NCBI RefSeq assembly: GCF_041381155.1
Contig: NC_091135.1
Location: 7,493,620-7,557,619 of the forward strand
From: Argopecten irradians
Lineage: Eukaryota > Mollusca > Bivalvia > Pectinida > Pectinidae
DNA: 64,000 nt
Direction: 5' to 3'
The stretch's first letter is position 1. Every line of letters begins with the position of its first letter. Both the position numbers and the translations under genes were made by a program. Below the pieces are notes generated by a model that saw nothing but the letters and a program-made list of their open reading frames with translations, ran no database searches and was not told where the DNA came from. This document shows, piece after piece, positions 1 through 64,000 of this stretch.

Positions 1-750
1 TCAATCTCACTGGTTTGTGCTACTAGAAATCATTCAAATGACCCATTCTTCTTCAATCCAGTTTTGCCTCTAGCACAAGCATTACTATTGGTTAACATCA
101 TATATATATATAAAAACAATTAAGTTTGACATCATAATTACTCTCTTTCATCCAAACATTCTATTGCTATTGATTCATACATATTTTTATATTCTTTCAT
201 AGTCAGTCTAATATACAATATAAACCTGAGATGCATTATATATATGTTATCTTGAGATTATGTGATGAGACATCGTATTAAATCAGTTATTTTTAAAAGG
301 AAAATACAGTGTTGTTTTTTTCTAAAGAAGAGGAGAAAAAAAGATAGATAAGAGGATAGAGAGAAAGAGAGAGAGAGAAAATGGTAAGAAAGATCTCAGA
401 AGATACAGCTAATGTTATGGCGATTTACACTTTTTAAAATTATTGAAAGGTACACGGTTAAAAATGTTAAAGAAGCATGGCGCACGAAAACGGAAGAAGC
501 ATGATCACTATAGGTCCATCCTGACCATTCAATTTTCATATTTGTTCATTGTAGTTCATAGTTACGAATAATGCATTTTGCAACCGATTTGAAAAACCAG
601 ATGGTTTGATAGATAAAGATTTTGATTATGTCGTCTCATAAAGAACTGAAGTGAGCTTTATCAACTTTCTTAGTAGGTATTACTTGGCCTTTATATGCAT
701 ATTAATACTGGGGTAATTAGAAAACGATGCAGTGGGGATCTTGGAATTTG
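1..750. other. Unannotated AT-rich stretch
   Basis: Apart from the GA tract I see no coding signal, splice pattern or repeat with a partner here. Confidence 0.5.
345..380. repeat. Purine-rich GA microsatellite
   Basis: Imperfect (GA)n tract in a run of A and G from about 325 to 395. Confidence 0.7.
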
Positions 751-832
751 TTACTGCTCATTCTCAGAAAGTTCTTTCATTGAGTGTTCTTGGAGCTGGA
801 CAAGAAAGAAATAGTCCCTTAACACACAAGAA

Positions 833-1035
833 CACCTCAAGGTTACGTTATATGCATGTTGTGTTTCCTTGTAATATTGCAACCCTAGCCTTTTTATAGT
901 ACTACATATGTATCTCACTGAAGCATGTACATGTAGTTGCCGATGCTGAAAAACATATGCCACCTGGTCACATTATACTGACAACGAACGAACCTGTCGC
1001 CACACTCCCTTAATGCTGAGCGCTAAGTAGAAACA
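833..1035 (-). mobile_element. SINE-like family A, decayed fragment
   Basis: Matches the middle of the family (TTTTTATAGTACTACAT, TCACATTATACTGACAACG) with many changes. Confidence 0.5.
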
Positions 1036-1039
1036 TAAA

Positions 1040-2680
1040 ATTACAGTGTTATAGACGTTAGTATGTCGGTGCCTTCCTCGAGTTCACGAACGCAGTTGAC
1101 ATCAATTCAATACCAAAAGTCAGGTGGTGTCAAGTGAAACATTAGGAAGAAGGCAGTAGTAGAACATAGCCAGTTAACATAGTGCAGTAGGTGTTCAACG
1201 CAATACATGTAGATGCTAAGAAATTAGTCACATTTGTATGACGAAATAACTCAGAAAGCAATTGATACTATCAACACGTTTTAGACAATACTGTCAAATG
1301 GAGGGTTATTCCTAGAAAAAAAGAATATATAATATATGTTTGAGCTCGGTGCTCAACAGAATAGCCATATACATTGATTTACTAAGGTTCTGACGGTTTC
1401 GCAATACGAAACAAAATGTATAACTTCAATTCCTGTTGGTAAGGTTACAGTATTGTTAAGAATTTTGTATACCGGCATATATATACATTATATGTATTTT
1501 TTCTAAACAGGAATACGTTTGATGCTTCTTATTGATTTATTTGAATAAATAAACAACACGAACTTTTATCCCGTTAAACGTCTCATACATGTATACTTTT
1601 AGTTTACACACAATTCAATGGGTAAAAAATAAGGCCTACTGTAAAACAGCACATTGCAGAACAAACAATTAATAAAAAAAATATTTTGATGGGATAAAAC
1701 GCATAAATAAAACAAATTTTAAATTTTGATACTGTAACATATTCGACAGGGTGCTGTTTTAACCCCTGTTTATTAACTCGGTATTATATCTCATTTGATT
1801 TTGACCCAAGCTTAGATCTTTGAACGTAGTGCCCAGAGATCGAACTAGCTGGACATTTTTCATATTAATAAGTGAGGGCATCTGTAAGATACACCATACA
1901 ATATTATGTTTTTTGTGGTGTATTAAAGGCTCGTAACATGAATAGATTTTTATGTTATGGACAAATAACACAAAAATGTTAATGTAAAATACCGTCTATG
2001 TATGAATTAAGTTGAAAAAGCTGTCAGAATTATTTTCATGTTTGTAGTCATCGCGCCTATAGAGCACAACAAAGCTAAATAAATGTATATGTACATTGGG
2101 ACGAAATGGCGCTTACAACTGATAAAGTAAAGTGTAGAAAATGAATTTTGATCTGAGGTACACGTGGTATAAAGGTCATCCGAACATGACTCCTTGCGGG
2201 ATGATGTCTGATCTTCTATTGAACGTAGAGGATCTTTCACAGCGCTACAGCTAGTGTATTGCGGAAATAGCTCTAATGTAGTCTGTGATAAAGGATGATC
2301 CAAAGATAACATTTTCTATATACTGATTTATTACAGTCGGGTTCGGAGCGGAGATATAGCCAACTCTACACTCCAAACCTAGGTCTAACAGTGAATATAC
2401 AAGTACCATAAAAAGCAAACAGAAACAAACATTTAAATAGCACTTAGTCTAAACGTGATATACAATAGTCACTAATTAACGGACGCTAGAGTTACCGGTA
2501 TTGAGAAGTGCTAAGAAGGATAAGCTAAAGAAACACAGGAATGAGTTTTACCTGTGTGAAAATTCTTTCTTCTTCAGCAGTACTCAGTTGAACCACGCAT
2601 GCCTTGGCAAGTTATTCTGCCTATAGAATAGCCGAAGACATGCCAGCATGTCGCGAGAGCAATCCCTCTGTGCAATAATC
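1040..2680. other. No gene seen
   Basis: Only short random frames; TATATA runs near 1478-1500. No repeat family was recognised. Confidence 0.5.
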
Positions 2681-2681
2681 G

Positions 2682-2834
2682 TTGTTTGTTTGTTTAATTA
2701 ACGTCCTATTGATAGCCACGGCGATCAAGTAAAAATGGCCTCCCATGTATGCGGTGTTGCGTGTTTGAGATGCGGGTGTGTATTTGGAAGACTGTGGTAT
2801 ATTCGTGTTGTGTCTTCTTGTATAGTGGAACTCT
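2682..2834 (-). mobile_element. SINE-like family A, 5'-truncated
   Basis: Only the 3' third is present, with the AAAC tail at the left; it directly abuts the hAT-like pseudogene, which it probably interrupted. Confidence 0.7.
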
Positions 2835-2835
2835 A

Positions 2836-4485
2836 AATGAAGTTGAGGAAGTCGGTCAATTTCACATCTAATGCCTCTTTCTCCATATTGAAATAAATGA
2901 TTGGCCTGGAACTCCGTGACACCATAAAACGACCCAACAGTCTTTGATGATCAATTGTCAAAGGCAGGAAAGTTGCCCATCACCTCAGTGTCTTTGAATC
3001 GTTGGTCAACGTTTTCCAGCATACTTGAGATAAAGGCTCCCTGCTCTATTCCATGAACTTCTGGCAATCCTTGGTGTCTGGAGTATCTTTAGGAGGCCAT
3101 TATCTACAGCATCGCGAGGGATAGTATTCTACTATAAGTCAGTTATTAGGCTCTCTTATAACTCCTCACTTCATATGCTACGACTTTGGTATGGCTCAGC
3201 CATCTGTGGTGTTTTGCCTGCTGTAGACAAAGTGTTGCTTCTCCAAAAATTTTCCGAACTTCTTGTATGGTAGCAGTGTGTGCGGTACTTACCTATAATA
3301 ATTGTAAGGCCGTTCCAGTGTGTCATTGACTTTGTGAGCGATCTTGACGTCATTGAAACTATATTTGTAGGCTACGGTTAATCTGTGGCAATGACCAGAC
3401 ATGGACATATCTCCTTCAGTTGTGTAGCAACACTGCTGTGCTTCCTAGTGACGACTGCAGCTCGATCAGAGGCAAACCATGCCATCTTCTTGGTATCCCA
3501 GTTCATATGAGTGATCTCTTCCTGAATTGTCGTCACAATTTTGCTACCTTGCCGTCTTTGATGAAGAGGCCACACAGGAAAGATGAGGTTACATCTCCAT
3601 CTGGAGTGATGTATTGACAGCACATACTATATGTTTGTTTGACACGATGTCACAGACATCGTCTACCATCAAGCCGTAGGATAGACTCCGGCGAATGTCC
3701 ACTAAAATGGTTTCCTGCTCCTGTGCAATGTCCCAACTGCTATACGAAGCATTTTTGGCCTATCTCAGATGCTGAAGTATTGGTGAACTGACATTTAATA
3801 CACATGTCAATCATCGATGAGAAAAGGTCCAAAGAGAGGTTGTTCTGCAGAATATGTAGAATAATACCTGAATGGCATCCCTTATGGCGTTCTCTGTTGA
3901 TGAAGATAAATAAGATGCTTGAGTTTCACCGGTCGACCTGTCATCTTTTTAGCTAATGGTATCTTGTACTGCACATTCTTCTCGTGGTCTTTATCTTTGT
4001 CAAGGGGAAGAGTACGACATCCATCCACGGTCCACACAGAACTAGTTGACTGCGTCTGGTGTTTTTTACATAGAAAGCATAGCATCGCAATATCTGATTC
4101 TTCATCCGGATTACAAATGATTTTGCTGGTCAACCATGGTCTGTCGACTGTCCATTCTGACTTCAACCCAGACTAATGCACTGATGCATGTCTCTTCTTG
4201 GATGGAATAGAGTTTGGTATGTCCTCATGTCGACGCTTACATGCTGGTATTCTGACAGGAGAGGCTGTTGGAAATTCTATTACACGGACGGAAATTGAAG
4301 AATGGCAAGCAGTAGTAATGGGTACAAACGATGTGGCAGAAAGTCGGGCATCATCTGGATAAGGTAAACCTGGACATGAGGTGTTGTCTGGCATAGGTGA
4401 ACCTGGACATGATGTGTTCACCTGTGAAGATGAACATGAAGAGTCACCGGCATCAAACTTGTCATCTATGTCTGGAGAAGAAACT
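2836..4485 (-). pseudogene. hAT / ZNF862-like gene, broken
   Basis: Read on the - strand, it gives in order: a Ser/Pro-rich N-terminus after an acceptor-like TTTGTAG at 4486; a TTF-type zinc-finger region near 4165-3950 (KSEWTVDRPWL, MLCFLCKKH, DHEKN); a transposase-like core near 3540-3310 (ASDRAAVVTRKHSSVATQLK, then CHRLTVAY); the motif HHRWLSHTKVVAYE near 3220-3170; and SSMLENVDQRF near 3020. These are hallmarks of the hAT-derived ZNF862/KIAA1586-like proteins. Frameshifts and stops interrupt it, including an in-frame TAG at 4173-4175, and the C-terminal dimerisation region is missing. It may be a transposon copy or a dead host gene. A 5'-truncated family A copy abuts its end. Confidence 0.6.
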
Positions 4486-5050
4486 CTACAAATTAAAAAA
4501 TAAATATTAAATAAAAACATATTTTTTAAAAATTTCTTTACAAGAAGTCAAATGTTGAAGTTTAATCAGTCTTAAAGTTTTGAAAAAGCATGTTTGTTAT
4601 TAAACACATGAAGTTTACATACAACGTTTTTTTTACAACATGTAACATAAATAATGTCAATTTATGTATTAAATGTTATCAATTCAGTATGTGTGTTATA
4701 TCCGATAGAGGCTAATTCTAAATAATTTTATCATAGTGATTTGTAAAATAATGAGAAAATGATTTTTTTTCTCTAAAAATGTCATTCCTTAGATTTCTAT
4801 ATGCAGAATTTTCGAAAGTAACCAAATGTCAAGTTCTTGAATTTTTCTGGAATAAATTAACAATAAGTAATTTCATATTCACAAGAAAAAACACAGTAAA
4901 TTATTAAATGCTTTCTGAAGATATGGAATTGATTTGTATTTCTTTTTATGGAATGGAATTAATCATAATAACTAATTAAACTGAGAAAACAAATCAAACT
5001 TTGGCAAAAGATACAAAAAGAAATGTTTTAAGCTTTTAATTTGTTTAATT

Positions 5051-5556
5051 CTGGCCCTGCAGGTAGGGCGTTAGAATTTTACCTGCTGCCCCTATTGCAT
5101 GATCGTAAAAGGCGATTAAATTTAGGATCTTATCCTTTCTCTTCTTTCTAACTGACTTTTTCTTTCCTTTGGCATTGAGTTGAGCGTTCGCCCCTGTGAG
5201 TAAGGCTCTGGGTTCTGTCCCCTGGCAAAGACACACCAAAGTCTATAAAAGTGGTAGTTTCTGCTCCTGCTTAGCGCTCAGAATACAGGGTGTAGGACAA
5301 TTGGTTCGCCCGTTGTCAGTATAATGTGACCGGATGGAGCGTGTTGCTTGGTGTCTTCGGCGGCATGCTTCAGTGATATAGCACTATAAAAGGGCAAAAG
5401 TTCCACTATACAAGAAGACACAACACGAACATACCACAGTCTCCCAAAACACACACCTCACACTTCACACACGCTACACGCTGCATACATGGGAGGCCAT
5501 CCTTACGTGACCATAGCTCTTAATAGGAGGTTAATTAATCAAACAAACAAACAAAT
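5051..5556 (+). mobile_element. SINE-like family A, full-length copy
   Basis: It extends further 5' than the 43.5 kb copy, starting with CTGGCCCTGCAGGTAGGGCG, and ends in an AAAC-repeat. This copy defines the 5' end of the family. Confidence 0.78.
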
Positions 5557-5945
5557 CATTGAGTAACATTATATGTATATTACAGTTAGCATTGACAATA
5601 ATACATACATATATGCCCATGACAGATACGTTAAAGTGGGGCGAATAGAGGCTATATGGTCCCGTTTATATTGAGGCATTAAACAACTGGAACATTGACA
5701 TTAAGATTTGCTACAACAGTGATATCGATCGCTACACTTTTTTCTATATCGTAAGGATTTATTAACGTATATCATACTCGCTACATAGAATATACATTCT
5801 TTTACACTTTTACAGCATACTGGTCTATACATTCGTAAATGGGTATACTCTTTCCTGTTCAGTATACTGGATTGCTTCCCTTTAAACATCGAATGGTATC
5901 GGTATTTCACATCCGTAGATAAAGATTTTGTTAGTTTTTTTATTA

Positions 5946-6016
5946 ATTTGTAAGGACGGCCACCCATTTATGCGGTGTAATGCGTGTATGTTGTGCGAGG
6001 TGCGTGTTTTGTCTAA
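5946..6016 (-). mobile_element. SINE-like family A, short 3' fragment
   Basis: Shares the GTAAGGACGGCC segment and the GCGTGTATGTTGTGCGAGG segment found in other copies, then stops. Confidence 0.5.
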
Positions 6017-6584
6017 ATGAATTAAACGGACCTAAAACGGCACCTTGCTTGAGAAATGATTTGAAATATTACTAGATGTAATAAAATCGAAGCTTAAGCC
6101 TTATAATTACGAATAAGTTCGTGTTGCGTATGATCCCAGTGATGTCTATAGATGAAGTAATGTGGAAGGTGGTTGGTCATTGCTGCATCCTCTTTATATA
6201 AGATGTTGCATAGGTTACTATCGATAGCTTAGAACTAGAATGGTGTGTGTGCTAGGTGTGTATGCTGGTAGAAATAAATGGGATTTAATGCATTTTATCT
6301 CTTAAGTTACCACTATCGCTGTCATAATATTCACCCTTGGACTATGGCAAGTTCAGGAGAGAAAGAGAGCAAAAAACTTACTAATCACAGGATAGCAGAC
6401 ACTTTCTTTGAAGATAACATGGCAATCACGCCCAACTTCAAAGCACCACAGTGTGCTATTATTCGATTATAATGATGTTTTAAAAGGACCAAGCTATTTA
6501 CTTATATGTTGCTACAGATGAAGCCTTCAGTTTTGCTATGAAATTATCCAGGCTTTGATAAACAACAGTGATCGTTGGTTGACC

Positions 6585-6782
6585 GATTTGATTGATTAAC
6601 GTCCCTTTATCAGCCAGGGCTATCTAAGGACGGCCTTCCTTGTATGCTGTATGTTGTGTGCGTTTTGGGAGTCTGCGGTATTATTGTGTTTCTTTGCAAT
6701 AGGCTAAATGTTAGACTTGTTAATATTGATATTGTTATCTCAGTGAATCATGCAGCTGAAGACACCAAACAAATACACCGTT
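6585..6782 (-). mobile_element. SINE-like family A, 5'-truncated, diverged
   Basis: The 3' end (AACGTCCCTTTATCAGCCAG) to the middle segment (GCTGAAGACACCAAACA) is recognisable. Confidence 0.6.
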
Positions 6783-7028
6783 CCTATCAAATGTTAATAA
6801 TTAATTTTTCTTTGTTTTCATACCAAATCTGGCTTTCTGATTGGCCAATATTTTTTTTGCATACCACTATGAAAAAAAAATCCGAGAATGGCGCGAAACC
6901 CCGACGTTATCGTGACGTCACAATAGAGACATTGACGTTGCGTATTGATTCGGAAAAAAGAATCCCTTGAAAAACCACTATAATGTTACATTTAAACATA
7001 CTTCATTTTATCAAATAGAGTATAAAAT

Positions 7029-7134
7029 TAATTATAAGTATTGATGTCACTATTTTTTAATTTTATCGGGTTATGAAAAAAAATTGTTTGCATACCCCGA
7101 TAAAATTAAAAAATAGTGACATCAATGCTTAATT
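7029..7134. repeat. Near-perfect inverted repeat (45-bp arms)
   Basis: ATTGATGTCACTATTTTTTA and the following ATTTTATCGGG are mirrored after a 15-base loop. It may be the end of an AT-rich MITE; no partner terminus was found. Confidence 0.7.
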
Positions 7135-7156
7135 GAAAACAAGTTATTTGATAACT

Positions 7157-7447
7157 TAACGTCTTTATTAACAACCAGGGTCATGTAAGGACGGCCTCCT
7201 ATATATGTGGTGTATGAAGTGCCTAGTGTTTTGTATTCGTGTTGTGTCGTCTTGTATATTGGAACTTTTGCCCTTTTTATAGCGCTGTATCACGGGTGCA
7301 TGCGACCGATGACACCAAGCAACACACCCCTCCGTGACCCCTGGAATGTCGAATATGGAAAGAAGAGAAAAGATATGATCTCATCTTTAGTCGCATTTTA
7401 CGGTAAATTCATGGGGACATTGGATAAAATTCTCATGCCCTAACTGC
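7157..7447 (-). mobile_element. SINE-like family A, internally deleted
   Basis: The 3' half and the extreme 5' end (TTTTACGGTAAATTCATGGG, then CTGCAGGG) are joined, leaving out the central part. Confidence 0.6.
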
Positions 7448-7636
7448 AGGGCTGAAAAGGTTCTTTGTACTATCTGCAGGACCGAAAGGATGAGCAGGTA
7501 CAATTGTAACGACCTACCTGCAGTGTCTTATTAACTCAAGTGACCAATCCTAACTATATTGTCACATGTAATTTTCACTTTATAAAATTCTGATGATATG
7601 ATTGCTGGATATGAGAATAAAGATAAATTTTAACAA

Positions 7637-8232
7637 GAGATACCAGAGGGATCTTGGCGCCCACCAAAGAATGATATATGTCTGACAATAAACTGAGGGA
7701 TCTCTTCTCTGCTATTCAAACTTCAACTATCAAAATCCAAGATGGACGCCTGTCGCCCATTTTGATGATGCATCGGTCCCAAAATGCAATATGCACAACA
7801 AGGACCTATGACGAGGATACAAATATGTTGAGAAAGATCATCTCAGTACTTTCTAAGAAATGGCAGTAACAAGAATCCAATATAGCTGTCTGTCGACTAT
7901 CTTGTTGACCGATTGGTCCCAAAATGCAATATGCACAACTAGGGTCATTTGAAAGGCTACATTGAGACAGATTCCTTCAACACGTTATAGGAAATAGCGG
8001 TAACAAGAATTAACTATTAAAATCCATGATGGCTGCCAAACAAACAAATTTTTGACCGATCGGTTCCCAAATGCAATATGCACAACGAAGTTTCTAGGAG
8101 AACGTTAACCTATATATGAATTAGAAAAATCCGTTCAGCACTTTCTGAGAAATAGTGGAAGAAAGAATCATTAATGGACGGATGGACGACGAACCACGGA
8201 CGAAAGGCGATTTGAATAGCCCACCACCTGAT
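7637..8232. repeat. Dispersed element with internal tandem units (about 145 bp x 3)
   Basis: The block CAAAATGCAATATGCACAAC, or a close variant, recurs at about 7779, 7919 and 8067. Each is preceded by a CAAGATGG-type segment and followed by GAAATAGYGGTAACAAGAAT-like sequence. It ends with GGATGGACGACGAACC. There is no coding capacity. Confidence 0.65.
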
Positions 8233-8736
8233 AAATATTATATTGATTTTGTATTTTGTTAAAAATAAAGGTTCAAAACATCACCTTGCCGAACAGACTG
8301 AAAACTACCAATGTTAACCTTTTTGCAGCGTCAGCTAATGGACATACCTGTACAATATATCAGTGTGTGCACATTGATACTGGATGTCCATGTAATAATG
8401 CCAATTTTTCGAAGTGGATATTATCAAATCAATAATTCAATATTTAAGTAATGTGGTTTATAATGGGCATTCTATGATATCTTTAGACATATCTAATGTC
8501 TATATTTTTATTTCCACACTTTATGAAAAATCACTTGGTGCTCCCATATTTTTATCTTGTGTTTGCTATGTCTTATTTAATTAATTCAGTTTTCTCATCA
8601 CTTTTTGTTCTTGGTTATCGACCATGCCCACATCTATAATAAATTCTGCAACATCTATAATAAATTCTGCAATTTTCTTTAATGAGAATATTTCCATCAA
8701 AAGTTGACCCTCTGCAGACCTGCCATGAATTATTTT

Positions 8737-9414
8737 AGTAGTGTTGGACATAGACCATGACCGTCATGACCGTTTTTGGAGGAGCCTATTCCTCCATGAT
8801 GAGGAAAAATTAGGATTCGTGTAGTCTTAGACCGCTTTTGAGGTAATGACTCATCATGTTTGTGTGATACGTGTCAACTCTCGAAAGATAACTTTGCAGT
8901 AAATTTGAAAAAAAGTTGGAAATAGTCAAAATGCTGACAGGTATCAGTATTGGTAAATATGGTAAAGATGATGGACAATGATATTTGTCTCATCCGGGGT
9001 CTCATGGTGTTGAAATTTCCTAAATCATATGTCCGAATATGATGTTTAAAAATTTAAATAAAACATATAAAAAGCAGGGTTTCTTTTTGGTCTTCAACGG
9101 CCCTATTAATAGTGTTTTCTTTTCGCCATGAAATGATTCCATTGATCATGTGTCAAGCTTCAAATGGTTGGATGATTTCTGTTATTTGTTTGGTTCTTTT
9201 TACTCCCGCTACTGACACATGGAAGCATCTTGACTATTTCCATCTTTTTTTTCAAATTTACCGTTAAGTTATCGTTCAAGGGTTGACAAGTGTGACATCA
9301 ACATGAGGAGCTATTTCCTTAAAGGTAGTCCAAGACTACAAGAATCCTCATTTTCCTCATTCTGTAGACATTGGTTCTTCCATAAGCGGTTATGACGCTA
9401 CGTCCTACACTACT
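8737..9414. mobile_element. Foldback DNA element with inverted repeats of about 220 bp
   Basis: The left arm, 8737 to about 8963, matches the reverse complement of about 9195-9414, with terminal AGTAGTGTTGGAC against AGTAGTGTAGGAC. Both arms contain versions of GTAAATTTGAAAAAAA and GGAAATAGTCAA. The 230-bp centre is AT-rich with no ORF. It is a non-autonomous DNA transposon; the superfamily is unknown because I see no clear target duplication (flanks TTATTTT and TTTATTT are merely alike). Confidence 0.75.
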
Positions 9415-9420
9415 TTTATT

Positions 9421-9712
9421 TCTTTTTCTTCTTCCTAACGTCTCCCTTTACTTAGCCTCAAATTTGGCTTTTGGCGTTCGCCCCCGTTAGGTAGGCTCTG
9501 GGTTCTGTCCACTGGCCGAGACACACCAAAGTCTATAAACGTTGATAGTTTCTGCTCCAGCTTTAAGGGAGCGGGAAAACTGTTTCGCCCGTTGACAATA
9601 TAATGTTGCTTGGTGTCTGCGGTGGCATGCTTCTGTGGTATATCCATATAAAAAAGGCAAGTTCCACCATACAAGAAGATACTAAATGAACATACCGCAA
9701 ACTTACAAAAAT
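9421..9712 (+). mobile_element. SINE-like family A, middle part
   Basis: Runs from CCTAACGTCTCCC through AGACACACCAAAGTCTATAA to AACATACCGCA; both ends are missing. Confidence 0.65.
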
Positions 9713-10013
9713 TACCAAAAGCCACTGTGATTTTAAAGTAAAAACTAACGAAGTGCAGTTATCGCCAATAATTTCCTTTCAGGGTTTGTAAGCAAAAATA
9801 CAATATTTAATACAATTTAATAGCGTTAATTGACCAAAAAGTCCTATCTATAGGAGAGACACACAACTTATGATCATCTTTTTTTCAATTTTTGTTGCAG
9901 TTTTGATGGTATCTGTTATATAAGAGCTCACAGTTTAAAACTTTTTTGCTGCATTTTTGATAAAACAAATGGCGACTTTCCTATGTTCCGCTTTCTTTCA
10001 TCTTTGTCATTTG

Positions 10014-10225
10014 CAGTATGATGTGACCGGGTGGGGGGTGTGCTATTCAGTGTCCTAAAAAGGGCAACAGTTCCACTATACAAGAAGACACAACACGAAC
10101 ATACCGCAGTCTCCCAGTTACACTCACCTCGCACAACAGAGACACGCAAACACCGCATACATGGGAGGCCGTCCTTACATGACCATATCTCTGTTAATAG
10201 GACGTTGATAAACAAACAAACAAAC
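10014..10225 (+). mobile_element. SINE-like family A, 5'-truncated, AAAC tail
   Basis: Good match from CAGTATGATGTGACCGGGTG to the tail. Confidence 0.7.
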
Positions 10226-10290
10226 ATACATGCAACACATTGCATACTTGGAAGGCCGTCCTTAAACGACCTTAGCTGTTATTGGATGTA
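10226..10290 (+). mobile_element. SINE-like family A, 3' stub in tandem
   Basis: A second, very short 3' end (GGAAGGCCGTCCTTAAACGA) directly follows the tail of the previous copy. Confidence 0.5.
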
Positions 10291-10954
10291 AGCATATTGG
10301 CTCCTAAACTAAATAGAGAGAAAAAGTTGTTAACGTGTCGTGACATAGCAAAGTTATTTTGCACTACATGTTTATGCTATAATGAAACGTGCAGCATTAC
10401 AAGACTATCCTTCACAATATTCTAATGCTTATGAGATTAAGTGACTTAAGCTTAATTATGTTGTATATTTGTTCCTCCCATAACACACGAAGCGAACTCG
10501 GAATAAATGAAATATTTCAGCTAGGGCTGACAACACCTTGAGATAATAGCAATCTGTAGTTACGACAAACCGCAAGTATTTCTAGGACAACTCCTGCATA
10601 TATTTAATATATCCTGACACAAAAGCTGTGAAAACATTTGTACCGCGAGATAAATGTCCTTCATCTACAAAAAAACGTAATCCCACTTTGAGGACAGTTT
10701 TATATACGCCACGCGTGTCTGTAGCCAAATCAACAAGAAAGTTTAGAGCATTGTTGACTATTTGAATTTGATTGGTTTGTTGGCTGATTGAGCTAAACAT
10801 CAACAGACAGTGTCAATCAAATTGACAACGGGCACCTATTTCAATTCACAGCACGAGAGTGAGTTGGCGGATAGAGGCAAAAAGAAAACGAAATGTACGA
10901 GTATCTTTACCTAATACATTATAATTCATAATTTGGTTTAGATTTGCTTTACTA

Positions 10955-11307
10955 TATTTACGTCCTATGGACAACCAGTGGCATTTAAGGACGACTTCCC
11001 ATTGTGCAATGTGTTGTGGTGTGTGAATGTCTGTATGTTTTCGGAGGCTGAAGTTAAGTAGGGCATGTGGCGTGCGATGTCCGTGTGCGGAGACTGCAGT
11101 ATGCTCGTGTTGTATCTTCTTGTAGAGGGGAATTTTCTCCTTTTACAGTGATATATCACTGAACACGTGCCGTCGAAGACACCAAGCAACACATCCCATC
11201 CATCCGGTCACATTATACTGACTGACAAACGATAAGTCGCATTTTGCGACATCATGTTACTGTATTGGAGCAGCAGGTACAATGCTAACGCCCTACCTGC
11301 AGGACAT
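10955..11307 (-). mobile_element. SINE-like family A, nearly full but gapped
   Basis: The 3' part runs to 11228. The 5' end (AGCAGGTACAATGCTAACGC) follows at 11265-11307 after a deletion. Confidence 0.6.
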
Positions 11308-11365
11308 GGTTCATTTTTAATTTTATATATGATACTGATAAGTTTCATCAAGAATTGAAATTAAT

Positions 11366-11640
11366 ATTGCACGATCGTAAAAGGCGACTAAATTCAGGAT
11401 AGTGTCTCTTTCCTCTTCCTAACTAAGTACGTCTCCCTTGACACGGCCTTATTTTAGGCCTATAAATGGTAGTTTCTGTTCCTGCTTAGCAATCAACATT
11501 AAAGAAGTGGGACGACTGGTTCGCCAAATGCTAGCATACTGTGACTGGGTGAGGTGTGCTGCTTGGCGTTATCGGCTGCATGCTTCACTATACAAACGGC
11601 AAGAGTTCCAGAATTCAAGAAGACACAGTCCAAATATACT
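11366..11640 (+). mobile_element. SINE-like family A, diverged copy
   Basis: 5' end ACGATCGTAAAAGGCGACTA to the AAGAAGACACAGTCC segment; the 3' tail is missing. Confidence 0.55.
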
Positions 11641-11760
11641 GGCCTTTTGCTGGGCGCACGCCCCAGTGAGGTAGGCAGGGTTCTGTCCTTGGTCCTGCGG
11701 GTTGGGCGTTAAAATTGTACCTGCTGTACCTATTGCATGATCGTAACAGACGACTAAAGG
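11641..11760 (+). mobile_element. SINE-like family A, rearranged fragments
   Basis: A segment from the front third (CCCCAGTGAGGTAGGCAGGG) is followed by a fresh 5' end (GCGGGTTGGGCGTTAAAATT), so two partial copies are fused. Confidence 0.5.
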
Positions 11761-12780
11761 TAGTGTTCAAGCTAATGTTAAAAATCCCAAAGAAACTACC
11801 CACAGTCCTATTTTCTTTAAAATTTGCATATCGAAAGAACTACTAGTTGACCCTTTAAAACAAGGCTTATTTTTCCTTTTGTCATATAAAAGTTTCAATA
11901 AAACTACCTTCACAAATATGTCAAAATAGGTAATTCCAAATATATATATTCTATATATATTTTTAATGCATAGATTTTGAGAAGATCGTATACTATCAGT
12001 CATTTTTTTCAGATTTCAGGTGGATAGTTTTACTTTAAATAATTATTTTAACAAAAAATTAATACTTTTTGGAAATTGGAAAACGAAACATTGTTCTTCG
12101 TCATCTCATTTCTTTCCATTAAAGGAGATGTCTACAATTTTGCCCTGCATTAAAAATACTCTCAGGATATTCTCTGTCTCTGTGTAAATCCGTTTCAAAG
12201 TTAAAATCCGGGAAAACAGTTTTGGGGTGATTTATTGAAATTTTGATAACGTCAGATTTAAGTGAAAAATAGTATATAGGACTTATAAAGTATGCTGAAT
12301 AACATAGGAACACTTTCGAAATGTTTGGTTTCCATGGTAGCAAAATGAGCGACTCTGATTGGTTGAAATTTAGGTATTTTAATCTGCATCTGTATATAAA
12401 TTCTGATATTCAATTTCAAACTGTTTCTATATACAGATAAGGATAATTTTAGTTTGTATCTTTTGAGTTTGATTTAGTAACGATGATACATTTTTTCCAA
12501 TAATTTGATTTCTGATATTTTTTTTTGCTTGAAAACTCAATTTGTAGTCAAAACAATTAGTAATTAATTATAAATATCATTATAAATGGGTATACAATTC
12601 AGAATGAAAAATCTTTCATTAACAAAAATAATAATATATCAAAAATATGTCCAAAAGGTGGCCACAAGGGGTCCCCTTTAAACATACCTGAAGTATTGTT
12701 AGAAAACACCATCTCTGCCTTTTTAAAAATGGATAAAAATCGCATATAAAGTAGTAATGTGCCTAGACCTATAACACCGC
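11761..12780. other. No gene seen; probable unknown repeats
   Basis: The stretch from 12050 to 12700 ends with GGTGGCCACAAGGGGTCCCC and holds CTCTGATTGGTTGAAATT, which also has a relative at 31.2 kb (TTTCTGATTGGTTG). It may be an old DNA element. Confidence 0.35.
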
Positions 12781-12781
12781 A

Positions 12782-13232
12782 TATTATCTTTTCTCATCTT
12801 CCTAACTGAATTTATTCTTTCTAACGCCTCCCTTAACCCGCCTTACTTTTGAGGTAGACTCTGGGTTCTGCCCCGAGGCCGAGACACACCATAGTCTATA
12901 AAAGTGGTAGCTTCTGCTCCTGCTTATCGCTCAGCATGCAGCTAGGGAGTAGGACGACTGGTTCGTACGTTGTCAGTAAAATGTAATCGGGTGGGGTGTG
13001 CTGCTTGGTGTCTTCGGCGGCATGCTTCAGTGCTATAGCACTATAAAAAGGGCAGCAGTTTCACTATACAAAAGACAACACGTTATCCCATAATGCGCTT
13101 CTTGTTTACAGCAGGGTGGTTTATGTTGCTCTTGCTGATAGTTCACTATGCAGTCGAAAACACTAGTGCACTCGGAACATACACATCGCATCTACGGTAG
13201 GCCGTTCTAAAATGACCTTGGTCGTTAAAGCA
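12782..13232 (+). mobile_element. SINE-like family A with foreign insert
   Basis: Front and middle parts run to about 13082. About 55 bases that do not match follow, and the 3' end resumes near 13139. Confidence 0.6.
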
Positions 13233-13294
13233 CTGTCACCAGGGCTGTGTTTTACAAGATGGATGTCCTGATGTTTTTATTGTAAATGCTGTCT

Positions 13295-13500
13295 CCATGG
13301 CATGATCGTAAATTACGATTAAATTGGTATCTCCCTATCTGGCCGCCGCGGCTTTGATCTCGAATCCAGCTCATGATAGATGCCATAGTTTGTTCGGATG
13401 TTTAGTGCACAGAATAAAGGGAGTGGGATGACAGGTTTGCCCATTGTCAGTATAATGTGACGGGCTGAGACTTGGTGTTCTGTATGTTGGCAGTATATCT
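13295..13500 (+). mobile_element. SINE-like family A, old copy with deletion
   Basis: Begins GGCATGATCGTAAATTACGA and includes CAGTATAATGTGACGGG; much of the front third is changed. Confidence 0.5.
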
Positions 13501-13562
13501 AGCCGAAGTCTTCTTTTACTAGGGAACAAAATAGTACTAAAATGGTATTAAAGACCACCAGC

Positions 13563-13616
13563 CAGCAGCACGTTGCGTAGGCGGAAGGTCGTCTGACACT
13601 TAAATAACCTTTATAG
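13563..13616 (+). mobile_element. SINE-like family A, 3' fragment
   Basis: Matches the segment GCGGAAGGTCGTCTGACACT to the TAACCTTTATAG region only loosely. Confidence 0.35.
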
Positions 13617-13680
13617 AGAAAGAAAATCAACCATAAAGCCAGAAACAAGTGATCTATCCATAATGGTACTGGCATCGTTT

Positions 13681-13885
13681 GGTGGATGTGACCGAGTGGG
13701 GTTTGTTGTTCGGCGTCTTCGGCAGCATGCGACGGTGTTAACACTAAACAAAGACAAGAATTCCACTATTTAAAATACACAACACGGATATTCCGATGTC
13801 TAACAAAACATATGTATAGCCGCCCACACACGCTACGTACTAGTATTGCACGTAGTCTAGCTAGTAGTAGGATGTTCAATCGAAT
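13681..13885 (+). mobile_element. SINE-like family A, decayed 3' half
   Basis: GATGTGACCGAGTGGGGTTT and GGCGTCTTCGGCAGCATGC are clear; the end is degraded. Confidence 0.5.
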
Positions 13886-13889
13886 AACC

Positions 13890-15970
13890 AAACCATACCA
13901 AAGAAACAATTTTGACTCGTAATTTACATATTTTGGATTTTTTAGCCCTGGTTTTATTTTTCCTTAATCTTTCTGACAAACCTGATGAACGTTTCCTTAC
14001 TAACAGATCATATACTGGTACCAGATTTTATGAACCAATAAACACTACTTGTGGAAGTAGGTCTGTATATGTGATGAATTATCGTGTATGTACATTATAT
14101 CAGCGATAGAAGAATAAACAGAAAAGTCGTTATATGTGATAGTCATGTTTGTCTTAGCTAGCTAGAGGAATGTATGTTGACAGATCGATCTGCAGGTGGG
14201 TGTTTATTATCTTTAAGCAGATATTATCGCTATATGTAGTATACCTGTCGAGGTCGACAGTGTCGCAGGGACCTGTGAAGAAGATTTAAACTTTGGCTGT
14301 TAAGACCAGTCTGTTAAAAAAGACATCGGGTCGTAAGACATTATTGTCCTTGCTTGCATATAAGACTGGTGTGGGTCACACTATATATATGCTACCTCCG
14401 TAGATAGTAGGTATATGATAACAGACGATTGGGGTCGGTAAGATTAAAACTCAGAGAAAATAATATAAATCAGTCTTCTAAATATTTTAGTTATCCTTCA
14501 CTCAGAATGTTAACACATATATACATTGGCCAAAGGTCAGTGCCTTTTCCATGCATTGTGGACAATATCGACCTTCGTCGTCTAGACCTGATAGCCATTC
14601 AATATTTAAAGCTGTGAATAGGACAAGACATGATACACTACTGTAACATGTATTTTCACACGTCCCTGGCTCTATCGCGCTGACCTAGAGATTGCCGCTA
14701 GAAGGAAGTGTTCGCCGATAATATAGGCTAGTCTAGGGGATTCCCCTTTATGACGTATGACCGCATTTCAGCCCATCTACTTCCTGGTCTCGGCCTACAG
14801 AAATCGGAGTCGTTCGAAACATCGGGATGTGTCTATGTGTGTGTGTGTAGGAAATATATACATGTTATCTTTGATTTGTTGTAAAGAGATGTAGACTGGA
14901 AATTTTACTTCAATTTTTGTTATGAAAATGCACAGGTAAATATCACATGATTAATTTAGACTAGTATAATATATCATATAATGACAAATATTCATATTTT
15001 GCTATTTTTAATTTAAATTTCTTTTAATGATAGAAATGTTTTTCAGGAGATTATATTCTAATGGCATTGCTTGGTAATTAAATAAAGTTATTTTTAAACA
15101 TCAAAGTTGACATACGAATGACTAGATACAAAAACGTGATGATGCTGCGTGCGAATAGATATATATATATGATTTTTACACAGCTAGCATGCATGTCAGT
15201 GAATGTTATCACCATCATAAATCTTGTCTGAAATAACCGATATAGCTTTGCTTTGAAGATAGATATGTAACTTAGTGTTAAATCAAATAAACGTTGTTAA
15301 AGATTTTAGGTGTGTGGACAGTCGTACTATTAATAAGATGTATGTGGGTTTCTTCAAGATATTTTATTTGTATACGTTTACGGCACATCGAGAAATTATT
15401 ATATATAATAAAACAAAATATGTGATAAGCAGGTAAATTGGGTCACGCATGGAGTATTTAGTGGCCGCGTACGCAACATATATTTTAGTATATCTTTATA
15501 ACTATAAGCATGAATGAACATATAGTCTTAAGACAAGGACCATTTACACTACTTCGGTAGGCTATACGAGGAGAAGGTATACGGAGCTGTTATACAATAT
15601 AAATATGATCTATTGTAAAGATACGTTAAGCACTATTGTCTTTTTTACAAAAGCATACTTGACTGTTCAGAAGAGTCATTCAACTGGAACAATTCAGTTC
15701 TGATATAAATTGTATTGTATAAATCTACTTATTTTTTTTAAAATGATTGTTCAATTTTGTATTTTTATTAACTGGAATACTTGAATACTATATATTCGTT
15801 CTTCATTATGATTTAGAATGTGAATGGCTTTAGTATTAACTTGTGTGTTGGTTTTTTTATGTTGATAAGCATTGGAGCACGACACCTCTACAGATGTGTA
15901 TTCACTAGACCCTGAAAAGGAAGTGTGTCTCTGACAGAAATACCGTTGTTTGACAGAACTTTGATTGAAA
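13890..15970. other. No gene seen
   Basis: Contains a short (GT)n tract at about 14838 and TATATATA at about 15164. Open frames are short and lack splice signals in order. Confidence 0.45.
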
Positions 15971-15972
15971 CC

Positions 15973-16004
15973 TTATAAAAACAACACAGGATTAACCGAG
16001 TGGT
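15973..16004 (+). promoter_or_regulatory. Candidate TATA-box core promoter
   Basis: TTATAAAA at 15973-15980 stands outside the repeat copies and is followed about 110 bases later by a consensus CAG|GTAAGT donor at 16090. Transcription would start near 16004. Support is from these two signals only. Confidence 0.3.
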
Positions 16005-16204
16005 CTACGGAGTGATTCAAACAGGTGTTAATATGGAATTTAAACGTAATCCAGGGTGATTTAGCCGAGGAATTCCGAGTATACTGCAGGTAAGTTCAAC
16101 TTGTCATTTTATTGAATCAACGGTATAGCAGCAATAATGAAGCCACGCGACAATGACAATGTGGTAGATGTATGCGTCGATAGTGACAAGTTGTCATCAT
16201 CAAA
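16004..16204 (+). other. Candidate first exon with possible start codon
   Basis: From the presumed start near 16004 the exon could end at 16089 (CAG|GTAAGT, non-coding) or run to 16204 (AAA|GTAAGA). The longer form holds an ATG at 16137 and the reading MKPRDNDNVVDVCVDSDK up to the donor, an acidic N-terminus like that of many cytosolic or transporter proteins. No matching next exon was found in the window, so this may be an alternative leader of the gene at 37 kb or of another gene. Confidence 0.25.
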
Positions 16205-16677
16205 GTAAGATCAGAAAGCATTTTTTCATTTCCTTAGTTTCTTATTTTGACAATAATACGAAGATAATTTGGAGATTTGTGTAATAATGTATAACCGCTT
16301 GGAGAGTATTTCCAACATAGTCTAAAATCGGTTTATATTCCGCGGCTCCCAGTAAGTCAACAAACGGCAACAGCTGCCATATTGTGTCTCACAAACACCT
16401 CTCAATCAAAGTCCTCCATGCGTACATTTCAAGACAATTTTCTTCGTCGATGATACAACGTATTCATAACAACATTTCCATTGTTTGTTATCAGTAATTT
16501 CAATCTTTCTGTCACTAATCCAGTGTCAACGACCTCTGACAAAATAAATCCCAAAGTATTTATTCTATAGGAGATACGTTAAAGGCCCAGAGAACGAGTA
16601 GTTTTCACAAATGCAGTCTTACCAAGAATGCTTTGTTGGTAAATAGATTGATCTTACCGTACTATTGACACTAAGAT

Positions 16678-16783
16678 TTTAGGACGGCATCCCTTGTATA
16701 CAGGATGTTGTATGGATGTATGTCTGTATGTATAGGGAGGCTGTGGTAATTCGTGTTGTGTCTCCTTGTAACTAAGGAACACG
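16678..16783 (-). mobile_element. SINE-like family A, short 3' fragment
   Basis: TTAGGACGGCATCCCTTGTA to TTCGTGTTGTGTCTCCTTGT. Confidence 0.55.
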
Positions 16784-17296
16784 AGTTTACGAATTACGTA
16801 ACGTCCTTACTAATACATGTCATTTACGTTTGGCAATACAGTAATTAAATTCAAAATGATTACATTGACTCAATTGATAATGAAATTCAGCAAGAGGTTT
16901 CAAAATAACTGATTGAAAAGCAGGTAATGATTTCAAATGCAAACCTTCCGCCAAGTTTGCGCTCAAGGTTTCTCAGTTCCACAGCGTTGGCGTTTGCTTA
17001 TGATTTATTAGGTAATATTATTCAAAAGAAAGTTAATGTAGATCTAGTAAAATGTATGCAATATACATTATTCATTAATGGGACATCATTGAACTACACC
17101 TGTAACTATTCTAATATTGTCATTTTAAATGTGTCTTCTTGTGTAGTGGACCTGTTGCCCAAAATATTCTTGTACACGCCAACGGACATCGATCCGATAC
17201 TACAGACGGAAATTGTTATCTATGAGGGACTGGCACGAGTGACTAAATTACATGCAAGCTATTCAATAGTATTTAACCAACATCGAATCATTTACA

Positions 17297-17489
17297 TACC
17301 GTATTCGACCCAATAAGCGCTTAAAAAATGATAAAAATGAAAAGGTGCTAATAAGTCAAAATTATTGCAAATTTATACCGTTTTATGTAGTTTTGGTCCT
17401 TATTTGTGCCTGAGCAATTGAAATTGAGGCCTCAAAAAGGGGAAGGAGCGCCTATAGGGACATGGGCGCTTATTGGGTCGAATACGGTA
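17297..17489. mobile_element. MITE with 24-bp terminal inverted repeats, TA target
   Basis: Ends are TACCGTATTCGACCCAATAA with GCGC and the exact reverse complement, 193 bp apart. The outermost TA on both sides fits a TA target duplication, so a Tc1/mariner-type origin is likely. The perfect ends suggest a young copy. Confidence 0.8.
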
Positions 17490-18422
17490 ATTCAAATAAA
17501 TAAAAGTGTGTCATTCTTCGAGAATTTGTAATATGTACATGTAGACGATTCCATGGTCGAATGTGCCAACTCTATGGCTTACCAGTACATAATGAATTTG
17601 TGCATTATATAGAATTATATATGCATATATATGTAAACATTATCGACTTTCCTGTCACATAGAGGAGCGTTAGAAGTAACAGGTGGATAGTCTGTCTAAA
17701 TTACAGGCTTCGCGTTTATCGCTTCACGTTATACAGACTTTCCCCGGAAATCGAAATATATTATTTGTACATGTACAGACAAAGCTTGCGTCATTGATTG
17801 CTCTCTCCAGAAGCTATCGAGTGTAATATAAGGAGGAAGGTGATTTTAAAAAGTCTGTAGTTTTAAAAAAAAACACTTTTACTAATCGTGAAAATTAGCC
17901 AAGTATTTGGAAGTGGTAGTGGGGAGAGGCTGCTGTTGGTCGACTGGTTTAGGTTACAACCGTAATTGAACTTTAGAGTATTAATCTCCCCTACCCTCTC
18001 AGGTTACAGTTATAAGTGCATTTATTGTATTATAACAACGTTCATTTTTATACGCGTGATAACATCGCTGACAGGATATGGCATAGGTTATCTGTGTAGA
18101 TGGTTGTTATCAGCTGAAGAGGAAGTATTTTTAGGACTACTGGTTAATAACCAATCAGAAGTATTTCGGGCGTGGTGTTTTAATTACGATATATAGTCTT
18201 ATAGATCACATACTTGTGTTATTTCCTGTCACTAACGATGTAACATAAATGATTGACTTGTTACACAAACCACATCACAAGGCTTAAAGGAAGTATATTA
18301 ATGGGTTTTGGCTTCAATGGTTCATAGCTTAAAATATCAACATTGTAAACTTTTGCATCCACAGACGAAAAATACTGTGTCTTGCGTTGCCACGAAAACA
18401 GTATAGATATATGCGTGTGCAT

Positions 18423-18705
18423 CTTAGCGCTCGACAAAAAGGGTGTGGGACGACTGGTTCGCCCATTGTCAGTATAATGTGACCGGATGGAGTGTGCTGC
18501 TTGGTGTCTTCGGCGGGATGCTTCAGTGATATTGCACTATATAAAAAGGGAATCAGTTCCACTATGCAAGAAGACATAACACGAACATACCGCAGTCTCC
18601 CAAAACACGCATCTCGCACTTCACATACGCTACACGCTGCATACATGGGAGGCCATCCTTACATGATCCTGGCTGTTAATAGGACGTTAAAATAATCAAA
18701 CAAAC
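18423..18705 (+). mobile_element. SINE-like family A, 5'-truncated, well preserved
   Basis: Close to the 43.5 kb copy from TTAGCGCTC to the AAAC tail. Confidence 0.75.
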
Positions 18706-18877
18706 GTGTACTAGAAAAAGTAGAAACCAACGGGACCACGTGTGCATGTGAATACATTTAAAGTCTATATTGATCGATCCTAGTTTGTATGAAATAACAT
18801 ATAGGTTCATAGCCCGGCCAGTCATTGATGCAGTGCAGCTAGCGTAGGCGGGTTCTTCACGTTCTGTGAAGGTCATT

Positions 18878-19142
18878 TATAAGGACGGTATCCTCTGTAT
18901 GCTTGGTTTTGTACGGCTTATCAAATCAACTCCCAATTAACTAGGCAGACATTCATGTGTACAATGTGTTGTGGTGTGTAAATGTCTGTATGTTCTGGGG
19001 GGATGTGGTATATTCATGTTGTGTTAATTGGTAATAGAGGAACGAACTCTAGTCCTTTTTATAGTGCTATCTCACTGAAGCATGTTACCGAATACACCGA
19101 ACAAGCACACCCGGTCACATTACATAGACAACGGGCAAAACA
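18878..19142 (-). mobile_element. SINE-like family A, diverged
   Basis: TATAAGGACGGTATCC to GGTCACATTACATAGACAAC, with a 40-base insert near its left end. Confidence 0.5.
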
Positions 19143-19191
19143 GTCCCAATAGTAAATTCGTGCTGTTTCCCTTGTGATAGTGGGATCCCAG

Positions 19192-19262
19192 ATAGTATAA
19201 TGTGACAGTGTGTGTGTGTGTGGGGGGGGGTGCGGTTTGGTGTCTTTTGTGGCGTTCTTCTT
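19192..19262 (+). mobile_element. SINE-like family A fragment with TG/G run
   Basis: TAGTATAATGTGACAG leads into (TG)n and nine G, then the segment GGTTTGGTGTCTTTTGTGGC; the simple repeat grew from the family's own GGGTGGGGTGTG segment. Confidence 0.5.
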
Positions 19263-19595
19263 TAATTTTGTATGTAACGAATCACCATTGCTATTATCGT
19301 CTTCGTGTGGTAATTTTTGAAAAGGAATTGCTTACTAGGTAAAAGGTCCAAAATGATTGGCGATTATTTAGCGTGATTGTTTCAATATCGAGAGCCTGGT
19401 TGGACTTGCGGTATAACCACAATGATCTTTTAAGTAATATAGTCATTTTCATCGAGGGTCTGAAATGCAGATGTTGTCTGCGTACATGCGTTGTAATTTG
19501 TTATATTTTAGATCTTTCTGGAAGTCATTAAGGGAATGCAATTTTGTTTAATTCATTTCCTCGTAAACAACTCGATGTATCTTCGCCAATATAAT

Positions 19596-19849
19596 CACCC
19601 GTTGTCAGTATAATGTGACCGGTTGGGGTGTGTTGCTTGGTGTCTTCGGCGGCATGTTTCAGTGATATAGCACTATGAAAAGGGCAACAGTTCCACTATA
19701 CAAGAAGACACAACATGAATTTACCACAGTCTCCCAAAACATGCACCCAGACCAACATACACGCAATACACCGCATACATAGGAGGCCGTCCTTACATGA
19801 CCATAGCTGTTAATAGGACGTAAATAAATCAACCAATAACAAACAAACG
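19596..19849 (+). mobile_element. SINE-like family A, 5'-truncated
   Basis: CACCCGTTGTCAGTATAATG to the tail; well preserved. Confidence 0.7.
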
Positions 19850-19899
19850 TTCCTTGAACTAATTAGCCGAAATAAGTGCATGTAAGAAATACTGTTTTA

Positions 19900-19992
19900 A
19901 ATGTATAGTGCTACATCGCTGAATATTACCACAGCAGACAGAGTATAACACACCAAACAACACATTCCACCCATTATACTGACAACGGGCAA
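19900..19992 (-). mobile_element. SINE-like family A, internal fragment
   Basis: TATAGTGCTACATCGCTGAA to ATTATACTGACAACGGGCAA. Confidence 0.5.
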
Positions 19993-20149
19993 TCGCAACG
20001 TGAGACTGTGTCAAAATAGACGTTAGAAAAACATGTTTGCAAGACAAGAAAAGATAATATAAAAAATCGTCTTTGACGATAATACGGCTTACTTGCAGAT
20101 CATTATTTTTTTATTAGTTTTTATTGTTCGTCATATTTTTTATCTTTCC

Positions 20150-20575
20150 ATTCTTCTTTGCCCGTGCGGAAATAAAATTATCAGACAGTAGTATCACAAA
20201 GGTCTCTCTTATGTCCGACCATTTCGAGACTCTATGTCATAAGACTAAATCGGCGCTCCTTTTTACAGGCTTATCCAAAACCTCTCCCCAGGTCTTTTCT
20301 TTTCGGGTCGCCATGTTACAAGGCTCTCTCCTTGGTCCATGCTTTACTGGTCTGTATACCATAAGACCATATCTCTATAACCAATGCTCCTTGAAGGCAT
20401 GCCACAAAGCATTTTCGTTAGTCGTTCCGTCCTTACTATCCCAGGACTGTCTGGTCTTTTTCGGTAGAGCACAGGAGATCAATTCGTTGCATTCTGCCAT
20501 GCAAACGTTTGTTTTCCCTCCTTATCCCATTTTATTGTCAACTTCATTTTTTGTTTTTGTTAAAGTCCATTAAAG
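20150..20575 (+). pseudogene. Degenerate LINE reverse-transcriptase fragment
   Basis: The frame from 20124 reads FRVAMLQGSLLGPCFTGLYT near 20305-20365. This resembles the QGSxLGPxLFxLY palm motif of non-LTR (CR1/L2/jockey-type) reverse transcriptases. The following residues lose the family pattern, so a frameshift is likely, and no intact YADD is seen. The remaining N-terminal part of the frame is low complexity. The assignment rests on one motif. Confidence 0.38.
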
Positions 20576-20670
20576 TACTTGTTTCACAACTACTACCATA
20601 AGCGGTCTGTATGGGAATATATAGCAACTAAATAAAATTAGTCGACATGTAAAGTGCATATGGATTTTGA

Positions 20671-20795
20671 TTTGTTTGTTTGTTTGCTTACATAACATCC
20701 GATTAACAGCTATGGTCATGTAAGGACGGCCTCCCATGTATGCGATGTGTTGCGTGTATGTTGTGCGAGGTGCGTTTTTTGGGAGACTGCTGTAT
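20671..20795 (-). mobile_element. SINE-like family A, 5'-truncated 3' end
   Basis: (TTTG)n tail, then the GTCATGTAAGGACGGCCTCC segment; ends at GGGAGACTGC. Confidence 0.65.
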
Positions 20796-21639
20796 ATGGA
20801 TTTTGAATAATGCTGAAAAAGAGTGAAACTGCATGGTGTTAATGGACGCTATATAACTATTAGTTCTTGATTTTACGAAACCGTCTTAAAAATAAACCAA
20901 AATACATATATGATTTAGTGATTTGGTCATTAATTCTCAGGTCTAACACTCTATTTACTTAAAGCTTATAACGTGTCCTTGATGTCAGCTAAACCACAAT
21001 AGAAATAAATGGATCATTGTATATGATTCGAGCCGGCGATAAATCAAACTGTTAACCAATACTTCCCTATTAGACTTCTTTTTCGTGGTTTGTTCAAACC
21101 AGTATGTCCGGATCCGGGCAGATCATGTCAAGACAAGAACGGGATCATCCGTACTTGTAGACTGCTCACACGATTGCTTTGTCAACAGTATTGCGGGCTT
21201 CATTTGTCAACATATTTACATAACTTTGAAAGATTGTTTGAGTTGGAGCCCATCATTGTTATTTTGAAGCTCTTTAATGTATTATCTTACAGAAGCTATA
21301 CGACTTCCTGGTTTGTCCTTTCAAATTCAAATTTATTTTACAGATTGTGTTTTGTGATCACCCGTTATATGTTACACAGAAACGTGTGTGACATCTTCTA
21401 TTGGTATTTGCAACTATCGTTGATAGGGTTTACTCTGACTCTGCCGAATCCATTGATAATGTCTTTGCGTAAGTATCAGACATTTATATGCCACAATGAC
21501 CTATTTCTGTGTCTGGGCTAGAGTGAAGGCCCGATATAAATTACTAGTGAAAGCAATCGGTGTTCCACAATGCTGTATCAGAAAGAAAAACTCCTAACTC
21601 ACTGGATATGGGAATGTTAAGAAGTTTAATATATATATA

Positions 21640-22570
21640 ATTAAATACCAGTGGCGTAGGAAGATGAAACGTCATGGAGGGGCAAAGGTCATCAATATTT
21701 TGTAACCCCCCCACCCCCCACCCTTACAGGAGGAGATTATGCTTTATGTACATTTTTCATATATCACTAAATTTAATCCTTGTACACATTTATAGACAGT
21801 GGGGTCGCTAAAAGGAAATTAACGAATACGCAAATTGGCCAAATTAGCGTGTAAGCGTCGAAGGCGCGAGATTTTGGTGTTTTATTAGGAGTCTGAGGGT
21901 GACCCCCGGGATTAGTTTTATGTATTTTGATGATTTTGCGATCGCCCGAAAGCGCGAGATTTTGGTGTTAGGGGGGTCCGGGGGGTCTCCCCCGGGAAAA
22001 AATTACGATTTAGAATGGCTGAGATGAGTTTTACGATAAAGTTTAATGATTATAAAGCGTTCTTAATATGGTAATTTTTCGATTTAAAGCTACCTGCATT
22101 TAGAAATGATAATTGTGTCGTCATAACATTATGCAACCCTACTCGATCTGAATATACCGGCTTCACACTATCGGCACATTGTTGTGTAACATAAAAAATG
22201 AATTAATTGTCTCGCTAAGACATATAAACAAATTGATCTTTTAAGAGATACTTTTTTAAATAGTACATAGAATCCCTTGATGGATATTTTTAGTCTTGTT
22301 TGTGTGTATTGAATTTTTACTATTTAAGGTTTGACATTATGTGCTTGAACGTTTTAGGAAATGCGCCGCGCAGCGCAAAATTTTCTAGAATGAAGTACGA
22401 AAAATGTGCAGGAGGACCCTTTTTTCTTTCAAATAAGCATTTTTAGAAAATTTCAGTCGGCGAAAATGGGGGGGGGGGGGGGGGGGGGGGGGGCAAAAAG
22501 AACCCCCCCCCCCCCCCCCCCCCACGTCCTGGGGAACGGGGGGCAGTTCCCATCGACCCTGGTGCCAGGA
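21640..22570. repeat. GC-contrasting dispersed repeat region
   Basis: Begins CCAGTGGCGTAGGAAGATGA. It contains GCGCGAGATTTTGGTGTT twice (about 21867 and 21951), C/G-rich blocks (GGGGGGTCCGGGGGGTCTCC) and GCGCCGCGCAGCGCAAAATT. Such blocks recur in invertebrate repeats as far as I recall. There is no ORF, and the family is unknown. Confidence 0.5.
22468..22523. repeat. G26 / C21 inverted homopolymers with 9-base loop
   Basis: 26 G (22468-22493), the loop CAAAAAGAA, then 21 C (22503-22523). It could form a perfect hairpin or, on one strand, a G-quadruplex. The exact lengths may be sequencing estimates. Confidence 0.85.
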
Positions 22571-24382
22571 TTACAGTCATGAAAGCAAAACGGATGCCAG
22601 CGAAATTGGCAAGTTTTTGCTTTTGATTGATTTTCTATGGCATTTATACCTGAGCCTGACAGCAAACCTTTGTAACGTAGGAGGCGCTTGCAAAATATCT
22701 TCGAGATGCGTAATATCAAAACAGGATTACCACAATAAAAAGTAGGAATTTAAAACATATCAAATTTTATGTCATAGAATACCCCAGTTAGCAGCTGATT
22801 GGGCCGAATAAACACACCTTTGTTATCAACCTACACTGACAAGTATGTGCACTTTTCCTGTTCAAGTGACCGCAGTATATTATACTGACCCTTGGTTACT
22901 CGTATCTTAAACCTGTTCTTCCATTGGACGATGGATAAGCCAATGAAATGACACGTGTAATATATACTTACTGGGGAACCACTAACTGTTTCAGGTCACG
23001 TGTCATATTTCACATAATTAAGGGGACATCATTTGACTATCATGTACCAGGCAGAGTACACTGCTCGATAACACATAGAGGTGTATCCTAGCTCACCTTA
23101 TGTATCATCGATCACAATAAACTAGAGAATGACTTAGACTGGGGTTTTTTATGTTTAGTCTCAATATAATATGTATACAGTTTCAGTTTGTTGTGAGTAC
23201 CATCATGTGTACCAACAGGTCCCGAAACGTCTGAATTAACAATCAAATCTTAATTCATATATAACTAACCTATCTAAAGGATACTGTTTAATAACTTAAT
23301 ATGATACGGGTCAACAACATTTCGGACACAATGCATTCAAGCGTTAACGCATGGTATGATAAATGTCCAACGTCAACAAACGGTCATGGTCATTTGAATA
23401 TTATTTATATTAAACATTTGAGTATAGAATTCAATATGCATGTGCGGCGCCAAAATTGTCTATAGTATATATGCCTTGGTCATTATTTACTAAGGCAGTA
23501 TAACACCATATTGACCGCAATAAAGGTCCATAATTGATACTAATATATATTTCACATACTAAAATATACTAATGCGGTTGAAACCGCAAGTTAGAAAAAA
23601 TATGCCAGGCGCGTTGATAAGAAAACTTTCACCTATATTGAGGATTCAACTTATGATAACGGCATTGACATGTGGTGACATATATATTTGTGTCTGATAA
23701 TAGCAAATTAAGACTTTGGGATAAGTTATAATGCTTGTAAGCCATTTGATAATCTATAATTTTGTATTAAAACGTTATGTAATTGCTCACAAATATAAAC
23801 ATTAAATGTAGTGAAATAATGCTACTGTTTTGTCGCGATATCGACTGCCTAACACCTGGATGTCTACCTATAAGTTGATTGAACTGTGAACCCCTTAAGC
23901 TCTTCAATCTCACGCACCTGTACAATGTAGCATGACACATTCAGAAATATCCAGATAACATATTGTCGTTTTAAATAAAATGCAATCATTATAATATAAC
24001 CACTGGTTTCCTTGCTAGTATCATTATCAGACAACACATCCGGGTGTCACCGATTTTCATTGGTTTATGCTAACCAATCAGATCAAAGGGATTTTACCGA
24101 GTTCAGCACTCTGTGTGTAAATTACCTACTACCGAGATAAGCTTTATAGGTAGTGTTACTGGAGACTTTGTATAAATAAATAGCTTGGTTGTATATTGAT
24201 ACTATGATGGCAGCAATATCATAATGGATTTATTACATTTATATTATACAGTAGATCTTTACGGGGATTGTATCACATTTTTTCAATTATCATAGTTGAA
24301 TTAACTCCGTAATGGGTCAGGGGATAAAAACAACATCAAATAATATTTTCACGAATATATATAATAAATGCATATGTAATTA
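22571..24382. other. No gene seen
   Basis: AT-rich sequence between the G/C hairpin repeat and the TRIM; nothing recognised on either strand. Confidence 0.5.
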
Positions 24383-24386
24383 TGTT

Positions 24387-24516
24387 TGTAACAGGAGAGG
24401 AGAAAATGTAGCAGCCAGGCCGGGATTCGAACCCGGGATCCTCAGAACACTAGCCGAGTGCTCTACCGACTGAGCTACCTGGTCACCGATGATCGACCCA
24501 GTCCAATCCCGCTACA
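24387..24516 (-). repeat. TRIM 3' LTR (in element orientation)
   Basis: A 130-bp repeat with TGT...ACA ends, directly following the polypurine tract (its complement is at 24517-24533). Confidence 0.85.
24411..24484 (-). other. tRNA-like sequence inside TRIM LTR
   Basis: On the - strand it has D-arm and A box TAGCTCAGTCGG (24466-24477), a CTCGG/CTGAG anticodon stem, T-arm CCGGG/CCCGG and B box GGTTCGAATCC (24423-24433). By my folding the anticodon loop has eight bases (CTAGTGTT) and the acceptor stem a mismatch, so it is a tRNA relic used as a Pol III-type promoter unit, not a clear tRNA gene. Confidence 0.75.
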
Positions 24517-24609
24517 CTCCTCCCTTCTTTCTCGAAGTCTTCGAACTCGAAGACATACGAGACCCTTCCAAACACCACCACCGTGGGTTATTTAGTTGGG
24601 CGCCACTTC

Positions 24610-24739
24610 TGTAACAGTAGAGGAGAAAATGTAGCGGCCAGACCGGGATTCGAACCCGGGACCCTCAGAACACTAGCCGAGTGCTCTACCGACTGAGCTA
24701 CCTGGTCACCGATGATCGACCCAGTCCAATCCCGCTACA
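24610..24739 (-). repeat. TRIM 5' LTR (in element orientation)
   Basis: A 130-bp repeat next to the primer binding site, with the TGTT duplication at 24740-24743 outside it; the partner is at 24383-24386. Confidence 0.85.
24634..24707 (-). other. tRNA-like sequence inside the second TRIM LTR
   Basis: Same layout as the copy 223 bp to its left, with intact A and B boxes; the two lie in tandem on the - strand only because they belong to paired LTRs. Confidence 0.75.
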
Positions 24740-24920
24740 TGTTATTGCAATTTTTATAATTATAATCGGCATGCATAGCACACACAGTGAAAGACATTCA
24801 ATTGGTTTGATAGCGGTTTGTTTTATATTATGGCTTCTGGTTGAAATCTTATGTCACCTTTTATATAAGTCGCATATGACTGTTGTTGATCTGATTGGCC
24901 TCCTTGTAGTAGTGTTAATG

Positions 24921-24962
24921 TCGCCTATTTTATAGTGCTATCTCACTGTACGGCACTACCGG
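24921..24962 (-). mobile_element. SINE-like family A, tiny internal fragment
   Basis: TTTTATAGTGCTATCTCACTG alone, short by one base in each flank; it follows the TRIM. Confidence 0.3.
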
Positions 24963-24964
24963 TA

Positions 24965-26425
24965 GTATACAATTGATGACAAGCTATGCAGGCCTTGAAT
25001 GTTTGCATAGGATATTGCGTTAATATATGAAATAAGGAGACGAGGACACAAGCGTCGATTTGACACCGATCCCGTTAACTAAATTGCTGTATAAAATTAG
25101 CAGTTCTGGAAATCCCTATATACATGTAGCATATTTCAGTATGTATTTTTGACACCTGAATCACAAATTAGACATTTAAAGAAGTTAATTTGAATGTAGG
25201 CAGGTGACACTAAATTTTGAACATAAATGCTATCTGAATTTTGAAAATAGGTAATATTAGTTGTGAACAATTGAATTAAAACTTCCTATTGCGTTAGAAA
25301 TATTTCTCAATTTAAAAAACTAGGTAAATTAATTAATACATTTACAGTAAAAATCAATAACATATAGTAATGTAATATCCATGGTGTCAAGTTGGACGTC
25401 ATGCAGTTATACAAGTACTTCAGGAGATTTTTTTTTCTAATTTAGATATAAATGACAACCTTTCTATGGGGTTTTAGTAGTTAGAGGTCGTCTTGCCATA
25501 GAAAGATAAAAGAGAGCTCTCAGACATAACATCGAGTAGATGATCTCGTACCCTTTTATGTCGGACCACGGAATCAAAGCTGTCGCCAAAATTAAATACC
25601 AATGCGTTATGATTCGCCATCCTACCTTATTCATAGTAAAGGGCATTACAGTTGCGTCTCCAATATAGTTATTATTTCAGCATTAATGCATTTGATGTTG
25701 ACGTAAATTGCAGAAGAGATTCCCTTTAATAGCACTATACTGACTTTCCGTCTGTAAAGCCGCAAAAGAGAGAAATAGACGTTTGATGTATACTTACTGG
25801 TTGCTATTCCTTTCATATGAAGCCACAAATTAGAATAGACATGATCTAAATGTCAGATAGGTTATTCACTTACTGAATTGAATATTCTTTATACATTTCA
25901 ATATGTTACCTTTGAAATATTAATGATAATAATAATTGTAGTTGTGTGAAATTATATATATATCTCCTGACTACTCAGTTTAGTGTACAGGTATTCCGCT
26001 TCCTTGCCTCTAGCAATATTCCCCTTAATATAAGAATACATTATAGGTATAAATTGCATTTGTGTCGCACTAGATTAAGAATAGAAGAAACTGCTTTTCT
26101 GTCGCCTCTAGCAATTTTCACCGATACTTAATATTTCCCTTGAAATAGTGTCTGGAACCAAGATGTTCCAGTATCAATTTACAACACAAGCACTGTGTCA
26201 CGTTTTCAAACTAAGACTTCGGCAAATGGGTTATGTAGTTTATGTTTTCGAAACTGGGAGTACTTTTGAGGTCTTTATATAAATCAGGACTGTTTAAGCA
26301 AAAACAAATATTGGTTTTTGTTGTCCTTTCTTCCCCAGCAATAAAAGCCTGACATGCTCTAAATGCCACGACTGTTTAAAAGAAAGTAAAACATTTTCCA
26401 AAGGAAATAATTCTTTTCGTTATTA
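24965..26425. other. No gene seen
   Basis: Only random short frames. Confidence 0.5.
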
Positions 26426-26427
26426 TA

Positions 26428-27006
26428 TTTACGTACTAGTAACAGCCGTGTAAGGCCCGCCTTTCCATGTCTACGATATGTGGCGTGTATGAAGTGTGTG
26501 GTGTGTGTTTTGGGAGGATGCGGTATATTCTTGTTGTGTATTCTGGTATATCTTTTTATAGTACTATATCACTGAAGCATGCTACCGAAGACACCAAGCA
26601 ACATACCCCGACCGGTAACATTATACTGACAACAAGCCCTAAGCAGTAGCAGAAGTTACTACTCTTTTGCGTCTCGGCCAGGAAACAGAACCCAGAGCCT
26701 ACCTCAAAGGGGCGTGCGCTCAACCGAAAGCCAAAAAAGCGAGGTGGTGACAACGTTAGGAAGAAAGACAACATTTAAGCACTAAAATCCGCATTCCGTC
26801 ATTACGTCATGACGTCACATTACATGTTATACATTGTACATATCACTACACCAATGGGAGTTAAGGAGAATAATGATCTCATAAATTCCCTTTTTTGGTT
26901 GGTATAGTGTCAGTCCCGAGCAAATGGAAATATAATATACTAAATTTAATCACCTTTTACGATCATACAATAGGGGCAGCAGAAACTATTCTAACGCCCT
27001 ACCTGA
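26428..27006 (-). mobile_element. SINE-like family A, nearly full, interrupted
   Basis: 3' and middle parts run to about 26770 and the 5' end is at 26952-27006 (TTTTACGATCATACAATAGG). About 180 unmatched bases, starting with ACTAAAATCCGCATTCCG, lie between. Confidence 0.6.
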
Positions 27007-27009
27007 CGA

Positions 27010-28610
27010 CAAGTCAACGCTATCCATGGTAATATAGCTCAAATTGACAAATTGTGTTATCAGTCGACTTGCCGACCTAACAATGTCATCAATTTGATTT
27101 ATCCTATGGTAAGTCGAGTTATCTTTGTGCGATCTAAAATAAATAATGGCAGGAACGTGTCTCCATAGAAAATGTAAAATTCCTAGTGTAGTGTAGATAT
27201 TTGGAATTCAACCAGAGTCTAAGCTTTGATAGCCAACAACCATACCACCGAAGCTTATGAATGGGAAGCAAGCCAAATCATATAGAACCGCCCCTATTAT
27301 ATCAGTGAATCATAAAAGGTGATCAAGAGTGCCGTGTCTCGTGCAGGAGTCAAGTGACATTGACTGTCACAAGGACGAAACAGGCCTTTTCTTCCTGTTG
27401 AGAAGTCGTACTTACTAAGCAACCTCAACGAGGCAATTACAACCGGTGACTGACAACTATAGCTCAGGTCATTATTGTGTCGGCAAGACGGAAGTGGTGG
27501 AAATCTCGGGAACATCTGATTGGTTAGTGTATAAATAGAATTCGCGAGCTCTAATGCTTGTAAGAAAAATACCCGGTAAAGCCGCGAATATTTTTTTCCT
27601 ATTTTACATCTAATGAACTGCCTACCGCAACTTGAATAATGCGGATTCAAACAGCATAATTGTACCAGCTTCCTGTTAACGGAGCAAAGAATGGAACCTA
27701 ACCAATCAAAATTACTGAAGTGTAATTTGCTAAGTGGCAGCAATTGATGAGCATGAGATTTCGTGGACAGTAGCTGCAGATAATCGTTAATAATCAGCTA
27801 TTGTAACAATGCCTATAGCGTATCCTGTTATATAATAAGATTTGCGTATAATGCATTTTTGAATTGGTGACTTCGCATTATCACTGCGCGCACAGCACAG
27901 ACTCCTCCATTCACCAGATCAACTGCTCCATTCAATGGTCAGTATATTTATACGTCAAATTTCATTTTTGTTTTGGTACAGGATGACTTAAAACATAGCA
28001 TTTTTGTAATTGTGATAGTAACTATACGTACATGTACATTGACCAGTTATGCCAAATATTTTTTTTATCTTTTACTCGACAAAAGTTCGGAAGGTAAACG
28101 AACTGATGATGATGGAATACTTTTATAGCATATTATACTACATTTTAACAATACATATTGAGCATTGTAATAGAGGTTGTTATCACCTGTGAATCGTACA
28201 GTCAATGTCATGTTATTGAACTCGTGCCGGCGCACGCAATAAACATACACATTTTATATTGCTATACGATTTTGGAACGTTCGGTTGCTGTTGAATTAAG
28301 TTAAAATGACTAATATTGGAGAAACACACTTAACATCGAACAAACTATTCACTCTCAAAATGATATATCTATTAATATAATTTATTGATATTTAAACGGT
28401 CAGCAGATCGGTGCTGTCTATAACTAGATATCCTGACAGGTTTGGGTTGCCTAGTATTTACCTTTGTCTAGGTAAAGGAAATCTCGGGAGTTGTATCAAA
28501 TGGAATACCAGTTGTATGGTTGATAAGGCTCAGCGTTCTACTACCTTCCACACAAGGGCGAACCCTTCACTCAGGTCCAGTCAGGTGATGCTCTAGGAAG
28601 GGAAGCCAGT
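27010..28610. other. No gene seen
   Basis: A 148-codon open frame at 27297-27743 (-) has no family resemblance and ordinary composition; the rest is empty. Confidence 0.45.
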
Positions 28611-28614
28611 TAAG

Positions 28615-28662
28615 GCGACTCGCGTTTTTATGATCATGCAATAATATTAAAATCCTAAACGA
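28615..28662 (-). mobile_element. SINE-like family A, 5'-end fragment
   Basis: CGACTCGCGTTTTTATGATC, then ATGCAATAATATTAAAATCC match the first 60 bases of the family. Confidence 0.35.
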
Positions 28663-28863
28663 CACAGCCACCATGACCAAGAGGGTTACCAATTGTTAAA
28701 ACTCTACCTTTGCGGAGGCTGAAATGATCTATGGGCTCAGCATCCGCCTACAATTTGCGTTTGCCGGCACACCTTTTAAATATATATATATATAATGTCC
28801 ATGAATAACCCTCAATTAAATAACGAAATTAGGAAAGCGTGTAAGTTGGTTGACTGCAGCAAG

Positions 28864-29119
28864 CGTCATTTAAGGACGGTCTGTCCGGTATTAATTATGT
28901 TTGTGTGAATATCTGTATATTATGAGAGTTTGTGGTTTATTAGTGTTGTTTCATTTTGCAATAGTGGAAATTCTTGCCGATTGTATAGCGCTATCTCATT
29001 GAAGCATATCGATACAGACACCGAACAGCACACTCCACTCTAGGATGGCATTATACTGACAATTGGCAAACGAGTCAGTAGTCTCACTCCCTTTCTGTTT
29101 AGCGGTAAGCAGGAACAGT
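28864..29119 (-). mobile_element. SINE-like family A, diverged
   Basis: CATTTAAGGACGGTCTG to TAAGCAGGAACAGTG. Confidence 0.55.
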
Positions 29120-29146
29120 GTCATGGCCAGGGAGTAGATATGACTG

Positions 29147-29312
29147 TTTATTTGATTTATTTATTGTCCTATTAACAGGCAGGGTGATGTAAGGATGGTC
29201 TCCCACGTATGTGGTGCGTAGCGTGTATGATGTGGTGTGTGTTATGGCAGACTGCAGAGTACACCCAGCGCCGTCCTCATAGGGGCGTACGCTCAATAAA
29301 TGGCCAAACGTG
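29147..29312 (-). mobile_element. SINE-like family A, internally deleted
   Basis: The 3' end with its tail is fused to the front-third segment AGGGGCGTACGCTCAATAAA. Confidence 0.6.
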
Positions 29313-29525
29313 ATGCAATGTAATGTGAGAAGTTACTCTTATATATAAATTGTTGTATTGAATAATTTTTAATGATTACATGTTAAAAAATGAATCAACA
29401 CTTTCTCTATTTTAGCGCTCAGGTCTGCCCGGTATTCTTATTCTTCTTCTCTCCTTCATATAAGATCAGGCCGTCAATGGTGACGAGTTGTGATCTATTT
29501 GATTTTGTTTGTTTACGTCCAATGT

Positions 29526-29743
29526 GACAGGGTAGGTTGTGTTGTTGGTTAGTGCCTTTTTGGCGGTGCGCTTCCTGAGATAGCAGTATAAAAGACAAGG
29601 GTCCCACCAGTACAAAAACTTTCATCACGACTATACCAAAGCCTCCAACAACACAAATACTTATACACGCGACACATTGTATACAAGGGAGGTCATCCTT
29701 TAATGACGTTAATATGACTTTAAGCCTTATAAACAAACTTTTT
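29526..29743 (+). mobile_element. SINE-like family A, diverged 3' half
   Basis: TGTGACAGGGTAGGTTGTGT to GGGAGGTCATCCTTTAATGA. Confidence 0.5.
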
Positions 29744-30429
29744 AGATGTTCGAGGAAATACTGGAAATAAATGACATACCAAAAGTTACACCTGGATTCG
29801 TTAGCGAGTAATTTTGCCTGAGGTCTCGTGTTGTGGTGCACGATGTCTCGTTATCTTAATTTAGAACGCGGAGTTAGCTAATTAACGCGGATAGTCGACA
29901 CAAGGGGAAATGTAGGTATTAATTTCAGGACCTGGTGTTAATTGTAATATATACTATACACTGTGTTAACATTTCTGTATATATCATACGTTCTACGAAT
30001 ATGAGTGATATACATGCCAGTATAATATTTGTCTTAACGCCAACTGCAAATGAATTCTACAATACATAATTGATATCTCACACCGATACATCATGCTACA
30101 AGATGGATGGACCCTATTGAATTGTTTAGCCAATAACAGTAGTTTGGTTGAATCTTTTACAAAATATTAAGACTTTTTTCGCTACGATTCAAATGCTGCC
30201 ATACGGATATATTAGAGGGACAGGATCCCAAAGCATAAGACAACACATATTCAATTACAACACTGGGGAAACTATTCTCGAATATTTTTTATATATTTTT
30301 GGGACGTGAACTTGAAAAAAAATGATAAAAATAAAAAAACAAATAGAAACAAAAGTTAAATAGCCGCCACTGATTTTATCGTTGCTCTAAACTATTTCTT
30401 TAAATAACTTAGTTGGTTGGGTGGTTGAT

Positions 30430-30745
30430 TGGTTACGCGTAAAGTTCAATTAATATCCAGGGTCATTTAAGGATGGCCTCCCTTGTATGTAACATATTGA
30501 TTGCATATAGATGTCTGTATGTTTTGGGAGGCTGGGGTGTCCCTTTTTAATAGTGAGACACCTGCGCTTTTTAAGTTATATCTCACCAATCTGCATACCG
30601 CCAAAGATACCAGCAACACAGAATGCTTAGTCACAGTTTACTGAAAGCAGACAAATTATTCGTCGTTTATTCAGTATTAAATTTAATAAGAAAACATGTA
30701 GACGCCTTTTACTATCATGCAACGGGGCAGCGGGTAAAGGCCAAA
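30430..30745 (-). mobile_element. SINE-like family A, gapped
   Basis: The 3' half runs to 30621. The 5' end resumes at about 30700 (CCTTTTACTATCATGCAACG, then GGGGCAGCGGGTAAAGG). Confidence 0.5.
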
Positions 30746-31831
30746 AGTTTTCCATTTTCTGATAGACAGTTAACAGTAAAGAAATCCAGAAACATTCTCA
30801 TTCATCATTGCAGTACATGTGGGTTTTTTTTTAATTTTCTTACATATATACAGTGTTCCAAACCAAACAAAATGTTTTTAAGCAAATTCAATTTATTTAT
30901 TACACAACGATATGTATGTACTTGTGCGTGTATATTTGTTTAAACTTTAGTCTAAAATCTAGTTAAATAAAATTTGAATAAGTCATGATTCTAATCGGAG
31001 AGAGAAACCGCTGGAAACCAGATATTAATCACATCACATGACATAACTGCCCTTCCTTTGTACATAAAAATCTTTGCCTTGTATTAACTATATACTGATT
31101 GGATTTTTAATATAACTGAAAATTTGACACTGTGGACCATTAGATACAATCAAACGTGAAAAGGGAATAATTTCGCAATCTTCTATCAAAATTGCCGTTT
31201 CTACCAGGAAGAATATAAATGACCTTTTCTGATTGGTTGTTAACATCTGGTCACGTGTATGCCAGGAAACATCCCTGCTGAATACATAATCGTTCAAAGT
31301 TTTTTAATATTTAATTTTAGCAATTTCTGTACGATCTTTTTAAACCTGTTTATCGGACATCAATGAAATTCGCATGTGTTTTTTATTTGGCGCGAAAACG
31401 TTTTTTGTTGTTTGTTTTTATAAAAAAAAATTTGCGATCGAGTTTGTGTGTTTTTGGTTTTTTTTTTTTTTTAGTTTTTCTTTTTTTTTGCGATCGAGTC
31501 TAAAACTAAAGCCGCTTTTCTTCTGATTTGTCAAACTTAAGATATAGGGGTTATAACGGATGCCAAACTCAATGACACCATGTATTCGATTGCCATGGTA
31601 ACAAAATACAGACATCTCGGAATTATGATATCGTTTAATTGCGATAAAAATTGCCTACATAATGGTTGTATGAGATACTGAATGTATTGGTATGGTTGCG
31701 GTGGCGTTTGTGGGACTCTTTTAAGTAGTGGTCACACAATACAATCATCACTTGTTATAATGATTATGTTTCAATGATTTGTGAACGTCTGTTCAGTAAA
31801 AAGTTCGTGCTGAATTTAATTTATTTAATTT

Positions 31832-31939
31832 ATGGTGGACGAGTAAGACCTTAAATTGCATGTAAGCGTTCAGGTTCAATAACTCATGAACTATCAAACA
31901 TTTAATTGCAATTGAAGGTCTTACTCGTATAGCACCATA
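31832..31939. repeat. Small hairpin element (about 30-bp arms)
   Basis: ATGGTGGACGAGTAAGACCT and its imperfect reverse complement AGGTCTTACTCGTATAGCAC lie 108 bp apart with ATGGTG/CACCAT ends. It could be a miniature DNA element. Confidence 0.55.
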
Positions 31940-32029
31940 TTTTAACGATTACCTTAACGAATTTCCATATCTTCCACATGATGTGTCCAAGCCTTATAAC
32001 AGCAACAGATTTAAAAGCGTCATTTAGGG

Positions 32030-32290
32030 ATTGAATAACATAGAAGATTCGTGTATTGTTTATATCGCCCGCAACGAATTTAAGGGGGTGTATTGGAATC
32101 GGCTTGTCTGTCTGTCTGTAGACACACCTCTGTCCGGTAAAACCTCTCCTAACTACTTGACAGTGTTTGATAAAATTTGGGCTCAGAACCCTGACATAGA
32201 GGGGAGCTGAGTAAACTATAAAAGGTTCTGCAATGTCCCCTATTAATGTGATTACATAATTTGTACAACGGGGGTGGTAGTTGTCCGCTT
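32030..32290. repeat. Possible dispersed repeat
   Basis: AATTTAAGGGGGTGTATTGG, TGTCTGTCTGTCTG and TACAACGGGGGTGGTAGTTG stand out from the AT-rich surroundings and resemble a repeat I associate with invertebrate genomes. There is no second copy in the window. Confidence 0.3.
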
Positions 32291-32313
32291 AAGCAACAGT
32301 TCTAGTTGTTTGG

Positions 32314-32348
32314 TTTTGTTGTTGTTGGTTTTTTGTTGTTGTTGTTTT
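32314..32348. repeat. (GTT)n microsatellite
   Basis: Two short blocks of GTTGTTGTT split by a T run. Confidence 0.7.
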
Positions 32349-33308
32349 GAGCTTTGATATAAGTTCATGGAGTGAAATATTTGTGGTTAGCCGATTAAGC
32401 CATAATGACTAAATTAATTCAAACAAATGTCGTTGTTTCATATCCATAGTTACACAGAAACCACGAGAAACAACGAATATTTAAACCTGAAATGTTTTTT
32501 CAAAGTCAAGGACACGACAGCCGTGTCCTTGTTGTTCGCTTTTATTATCCTTCAACACTACATCCCAGAAAATGCTTTCAAAGAAAGCAATTCATCACGG
32601 GTACTTAATTTTCAAGACAGTTAAGGGCGGGACTACATTGGGTAGTGTTGCAAGGTATCATGTTTCCTTTTGTATTTTGTGTTTGTTAAATGATTTCCGG
32701 TTGAGCGTCCAGGTGTATGAGTAATATGTCAATGTCCTGGGATGTTTTGTTGTTGAAAATAAAGGGATCGTCTACATGTAAATAAAACTGTAATAAAGGT
32801 AAACATCCATTGGTAGTGATGCCCAGTGTTTAGTCAGTTGATCAGGGATACTTTTTAAAGTAAAAGGAATTCTCTTCATATTTAGATACGTAATGGATCC
32901 AGCTATATTATAAATCTACTGTGAAAAACTGACAAATATGTCGTCATTCCGGAAATCCTAAAAAAATCCGCAAAGTACGTACATATGTATACTGTATAAA
33001 AAATGACATATAATCACAGCGCCATGAGAGGAATTACATATATAATTAATTTTGCGAAATATATGTCTTTAGCTTTGCTTTAATTAAGGTGTACCCTTCA
33101 TTGGCAGTAATGCTATACGTTCTTATAAATTATAGAATTCTTAAGACTAAGATAAAAACTTTGCAAAACAGTCGAATATCACCTACATGCTTAACGTTCT
33201 GGTCAGTATAATGTCTTTGAAATTAATATTTCGTCGACAGTATGTTTCACAGGGATATCACTATAAAGCGGGAACAGCTCTTACAGTTACATAGCAATAG
33301 AATGATAA

Positions 33309-33521
33309 TTTGGTTTGTTTTAGTTTTACGTCCTATTAACAGCCAGGGTCATATAAGGACGTGCCAGGTTTGTTGGTGGAGGAATGCCGGAGTACCCGGA
33401 GAAAAACCACCGGTCAGCGGTTAGTACCTTGCAACTGCCCCACATGGGATTCGAACCCGCATCCCAGAGGTGGAGGGCTTGTTGTAATATGTCGGGACAT
33501 CTTAACCACTCGGCCACCGCG
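33309..33521 (-). mobile_element. tRNA-derived SINE (family B), complete copy
   Basis: On the - strand the head is a type II (Leu/Ser-like) tRNA: TGGCCGAGTGGTTAAGA as A box and GGTTCGAATCC as B box. The body has GGTGGTTTTTCTCCGGGTAC, which resembles the Nin-DC-type SINE core, and the tail ends in GGCTGTTAATAGGACGT plus A/C-rich sequence. A perfect 15-bp target duplication (33294-33308 and 33522-33536) borders it. It was inserted into an older family A copy. Confidence 0.85.
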
Positions 33522-33531
33522 GCAATAGAAT

Positions 33532-33581
33532 GATAAACATTACTCCCTAAACAACAGATAAACATTACTCCCTAAACAACA
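33532..33581. repeat. 25-bp tandem duplication
   Basis: GATAAACATTACTCCCTAAA plus CAACA occurs twice without a gap, immediately after the target duplication of the family B SINE. Confidence 0.85.
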
Positions 33582-33644
33582 GTGTACCCCGTCACACGTA
33601 TCAACATTGTATAGGGAATGCCGTTCTTAAAATGACGATACATT

Positions 33645-36150
33645 ATCATAGAAAGTTAAACGATGCCAAATTAAACGTTTCAAACATGATTTGCAAAGCA
33701 ATCGGAATATATTTGTGCCCGGGTACATTATTTCGATAAAATGGAGGTCTTTCATGCGTCATTCCTTTGATACTAGTTCACAAACAATAACTATGACGTT
33801 CTACGAATAGTCGATGTTCTCAGAAATATAGTATAGCTCGATTCTGAGAAAGATTCACCCGATTACTGTTCAATGCCGTCTGACAGCGATGTGCGTCGAG
33901 GTAAGACACATGTCTTAGTAACAGGTATCATTTAGATAGGTAAGCATATACATTTTTACTTACGAGTCCTCATCGATCAATCTGATATCATTCCTAACAT
34001 ATAATTGAGACGATTTATCACTCTTGTGTAATAACCCTAGAATGAACCTAGCCTTTTTACAGTGTTGTCGTGCTCGACTGGATATGAACCATTTACGCAT
34101 TGGAGTATTTGAATGGTGGTGTAGATATCAACAGTGATAATGTAAACATAATTTACTCGGTCTGACCAAATGATGTGACGTCACAGTGTGTGTGTTTAAC
34201 GGCCATAACTCTCCACATATACATTTGAAGTGCAAAACAATGTAAATGTGCAACCTTACTTCTGTTACCATTATTTTCACGATACAGTTGTATAGTGTAC
34301 AAGGACATAGGCCTAATGCGTTACTCAAGTATTGTTACTCATTGGTTTCCTAAACTACAAAAAAAAAAACTCGGGATATCTATGCATTGTTTTGAATACG
34401 ATCGGATATCATTTGTGCTGGTATTTTGGATAATGGTTATTTCTATTCCTTACTGTTAAGTGAGTTTTACCTATGTATATGAAAAACACCTTGATAAATA
34501 CGTCAACCGATAACCTTAAAGAGATGGCCTTTATCGACAGATGTATACCGTCAGTACTTACAAAATGTCTTTTATCTATTGCGGTCAGAATAGTTCAATG
34601 TGAAGGTTATTTGTGTACTAACCCTACAACGTGTTTACAACGATATGTCCAGTACACATACACCAGAAAATGATAAACTAATCCAGAGATTGCGACTTCC
34701 TGGTGTTTACGATGTGCGGAGTGTCTATATAATTTATCAAATTGACCAAATATTTACTCCGCCATTAGGTCTTGAGTTCGAAACCTGACAGTTTACGGGC
34801 TACTGATCAATGGTTGATTTTGTTTTTAGTTTTCTGGTTGCATTTATATGCCCATACTGTAAAATGAAATCGTAAAACAAAATCATTGCATCTTAAACTT
34901 GAAACTATTCAATCTATCGGGTACACTAACTTTTAAATATAAAATTTAAAGTACATTATAAGTATACCCCTTTAATTCAGGCAATACATACCATAATGAA
35001 TGAAGTGGCGTGTAACATATGAAAGCAACAATATGCAGGAGTTGGGAGTGACTGGATAAGGAGGTGTTCGCTCGGGGTCTTCCTGTGTTAAACGTAAAAC
35101 AAGTTAACACATCTAGTTCCCGGAATGACGATATTCCGTTAAAACGTGTATGTCGCTCAGTCATCATTTAAGACTGTCGCTTCATGTCAACCGAATCTAT
35201 TTCCAGGAACCGTGACGTCTTTGTAGAACGGGCGCTAACAAAGAGATTCAATAAAGAGGATTGGTAAAAGGGAAGACGTAAAGTGGAGTCGATTGAAAAG
35301 TGTAATGGTTTTTTTTTAATATATATCTGGTAAATACTATTTAAATATAAGGACAGACTGTATCGGGTGCGTACCATACGGTTGCGAAATCACCTGATTT
35401 ATATTTATAACTTTGTATAGGATTACGTCATGTAGTTACAAATAAGGTAGCTTTGTAATTGGAAACAATGTGGCTCACTGCACGATTTGTTTAGCTCTTC
35501 TATCGTTCACGAGTTTATCGCTAATCCATGTCATAAAATATATCATCTTGAGATCAATGGACTCAATATTATGAAATATAAGCAAATACAACAAAAACCA
35601 ACAACTCGATTCGTAACATCCGTTGCGTACGTGTTGTGTATATTTATTCAACTTTGAACTATTAACAAGAAATCACTGTAATTCAGTAACGTCTACGTTT
35701 ATGTGTTGGGTTTACAGGACTGATCATTAGCTAATATTGCTATAGGTATACACCAGGAATATAGTAATTATAGTTCGTATTTCATGGATTTTATTCTATT
35801 TATGTCAATTACCTATGGTCATTACCAGTAATTTATCCATGTCACCAAATGCTTACCGTTATGACTTTACACAAATCTACCCGTGTATTTGGGAGATGAT
35901 TTATTTTGTGTGGGTTGTATCCCTGATAACATAGAGTTTGGTTGGTTAAACCTGCTGCTAAAAATACACGACCCACATAATAACAAAACACGTTTCGGTC
36001 TAGTTTCGGTATAAACACTGAAGTGTGTGGTTTCACTAGTTTGTGATTTTCCTGTTGAAAATTTAAATGGGTAGTTTGTTAAATATTTGTGTTAATTTTC
36101 AAATGGATTAAGTTTTGTACATAAATAACTCAAAAATAACTTTGTTTTAT
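33645..36150. other. Upstream region of the kinase-fusion gene
   Basis: No coding signal. GTCGAG|GTAAGA at 33895-33906 could be a donor of a distant 5' UTR exon, but no promoter motif supports it. Confidence 0.3.
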
Positions 36151-36155
36151 TTCAG

Positions 36156-36231
36156 TGTGCCGAGCTTACTTACACGAAAGAGAAACAGTTAGACAAAGGA
36201 GTACATAGTGGATCGTTACTGTTGAAATAAG
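36156..36231 (+). other. Candidate non-coding 5' UTR exon
   Basis: A good acceptor (TTTTATTTCAG) and donor (AAG|GTAAGA) bracket 76 bases with stops in the frames. It lies 0.7 kb before the start exon of the kinase gene on the same strand. Splice signals alone support it. Confidence 0.35.
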
Positions 36232-36909
36232 GTAAGATATTTTTGGTTTTTTTCTTCGACTTGTGCCTGAATTCATTTGTCCTTTGGACGACAATGTATT
36301 TTGCTAATATCCAGTCAGTTGATAATTGTTTATGAATAGGTCCACGAATCATTTGGTGTAAAAGCGTATGTATGACTTGTAAGGACATGCAAGATCATGT
36401 CTTTCTCTAATTGATGAAATAATAGAAACATCAGAGAGGTCAACACCTTACCAAATACCATACAGGGATGTAGCAAGTTATGTTAAGGATTCAAATCTCA
36501 TTTTTTTTTTTTTTTGCGCTTCAAACAAGAACAGTGCCGCGATAGCTTGATAAGTTGAACTTTTTTCTTTCTCTTTTTGAATTTATTGAGCATTTACTGT
36601 ATTTCGTTAAGGGGATATTAAGAATGAGTTGATGACCAAGTCAAGCTTTTTATTATGGCATTCGGTATAATCTGCTCACAGCGTCACTAACGAAATTCTC
36701 TTTACTGCGAAAGATTTGCAAGATATTTGTTCGCCATGAGCATTTTCTTTGATAATATCCACCTGTAGGGGACTAATGGTTAAGATGTCTGAACTTTCCA
36801 TTCAGCCTTCCGTCTCGTTTTTACTATGAATGCGTGGGTGATATAGGTCTGTAACTGATTGACCTTAACAGTTAATTGACATTACAGAACACACAATATT
36901 GACTTACAG

Positions 36910-37024
36910 AGCATGCTTCATCGTCTGGTGTGGTGCGACACCCCATGCTGTCCATCAGCACGCGTTGCCATGGTGAGGACAATTGGCATGCTTACTGACG
37001 GACCTGTCGCCATTACAACTATGA
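36910..37024 (+). other. Probable 5' UTR part of the kinase-fusion gene's start exon
   Basis: The stretch follows a possible acceptor (GACTTACAG) and runs into the start codon. It contains several ATGs. The acceptor lacks a long pyrimidine tract, so transcription might instead begin nearby. Confidence 0.4.
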
Positions 37025-37035
37025 ATGATGACTGA
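36913..37035 (+). CDS. Upstream ORF overlapping the kinase-fusion start (40 codons)
   Basis: An ATG at 36913 opens a 40-codon frame that ends at TGA 37033-37035, eleven bases past the main ATG and in another frame. If the leader is transcribed from upstream of 36913, ribosomes reading it would pass the main start, so it could lower translation. It is probably not a functional peptide. Confidence 0.3.
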   Translation: MLHRLVWCDTPCCPSARVAMVRTIGMLTDGPVAITTMNDD

Positions 37036-37078
37036 AATACCGGATTTAATCACCGTCGCCAAAAATGGAAATTTAAAG
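37025..37078 (+). CDS. Kinase-fusion gene, coding exon 1 (start codon)
   Basis: This exon encodes residues 1-18, the first helix of the first ankyrin repeat. Two ATGs follow one another and a TGA in the same frame sits directly before them. The second ATG has A at -3 and may be the better start. The donor is AAG|GTAAAA, phase 0. The exon is too short to be found as an ORF; it was recognised because its reading (ITVAKNGNLK) joins exon 2 (EVENLLRQ) into one ankyrin helix pair. Confidence 0.8.
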
Positions 37079-40000
37079 GTAAAATTTTGTAAAATGGAAC
37101 TTTTTATTTAATTTTGTTTTCGGGAATTTGTTAGTATATACTAACGGCTTATTGCAAATACAGCTTTACCCTGTTTGTCAGTGAGGCTTAGGAACATACT
37201 ATAATCGTCATTTAGTGTTGAAATAAGTTTCCACTAAATACTTACCCAATAAGACGTTAGAGACAACCACCAACAAACCAACTTTTCTGAAGAGTCTTAG
37301 GACTTGATTTAAAGCCACACTCTACGTAACTATCAACAAAATTTCAAGTTAAATTCGACTCCGATAGTGTTAGTATTTGTAGATGTAGTTGAAATTAACT
37401 GTATCAAAGGATATTTATAACGTTTTTAATAACTTTAATATAGCAGTTGTTGAAAGTCGATACTTGAAAACATGCCTTCATTTTTAACTGGTCGCCATAG
37501 TTACGATTATTGCCGAACGGAAGTCGGAAAGTTCATGACCTGTTTTTGGAAGAGATCGGACAGACGTTACGTAGATACGGTAGTCACATGACCTTCTCGG
37601 CATCGACGTTACAATGTCGGCTAACTTCGGCTTGTTTGACTAAGTGGGACCCACCTAGCGATGTTTAATATTTATTTGATTTTTATCAAAATATTCCGAA
37701 TCATAATCGCTCAATTTGACTTAGATTTAGTCCTGTCTCTGCATGATTTACAACAAGATTTTTTTCAGCATTCTTATAAATCATGAAAAAATAAGAAAGA
37801 TACGGATATTGGGCCTTTAAGGTGCCGTTTATAATACGAATCTTTTTTCACTCTTCTTGGAATTTACTGCAATCTCCAAGTGATCAATATTTTTGTCTTC
37901 ATTAGGAGGTAGAGAACTTGTTGAGACAAAATTATTCAGTACATATTCGAGGCAAAGACGACGAGACCGCCCTCTATTGGAGCTCATGTCGTGGTCACGT
38001 GCAGATCTGTAAGGCGCTCCTTGACAGCGGAAGTGACGTCAATGCACGTGTATCGTGGGGATCCACAGCATTGCATGCAGCATCAGACAGGGGCCATCTA
38101 CACTGTGTAGATCTTCTTATCAAACGGTAAGCGTGGTTTTGTGCGGTAATACCCGTTTGTGCAAAATCGAACATTTGTAGATATTCATCATAGTGAATCC
38201 AAACCAATCTGAAAGAAGGAATAAATAAAGATAAATTCCACATTTTCGTTGATACATAGAAAACATGTTTGTGCAATGGATGTAGCAATAGTGAGATTTT
38301 TTCAGTTCGCAATAGGTAATATCATATTTTCATCATTAAAGATGCTCCACCGCTGACAAATGGTATTTATTCTCTATCAAAAACAGGAGCAGACGATTTA
38401 GTATTTTTCTTCTGTTACAATAATTACTTTCCATCATTACTACCATTGAAAAGTATGAGCTTCTAATTTTACTTCAAGACAAAAATATTGAAAATAATTA
38501 ATTCCATCCCGAAAAAAATCCGTGGCACTCTGTCTTATATGAAATTAAGTATTGATTGCGCATGCACCAAAGGTAAAACAAATTATTTCATATTATTTTT
38601 TTGTGTTAATTAGACACATATTTTCACGATTAAACACAAATTATTGTTAAATTCATGATCATCGTTTATGCTCTGTCGGCGGTGGAGCATCTTTAATAAA
38701 AGCCCGATATTTTTGACAGTGGTGCAAATGTCAACATCCAGAACAAACGAGGCGACACCGCACTCCATGTGGCAGCATATCGAGGACATATCGATATCGT
38801 CAGGCTTCTAGTTCGTGCTAACCCAGACCTCCTAATCAAAAACGATAAAGGGCGAACAGCGGCAGACGAAGCTGAAGGCAACAGTCATAAAAAGACGTCA
38901 GCATTCCTGTACCAGCATATGATCCGTAAGTTATCGTTAACGAAATTCACAAATGAAAGGGGTCGCACATTATTATGAGCAGTCGCCTTTTACGATCATG
39001 CAATAGAAGCAGCAGACAAAGTTCTAAAATATGTGAGGATAGGGAAACTATTACCATACAGGTCAACGATGCAAGAAATGTCCTTATATGATTCAACCTT
39101 ACCTACAGACGTTTTACATATTATCCTGTCCGTCGCAAAGTATATTTGGTACGATATGTTGTTCTAGTAGTTGTAGAGACAATGGTAGGAAAATGGGGAG
39201 AAACATCCTTCTTGATGGTGTGTAGAGGACATCGAGGGTTAAGGCAAAATGACATGCTTGCTGTGGTTTTAAAGTTTTTTGTTCAGAAGGGGAAATTACT
39301 TTTTTAAATATTGAAATTACATTTATAAGTCAAATGCTTGTTATATATCGTCCATTTATTCATTTGATATATTGCAGTGTACATGTAGATTTATTATTTC
39401 TCCTTCTTCAGCATTTAACCGGAACCCATTCTGTGACCAAAGCCAAGCGTTACACCCATCCGATAACCTGCACACTTTACCGCAGAGGCTAGATCAAAGT
39501 CAGCTGGGGCGACAAGACGTAACTAATGGCCAGGGACAATGGTTTGCCAGCCTCGGTAGCATTTCTACTCATAACCAATATCAACAGATCGGTCAAACAC
39601 GATACTCGCTAGTTTATCAGGATAGCGATGACGTATCTTGTGCTTCTTTTCCCGGAGCTTCCAAAGAGAAGGGGAAGGCTTCGGACAGTAACTTTCTCCG
39701 CTATCGGGATGACCTGACTGGTTTTCGGCGGAGAACTGAGCCTGAAGAGAGCATGGATGACGGCGACATTCAAAATGTCGCTAACAAAGAGAATGATAGA
39801 ACTAAGCTGAGTAGACGGGAATCTATAAATGGTCGCCACAAAGACAATGGTTCTGAAGTCACAATGCGTCAAAAGGGACCGAAGATAGCACGTGAGGGAA
39901 GTGATAGGAGTCATAGCAATGATATCACATCGAATATTTTGTCAGAGTTTCAACCTTGCAATCCACCAATAATTTTTGATGATAATTCAACAGATGGTGG

Positions 40001-43000
40001 TTTACCTTTGCTAGGATCCTGCGAAGATGTGCGCATGCCAAATCAGTGCGTAGCCGCTTCCGATAGACCTTCGCGGATTTCTGTTGGTTGTGTAAGGGAA
40101 GTGGCAGGCAATATACACAATGAATCTATAGAGAATTTTTCAGAATCGTTGCAAATGGAATTATTCAAAAAACAGGAACTTGTAGAAAATTTGCAAAAGG
40201 AAAATGCAAATTTGAAAAATCAGCTTACAACGATGAAAAAACAGTTTTCATGTTTATGCCAAAAACTGAAACAGGAAAACAGTCAGTTAAAAGCCTCCCT
40301 AGAGGAAAGGACTAGAAAAACTGACACATCAATTCAAACTACCTCAAAAAGTTCTCTCAGCGGGTTTATTAATTTTCTGGATAACTTTTCTCTGCGTGGC
40401 GGATTATATACCAAAAGTGACCAAATGTTTCTAATTCTAAGAGAAAGTTTACATTCTCATTGGTTGAAATATGTTCCTCCTAGTCAGCTAGATGTGCCAA
40501 ATAAGGAGTGGTTACTAGGAAAGGACTTTACTATGGTTAGTGATCAGCAACATCTCAAGCCGACGATACAAGGCCACCTCGACGGACAAAGCACGTTTGT
40601 GTTTCAAATAAAACACAAAGGCTACTTACGGATACTTAAGGTAATACCTACTAATTATGGACCTTTATTGCTATGGGGGTAGCCCGAGGTTATTGTTCCA
40701 TATTCCACTAGGGTGGTGTTACCCGATTCTCCGTGATATTGCCAGTTCATAAAACAATAAAATAAATGTCTAAGCGTGCTTGTTCATTGTCAGTCATACA
40801 TATAACCTGACGGCGTTATTTAGTTGCTGCAGACAATATAGAAATATAGGAAATATATATCCTAACTCCTGAACATATAGAGCAAACTATCCAGAGCTAC
40901 TGAAATGATAGAGTTCGATAATCTAAACATAGGTATTTCTTTGGTTACAGATGACGATAAATGCTAGTACTACTGAGACTATCAGCCGGGGACAAGGTTA
41001 CAATATGGACAATTCCTCGACCGAGAACATCGGCTTGGAGCACCAGCTTCCAATGACATGGAATGAACACGTGAACATCATCAAAGCCAGACACACTTTT
41101 ACTGGAACAACTTCCGGTTTCCAGAAATTTCTCAATAATATTTATCCAAAATTCAATATACCAGTTGATATGACCTTTCGAACTAGGTGCATTGTATTTG
41201 ACCATTTCCCAGAATCCTTGAAATCCTTCGGTGTCCGGTTACGGTCTAACTCATTGGAACCACCGTTTGGCTTCGACATGATGTTTGTTCATCAGCTGCT
41301 GTACCAGATTCTCTCTGCGGTTTACTACATCAAGAAATATGGCGTTGTCCATCGTGATATCAAGGCAGAAAATGTTTTCCTGGATAATTGCTTACGACCG
41401 GTGCTTTCAAATTTTGGAATGGCACGGAGAATTGAAGGTGCAAATTCTTGCATGTATTTCACAAATAACATACAAGTGTTCGCCGGCAATATGCATGCCT
41501 GGGCACCGGAACTTGCCAAATGTCATCATATTGGTCCTTCACGAAATATCAATGAAAGGGTAAGTCTTTATAAAGTTATACAAAGAGTATACATATGTTA
41601 TGATCACCACGTAAGTGGTATGTTTAAAACAAAATACTGAACAGACTTTTTTCAGAACAACGATCCCTTATCATTACATAATCATTTACCATACTGCAAC
41701 ATGTAAAATTAGTTAAATAGATGTACATTATCCCGCAAGCTTGCGGCTGAAATTTTCTAAATTGTCAATATTGCAGATATACATCTAGCAACTGCTTTGA
41801 AATCGTGTAATCGTGGAATGGGGGATCTGAAGTAGTAATCGACCCTCCATGTGAATGTTTGTCTCGAAAAGTACCTACACGCGAAATATGAATATTTACA
41901 GTATAGATAATTTAATTTGACAATAATCTCCGTTCCAGGTGTCGCTAGAGGAAATCTACAGCAAGTCTGATGCTTATGCAGTGAGCAGGATGTTCTATAG
42001 TCTCTTGCAACCAGAGGACAGCACATTTCCACTATCGTCACGCGATAGGCCTCAATATGAGAATTCGGAAATACCCGAGCTCCCCTCTTTGTACCCTGCC
42101 GGTCTAAGATTCGTACTTAAGAACCAAGTGTTCAGTAATCCTCTCGACAGGTTGACTGACCGGAAGGCTTTGCTTTAGTGAGTATGAGAAGAGATGACAG
42201 TTGCACACTGCCATTGTGAACATTTTGATATATGATAAAACTTTAATCCAAAAAGATCATTGAAAATAAATAAGGATCAAAATTAAATTAAAGTGCATTG
42301 ATGATATAATTATCTATTCCGGAGACGTAATCGTTTAATATCCGCCAGCAGCAATATTAAACGTAAGACAATTGTTTATCAATGCTGTTCATTGTTTTCT
42401 AGCGTAGGGATGCTAATGTTTCCTCCAAGCGCTGGGGAGTTAACCATGGAAACACAAACGACGCGCTACTGCCAAGCTCGCATGTTAAAGCTTCTTTCAT
42501 TGGAGAACACTGCAAGGTATGTAGACCATCTTCAAATCCTACAAAAATTATGTTGTACATAAAAGTGGCATACATATGAGAACATAAAAGTGACATACAT
42601 ATAAGATTGTCGTTGAAGGACCTTAGCTGTTAACAGGACGTCAAAATCGGAAGCAATTTAACACCTGGTGGTGCCATTTTGGTGTTGTTTTTTTCAAGAT
42701 ACAATTCAACTGCATTAACACTAGCATAACTATTGTATGGAATTTCTTATATTAACTAATATAAGATTGAACGACCTAAATTCTTTAATCACTGATAAGA
42801 AGAGACAATCACGAATATACCGCAATCTTCAAAAACACATGCACATTTACAAATGTACTACACAAACTACATTTCCTACATGGCCCATCATATAGGACGT
42901 TAGAATTGGTGTTTTTATTGCATGATTGTACAAGGCGATTACAATTAGGCTAATATCTTCTATTCTTTCTTACTTATTTTACCTGAAGTTGGGCGGAAAG

Positions 43001-46000
43001 CTTTGAGTTTCCCTGGCCAAAACATATAAACCAGTCTTTAAAAATGGTAGATTTTGCGCCTGCGTAATGTTCAGCATAAAGTGAGTGGGACGACTAGTTT
43101 GCCAGTTGTCAGTATACCGAGTGTGACCGAGTAGGGTGTGCTTATTGAATTTTGCGATATGCTTACGTTGGATAGTAATATAAAAAGGACAAAACATTCT
43201 ACTATTGCTAAGATACAACACACGAATATATTGCAGACTTCCACTACATACAGACATTTACACACAACACATCGAATTCTGATAGGCCGTCCTTAAATGA
43301 CATTAGCTGTTAATAGGAACTTAAGTCAACCAACCAACTTTATAGACAGGCGAGGCAGTTTTTCAATGATCGTAGTTCTTCATAATGATCAACCAAACAA
43401 CCCACTAATTTTTTGGCAAAATCATTGACATTCAGCACCGTTTCAACAAAATTGCATGATCGTAAAGGCGACTAAATTTAGGATCTTATCTGTTCTATTA
43501 TTCCTAACTGACTTTATCTTTCCTAATGCCTCCCTTAGCACCGCCTCACTTCTGGCCTTGAGTTAAGTGTTAGCCCCTGTGGGGAAGACTCTGGGTTCTG
43601 TCCCCTGGCCGAGACACACCAAAGTCTATAAAAGTGGTAGTTTCTGCTCCTGTTTTGCGCTCAGCATACAGGGAGTGGGGCGACTGGTTCGCCCGTTGTC
43701 AGTATAATGTGACCGGGTGGGGTGTGTTGCTTGATGTCTTCGGTGGCATGCTTCAGTGATATTGCACTATAAAAAGGGCAACAGTTCCATTATACAAGAA
43801 GACATAACACGAACATGCCGCAGTCTCCTAAAACACGCACCTCGCACTTCACAAACGCTACACACTGCATACATGGGAGGCCGTCCTTACATGACCCTGG
43901 CTGTTAATAGGACGTTAAAATAATCAAACAAACAAACAAACTTAATTTCATAAAGAAGGGAATCGGCTACGATATGGCCTACACTTGCCGCATGTATCAA
44001 CAAAACGACCTCATCGGTCAGACTGAGGGTGGAGTTGATATGTGTCAATCTTGCTGATCATTCTTAGTTCATATATGACTTCTAATGTTAAATATTCGTC
44101 AGCCTCTCTTGTTCACTCTGACATTATATTATTAATTAAAGTTGAAGAGAAATCTAGAAAACGTGTCAAAGGATCGCACAATATAAGAATAATATTATCA
44201 AACATCTTGAAGTTGTAACTGAACCATACAGTTGTGTTCTACCTTTTGAAGTGATACTTAAAAGGAGAAACATGATGATGAAAGCAATCTTCAACTAAAA
44301 CTTCATCTGAGCTGTTCCAAGAACCAAAGCCATAATCATTATGAATACAGTAAAGTAATCATAGCTCATTTGAGTTTTCTCCACAACATTGAATACCTTT
44401 AGAGACAACCATCAACATACACTACTAAACTGCGCTTACAGTATTAAAGCAGTTAAATGACATTTCAAAAATCTATAATCATCTGTTTTTAATCGAAGCA
44501 AAGCTTGATGTAAATGCCGTTTTATTTATGATCGGAGATAAACCTTACTTTACAGCGTCAACACACGAACATATAAGCAATGTGTACATGTCCCCCAATG
44601 AATTTCATGTGAACGGAATTGTAAAATTGTTTAAATGAAAATAAATTACTCCACGGTTATGCGTACCGTTAAAGTGGAAGTGTTTGCGAATGAATCCGCA
44701 CGCGAAATATTACGTGAATATGTTGAAATGTATAATTGTGTTTATGAGGATAATCCAACAAACTTCGTAATCACAATACTTGAAAATTAAAGTATATACG
44801 ACGAAGGACAAAAAGTTCCGATGACTGCCCCCTTCTGAAATACACATTCAAAGAACCATATTACCTGTCTGATATGCATTACAAGTTCCGGGTAATAACT
44901 GATCGATGATCTTAATTAAGTTTATTCAATATAACAAAATGGAAACCTTTTTGCCTATATAAGTGTCAGATATTTTCATTGAATTAACAATATGATAGAT
45001 TACCTTTCTCTTAGACCACAAACAGTAAGGAATGGCCCATGTAGTTATTAAATATTTCTAAATGCATCACTTTTCACTTCCCTTACTTTCTTGATTTGCG
45101 ACATATTTTCATCTAAAGGTCCTATCTTATTTGTCTCTGACAATATCCTCCGTAGAAATATGAATAAGGCAAAGCCTAACAATTATCATCATTAGACATA
45201 CCACAAAATTTTATGTGCGACGTTAATAGGACTTAGATGTCATTTTTAAATGACATAAGCTTTTGTGCATTGTGCAAAATAAATTTTGAATACATTTATG
45301 ATATATTTTTTATCATTCTTCAAATCGACGGGTCGAACTCGACACTTTTATGAATTAAATTGCACTTTCTCGACAAATAGTATTTGTTACGTACGTTTTA
45401 TTTTGAGTTGTCGAATACCTGTAAGTGAAAGTTAGTTGCTTTCATACGTTTGTCTGGTGGCTTAGTTACATTAATCTTGTGAAAATGCCACTAAAAATAA
45501 ACCATCGAAATTATGGGAAATAGTTCATAACCACAAATTCAAAAATTCAACATCTATCAAAATGTGTACGCCTTATCTTTTTATTCATTAAAACTCTTCT
45601 ATCTTTTCATCATATTAAAATACCAGTGTCAGTGAATCCATTTGTAGTTTTGTCTAGCAGCGGTGACAAAATGTCAGCTATGTCTCCTTATACGTCAATC
45701 ATTGCTCCGAACCAGGAAGTCTCATTTATAGACCCTGCACTTGTCGTAATGGGCTAAAAACTTCACATAGAATACATGTCATGGTACGGTAATCGTAATA
45801 GGTTTAACAACACCGTATAGACACCCTTACACACTGTAAATGATTAAAACTAATAACACAACACATGCTGCATGTATTGTCAGTCCAGTAAATGATTAGA
45901 ACCAACACATGGGATGATTTGATATGTATAGCGAAATAAAAACACTGACTTTTTCGGAAGGCCATTCCGAGGAAGACAGTTGTAAAAGTATAAAGACTTT

Positions 46001-48842
46001 GCAGTAAAAGGCTATATTTTAGTATTACTAATTTAACTTAACGAACTCATTTTTTGGTTAGGAAACAAAATTGTATTAGTAAAAAAACACTTAAATAGCG
46101 AATCGCCAATTGGCGTAGTTCTAACTAAATATGGTCGGCGAGAATGCCAACATTGTCAGAATATGACAGAAATTCCATTCCTTTGTTTGCTAACTTTATA
46201 AAATAACGAGAAACGAAATAAAAACCCATATAAAGGCATACTTGTAACAAAGCCGTAAAATGCTTATTGACAACACATGCTAACAGTGTACCTATTCGTA
46301 ATTACTCAACATCATCTGCAACGCGTTTAACTTACTATCAGTAGCGATAACAAACCTTTTATAACCACGTATGTTGCAAGGCTAGGCGTATTATGCTTGT
46401 TGGCGCTCTTCACAAGCACGCCGTTTAAATACCGAATGATCATGCTATTTTGTAGCAAATGTGTTTCATGCAGTATAGATCGTCCAATAGGCCTGTTGAT
46501 TATCTAACACGTATACCTTCCTTAGAGTACAAGCGTCCCTGGGATAGAGGTAGTATACGATTGGCTGAATCTAACCAACCAGATGATGTGATTGATGTGA
46601 TATTGCCGCCGACAATCCGCTTGATCTATCTGATAAAGCATTTCCATTTGTGTTTTTCTAGTGATTCATTTCCTTAAAAAACATTCATTATTCAAATATT
46701 CGAGAATAGGATGATTTTGAATTTCCTTCCGTATTCTATTTATCTAGGTTTTTTATCAGACTGTTTTTATTGTCTGGTAAAACCACTCACAGTAATAATT
46801 CATATGTCCCGCTATGTAAGCATTAAAGAGATTGTCACTTCCGCTATAGTAGCAAACATTCCAAATACATCTTATTTTTTACAATTTATTATCCCAACCA
46901 GTAGCTTTCATAATACTGAGAGCATGGATAATTGATCCGGAGAGATAGATTTTATCTTAGCTGTTTTTAAACTAATTTTTTAATATAATGACAATAGTTT
47001 TTCGCCTATAGTATATTGAAAATTTCCGTGACCCTTTTATAAATATTAATATCCTTTGATATCACTCTGAAAAAGGCATGACTTTATGTCTTCAGTATAT
47101 AGTGTCCTAAATAATAAAGTAACCTTTCATATCCTCTTTATTGACTTTGTAAGGATTATTCTTGGTTCTGTCATCTGGTCAGGCAAATCGATTGTAATTT
47201 ATAAATAAGAGGTCGTGTGGTCATTAGATTATCTATCTTGCATCGTTTTTATGGAAATGTTTAAACTTTTAATCTGTAGTTATTAACATTTGATTAATTA
47301 CAGTGTCTAAATTGATTTTAAACGTACAAAGCATCTCAACGATCCCTTTGTTTTTTTAACTTTCACTATGTATTTACTTTTCTCAAAATTTCAATATGTG
47401 GCTAAGCGAATTACAAACCACTCGAATATTAGCATTTATATGTATATTCACACCGTCAATAATAACATCATCAATTTTCCACATAGGTCCAATTACAACA
47501 TTTATACCTAACGATCGATATCCTTCCTAAACACCGCTCCATTACATTTATCATCTATCATATCATGTGTATTACTTTACGCTTTTCGTGTCTAGTACAA
47601 ATCTACAATATTATGTACATTGAATCTCTGACCGTATCATTTTTGCCGCATAATCGACATGAATGTTCATTAAACAGTTAAAATAGGAGTTATGATAAAT
47701 TGATTTTTCTATGTAATATTTAATAAAAAAAATATCAGTAAACAAAAGTCAACAAAACCAGAATTTTACAACAATTTATATAGAATACTGACAAATCAGA
47801 AAACGCCCCTCCAGATTACTTATCAGTATATTAAACTCAGACTAGCAAATATTAAAGCAGTAAGTACATTATGTAGGTGCACAGCCCATTTGATCATTTT
47901 CTTTAAAATCCAAGATGGCTGCATTGTAGCCATTTTGAATACAGTTTGCCCCAAAAGTTACACATCAGCTTGAGACGACATGGGAAATTATTATATCAAT
48001 TGTAATAACACTACTCCACTTCCTGCCAAACAAAATTTATATTTATGTCATTATTGAATCCAATATGACAGCTGAGTTGCCATTTAAAATCCTATTTGCC
48101 CAAAACGTTACATGGTAGATTCAGATAACACAAGGAGTCATCTTGTCAATTTTCAGAACAATAAGCCTCTTCCTTCCATGCAAAACCTCATTTATTGCCA
48201 TTGTTGAAATCAAAGATGGCCGCCGCCCAGCCATTTTGAATCTGATTAGCCCCAAACGTTCCACAGCAGATCTAGGTGACGTGGGGTAGCAGCCTACCAA
48301 ATTTGAAAGCAGTAGTCTACTTCCTCCTATCATGATATACAAAAACAAAAAATACAGACAGACGGATAGCCTTATTAATACAGGGCACCCGCATATCGAT
48401 TATCACTGTTTATCTCGTGGTCTATAGAATATCGGGTTAGACACCTGTGGAAAAAAAACCCGGATTTGATCTATATTTGAACATTGCATGGAAATTCTTA
48501 TCGACAGAGTCGTATTTGACCTATACTTTAATGGTGGATGGAAGAAGCTTACTCCTCCGGATCATTTTGTTTAGTCCACTTTCATTCATTGGTTGATACT
48601 TTTTATAAACATTTTGCTTTTAGTGTGCATCCGTACTGTGCACTTGGCCACTCAAAATAATACTTATACTTTTTCGCTATTGTAGGCGAACTGATGTGCA
48701 TTCAGGTCCAAGGCTAACGATGATGGAAAGTGTTGACAGACTGAGGCCGGAACTAGAAGCCGATTTCCTGCACAAAATTACACCAGAGGAATTTTGGGAA
48801 ATCTACCAGGATTTAAAACAACGCGACTTCCTGCCACCATGA
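37025..48842 (+). CDS. Ankyrin repeat / coiled-coil / PINK1-like kinase fusion protein (8 coding exons)
   Basis: The spliced CDS joins 37025-37078, 37906-38126, 38720-38925, 39412-40640, 40951-41559, 41939-42177, 42403-42516 and 48686-48842, giving 942 residues. Every junction is GT-AG and in phase. Residues 3-145 form ankyrin repeats (TALHAASDRGH, TALHVAAYRGH), 162-400 are polar and low in order, 406-463 form a coiled coil, and about 540-850 are a kinase domain. K570 (RILK) sits where the VAIK lysine is expected; HRDIKAEN is at 704-711, SNFG at 723-726, WAPEL at 754-758 and IYSKSDAYAV in the C-lobe. The last two match PINK1 best, as does the tail after the kinase. The DFG aspartate is Asn, so catalysis is doubtful. 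There is no mitochondrial presequence or membrane helix, unlike true PINK1. An in-frame TGA directly precedes the ATG, fixing the start to M1 or M2. The gene structure is secure; the PINK1 relation is from memory of the family. Confidence 0.85.
37906..38126 (+). CDS. Kinase-fusion gene, coding exon 2 (ankyrin repeats)
   Basis: Residues 19-91 and two bases of codon 92. It encodes the end of repeat 1, all of repeat 2 (TALYWSSCRGHVQICKALLD) and most of repeat 3 (TALHAASDRGHLHCVDLLIK). The acceptor is CATTAG|GAG and the donor ACG|GTAAGC. Confidence 0.88.
38340..38692 (+). mobile_element. TTAA-flanked MITE in intron 2 of the kinase gene
   Basis: Terminal inverted repeats AGATGCTCCACCGCTGAC and GTCGGCGGTGGAGCATCT, with TTAA on both sides (38336-38339 and 38693-38696). 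The interior is AT-rich with no ORF. A TTAA target suggests a piggyBac-like mobiliser, although the ends do not start CCC. Confidence 0.78.
38720..38925 (+). CDS. Kinase-fusion gene, coding exon 3 (ankyrin repeats)
   Basis: Completes residue 92 and encodes residues 93-160: the end of repeat 3, repeat 4 (GDTALHVAAYRGHIDIVRLL) and a degenerate repeat 5 (GRTAADEAEGNS). The acceptor is TTGACAG|TGG and the donor ATCC|GTAAGT. A MITE fills most of the intron before it and ends about 25 bp from the acceptor. Confidence 0.88.
38982..39032 (-). mobile_element. SINE-like family A, 5'-end fragment in an intron
   Basis: CAGTCGCCTTTTACGATCAT and GCAATAGAAGCAGCAGAC match the first 60 bases of the family; it lies in intron 3 of the kinase gene. 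Confidence 0.55.
39412..40640 (+). CDS. Kinase-fusion gene, coding exon 4 (linker, coiled coil, kinase N-lobe start)
   Basis: Completes residue 161 and encodes residues 162-570. Two acceptors are possible; only CTTCTTCAG|CA at 39412 fits the phase of exon 3, and it has the better pyrimidine tract. The first 240 residues are polar and rich in Ser, Asp, Arg and Asn, with a KEN motif and an RRES basophilic-kinase-like site. The coiled coil at 406-463 has heptad Leu positions (ELVENLQKENANLKNQL). The exon ends in the kinase N-lobe with a loose Gly loop (GHLDGQSTFVF) and the presumed ATP lysine as its last codon. Confidence 0.88.
40951..41559 (+). CDS. Kinase-fusion gene, coding exon 5 (kinase core)
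   Basis: Residues 571-773. It begins with ATG, but this is an internal Met because exon 4 ends in phase 0. It holds the hinge region (CIVFDHFPESL), the helix before the catalytic loop (LLYQILSAVYYIKKYGVV), the catalytic loop HRDIKAEN with D706 and N711, the altered metal-binding motif SNFG and the APE motif (AGNMHAWAPEL). The donor is AGG|GTAAGT; readings past 41559 are intron. Confidence 0.9.
41939..42177 (+). CDS. Kinase-fusion gene, coding exon 6 (kinase C-lobe)
   Basis: Residues 774-852 plus two bases of codon 853. IYSKSDAYAVSRMFYSLL is the kinase F-helix with its conserved Asp and is close to the PINK1 motif YSKSDAWAVGA. The segment EIPELPSLYPAGLRFVLK follows, again as in PINK1. The donor is TTA|GTGAGT, so the apparent stop TAG at the edge is not read. 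Confidence 0.88.
42403..42516 (+). CDS. Kinase-fusion gene, coding exon 7
   Basis: Completes Y853 and encodes 854-890 plus two bases of codon 891. It covers the end of the kinase domain and the start of a helical tail (RYCQARMLKLLSLENTA). The acceptor is TTTTCTAG|CG and the donor CAAG|GTATGT. At 114 bases it is short and was found by splice-phase continuity. Confidence 0.8.
42612..42642 (+). mobile_element. SINE-like family A, 3' stub
   Basis: GAAGGACCTTAGCTGTTAAC and AGGACGTC only. Confidence 0.4.
42808..42912 (+). mobile_element. SINE-like family A, 3' end
   Basis: CACGAATATACCGCAATCTT to CATATAGGACGTTAGAA. Confidence 0.5.
42919..43335 (+). mobile_element. SINE-like family A, full-length but old
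   Basis: Starts TTGCATGATTGTACAAGGCG and ends at TTAGCTGTTAATAGG; all landmarks are present with many changes. Three copies lie head to tail here with the 42.8 and 43.5 kb ones. Confidence 0.65.
43451..43941 (+). mobile_element. SINE-like family A, best full-length copy
   Basis: About 490 bp from GCATGATCGTAAA at the 5' end to GGCTGTTAATAGGACGTTAA and an AAAC-repeat tail. Landmarks in order are CTCTGGGTTCTGTCCCCTGG, TCTATAAAAGTGGTAGTTTC, CAGTATAATGTGACCGGG, GGTGTCTTCGG or its variant, ACTATAAAAAGGGCAACAG, and GGAGGCCGTCCTTACATGAC. There is no ORF. The tail shared with family B and the frequent 5' truncations point to mobilisation by a LINE. It lies in the last intron of the kinase gene. Confidence 0.8.
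47882..48370. repeat. Dispersed element with internal tandem units (about 150 bp x 3)
   Basis: CAAGATGGCTGC-type segments followed by GCCATTTTGAAT recur at about 47911, 48060 and 48211. It ends in ACAGACAGACGGATAG, like the end of the 7.6 kb element. It lies in the last intron of the kinase gene, 0.3 kb before the final exon. Confidence 0.6.
48686..48842 (+). CDS. Kinase-fusion gene, last coding exon
   Basis: Completes R891 and encodes 892-942 and TGA. The product is a charged helical tail (TMMESVDRLRPELEADFLHK, then EEFWEIYQDLKQRDFLPP), matching the position of PINK1's C-terminal helices. The acceptor is GCTATTGTAG|GCG. It follows a 6.2-kb intron. Its one-base start phase exactly fits exon 7. 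Confidence 0.82.
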
Positions 48843-48935
48843 TTCAGTGAACAATATGTGATCAATCTACCGCCGTTCTGTCGCCATAGGCTATAATGTT
48901 TAATGTAGGCATTAAAACATAATGAAAAGCGACGC

Positions 48936-48941
48936 AATAAA
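48936..48941 (+). promoter_or_regulatory. Polyadenylation signal of the kinase-fusion gene
   Basis: A canonical AATAAA lies 94 bases after the TGA, followed by AT-rich sequence. It is the first such hexamer after the stop and would give a short 3' UTR. Confidence 0.55.
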
Positions 48942-51269
48942 AACATATCGCTACCATATGAAAACAGATAAGCGAAAGAATAGAACACCGATCCGATGGT
49001 AAACAGGTATCGGCGAAAGTGGAACATCCCTTTGTGTATTTTGTAGTGTTTTTATCTGAAAAAACGTGATTGTTGTTCTGTTACAGACGTTGCCTCGAAT
49101 ATACATTTTTCAAACTATTTCAGAGACGGCTTCAGGCTTTTAAACAGCTGTTTGCTGCTCTGGAATGTAAATCTAGTGTAAGGACATGGCTAGATTCTCT
49201 ATAATTCCAGACAGTCTCCATCAATACTGATACTTTCATTACACACCCTTATATGGTTCTGTCAGAATATAGTAACGGTGTCCCCTTGGGCATGCCAGGA
49301 CGTTGAACACATATAAACGAACTGATAGTTGAAACTTAAGAGCAAGTTTATTACTTGTGACGAAACTTGTAATCGCGCTCTATCCGTGAAGCACTACATT
49401 TCGTCGAAAAAACATGTCGCCAATCAGTCTTTAAGAGAAAAATAGTCCAATACGAATGTGGAAGATTACTCTCATTTTGTGTTTTACCCGCAACCATCTA
49501 ACAGTATACGTCCCCAAAAAACACAAAGGAATAGTAATGGAGAGTGAATGGATACAAAGCATGATTGATTTATTCGAGATGGATTATTTATAAATGTTAT
49601 GAAAGAATAATTACGTAAGGATGCATGATTTGTGAAACAGTGGATATCCTAAAGATAAATCATATACAAGCTTAGATTGTACGCCCATTACAAACATTTC
49701 TGTGATATACCAGAGACTTCTGACATTTTGTATCCGTATCATATTTGGTGGCATCGAATGAGCACTATCAATGACGTCATCTGTTCCATGAATATCATGA
49801 CGTCATTAGCTACTGTGTTAATCACTATAACATCGATATTTTAACGACGTCATCAAGTTTGATGGTATTCCTTTTTATCTTTGACAACATATTGTAAATG
49901 GTGAAATTTTGTCAATATGTCTTGTAGTTGAGTTGCTTATTTTACAATTACATCATAGAAAACAATATTATGTTTGTTAAAATCTATATGTAGTGTCACA
50001 ATAATTGTGATTTGTTTCCAATGTGTTTTTGATATCTGTTTAAGATATGAAAGACTGGCATTACGTGTGCTGTAAAGAACTGTTTAAGCTTGAATTTTGG
50101 TATAGAGTTATGTAAATCAATCGTGTTGCTATCCTCAAGATTATATTGACATGCACTGTTATTGATCAAACATTTCTGCTATAGTTCACTATTTCATAAA
50201 ATCTTTAAAATATGTCTTTACATAAAAAGATTCATTGACGAAAGGTACTGTTTTCATCCCTCTCCCTCTTGTTATTTGTACGCGTACCCAACACGTTACA
50301 CATAATGACGTTATTCCATTGATACTTTATAGGTATGAAGATGTATTTATAAATATATATATTTAAATGTAGCTTCTTTTGTCAACGCCAAAGGAAATCC
50401 AGTCATTGTAAGAATATTTGTAGATGGATTAAAAATTAATCACATTAATGTCTGTATTTTCGTAATTTATTTCATAGAAACTGCACTTTTAAACTTAAGA
50501 ACTAAATTAAAAAAACTAAACAATATAATGGACAATATTACATAAGTACAATATAACAGTACACTAGTATACAGGCCAACAAAATAAGCAATAATCATAT
50601 AACTGCTTGACCCACAGATTTCATATCCATTATTTGACTGTGCTATCCAAAAATAAATCGATGGTTTTCAAAATAGGTATGATGCTCGGAGTCCTTTATG
50701 GGTGGGTTATATTTTGTTCATTTCTGTTATCTGAAGGGGGAACATACCGCCATAACAAAGGAAGCTGAGTTTTAGGTGAGAAAGGTTAAAGTGGGTTCCT
50801 AGAAATCGGATGAAACACTTTACAGAGGTCAACTATAATCCTTTATAGAGATCGGACGAAACACTTTACAAAGTCAACCACGGCTTTTCATAGTAAGTAG
50901 TTGCATTTTCCCCTGATTCACTGAAAACAGGAAAGTTATTCGTAAAATGTTAAGAGCCTTGTTAAGGCGACTAATACACATATGTTATCGTTTAAAAGAA
51001 CAATGCTTCTTATCCCATTGTTTGCACCAACATTCACCAAATTAAAGTTGCATTACCAGTGTTATTGTAACCTTTACCAAATACCCATGAATTCCATCGT
51101 ATGCCAAATTAAGAACTGAACAAGGCGCCCCAAAGAGTGACATAATCTGCCGCGCCCCGCAGTTGATATAAAAACCCAAGTACATCAAGGTCAAAGTAAC
51201 AATTCAAGTACAACTTCAAATGTATTTGAGTATTGTAAAACGGAAAAAATACAGCATGTAACAAAAAAA

Positions 51270-51525
51270 CTAATTTGGTATATTTGAGTTCTCATGATAA
51301 CAGAAAAAAAAAATCCAAAAAATGAAGGTCTTCAACAGCAAAAGGCACAACTAGGGCACCTGTCTGATATATTCAGAAAATGTCCGGGAGCTGTGTTGAA
51401 CGGTTTTAGTGGGGTTATAGTCCGGTAACAAAAACAAAAGGAAACAGAAATTTGGTATTTGTGACTAAGTTTCCATAGTAACGGAAAAAATCTCAAAATA
51501 GAAGGTCCGCAATAGCAAAAGCCGT
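51270..51525. repeat. Two diverged tandem units of about 178 bp
   Basis: TAACAGAAAAAA...GAAGGTCTTCAACAGC near 51299 recurs as TAACGGAAAAAA...GAAGGTCCGCAATAGC near 51479, with GGCACAACTAGGGCACCTGT between. Confidence 0.5.
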
Positions 51526-51574
51526 GGCATAGTGCCGTGGATTAAGTTTCTATACCCAATTAATTATTTTTATT

Positions 51575-51735
51575 TTTTTTTGTCTTGAAATAGGATAAGA
51601 AGCTCAAACTTTTCAATGATGGTAATGGTGTAAATTAAGTAATTTTTGTAACCGATGGAAAATACTAAATAGTCTGCTATCGTGTTTTTGATAAAGGAAA
51701 AGATACTATTCGTCAGCGGTGAGGCCTCTCTAAAA
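51575..51735 (-). mobile_element. TTAA MITE, partial third copy
   Basis: AGCTCAAACTTTTCAATGAT to CGTCAGCGGTGAGG matches one half of the other two copies; the second terminus is absent. Confidence 0.55.
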
Positions 51736-53167
51736 TCGCTTTACATCTTTTCCACCCCATGTGGAGTAGTTATCAGATACGAATTTGTATTATACAATCA
51801 ATTGTATTATATCAATCAATGATACCAAAACAAAAAAAAACATATTTTGATGACATGACCATAAAATAAAAAAAAATGAAGTTGTTCAGTATTGCGTTTC
51901 TATAGTTCGCTTCATGCTCTCGAAGTATCCGATAAATACCGCCAATATTTTGTTAAATACCAAAATATTTTTCTATTAGGACAATAACGAGCAAAATAAA
52001 TCTCAAAGACAGTGTTTTAAAATACATGTATCTTTACCAATGTTTTCTTCAAAATAACGAAACGAATAAAAGATATATTTATATATTCATAAAGTTGATA
52101 AATGATCGGCAGGGTTATGATATACTCTTACGTCTAAAATTGCTGGAAGAAAACGTTAATTCCACTTCACCGTAGCACAGTGGTTAATGTAAAATGTGGT
52201 CAAATCTTTGATGTTGAATGTTCTAAATAATCAGAATGATGACGTTATATTATTTCTAAGCTTTACAACACCACACAATCGATAACATCTAGACAAAACT
52301 CTACTACACATTCATTTTGTAATAATATCTGTATAACGTATCTCATGGTTATTTGACACAAACGACACTTTATTAGTTTTGTAAAGACGTTTATATACAG
52401 CATATCTAATGAAAACAATACTAGTTATCAAAAAGTTAAAAGAATTATAATTTGTAATCTATTGATTGTGCTTAATAATCGTTTAAAACAGACGAGTCTT
52501 TTTTCATGGAGAAGTGATAATATACTCGGAAACCAGACATACGGTCAGTATTCAAAAGGTGCCCCACGTGACCCCTTGAACCCGGAAGGTACAGGATCAT
52601 CTCTATATAACAACTTTAGACGGAAATCTTCCACTTTAAGGGCAAACTATCGCTATCGATTTGGCCTATTGCTGTTGTTCATGACAGGTTAATGTGCCTC
52701 GTGGGCTATTCGTTGACTATCCCTAGCGAGTACTCAATAAAACAAATAAATAAAACTCATTGCAATGTGACAAAACCCGAAAGAAGAAAATTTTGAGAAC
52801 TAGATATATCTTGCCAAATAGTAAAGTTATCAACACAATGGGGCCTAATGAGGAACAACCGCTGTTATATGAATATAGCCCAAGGATCATTCATTTAGTT
52901 CTAGCGTGTTAATTGGGGGACGCCTCCTAGCGGTGACATCGATGTATCACTGGAGAAAAATTACATTTGTCTAAATAAAACAGGACGCTTGTTACGGAAC
53001 AGTTTGTAATTAATTACATTACGCAAATTGTTGCTTAGGAATTTTACCGCCAACACAAATTGTTATTCTAGTATTTGAGATGGAGTGAAATTTTCACGCA
53101 TGTAAATAGTTAAACAAAGAGCAACAGTGCTCCATACGAAGAGTGATAGTGCGTTTGTCGCATGGCG

Positions 53168-53359
53168 CATTGTCGGTCCGCTCTTGCCCCATTGTCGGTC
53201 TGTTCTTAGGGCGGTGACAGTCTGTTTTTGGTGCAGTGTCGGTCTGTTCTTGGTGCATTGTCGGTCTGTTCTTGATGCGGTGTCGGTCTGTTCTTGGTGC
53301 ATTGTCGGCCTGTTCTTGGTGCATTGTCGGTTTGTTCTTGGCTCATTGGCGGTCTTTCC
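53168..53359. repeat. 22-bp minisatellite, 8.7 units
   Basis: Unit CATTGTCGGTCTGTTCTTGG plus TG, with scattered changes. Because 22 is not a multiple of three, all frames stay open for a while and give false ORFs on both strands. Confidence 0.9.
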
Positions 53360-53418
53360 ATCACGGATTCAACAATGCGACAGTGCGACATGGTCGAAAT
53401 CAGCCACTACAGCTATGG

Positions 53419-53631
53419 TTTGATTAGTTTAGCGTCCTTTTAACAGCCAGGGTCATTTAAGGACGTGCCAGGTTTGTTGGTGGAGGAAAGCCGGAGTATC
53501 CGGAGAAAAACCACCAGCCAGCGGTCAGTACCTGGCAACTGCCCCACATGGGATTCGAACTCGCGACCCAGAGGTGGAGGGCATATGGTAATATGTCGGT
53601 ACATCTTAACCACTCGGCCACCGCGGCCCCT
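53419..53631 (-). mobile_element. tRNA-derived SINE (family B), complete copy
   Basis: Same head, core and tail as the copy at 33.3 kb. An 11-bp target duplication, TACAGCTATGG, lies at 53408-53418 and 53632-53642. It sits just after a minisatellite. Confidence 0.83.
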
Positions 53632-53644
53632 TACAGCTATGGCA

Positions 53645-56600
53645 CAGATGCAATAAAACAATATAAAGACATACATGTATACGTCATTGGAAGATAATGA
53701 AATAGATTTTAAATTTCCAACTATATTGCAAACTATCAAGGTGTATAACAAAATCGGTAAGGACGAATTGTCCTTCATAACGAAACAAAAATAAACCGTC
53801 AACTGAAACACTTTATAACCATAATATGAATATAAGAACTTTACCAAATGTTTGTTCATAATTAACTTATGTCCATGTCCAATCACCTCATTTGTTACTT
53901 ACATGTAATACACAATTGCAAATCAACTGCAAACGGACATATGCAAGGTTTTACATAAGGCATATCGTCATTTGAAAAGTTACACTTTTATAAGGATTGT
54001 ATGTTGTTTCCTGCATTATGCACATCAAAATATTTTGCAGTACCTGTTTTCGTACCTAAATTCCTTAAAATTCGTTATTTTTCTCTTTAAAAGTGCATTA
54101 CTGGTGTGTCGCACATTGTCAATAATAAATATAGCGTCCAAACCAAGGTTCGAATCCAGGCTCTCCATGTTCTATCTGATCACCAGTTATGAACTCCAGT
54201 GTAAATTCACTCCATATTTTATTTTATCTATTTGGATTTCTAATTGAAAGTCAATTAAATTCAAGGTATAACATTTAATAAATGATAAACGTGAAAGGAT
54301 GAAACATCACTAAGAGGCAAGCCTTGATAAGTTAATGTCTGTTGTGCCTTTTGTGCAATGTTCTGTGTTAGCTATCTGGTCCTTGGCATCTGTAATGGTT
54401 ACAGAAGGTTTTTAAATAAATCAAATCTTACTTATTTAATTCTATCTCATTATTTATTTTGTATCAGACTATCCGATTTTCTGAGTTGTGGGTCCCGTAT
54501 ATTTATTTAGTGATATATAATGACTACATCTATATATATTATTACATAATAATATTGATAATAAACTTAAGTTATTGAGGATGGATTAACATGTTGATCC
54601 GAAGGCCACCACATGGACCTCTTGTTAGTAAAACACAATTTCACGTGTTAGTTAAAACAGCAGACAAATTAAGCAAATTTGTAAACAATTATAAACAAAT
54701 ATCACAGAAAATATACATACAATTATCACAATATTATTACATAAATGAAATATATGCTGATTTAGAACGAATATACGTACCTGGCCTACTGTACCTTTCG
54801 GCCGGGCATGAATTGGTCCCTATGTGTCGTAGTGGAGCACTGCCTCTGAAAATCACTCGGGCGCAGTTTTCTATACTTTTTTTTAGGTTTCCAATTGTTT
54901 TATGCGTCTACATGCATTTACATATTATTATTGTCCAAAACAAATATAACTACCATTCTTAATATCTACCGTACCGTTCACAAGACGTCAAATTCACAAT
55001 TATAAATTCCCTTCAGAAAGACCTTCATATGTATTATGTGAAAAATTAATGCCACGCTGGGAATTTGATAGTTTATGTGGTTCAGTTTTATTGCCTTGTA
55101 GATAAGCGATATCAAACAAGTATGATAAAATGCAAACACACGTTTTTTTAATGGTTTGCATAATCATTACTTTGCTCCATTAGCAGTAATAGGCACCAGT
55201 TGTAGCTCTAAAGACGACACAATTTTCTGTCAAAAAGTCTTTTGAGCGACAATATTGCAGCTAAGGCTCATTGTCTGAGCTAATCCACGGAGCATTTAAC
55301 AAAAAAACTTCCAAAACCCTTCTAAGACGGAAACCGTTCCTAAAAGTTCTCACAAGTGCTAGGAGGATGTACTGAATGGAACAAATATTGGCAGTATAGT
55401 AATGTGTCCAGAAAAAGAGAGGTTTTCCAGCGTTTGCAACACTTTTCTGACATTTCTGCACTGATTTATTTTATTTTTCCTCAATAAAGTAATTTGCATA
55501 TTCTTTTACATGCTAATGATTTAAAAATCATTCAAATACTAGTCATTGTAATCTAAACATCTATCTCTATCGAGTACAACATCTCTTCTGCTGCCTGTAT
55601 TAAGGGGGCATATTTGGTAACCTTCTAAATTATCAAACGGAACGTACATTTTATTCATGAACACCTTGAATGTTTCCAATTTCGAACAGTGACTTTCTTC
55701 GCTAAAGTGTGCTTCCGACTTGTACGAGTATCAAATGTTATCGCAAGCAATACAGACGAAATCGCTAGAACAGTTATCGGACACAATTTCCTGGCTGGGC
55801 CGTTCCTTCGAGTGAGTGAAGTCATTAGATGATAATGTAATCGGGTGCGCCATCCATACATGATTTTGTAGACGGAGAAGCTTTATTTCCTATGACAAAC
55901 AAGTCTTATTTTCGTTTTTTTTTTTTTTTTTTTTTTGTCCAAATAACAAACAAACGAAAACAGAGGACAGAACAAGTTCCCATGGGTATCGTCATAAAGG
56001 TATAATTAACTAGTTCTTTTTTGTCAGAACAAGGAAGTCGTTATAGATGTTCATCAGTAATATCTATGTAAGTATCATTCAGCGTATGTAGAAAGTGATA
56101 CCTTTACGTAACACACTACACAGTCAGATGAATCAGCAATCATGGCACAATAATATCTAATGTGGTTTTGTATCTGTATTCCGTTATTTTTTCTACTTGC
56201 TTGCGGTTGAAAAAAAAGTCTAATACTGGTTGAAACATGCTTTTCTATTTGATATAAAAAGCATACTGATTTAATGGTATCACAACCAACGTCGCTAACA
56301 CTTGCATATAAACTGCGTAGTATTTTCTTTATGGATATATTACACTAAATGACATAGTATTCCCACCTTGTGAATGTACATCGTAAGCGATAGATAAAAG
56401 TACTAACTTCATTGCTATATTTAAAAACTTTGGATATATAAGAGCCTTTTATAGCACCTAATAAAATGAGTGAAAACAACATTTTTGAAAACAGAAATTT
56501 TAAAATTGAAAAAAAAAATCTGGAAGCGTTCGTTTAAAAAATCCAAAAATGTCGAAACAATTGTAAAAAAAAAAAACTTTAAATTGATTATGCCTAGGTG

Positions 56601-59600
56601 TTGGCAACTTTGCAACGATGCGAGAATCAATTATTCGCACGATTCTTTTCAGATGTCCAAAAGAATGATAATTGAGGTTAAATGCGAAACAGGAAAATTA
56701 TGCAAACGTTTTCTTACAGATTGTAATTTATTGAACAAACTTCGCCAAAGTTACAAATTGAGTGGTAAAGTTAAGTGGTTCATGGTTATGCTTCATTCGA
56801 GGTAACGGGTTATTTGTCTCAGAAGTAGAAACTCTGTGCATGCGTCTTATGATAAACTAGCTCTGCTGAAATCTGAACTACCTGTCAAGTTATCATTAGA
56901 AACTTAACTATCAGATGTTATTTCTCTAAAGTTGTCTAGGATTACATAATTCCGTTTAGTGTTAGTTTAGGGTTAATCAACTGTACCGACCTCACTAATA
57001 ATGATTATAATGACCACAATATGTTTCCTTATAGAAGCGCACCTGTGGAATTCTTACCTGTCCTTTATGTCACGTGGCTATTCAGATGACACTATATTTG
57101 CTACTTATAGGACACCTGTAATTAATCATGTGCTGCATGTTTTCCTGGTCTATAAATAACTACAGGAGTTAATAGTTCGTATAACTCCTGGTGAATTAAT
57201 CGTGTGATCATCCTCAAGGATAAATGAGTTTAACTGAAGGAGACACAGAGTACAACACATGTCGCATAACTACAAGGATATTTAATCAAACCTCTAACAT
57301 ATTGTTTACAGTTTCCTTTACAAGTCCGGCTCTTCTGATGGCTGCAATGTTGACATGCTGTCGTCTACAGGGCAAAACTTTGATGTTATTCCATAGGAAA
57401 ATACTTCATTTATTTATTTATTTTGTTTGCTTGTTTGTTTGTTTTTGGTTTTTTTATGCTACCGAGTCCATGTCAAAAATCTATAGTATTAAAACAAAAT
57501 AGTGTACAGGAAAACATTGCAGAATTCATAGCAGTACTCTTAAAATTCCGTAACGGTTTCCTCCTTTTGAGAATCTTACCAAATGTTAAGTAACCGTTTT
57601 TACCTCATTATGTTAAGTAAAAGTTGATTCCATGCAAGAAAGATTAGTGGACTTTATCGCCATAGTCAATGTGATGTTTAAGATCGAAAGGACTGTATAT
57701 GGTTTGTGCCCTTTTTTTACCAAATCTGTCAATTTTTAAACCTGTTATTCTATGATTTAATTTTTGAATTTCAAATATCTAGAACATCCCTGATACAACC
57801 TGATGTAGTTGCAATGATAACCATCTAAAATATGCATAAATTAAGCAAATTTGAAAAAACAAGTTTTTCATGTAGAAATCATAGATCGAATCCTTGAACA
57901 AAATTTCTATTTTTCATGAAGATGTATCTTAAATGATACCTCTTAAATCTTAAAATGAATCTTACACATTCTAGTAAATATTAAGTTTCTTAGAGAAAAA
58001 CAAAACTACCAACAAATAGGCGCAAAAATGACTAAATTTTCACATCCGATTAATCTATGCATATTTTGAATCTTTACCATGGCAACTAGAACGGTAATAA
58101 TAGAAAACTACCATCATAGATGAATCAGGGATAGTATTAAATATTTCAAATTCAATAGCTTAATTTTGTAACACTACGTTGAAAATTAGATGAATTTGGG
58201 TGCTAATAAGCGCCCAAACCACACATAGTCCTTTGTCTGTCATATTCAGATTTATTTGTCATCTACCATGACTGACACAAAACTACATGACTTTCATCAA
58301 CATTGTCCATGAATCACAACACACTATCACACCTCATATTGTTTGTTAATATCTCTGATATACACCTGTAATCATGTTGTCACCAGAGAAGGCGTGTAAA
58401 TCAATTACACTTTAAAGAAATGCAAAATCATGGTGTATGTTTAACTACATAGAATTTTGATTACAATTCATTTGAAACACAAAATTTATGACGTAAATAG
58501 AATGATATATAAACTGCATTAGGTGAAAATAGTCTATTGTTAGCCTAACCACTTCATGCCCCTCTGGTAAGCTGTGATAAACAAATATGAACTTTCTGTA
58601 CAACTGATATGAAACTAGGAAGTGAATTAGCCGTTCTTTATAAAATGCAAAATAATAATTAGTTAGGTAATGATTTCCATTGTTCCCGTGTAATATAAAA
58701 CATTACGGAAATGTCAGTAATTCATTCCGTTTGTAAGCTATTTTTATCATATAAATACCAATATAAATAGAACATTAGTAGTTTGATCGGCAGACTTTGA
58801 TATTTGGTTAACGGAATATCCGCTCTACCAGGAAGTAATCACATATTGATTGAACGTTACCTAACAATGCAGCTATTTTGTCTAATGGCGAATGCGACGA
58901 ACGGATCAGTAATTAATCTAACACATCTAACAAGCCACACAATCACCTAAAGCTATTGATTTTATCAAAACATCGTTATTAATACCTCGCAAGAACAGGA
59001 TGTTGTCAAAGATGTATCAAAGGTTACTATTCTGTTTTACATGAAACATGACGCAAGATGCGCGATCCATTTTATGTCAAGGTAATAACAAAGCTTCGCA
59101 AATAGACATTGTTGGCTTGGTAAGTACAACACCGTCTTACGGCGGTAACAAAGATTCTATACAAATTACTTGCTGTCTTGCATCCATGGAAGCTTATCTC
59201 TACCATAAAAGATGATATTTTTCTATTGGTACAAAAATGTCAAATCCTATAAACGGAGCAAAACAGTTGTTTATTCATTAATGTATTTATCATAATAAAA
59301 CTTTAATAGCTCGTCGTGTGTAGTAGTGTTTATGATACGTAAACTATATGCAATCATTATTTTCCTCCTCTCTTATTATCTCTCATATCGGCTGATGGAG
59401 AGGATGGCGACTTGTTCGTCCCTTTATCAACTAATGTAACAGAATCGAGTGTCCTGGTCGTATATTTCGGTTACAGTTAGTGTTTCTTATCCACTAGTCT
59501 ATCCTATTTCTGTTACCACAATGAGACAAACCCCGAATATCCGTTTTTCCTGTATACCGGTTACTCAATCAGTACAGGTAGGTCTCCCTTAGTTACCCAT

Positions 59601-60850
59601 AGTTGTTTACTGTTTGTTGATAAGCAAAATAAAAACTGAAAACGAAAGAAATATAATTGATATAATACGGCATTAAAGTGTTTTTATAACTATGTATAGT
59701 ACACCAATATTTTTTTTCCTTGAGTTCAAACGTATTTTATTGCAAACACAATTGCAACACAATAAATTATGTGTGTTCGTTGTTTTTTTATAGAACAGAG
59801 TATATCACCGCGATATATACATGTATATCTAAATGAAACAATGAAAAACTCAAACTTTGTCGCAATGTATACCTATATGTAGATTGTGAGTTCGAGGCCC
59901 GGATAGGGTACGAGTCAATAAATTGCTATGCTTTGTTAAATTGTGTTTCTTTGATATTTTATATGTATTTCAAAACATATATCAACGATAAAGTATTTGA
60001 CTTCCTGGTTCATTATATGTACAGCACATACACACATACAAAAAAACAAATACGTCGATATATCATTCAGTAGTTACCGAGAAGAATATGGAGAACCGCG
60101 TGCATTAAAAAGAACAGAGACCAGGAAGTTTTGAAACTTTTTTAAAGATAGAGATCTGAATCGTTAACACCTTATACTGAAATCTCATTGGTATAATCCA
60201 TGTCGTCTACATGTAAACGCTTCCAATCCTGGCAAGGTTCCAAACACGCGTCAACTTAAGGTTTTGTGTTGTTGCAAAATCGAACACAGAAAACAATCAC
60301 ATTTCCTCAATTAAATCTTTTATCTAGAATTTCATTCAATGTAATAGCGTTATTTAACTTGGGTTATTTGGTTTTTTTGTCTATTGAACACATCGTTAAG
60401 AATTCTTGTAAAAGCACATGGTGCCAGCATCATTTAGGTGCAACAGAGGTTACATGAAATATGTATGTAATTTCTGTATATCGTCTTTTGTTAAACGACT
60501 AAAGCTACAAATGCCTGCTGTGCTTTTATAATTACAATGACGTTTGTTTGAAAATGATGTCGACATTGGACTGGTTTAAGGATGGGAATCGAAAAATACA
60601 GTTTTTAACCTTGAAATTTTGGTATCAAAATCACATTGACTGTTTTTAAAGTAGAGTTATATATGTGTGTTGGCGCTCCAACTCGATAAGTTTGTGTCGG
60701 ACTAAAAAGATTTTGTGAATGAAAATTTGGTTTAATCACAGAAAGACACTTAAAGCTAATTTCGCTTTTTTAGAATATTCAATAATCATTTAAGCAGTGT
60801 ATCTGCTATGTCTTGCGTTTGTGAACATATGGTCTACAAGAGTGTGTTAT
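53645..60850. other. Long intergenic stretch, no gene seen
   Basis: AT-rich, with poly(T) at 55.9 kb and scattered short frames of Lys/Asn-rich content expected from base composition. No family A or B repeat lies here. Confidence 0.45.
55914..55936. repeat. Poly(T) tract
   Basis: More than twenty T in a row; no SINE head is visible beside it. Confidence 0.7.
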
Positions 60851-60854
60851 AGTC

Positions 60855-61005
60855 ATGCCGAAACAGAACCCAGAGCTTTGTTCAAAGGGGCAAACAATCA
60901 ACTCAAGCCAAATGTGAAGGGGTGTCAGTGCAGCCGCTAGGAAGCAGAGAATAAATAGAAGTCCACATTTAGTCGCCTTTGACGACTATGCAATGGGGCA
61001 ACCTA
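60855..61005 (-). mobile_element. SINE-like family A, 5' part only
   Basis: GAAACAGAACCCAGAGC to GACGACTATGCAATGGGGCA; lacks the 3' end. It is the only copy seen right of 44 kb. Confidence 0.55.
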
Positions 61006-61009
61006 TTTC

Positions 61010-63095
61010 GCCATACTGAAACTTGACAAACTTAAAAAAAAAAATCCTTAAAAATCAGAAATAAAATATTGTTAAATTTTCAACATTCAGTATTTTATTT
61101 AATAAATACGTAGATAAAACATCACATGTACGTTACCTGACAAATCAAACTGGATTTAACAAGGAAGTTGTTTGGTAACCCATATAGAAACCGAGTCACT
61201 GATACAACTCGGGTCGCTATGTGCCTTTGACGCTCACCTCTCGTGTGAAGGTTTTAAAAACGTCAAGGAGTTAAGAAAATCGTGATTTTAACTGAAAGAG
61301 GACACATGTGTACAATACGTGAGTGTCAGTAAGTACTTTGCATATTCATCTTGAAATCCGAGAAATGTAGACCAATATATTCTCTCTTTAAATAAGAATC
61401 AACTGAAAGGGACATTAATGACATTAATGAGTATATTCTCTTTTGAAAACAAAAATATTAAAACATTATATTAATCTACGCTTTTTGTTATAACGTCTAC
61501 AATCATCTTCGCTGACCAATTTAAAATATCATGAAAAGCAATTTTAAGTTTTTTTCCAATAATGTAATTTATCAATGAATAATATGGGTTTTTTTCACCG
61601 TAACGTATAAAACAGTTATCAAGCGGAAAATATTTTTTGTATCTCAAAAGATTCTATAAGTATAAAAAAAAAATCACGAGTTTCATCTCACCAATCTTCC
61701 ACATTTTATACGTATACTCAATCAAACATCCTCTCAACGGCACACATTTTTACATACGAAGTAATGTTATGTAGTCAATCAAGTTTTACCCCATTATCAA
61801 ATTTGAGTGTTGTACATACGTAGGTTATTACTTGTTTCACAATTTGCACAAAAAGATTTTCTTTCAAAAAAAATCTTAAAATACACTTTCATGTAAACGT
61901 ATGCATAAGACAAAGAACAATTTTTTGTAGATTACATTTTGTATCATATCTTTTGGACAATATGTGTAGCTATGAAGACATGTACACTATAAAAAACAGA
62001 TGGAACATCAAACCTTAAATACCTATATCACAGATTTAAATCAACCCTACCCTTTACGTAAAAAACAGTTATCAAAACTGTCAGCGAATGACGAAAACAC
62101 TGAAGATTACATCTTATAATCATTAATGCACCAGGTGTCACGAATACAGATGTTAAAAACCCAATACAGCTAATTTTAGAAGTCGCTCTCTTGGCAATTT
62201 TGGAATAAAATCTTCAAAACGAACACCAAAATGAATGCGATTTAAGTATAACTAATTATAATTACCCAACCTCAAAATTTAGCATGCATACAATTTCCCT
62301 ATTTGCTGCAGTAACCACACTACATGTACAATATTAAATTTTGTCAGAATGTCACCGATACCCTCGACAGTGGCAGCTATTGCAACGTCTTGTTCACAAA
62401 TGTAAAGTCTTTCTTATTGACTTACGGACATTTAATAGCTATATCTTCGTAATACGTACTCCGTGCTCAGCACATTTCATTTGGTAAAATCAATACAGGA
62501 GTTTCCTCTATTATTAAGTAAGTTATCACAAAGCAACACTCACACTGTTAATGACAATATTCTGTTTGGCAACAGGTAGCTTGGCATTTATTTGAAAATT
62601 CATATTGCAAATTCAATATATGGAAAAAAATAGTGTTTCTTTAGCACTGTACCACTGTTACCTCACACACACAAACATCTTCCTCAACAACACACATGTG
62701 TACAACGTCTGTCTGTAGTCCTACCAGTGATTTGCATTATAGTCCGGCATTTATGTGGTGTAAACACTTCAAGTGAAACAAATCTTTTAATGTTTGTAAA
62801 TTTTGTTAATTTTAATTACATTGAATGCAATGAAATATTCATATTTATTTTCTTGAAAGACGTCAAAAACACAAAGAAATTTGTATTCGTCATTACATCG
62901 GATTAAACCTTATTCATCATTGCAGCATTTGCATTGTTGTTACTGTGTTACCTTGAAGTTAATGGTCATAAAATGCCATGAGAATGATATGTTATATCTG
63001 ACAGGTATCAGGTGTTATCCAAACTATCAGATATCAATCAATGCTTGTCTTGGATTTGGCGGAATAACACGAGCTTGGAATCTTAACAAACTGTC
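61010..63095. other. Downstream flank of the - strand gene
   Basis: Likely holds that gene's 3' UTR on the right; otherwise AT-rich sequence with no recognised feature. Confidence 0.4.
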
Positions 63096-63100
63096 AGGGT

Positions 63101-63218
63101 TTATGCCTGAGATGGCACGACAACCACGTGACCCTGTGAGTTCGGCCGACTCTCAACCTCCTCATCGTTTACCCCTTCTTTTTGTTGATGTTTCTGTCTG
63201 GAGCGACGACCGCCCCTC
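63101..63218 (-). CDS. Partial - strand gene, last coding exon
   Basis: The acceptor GATTCACAG sits just before 63218, and the exon supplies the one base needed to finish the codon left open by the exon at 63908. It then reads RGGRRSRQKHQQKEG, VNDEEVESRPNSQ and GHVVVVPSQA to a TAA at 63101-63103. The product is a charged C-terminal tail, highly basic first and acidic next. A TTTATT on the + strand at 62844-62849 (AATAAA on -) is a possible polyadenylation signal. The + strand reading frame over this region is a shadow. The rest of the gene lies beyond 64000. Confidence 0.55.
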
Positions 63219-63422
63219 CTGTGAATCAACAAATAAAACAAATATCCTCATTTATACATTTATATGTATCATTTGTCCAACATTCACTTTGCTGCAAATA
63301 ATTATTAGAATTTCCAGGTCGTATTTTACGAAGTCGAAATTATGCAGCTATTCATTGTGATGTAAATTTATATATTAAATACATATTAACTAATGATATT
63401 ACATATTAATAATTACATTTAA

Positions 63423-63710
63423 AGATGATCCACCGCCGACAGAGCATAAACGATAAGCATCATTTTAACAATGATTGGTGTTTAATCATGTATATATATG
63501 TCTATTTAACACAAAAATAATATAAAATGATTTATTTTGAAAGATACACGAAGAATTGCATCATTTTGTTTTTGAAGTAAAAATTGAAGCCCAAACTTTT
63601 CAATGGTTGTAATGTAAAGTACGTAACTTTTGTAACTGTAGCAAAATAATAATTCGTCTGCTCTTGTTTTTTATTGAGAAAAATGACTATTTAACAACGG
63701 TGGAGCATCT
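63423..63710 (-). mobile_element. TTAA-flanked MITE, second copy
   Basis: Matches the intron 2 element in reverse orientation: AGATGATCCACCGCCGACAG and AGCATAAACGAT at the left, GGTGGAGCATCT at the right. TTAA is kept at the left (63419-63422). It lies between the last two exons of the - strand gene, hence also in an intron. Confidence 0.7.
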
Positions 63711-63907
63711 ATTATCAATTGAAACATTGCTTCAAAGCATTACGGATATTATTCAAAGATTTTTTTTCTATGCTTTCATCCCCATTATTGGCAGTGACTC
63801 TAAAGCATCTGATTCGTCCTAGAAAGATGACGCATAAGTATAATATGCACTTAAAAGACACTTAATATCTTTCGTCTTTGACAAATAAAGGTAACACCAT
63901 GACCTAC

Positions 63908-64000
63908 CTGACTGGTGGGTCGGGTAGAGGAGCGATGTCTGAGGGTAGTTCCTGCTCTCCGTCTGACATCACCTGGTGTTCTGTGGCAGAGACAAGGCAC
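63908..64000 (-). CDS. Partial - strand gene, penultimate coding exon
   Basis: Read on the - strand, this gives a reading with HQVMSDGEQELPSDIAPLPD and PPV, ending at the strong donor CAG|GTAGGT. A pyrimidine-rich stretch ending in CCACAG (63981-64000) may be the exon's own acceptor, which would make it 63908-63980, or the exon may run past the window edge. It ends two bases into a codon. The sequence is acidic and proline-containing, like a cytosolic tail. I do not recognise the protein. Confidence 0.55.

Follow-up and report, generated by a model that had tools for sequence, protein, structure and literature searches.

An ankyrin-repeat, coiled-coil protein with a diverged PINK1/PEAK-branch kinase domain that appears to be encoded by a single-copy gene in Argopecten irradians

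Structure of the gene

The window, a stretch of 64,000 nucleotides from contig NC_091135.1 of Argopecten irradians (positions 7,493,620 to 7,557,619), carries on its forward strand a predicted gene of eight exons (37025-48842) which, when joined, specify a protein of 942 amino acid residues (Table 1). The joined frame contains zero internal stops, and all seven introns are in phase and bounded by GT..AG, which bears out the eight-exon model of an earlier note on this DNA.

Table 1. Features of the predicted ankyrin-kinase gene; coordinates are those of the window.
Feature	Coordinates	Strand	Description
Exon 1	37025..37078	+	Start codon and first ankyrin helix (MMTEIPDLITVAKNGNLK); phase 0; donor GTAAAA
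Exon 2	37906..38126	+	Ankyrin repeats; phase 2 at end; donor GTAAGC; in codon-scan list
Exon 3	38720..38925	+	Ankyrin repeat GDTALHVAAYRGHIDIVRLL; phase 1 at end; donor GTAAGT; codon-scan rank 2
Exon 4	39412..40640	+	Linker, coiled coil, start of kinase N-lobe to beta-3 lysine (LRILK, K570); codon-scan rank 1
Intron 4	40641..40950	+	GT..AG; directly 3' of the beta-3 lysine codon
Exon 5	40951..41559	+	Remaining N-lobe, catalytic loop HRDIKAEN, LSNFG at the DFG place, AGNMHAWAPEL; absent from codon-scan list
N-F-G codons (AAT TTT GGA)	41410..41418	+	DFG motif position; aspartate replaced by asparagine N724
Exon 6	41939..42177	+	Alpha-F to alpha-I; YSKSDAYAV, EIPELPSLYPAGL; phase 2 at end; codon-scan rank 3
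Exon 7	42403..42516	+	End of C-lobe and start of C-terminal extension; phase 2 at end
Exon 8	48686..48842	+	Final 52 residues and stop codon; 6.2 kb beyond exon 7; in codon-scan list
AATAAA, possible poly(A) signal	48936..48941	+	94 bases 3' of the stop codon

Exons 4, 3 and 6 hold the first three ranks in a codon-usage scan of the whole window. Its list further includes exons 2 and 8 but not 1, 5 and 7. The in-frame codon score is the highest of the three forward frames in six of the eight exons (the exceptions being 1 and 7) and the highest of all six frames in five (exceptions 1, 5 and 7); that of exon 8 is 0.206. The reading frame of exon 4 stays open over 409 codons (chance approximately 9e-12). 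The 113-114 codons upstream of its first ATG are likewise open (chance 8e-4), and their codon usage, at 0.121, exceeds that of all 49 background open frames of at least 80 codons (maximum 0.102). A coding exon should therefore precede exon 4, and we infer that the ankyrin exons are spliced to it.

The window has 12 further open frames of at least 120 codons, and Pfam searches of 10 of them gave no match. An RA-like match within intron 7 (E 0.0069, below the Pfam cut-off) received no support from PDB and was discarded. A comparison with viral contigs gave a single weak kinase-like match (31%).

Domain content and copy number

The protein consists of ankyrin repeats (residues ~8-143), a coiled coil (~410-458) and a kinase-like domain (~545-850). 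Pfam analysis of the joined protein recovers Ank_2 (3.4e-27) and Pkinase (2e-12; 47.5 bits against a cut-off of 31.7), and the score of residues 421-448 by a simple home-made heptad measure was reached in none of 500 shuffles of segment 396-480. The combination of the three elements in one predicted protein, as described in the earlier note, thus stands, as do the two C-lobe motifs that it quoted, AGNMHAWAPEL (748-758) and YSKSDAYAV (780-788). No description of ankyrin repeats combined with a PINK1/PEAK-type kinase was found among the literature matches listed. Modeling of exon 5 alone returned a mean pLDDT of 32.6, too low for the fold to be relied on.

No membrane-like segment is seen in the protein, the best 19-residue hydropathy window (1.16, none exceeding 1.17) lying within the kinase domain. 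Among the first 40 residues 7 are acidic and 5 basic, and this stretch leads into the ankyrin repeats. We infer that the protein is cytosolic.

The kinase, coiled-coil and N-lobe exons each occur only once in the 846-Mb assembly. A separate canonical PINK1, modelled without its first exons, is found at C1:18410184-18417956, so that the gene is distinct from ordinary PINK1. The intron positions of the two genes do not coincide, and the modelled host PINK1 has no intron at the place of intron 4, after the beta-3 lysine. In each gene an intron in phase 0 separates APE from alpha-F, at places some residues apart, and we do not claim it as shared. In trees without PEAK sequences the true PINK1s form a clade that excludes the ankyrin-kinase domain, and a sister relationship to the host PINK1 is rejected (p-AU 0.017); the gene therefore does not resemble a recent PINK1 copy. 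On this tree result and the non-coinciding introns a recent duplicate of the host gene was rejected.

The kinase domain and its relatives

The sequence LSNFG (722-726) is found where DFG is expected, the metal-binding aspartate being replaced by N724. The earlier note was silent on this motif and on the lost aspartate. In Tribolium PINK1 the equivalent residue, D359, is reported to bind both Mg ions, and its replacement (D359A) to abolish activity (PMC6039469). The glycine loop is also degenerate, reading GQSTFVF against GCNAAVY in host PINK1, GTNGVVY in Tribolium and GCNAVVY in Pediculus. The beta-3 lysine (K570), HRD (704-706), the catalytic-loop asparagine (N711) and the alpha-F aspartate (D784) are kept, and E579 aligns tentatively with the alpha-C Glu. 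The missing aspartate and the degenerate glycine loop suggest that catalysis has been lost, and the domain is probably best read as a pseudokinase scaffold rather than as a cytosolic PINK1 enzyme. The missing membrane-like segment agrees with the cytosolic, scaffold-bound relative put forward in the earlier note.

When the kinase was compared with PDB, PINK1 chains were the first five of 741 matches, and PINK1 (insect and human structures) is the nearest PDB kinase by sequence; ILK was not among the best 60 of these matches. With the piece from alpha-F to the C-terminus alone, 12 matches reached E<=10; nine of these were PINK1, and the only other kinase was SgK223 (12.5 bits versus 18.9 for PINK1). 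Identity to PINK1 is 24-31% at best. PINK1 profiles did not discriminate and failed to single out the ankyrin-kinase protein. A profile of the whole of PINK1 (3-4 sequences) placed it second of 22 targets, behind the host kinase L044, and regional profiles against the same 22 gave it, in turn, rank 5, a place lower than the six listed, rank 6 (where the match covers an unrelated stretch) and rank 5 again. In a single-sequence profile comparison two PINK1s ranked first and a third PINK1 fifth. Significant similarity to PINK1 was not found by profile in the N-lobe or insertions 2/3; a profile-profile alignment of 277 columns does run through the insertion 2/3 region. The resemblance of the tail to PINK1 supposed in the earlier note reaches significance against human PINK1 only (5 of 500 shuffles), the corresponding counts for host, Tribolium and Pediculus PINK1 being 136, 209 and 376.

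In trees without PEAK sequences the kinase domain joined PINK1 at 99/96 and 98/96, L040 being left out of the latter; the acidic insertion of host PINK1 was cut out for the trees. Once SgK223 and PEAK1 had been added, in trees confined to the C-lobe (163 and 162 columns), it grouped with PINK1 plus PEAK at 98/98 (23 rows, including 15 host kinases) and, in a smaller tree, at 100/98 (20 rows, 12 host kinases), and the placement with PINK1 alone (99/96) was withdrawn. Of the 21 host kinases, six are missing from these C-lobe trees: L036, L046 and L047, in which no HRD-like motif was found by pattern, and L040, L045 and L048, which were named by hand beforehand. The 20-row tree also omits L049, L041 and L033 (long branches). 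The best trees put the ankyrin-kinase beside PEAK at 89/70 and 88/76, values that fall short of the starred level; constraining it to PINK1 instead costs only 0.86-1.0 lnL (p-AU 0.267 and 0.245). Its branch is very long, at 2.1-2.5 changes per site, and the placement is consequently at risk from long-branch effects. C-lobe residues common to it and PINK1 only number 25, to PEAK only 15 and to both 26, a count in which setting four PINK1 rows against three of PEAK favours PINK1. Judged by its sequence, the kinase domain belongs to the PINK1-PEAK branch and is assignable to neither member. In keeping with the earlier note, it stands nearer to PINK1 than to ordinary kinases (PDB ranking), although with PEAK added its place is PINK1 plus PEAK (98/98). 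The adverse outcome named in that note, a position outside the PINK1 clade, is half realised, PEAK being the better-scoring sister (89/70) and PINK1 an alternative only 0.86 lnL worse (p-AU 0.267).

With the ankyrin-kinase PINK1 shares YSK-S/A-D-x-x-AV, GN....APE and E-I/L-P-x-LP...P, as well as the beta-3 Lys and HRD, and differs in possessing DFG and an intact glycine loop, in lacking ankyrin repeats and the coiled coil, in its membrane segment, and, in the host gene, in its intron positions. On the PEAK side, LSNFG may be compared with RLIISNFLKAK (PRAG1) and RLIVSNFSQAK (PEAK1), and SgK223 is reported to carry SNF at the DFG position (PMC5660093). HRD is common to the ankyrin-kinase and SgK223, whereas PEAK1 has HCD; SLYPAGL resembles SLYSPGL of PRAG1. 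Unlike PEAK proteins, the ankyrin-kinase has the PINK1-like YSKSDAYAV, and where SgK223/PRAG1 and SgK269/PEAK1 have their N-terminal regions it carries ankyrin repeats together with a distinct coiled coil. PINK1 and PEAK structures are themselves described as having an N-helix and a C-terminal region in common (PMC8828467).

A PEAK1 piece, in a search without its own positive control, had no match in the genome. The PRAG1 C-lobe piece, also searched without its own positive control, gave 22 hits at E<=10. Host kinases that fall outside the PINK1-PEAK branch in the 23-row tree take the top six places, and the ankyrin-kinase gene appears at E 0.017. The highest identity (54%) was at C1:9818129, which we take to be a CDK11-like gene and which was on that reading dismissed as a PEAK gene of the host.

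Possible roles of the protein

A single-copy animal gene, separate from ordinary PINK1, thus appears to join ankyrin repeats, a coiled coil and a worn-down kinase of the PINK1/PEAK branch. We favour, with a probability of about 0.6, a soluble 942-residue scaffold in which the N-terminal ankyrin repeats would dock a partner, the central coiled coil would pair two copies, and the highly diverged C-terminal pseudokinase would act by binding rather than phosphorylation. Dimerisation and a scaffold role are suggested by analogy with PEAK pseudokinases, which form dimers, and with ILK, which combines ankyrin repeats and a pseudokinase. In ILK, as reported, the N-terminal ankyrin repeats bind PINCH and the C-terminal pseudokinase binds parvin (PMC8799556). 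The same order of domains makes ILK a model for how the present protein might work, although the latter keeps HRD and has a coiled coil and a long linker.

Other readings were weighed against this scaffold. It is improbable that two genes have been joined (exons 1-3 for the ankyrin part, 4-8 for the coiled coil and kinase) or that exon 8 comes from elsewhere, even though exon 3 can read into its intron to a stop (open to 38978), an ATG occurs 114 codons into exon 4, exon 8 is remote, and the C-terminal extension lacks significant similarity to three of four PINK1s. The phases and splice sites fit, and the stretch before that ATG is open with coding-type codon usage; the coiled coil and the first kinase strands are linked in any case since one exon holds both. 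Equally hard to credit is an active, unusual kinase in which NFG tolerates catalysis and a cytosolic substrate is phosphorylated, as it would be by the cytosolic PINK1 relative of the earlier note. Weak or unusual activity is conceivable because the beta-3 lysine, HRD and catalytic-loop asparagine are kept, along with D784, and some so-called pseudokinases are reported to have activity (PMC9403797); against this stand the lost aspartate, the degenerate glycine loop and the effect of D359A in Tribolium PINK1 (PMC6039469).

The remaining readings turn on the nearest relative. An invertebrate counterpart of PEAK1/PRAG1/PEAK3, a dimeric signalling scaffold whose long N-termini have been replaced by ankyrin repeats and a coiled coil, would account for the SNF shared with SgK223 and PEAK1, for SLYPAGL, for the best C-lobe trees and for the outcome of the PEAK1 and PRAG1 searches; its tree support is below the starred level, however, the PINK1 alternative costs at most 1.0 lnL, and PDB scores PINK1 above SgK223, so we regard it as rather unlikely. 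Also doubtful, and somewhat more so, is a PINK1 paralogue acting in the PINK1 pathway as a soluble, weak partner that pairs or competes through its kinase domain and brings in an ankyrin-bound cargo or regulator. The trees without PEAK and the excess of PINK1-only residues (25 versus 15, from four rows against three) speak for it, as does the reported autophosphorylation of PINK1 via a kinase-domain dimer (PMC8828467). The trees that include PEAK do not, no mitochondrial feature was found in the protein, and a tyrosine lies at the place of the autophosphorylation serine (Tribolium Ser205), where the alignment is unsure.

PINK1 is usually treated as a lone mitochondrial kinase and the PEAK proteins as scaffolds. 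Tentatively, the protein may represent a third, ankyrin-bearing PINK1-PEAK lineage, a soluble pseudokinase with PINK1-like and PEAK-like traits which perhaps pairs with PINK1. If true, this lineage would illustrate how the mitochondrial ubiquitin kinase is related to cytosolic scaffold pseudokinases. A natural member that lacks the aspartate and bears ankyrin repeats, present beside a canonical PINK1, would separate the scaffold from the enzyme functions of the fold and would offer a way of dating the PINK1/PEAK split.

Gene structure and coding evidence

Reading of the DNA and its stop-to-stop frames within C2:7493620-7557619 (assembly of 846 Mb, 1508 contigs) indicates that the ankyrin-kinase gene consists of eight exons with in-phase joins and GT..AG introns, encoding 942 amino acid residues. 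Pfam analysis of this protein identified Ank_2 (3.4e-27), three PF00023 stretches, and Pkinase (2e-12), while a simple heptad count placed the best coiled-coil window at residues 421-448, its score being reached in 0 of 500 shuffles of the segment. The proposal in the earlier note that eight exons link ankyrin repeats, a coiled coil, and a kinase domain is supported by phase, splice sites, Pfam, and heptad score.

Using a codon-usage score trained on 20 open frames from host kinase loci, the in-frame score was the highest of the three forward frames in six of the eight exons (the exceptions being exons 1 and 7) and of all six frames in five; host PINK1, as a control, scored 0.168. When the whole window was scanned, exons 4, 3, and 6 ranked as the top three coding stretches. 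Further down the list, mixed with poly-G and repeats, come exons 2 and 8; it lacks exons 1, 5, and 7. The main sequence evidence that an upstream exon is spliced to exon 4 is the stretch of 113-114 open codons preceding its first ATG (chance approximately 8e-4), the codon usage of which beats all 49 background frames of at least 80 codons. Ankyrin exon 3 fits as this partner, since phase, donor (GTAAGT), and acceptor (CTCCTTCTTCAG) are compatible, short of proof. A single exon holds both the coiled coil and the beginning of the kinase, which links the two.

The second open frame in intron 7 is single copy in the genome; it shows a weak, below cut-off Pfam match to Ras-association (E 0.0069) and no support in PDB. 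The tRNA-like pair perhaps represents copies of a tRNA-derived SINE. For ten of the 12 other open frames of at least 120 codons in the window (those at 30575 (+) and 53440 (-) left out), Pfam returned nothing at E<=0.01.

Features of the window and of the host PINK1 locus (L028, contig C1)
Feature	Position	Strand	Remarks
Ankyrin-kinase gene	37025-48842	+	stop codon ends at 48842
AATAAA	48936-48941		after the stop codon; read from DNA
Two open frames, intron 7	44429-44790		short; overlap by ATGA
tRNA-like sequences	24411-24484, 24634-24707	-	unusual anticodon call of four bases; spacing 223 bases
Tandem repeat	53163-53355		22-base unit in 66-base higher units; ~8.8 copies of short unit
Host PINK1, modelled exons	C1:18410184-18417956
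Host PINK1, Asp/Glu-rich exon	L028:2551-2835 (C1:18410550-18410834)		~95 residues, between glycine loop and beta-3 lysine
Tandem array	L028:14-1618 (C1:18408013-18409617)		period ~157 bases; upstream of host PINK1 kinase exons

Copy number and the host PINK1

In the assembly, the kinase C-lobe matched its own locus and then generic kinases from E 9e-5 (59/59 candidates scored), no second locus was found for the coiled coil plus N-lobe (9/9 scored), and the ankyrin part matched its own locus followed by other ankyrin proteins from 38% identity (150/463 scored). The host genome carries a separate canonical PINK1, located by a search with Tribolium PINK1 (best exon at 4e-13). Once joined, the exons of this host gene reach 349 bits against Tribolium PINK1; HRD and DFG are intact, and the first exons, expected to carry the presequence, lie outside the model. 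Host PINK1 has an Asp/Glu-rich exon; in Tribolium PINK1, insertion 1 is an acidic loop (PMC6039469). Most units of the tandem array near host PINK1 keep a 54-codon open frame on the + strand.

Placement of the kinase domain

A phmmer search of all PDB sequences is led by five PINK1 chains (6e-10 to 4e-9), other kinases following from 1e-6. A search with only the stretch that starts at alpha-F and runs to the end gave 12 matches at E<=10, namely nine insect PINK1 (0.01-0.08), one SgK223 (0.95), and two non-kinases; these absolute values are weak, and their weight lies in the specificity. In trees of three PINK1s and 20-21 host kinases, the ankyrin-kinase joins PINK1 with branch supports of 99/96 (25 rows) and 98/96 (24 rows), outside the true-PINK1 clade and on an end branch of approximately 2.5. 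A sister relationship to the host's own PINK1 was rejected (p-AU 0.017).

These trees lacked the PEAK family of pseudokinases (SgK223/PRAG1, SgK269/PEAK1, and PEAK3). Of the non-PINK1 entries in PDB, PEAK members rank with those closest to Tribolium PINK1, behind CaMK1; for a PRAG1 query, PINK1 ranks next behind PEAK. When two PRAG1, one PEAK1, and human PINK1 were added (C-lobe, 23 rows), the ankyrin-kinase, PINK1, and PEAK group together at 98/98, with the ankyrin-kinase beside PEAK at 89/70 inside this group; constraining it to PINK1 costs 0.86 lnL (p-AU 0.267). A second alignment of 20 rows is concordant (branch 100/98; PEAK grouping 88/76; PINK1 constraint p-AU 0.245). Of its C-lobe residues that were compared, 26 are common to both families, 25 are PINK1 only, and 15 are PEAK only, a count tilted by the sampling of four PINK1 against three PEAK rows, two of these near copies.

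Profile comparisons tell against a PINK1 affinity. The whole PINK1 profile ranks the ankyrin-kinase second of 22, below a host kinase (locus L044), and region PINK1 profiles fail to set it apart from the host's ordinary kinases. With single-sequence profiles two PINK1s lead and the third is only fifth. By profile, neither insertions 2/3 nor the N-lobe reach significance against PINK1, although a profile-profile alignment spans 277 columns at a probability of 98; the C-terminal extension resembles human PINK1 only (5/500 shuffles). Because the ankyrin-kinase sits on a long branch, its placement is possibly an artefact of fast change. As far as these sequence data go, the position on the PINK1-PEAK branch is settled; as to the sister, PEAK is favored in the best trees and PINK1 is nearly as good. 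The kinship to PINK1 claimed earlier is supported for the branch but not for PINK1 over PEAK.

Catalytic state and possible function

K570 (beta-3), HRD 704-706, N711, and D784 are conserved, the glycine loop is reduced, and N724 (LSNFG) replaces the DFG aspartate, from which we surmise that the protein is a pseudokinase. Some pseudokinases retain activity. D359, the aspartate of DFG in Tribolium PINK1, coordinates both Mg ions, and activity is lost in the D359A mutant (PMC6039469); at the same position SgK223 has SNF, and its ATP pocket is degraded (PMC5660093).

In a set that lacks most subscription papers, none of the literature matches listed describes an ankyrin-PINK1 or ankyrin-PEAK protein in its title or the opening of its abstract. 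The main text of the oyster kinome paper gives no match to PINK, NKF, or ankyrin (PMC4883820), nor does a pseudokinase review to PINK1, ankyrin, ILK, or PEAK (PMC7586955). Sequence databases may well contain this architecture already.

No strongly hydrophobic segment was seen in the 942 residues, so the protein is probably cytosolic, as the earlier note envisaged for its PINK1 relative. Since PINK1 activation proceeds via a kinase dimer (PMC8828467), pairing with PINK1 is conceivable, a testable but unsupported idea. By analogy with SgK223, which dimerises next to its kinase domain (PMC5660093), dimerisation might adjoin the kinase domain here, and on the plan of ILK (PMC8799556) the ankyrin repeats would provide one docking site and the pseudokinase a second.
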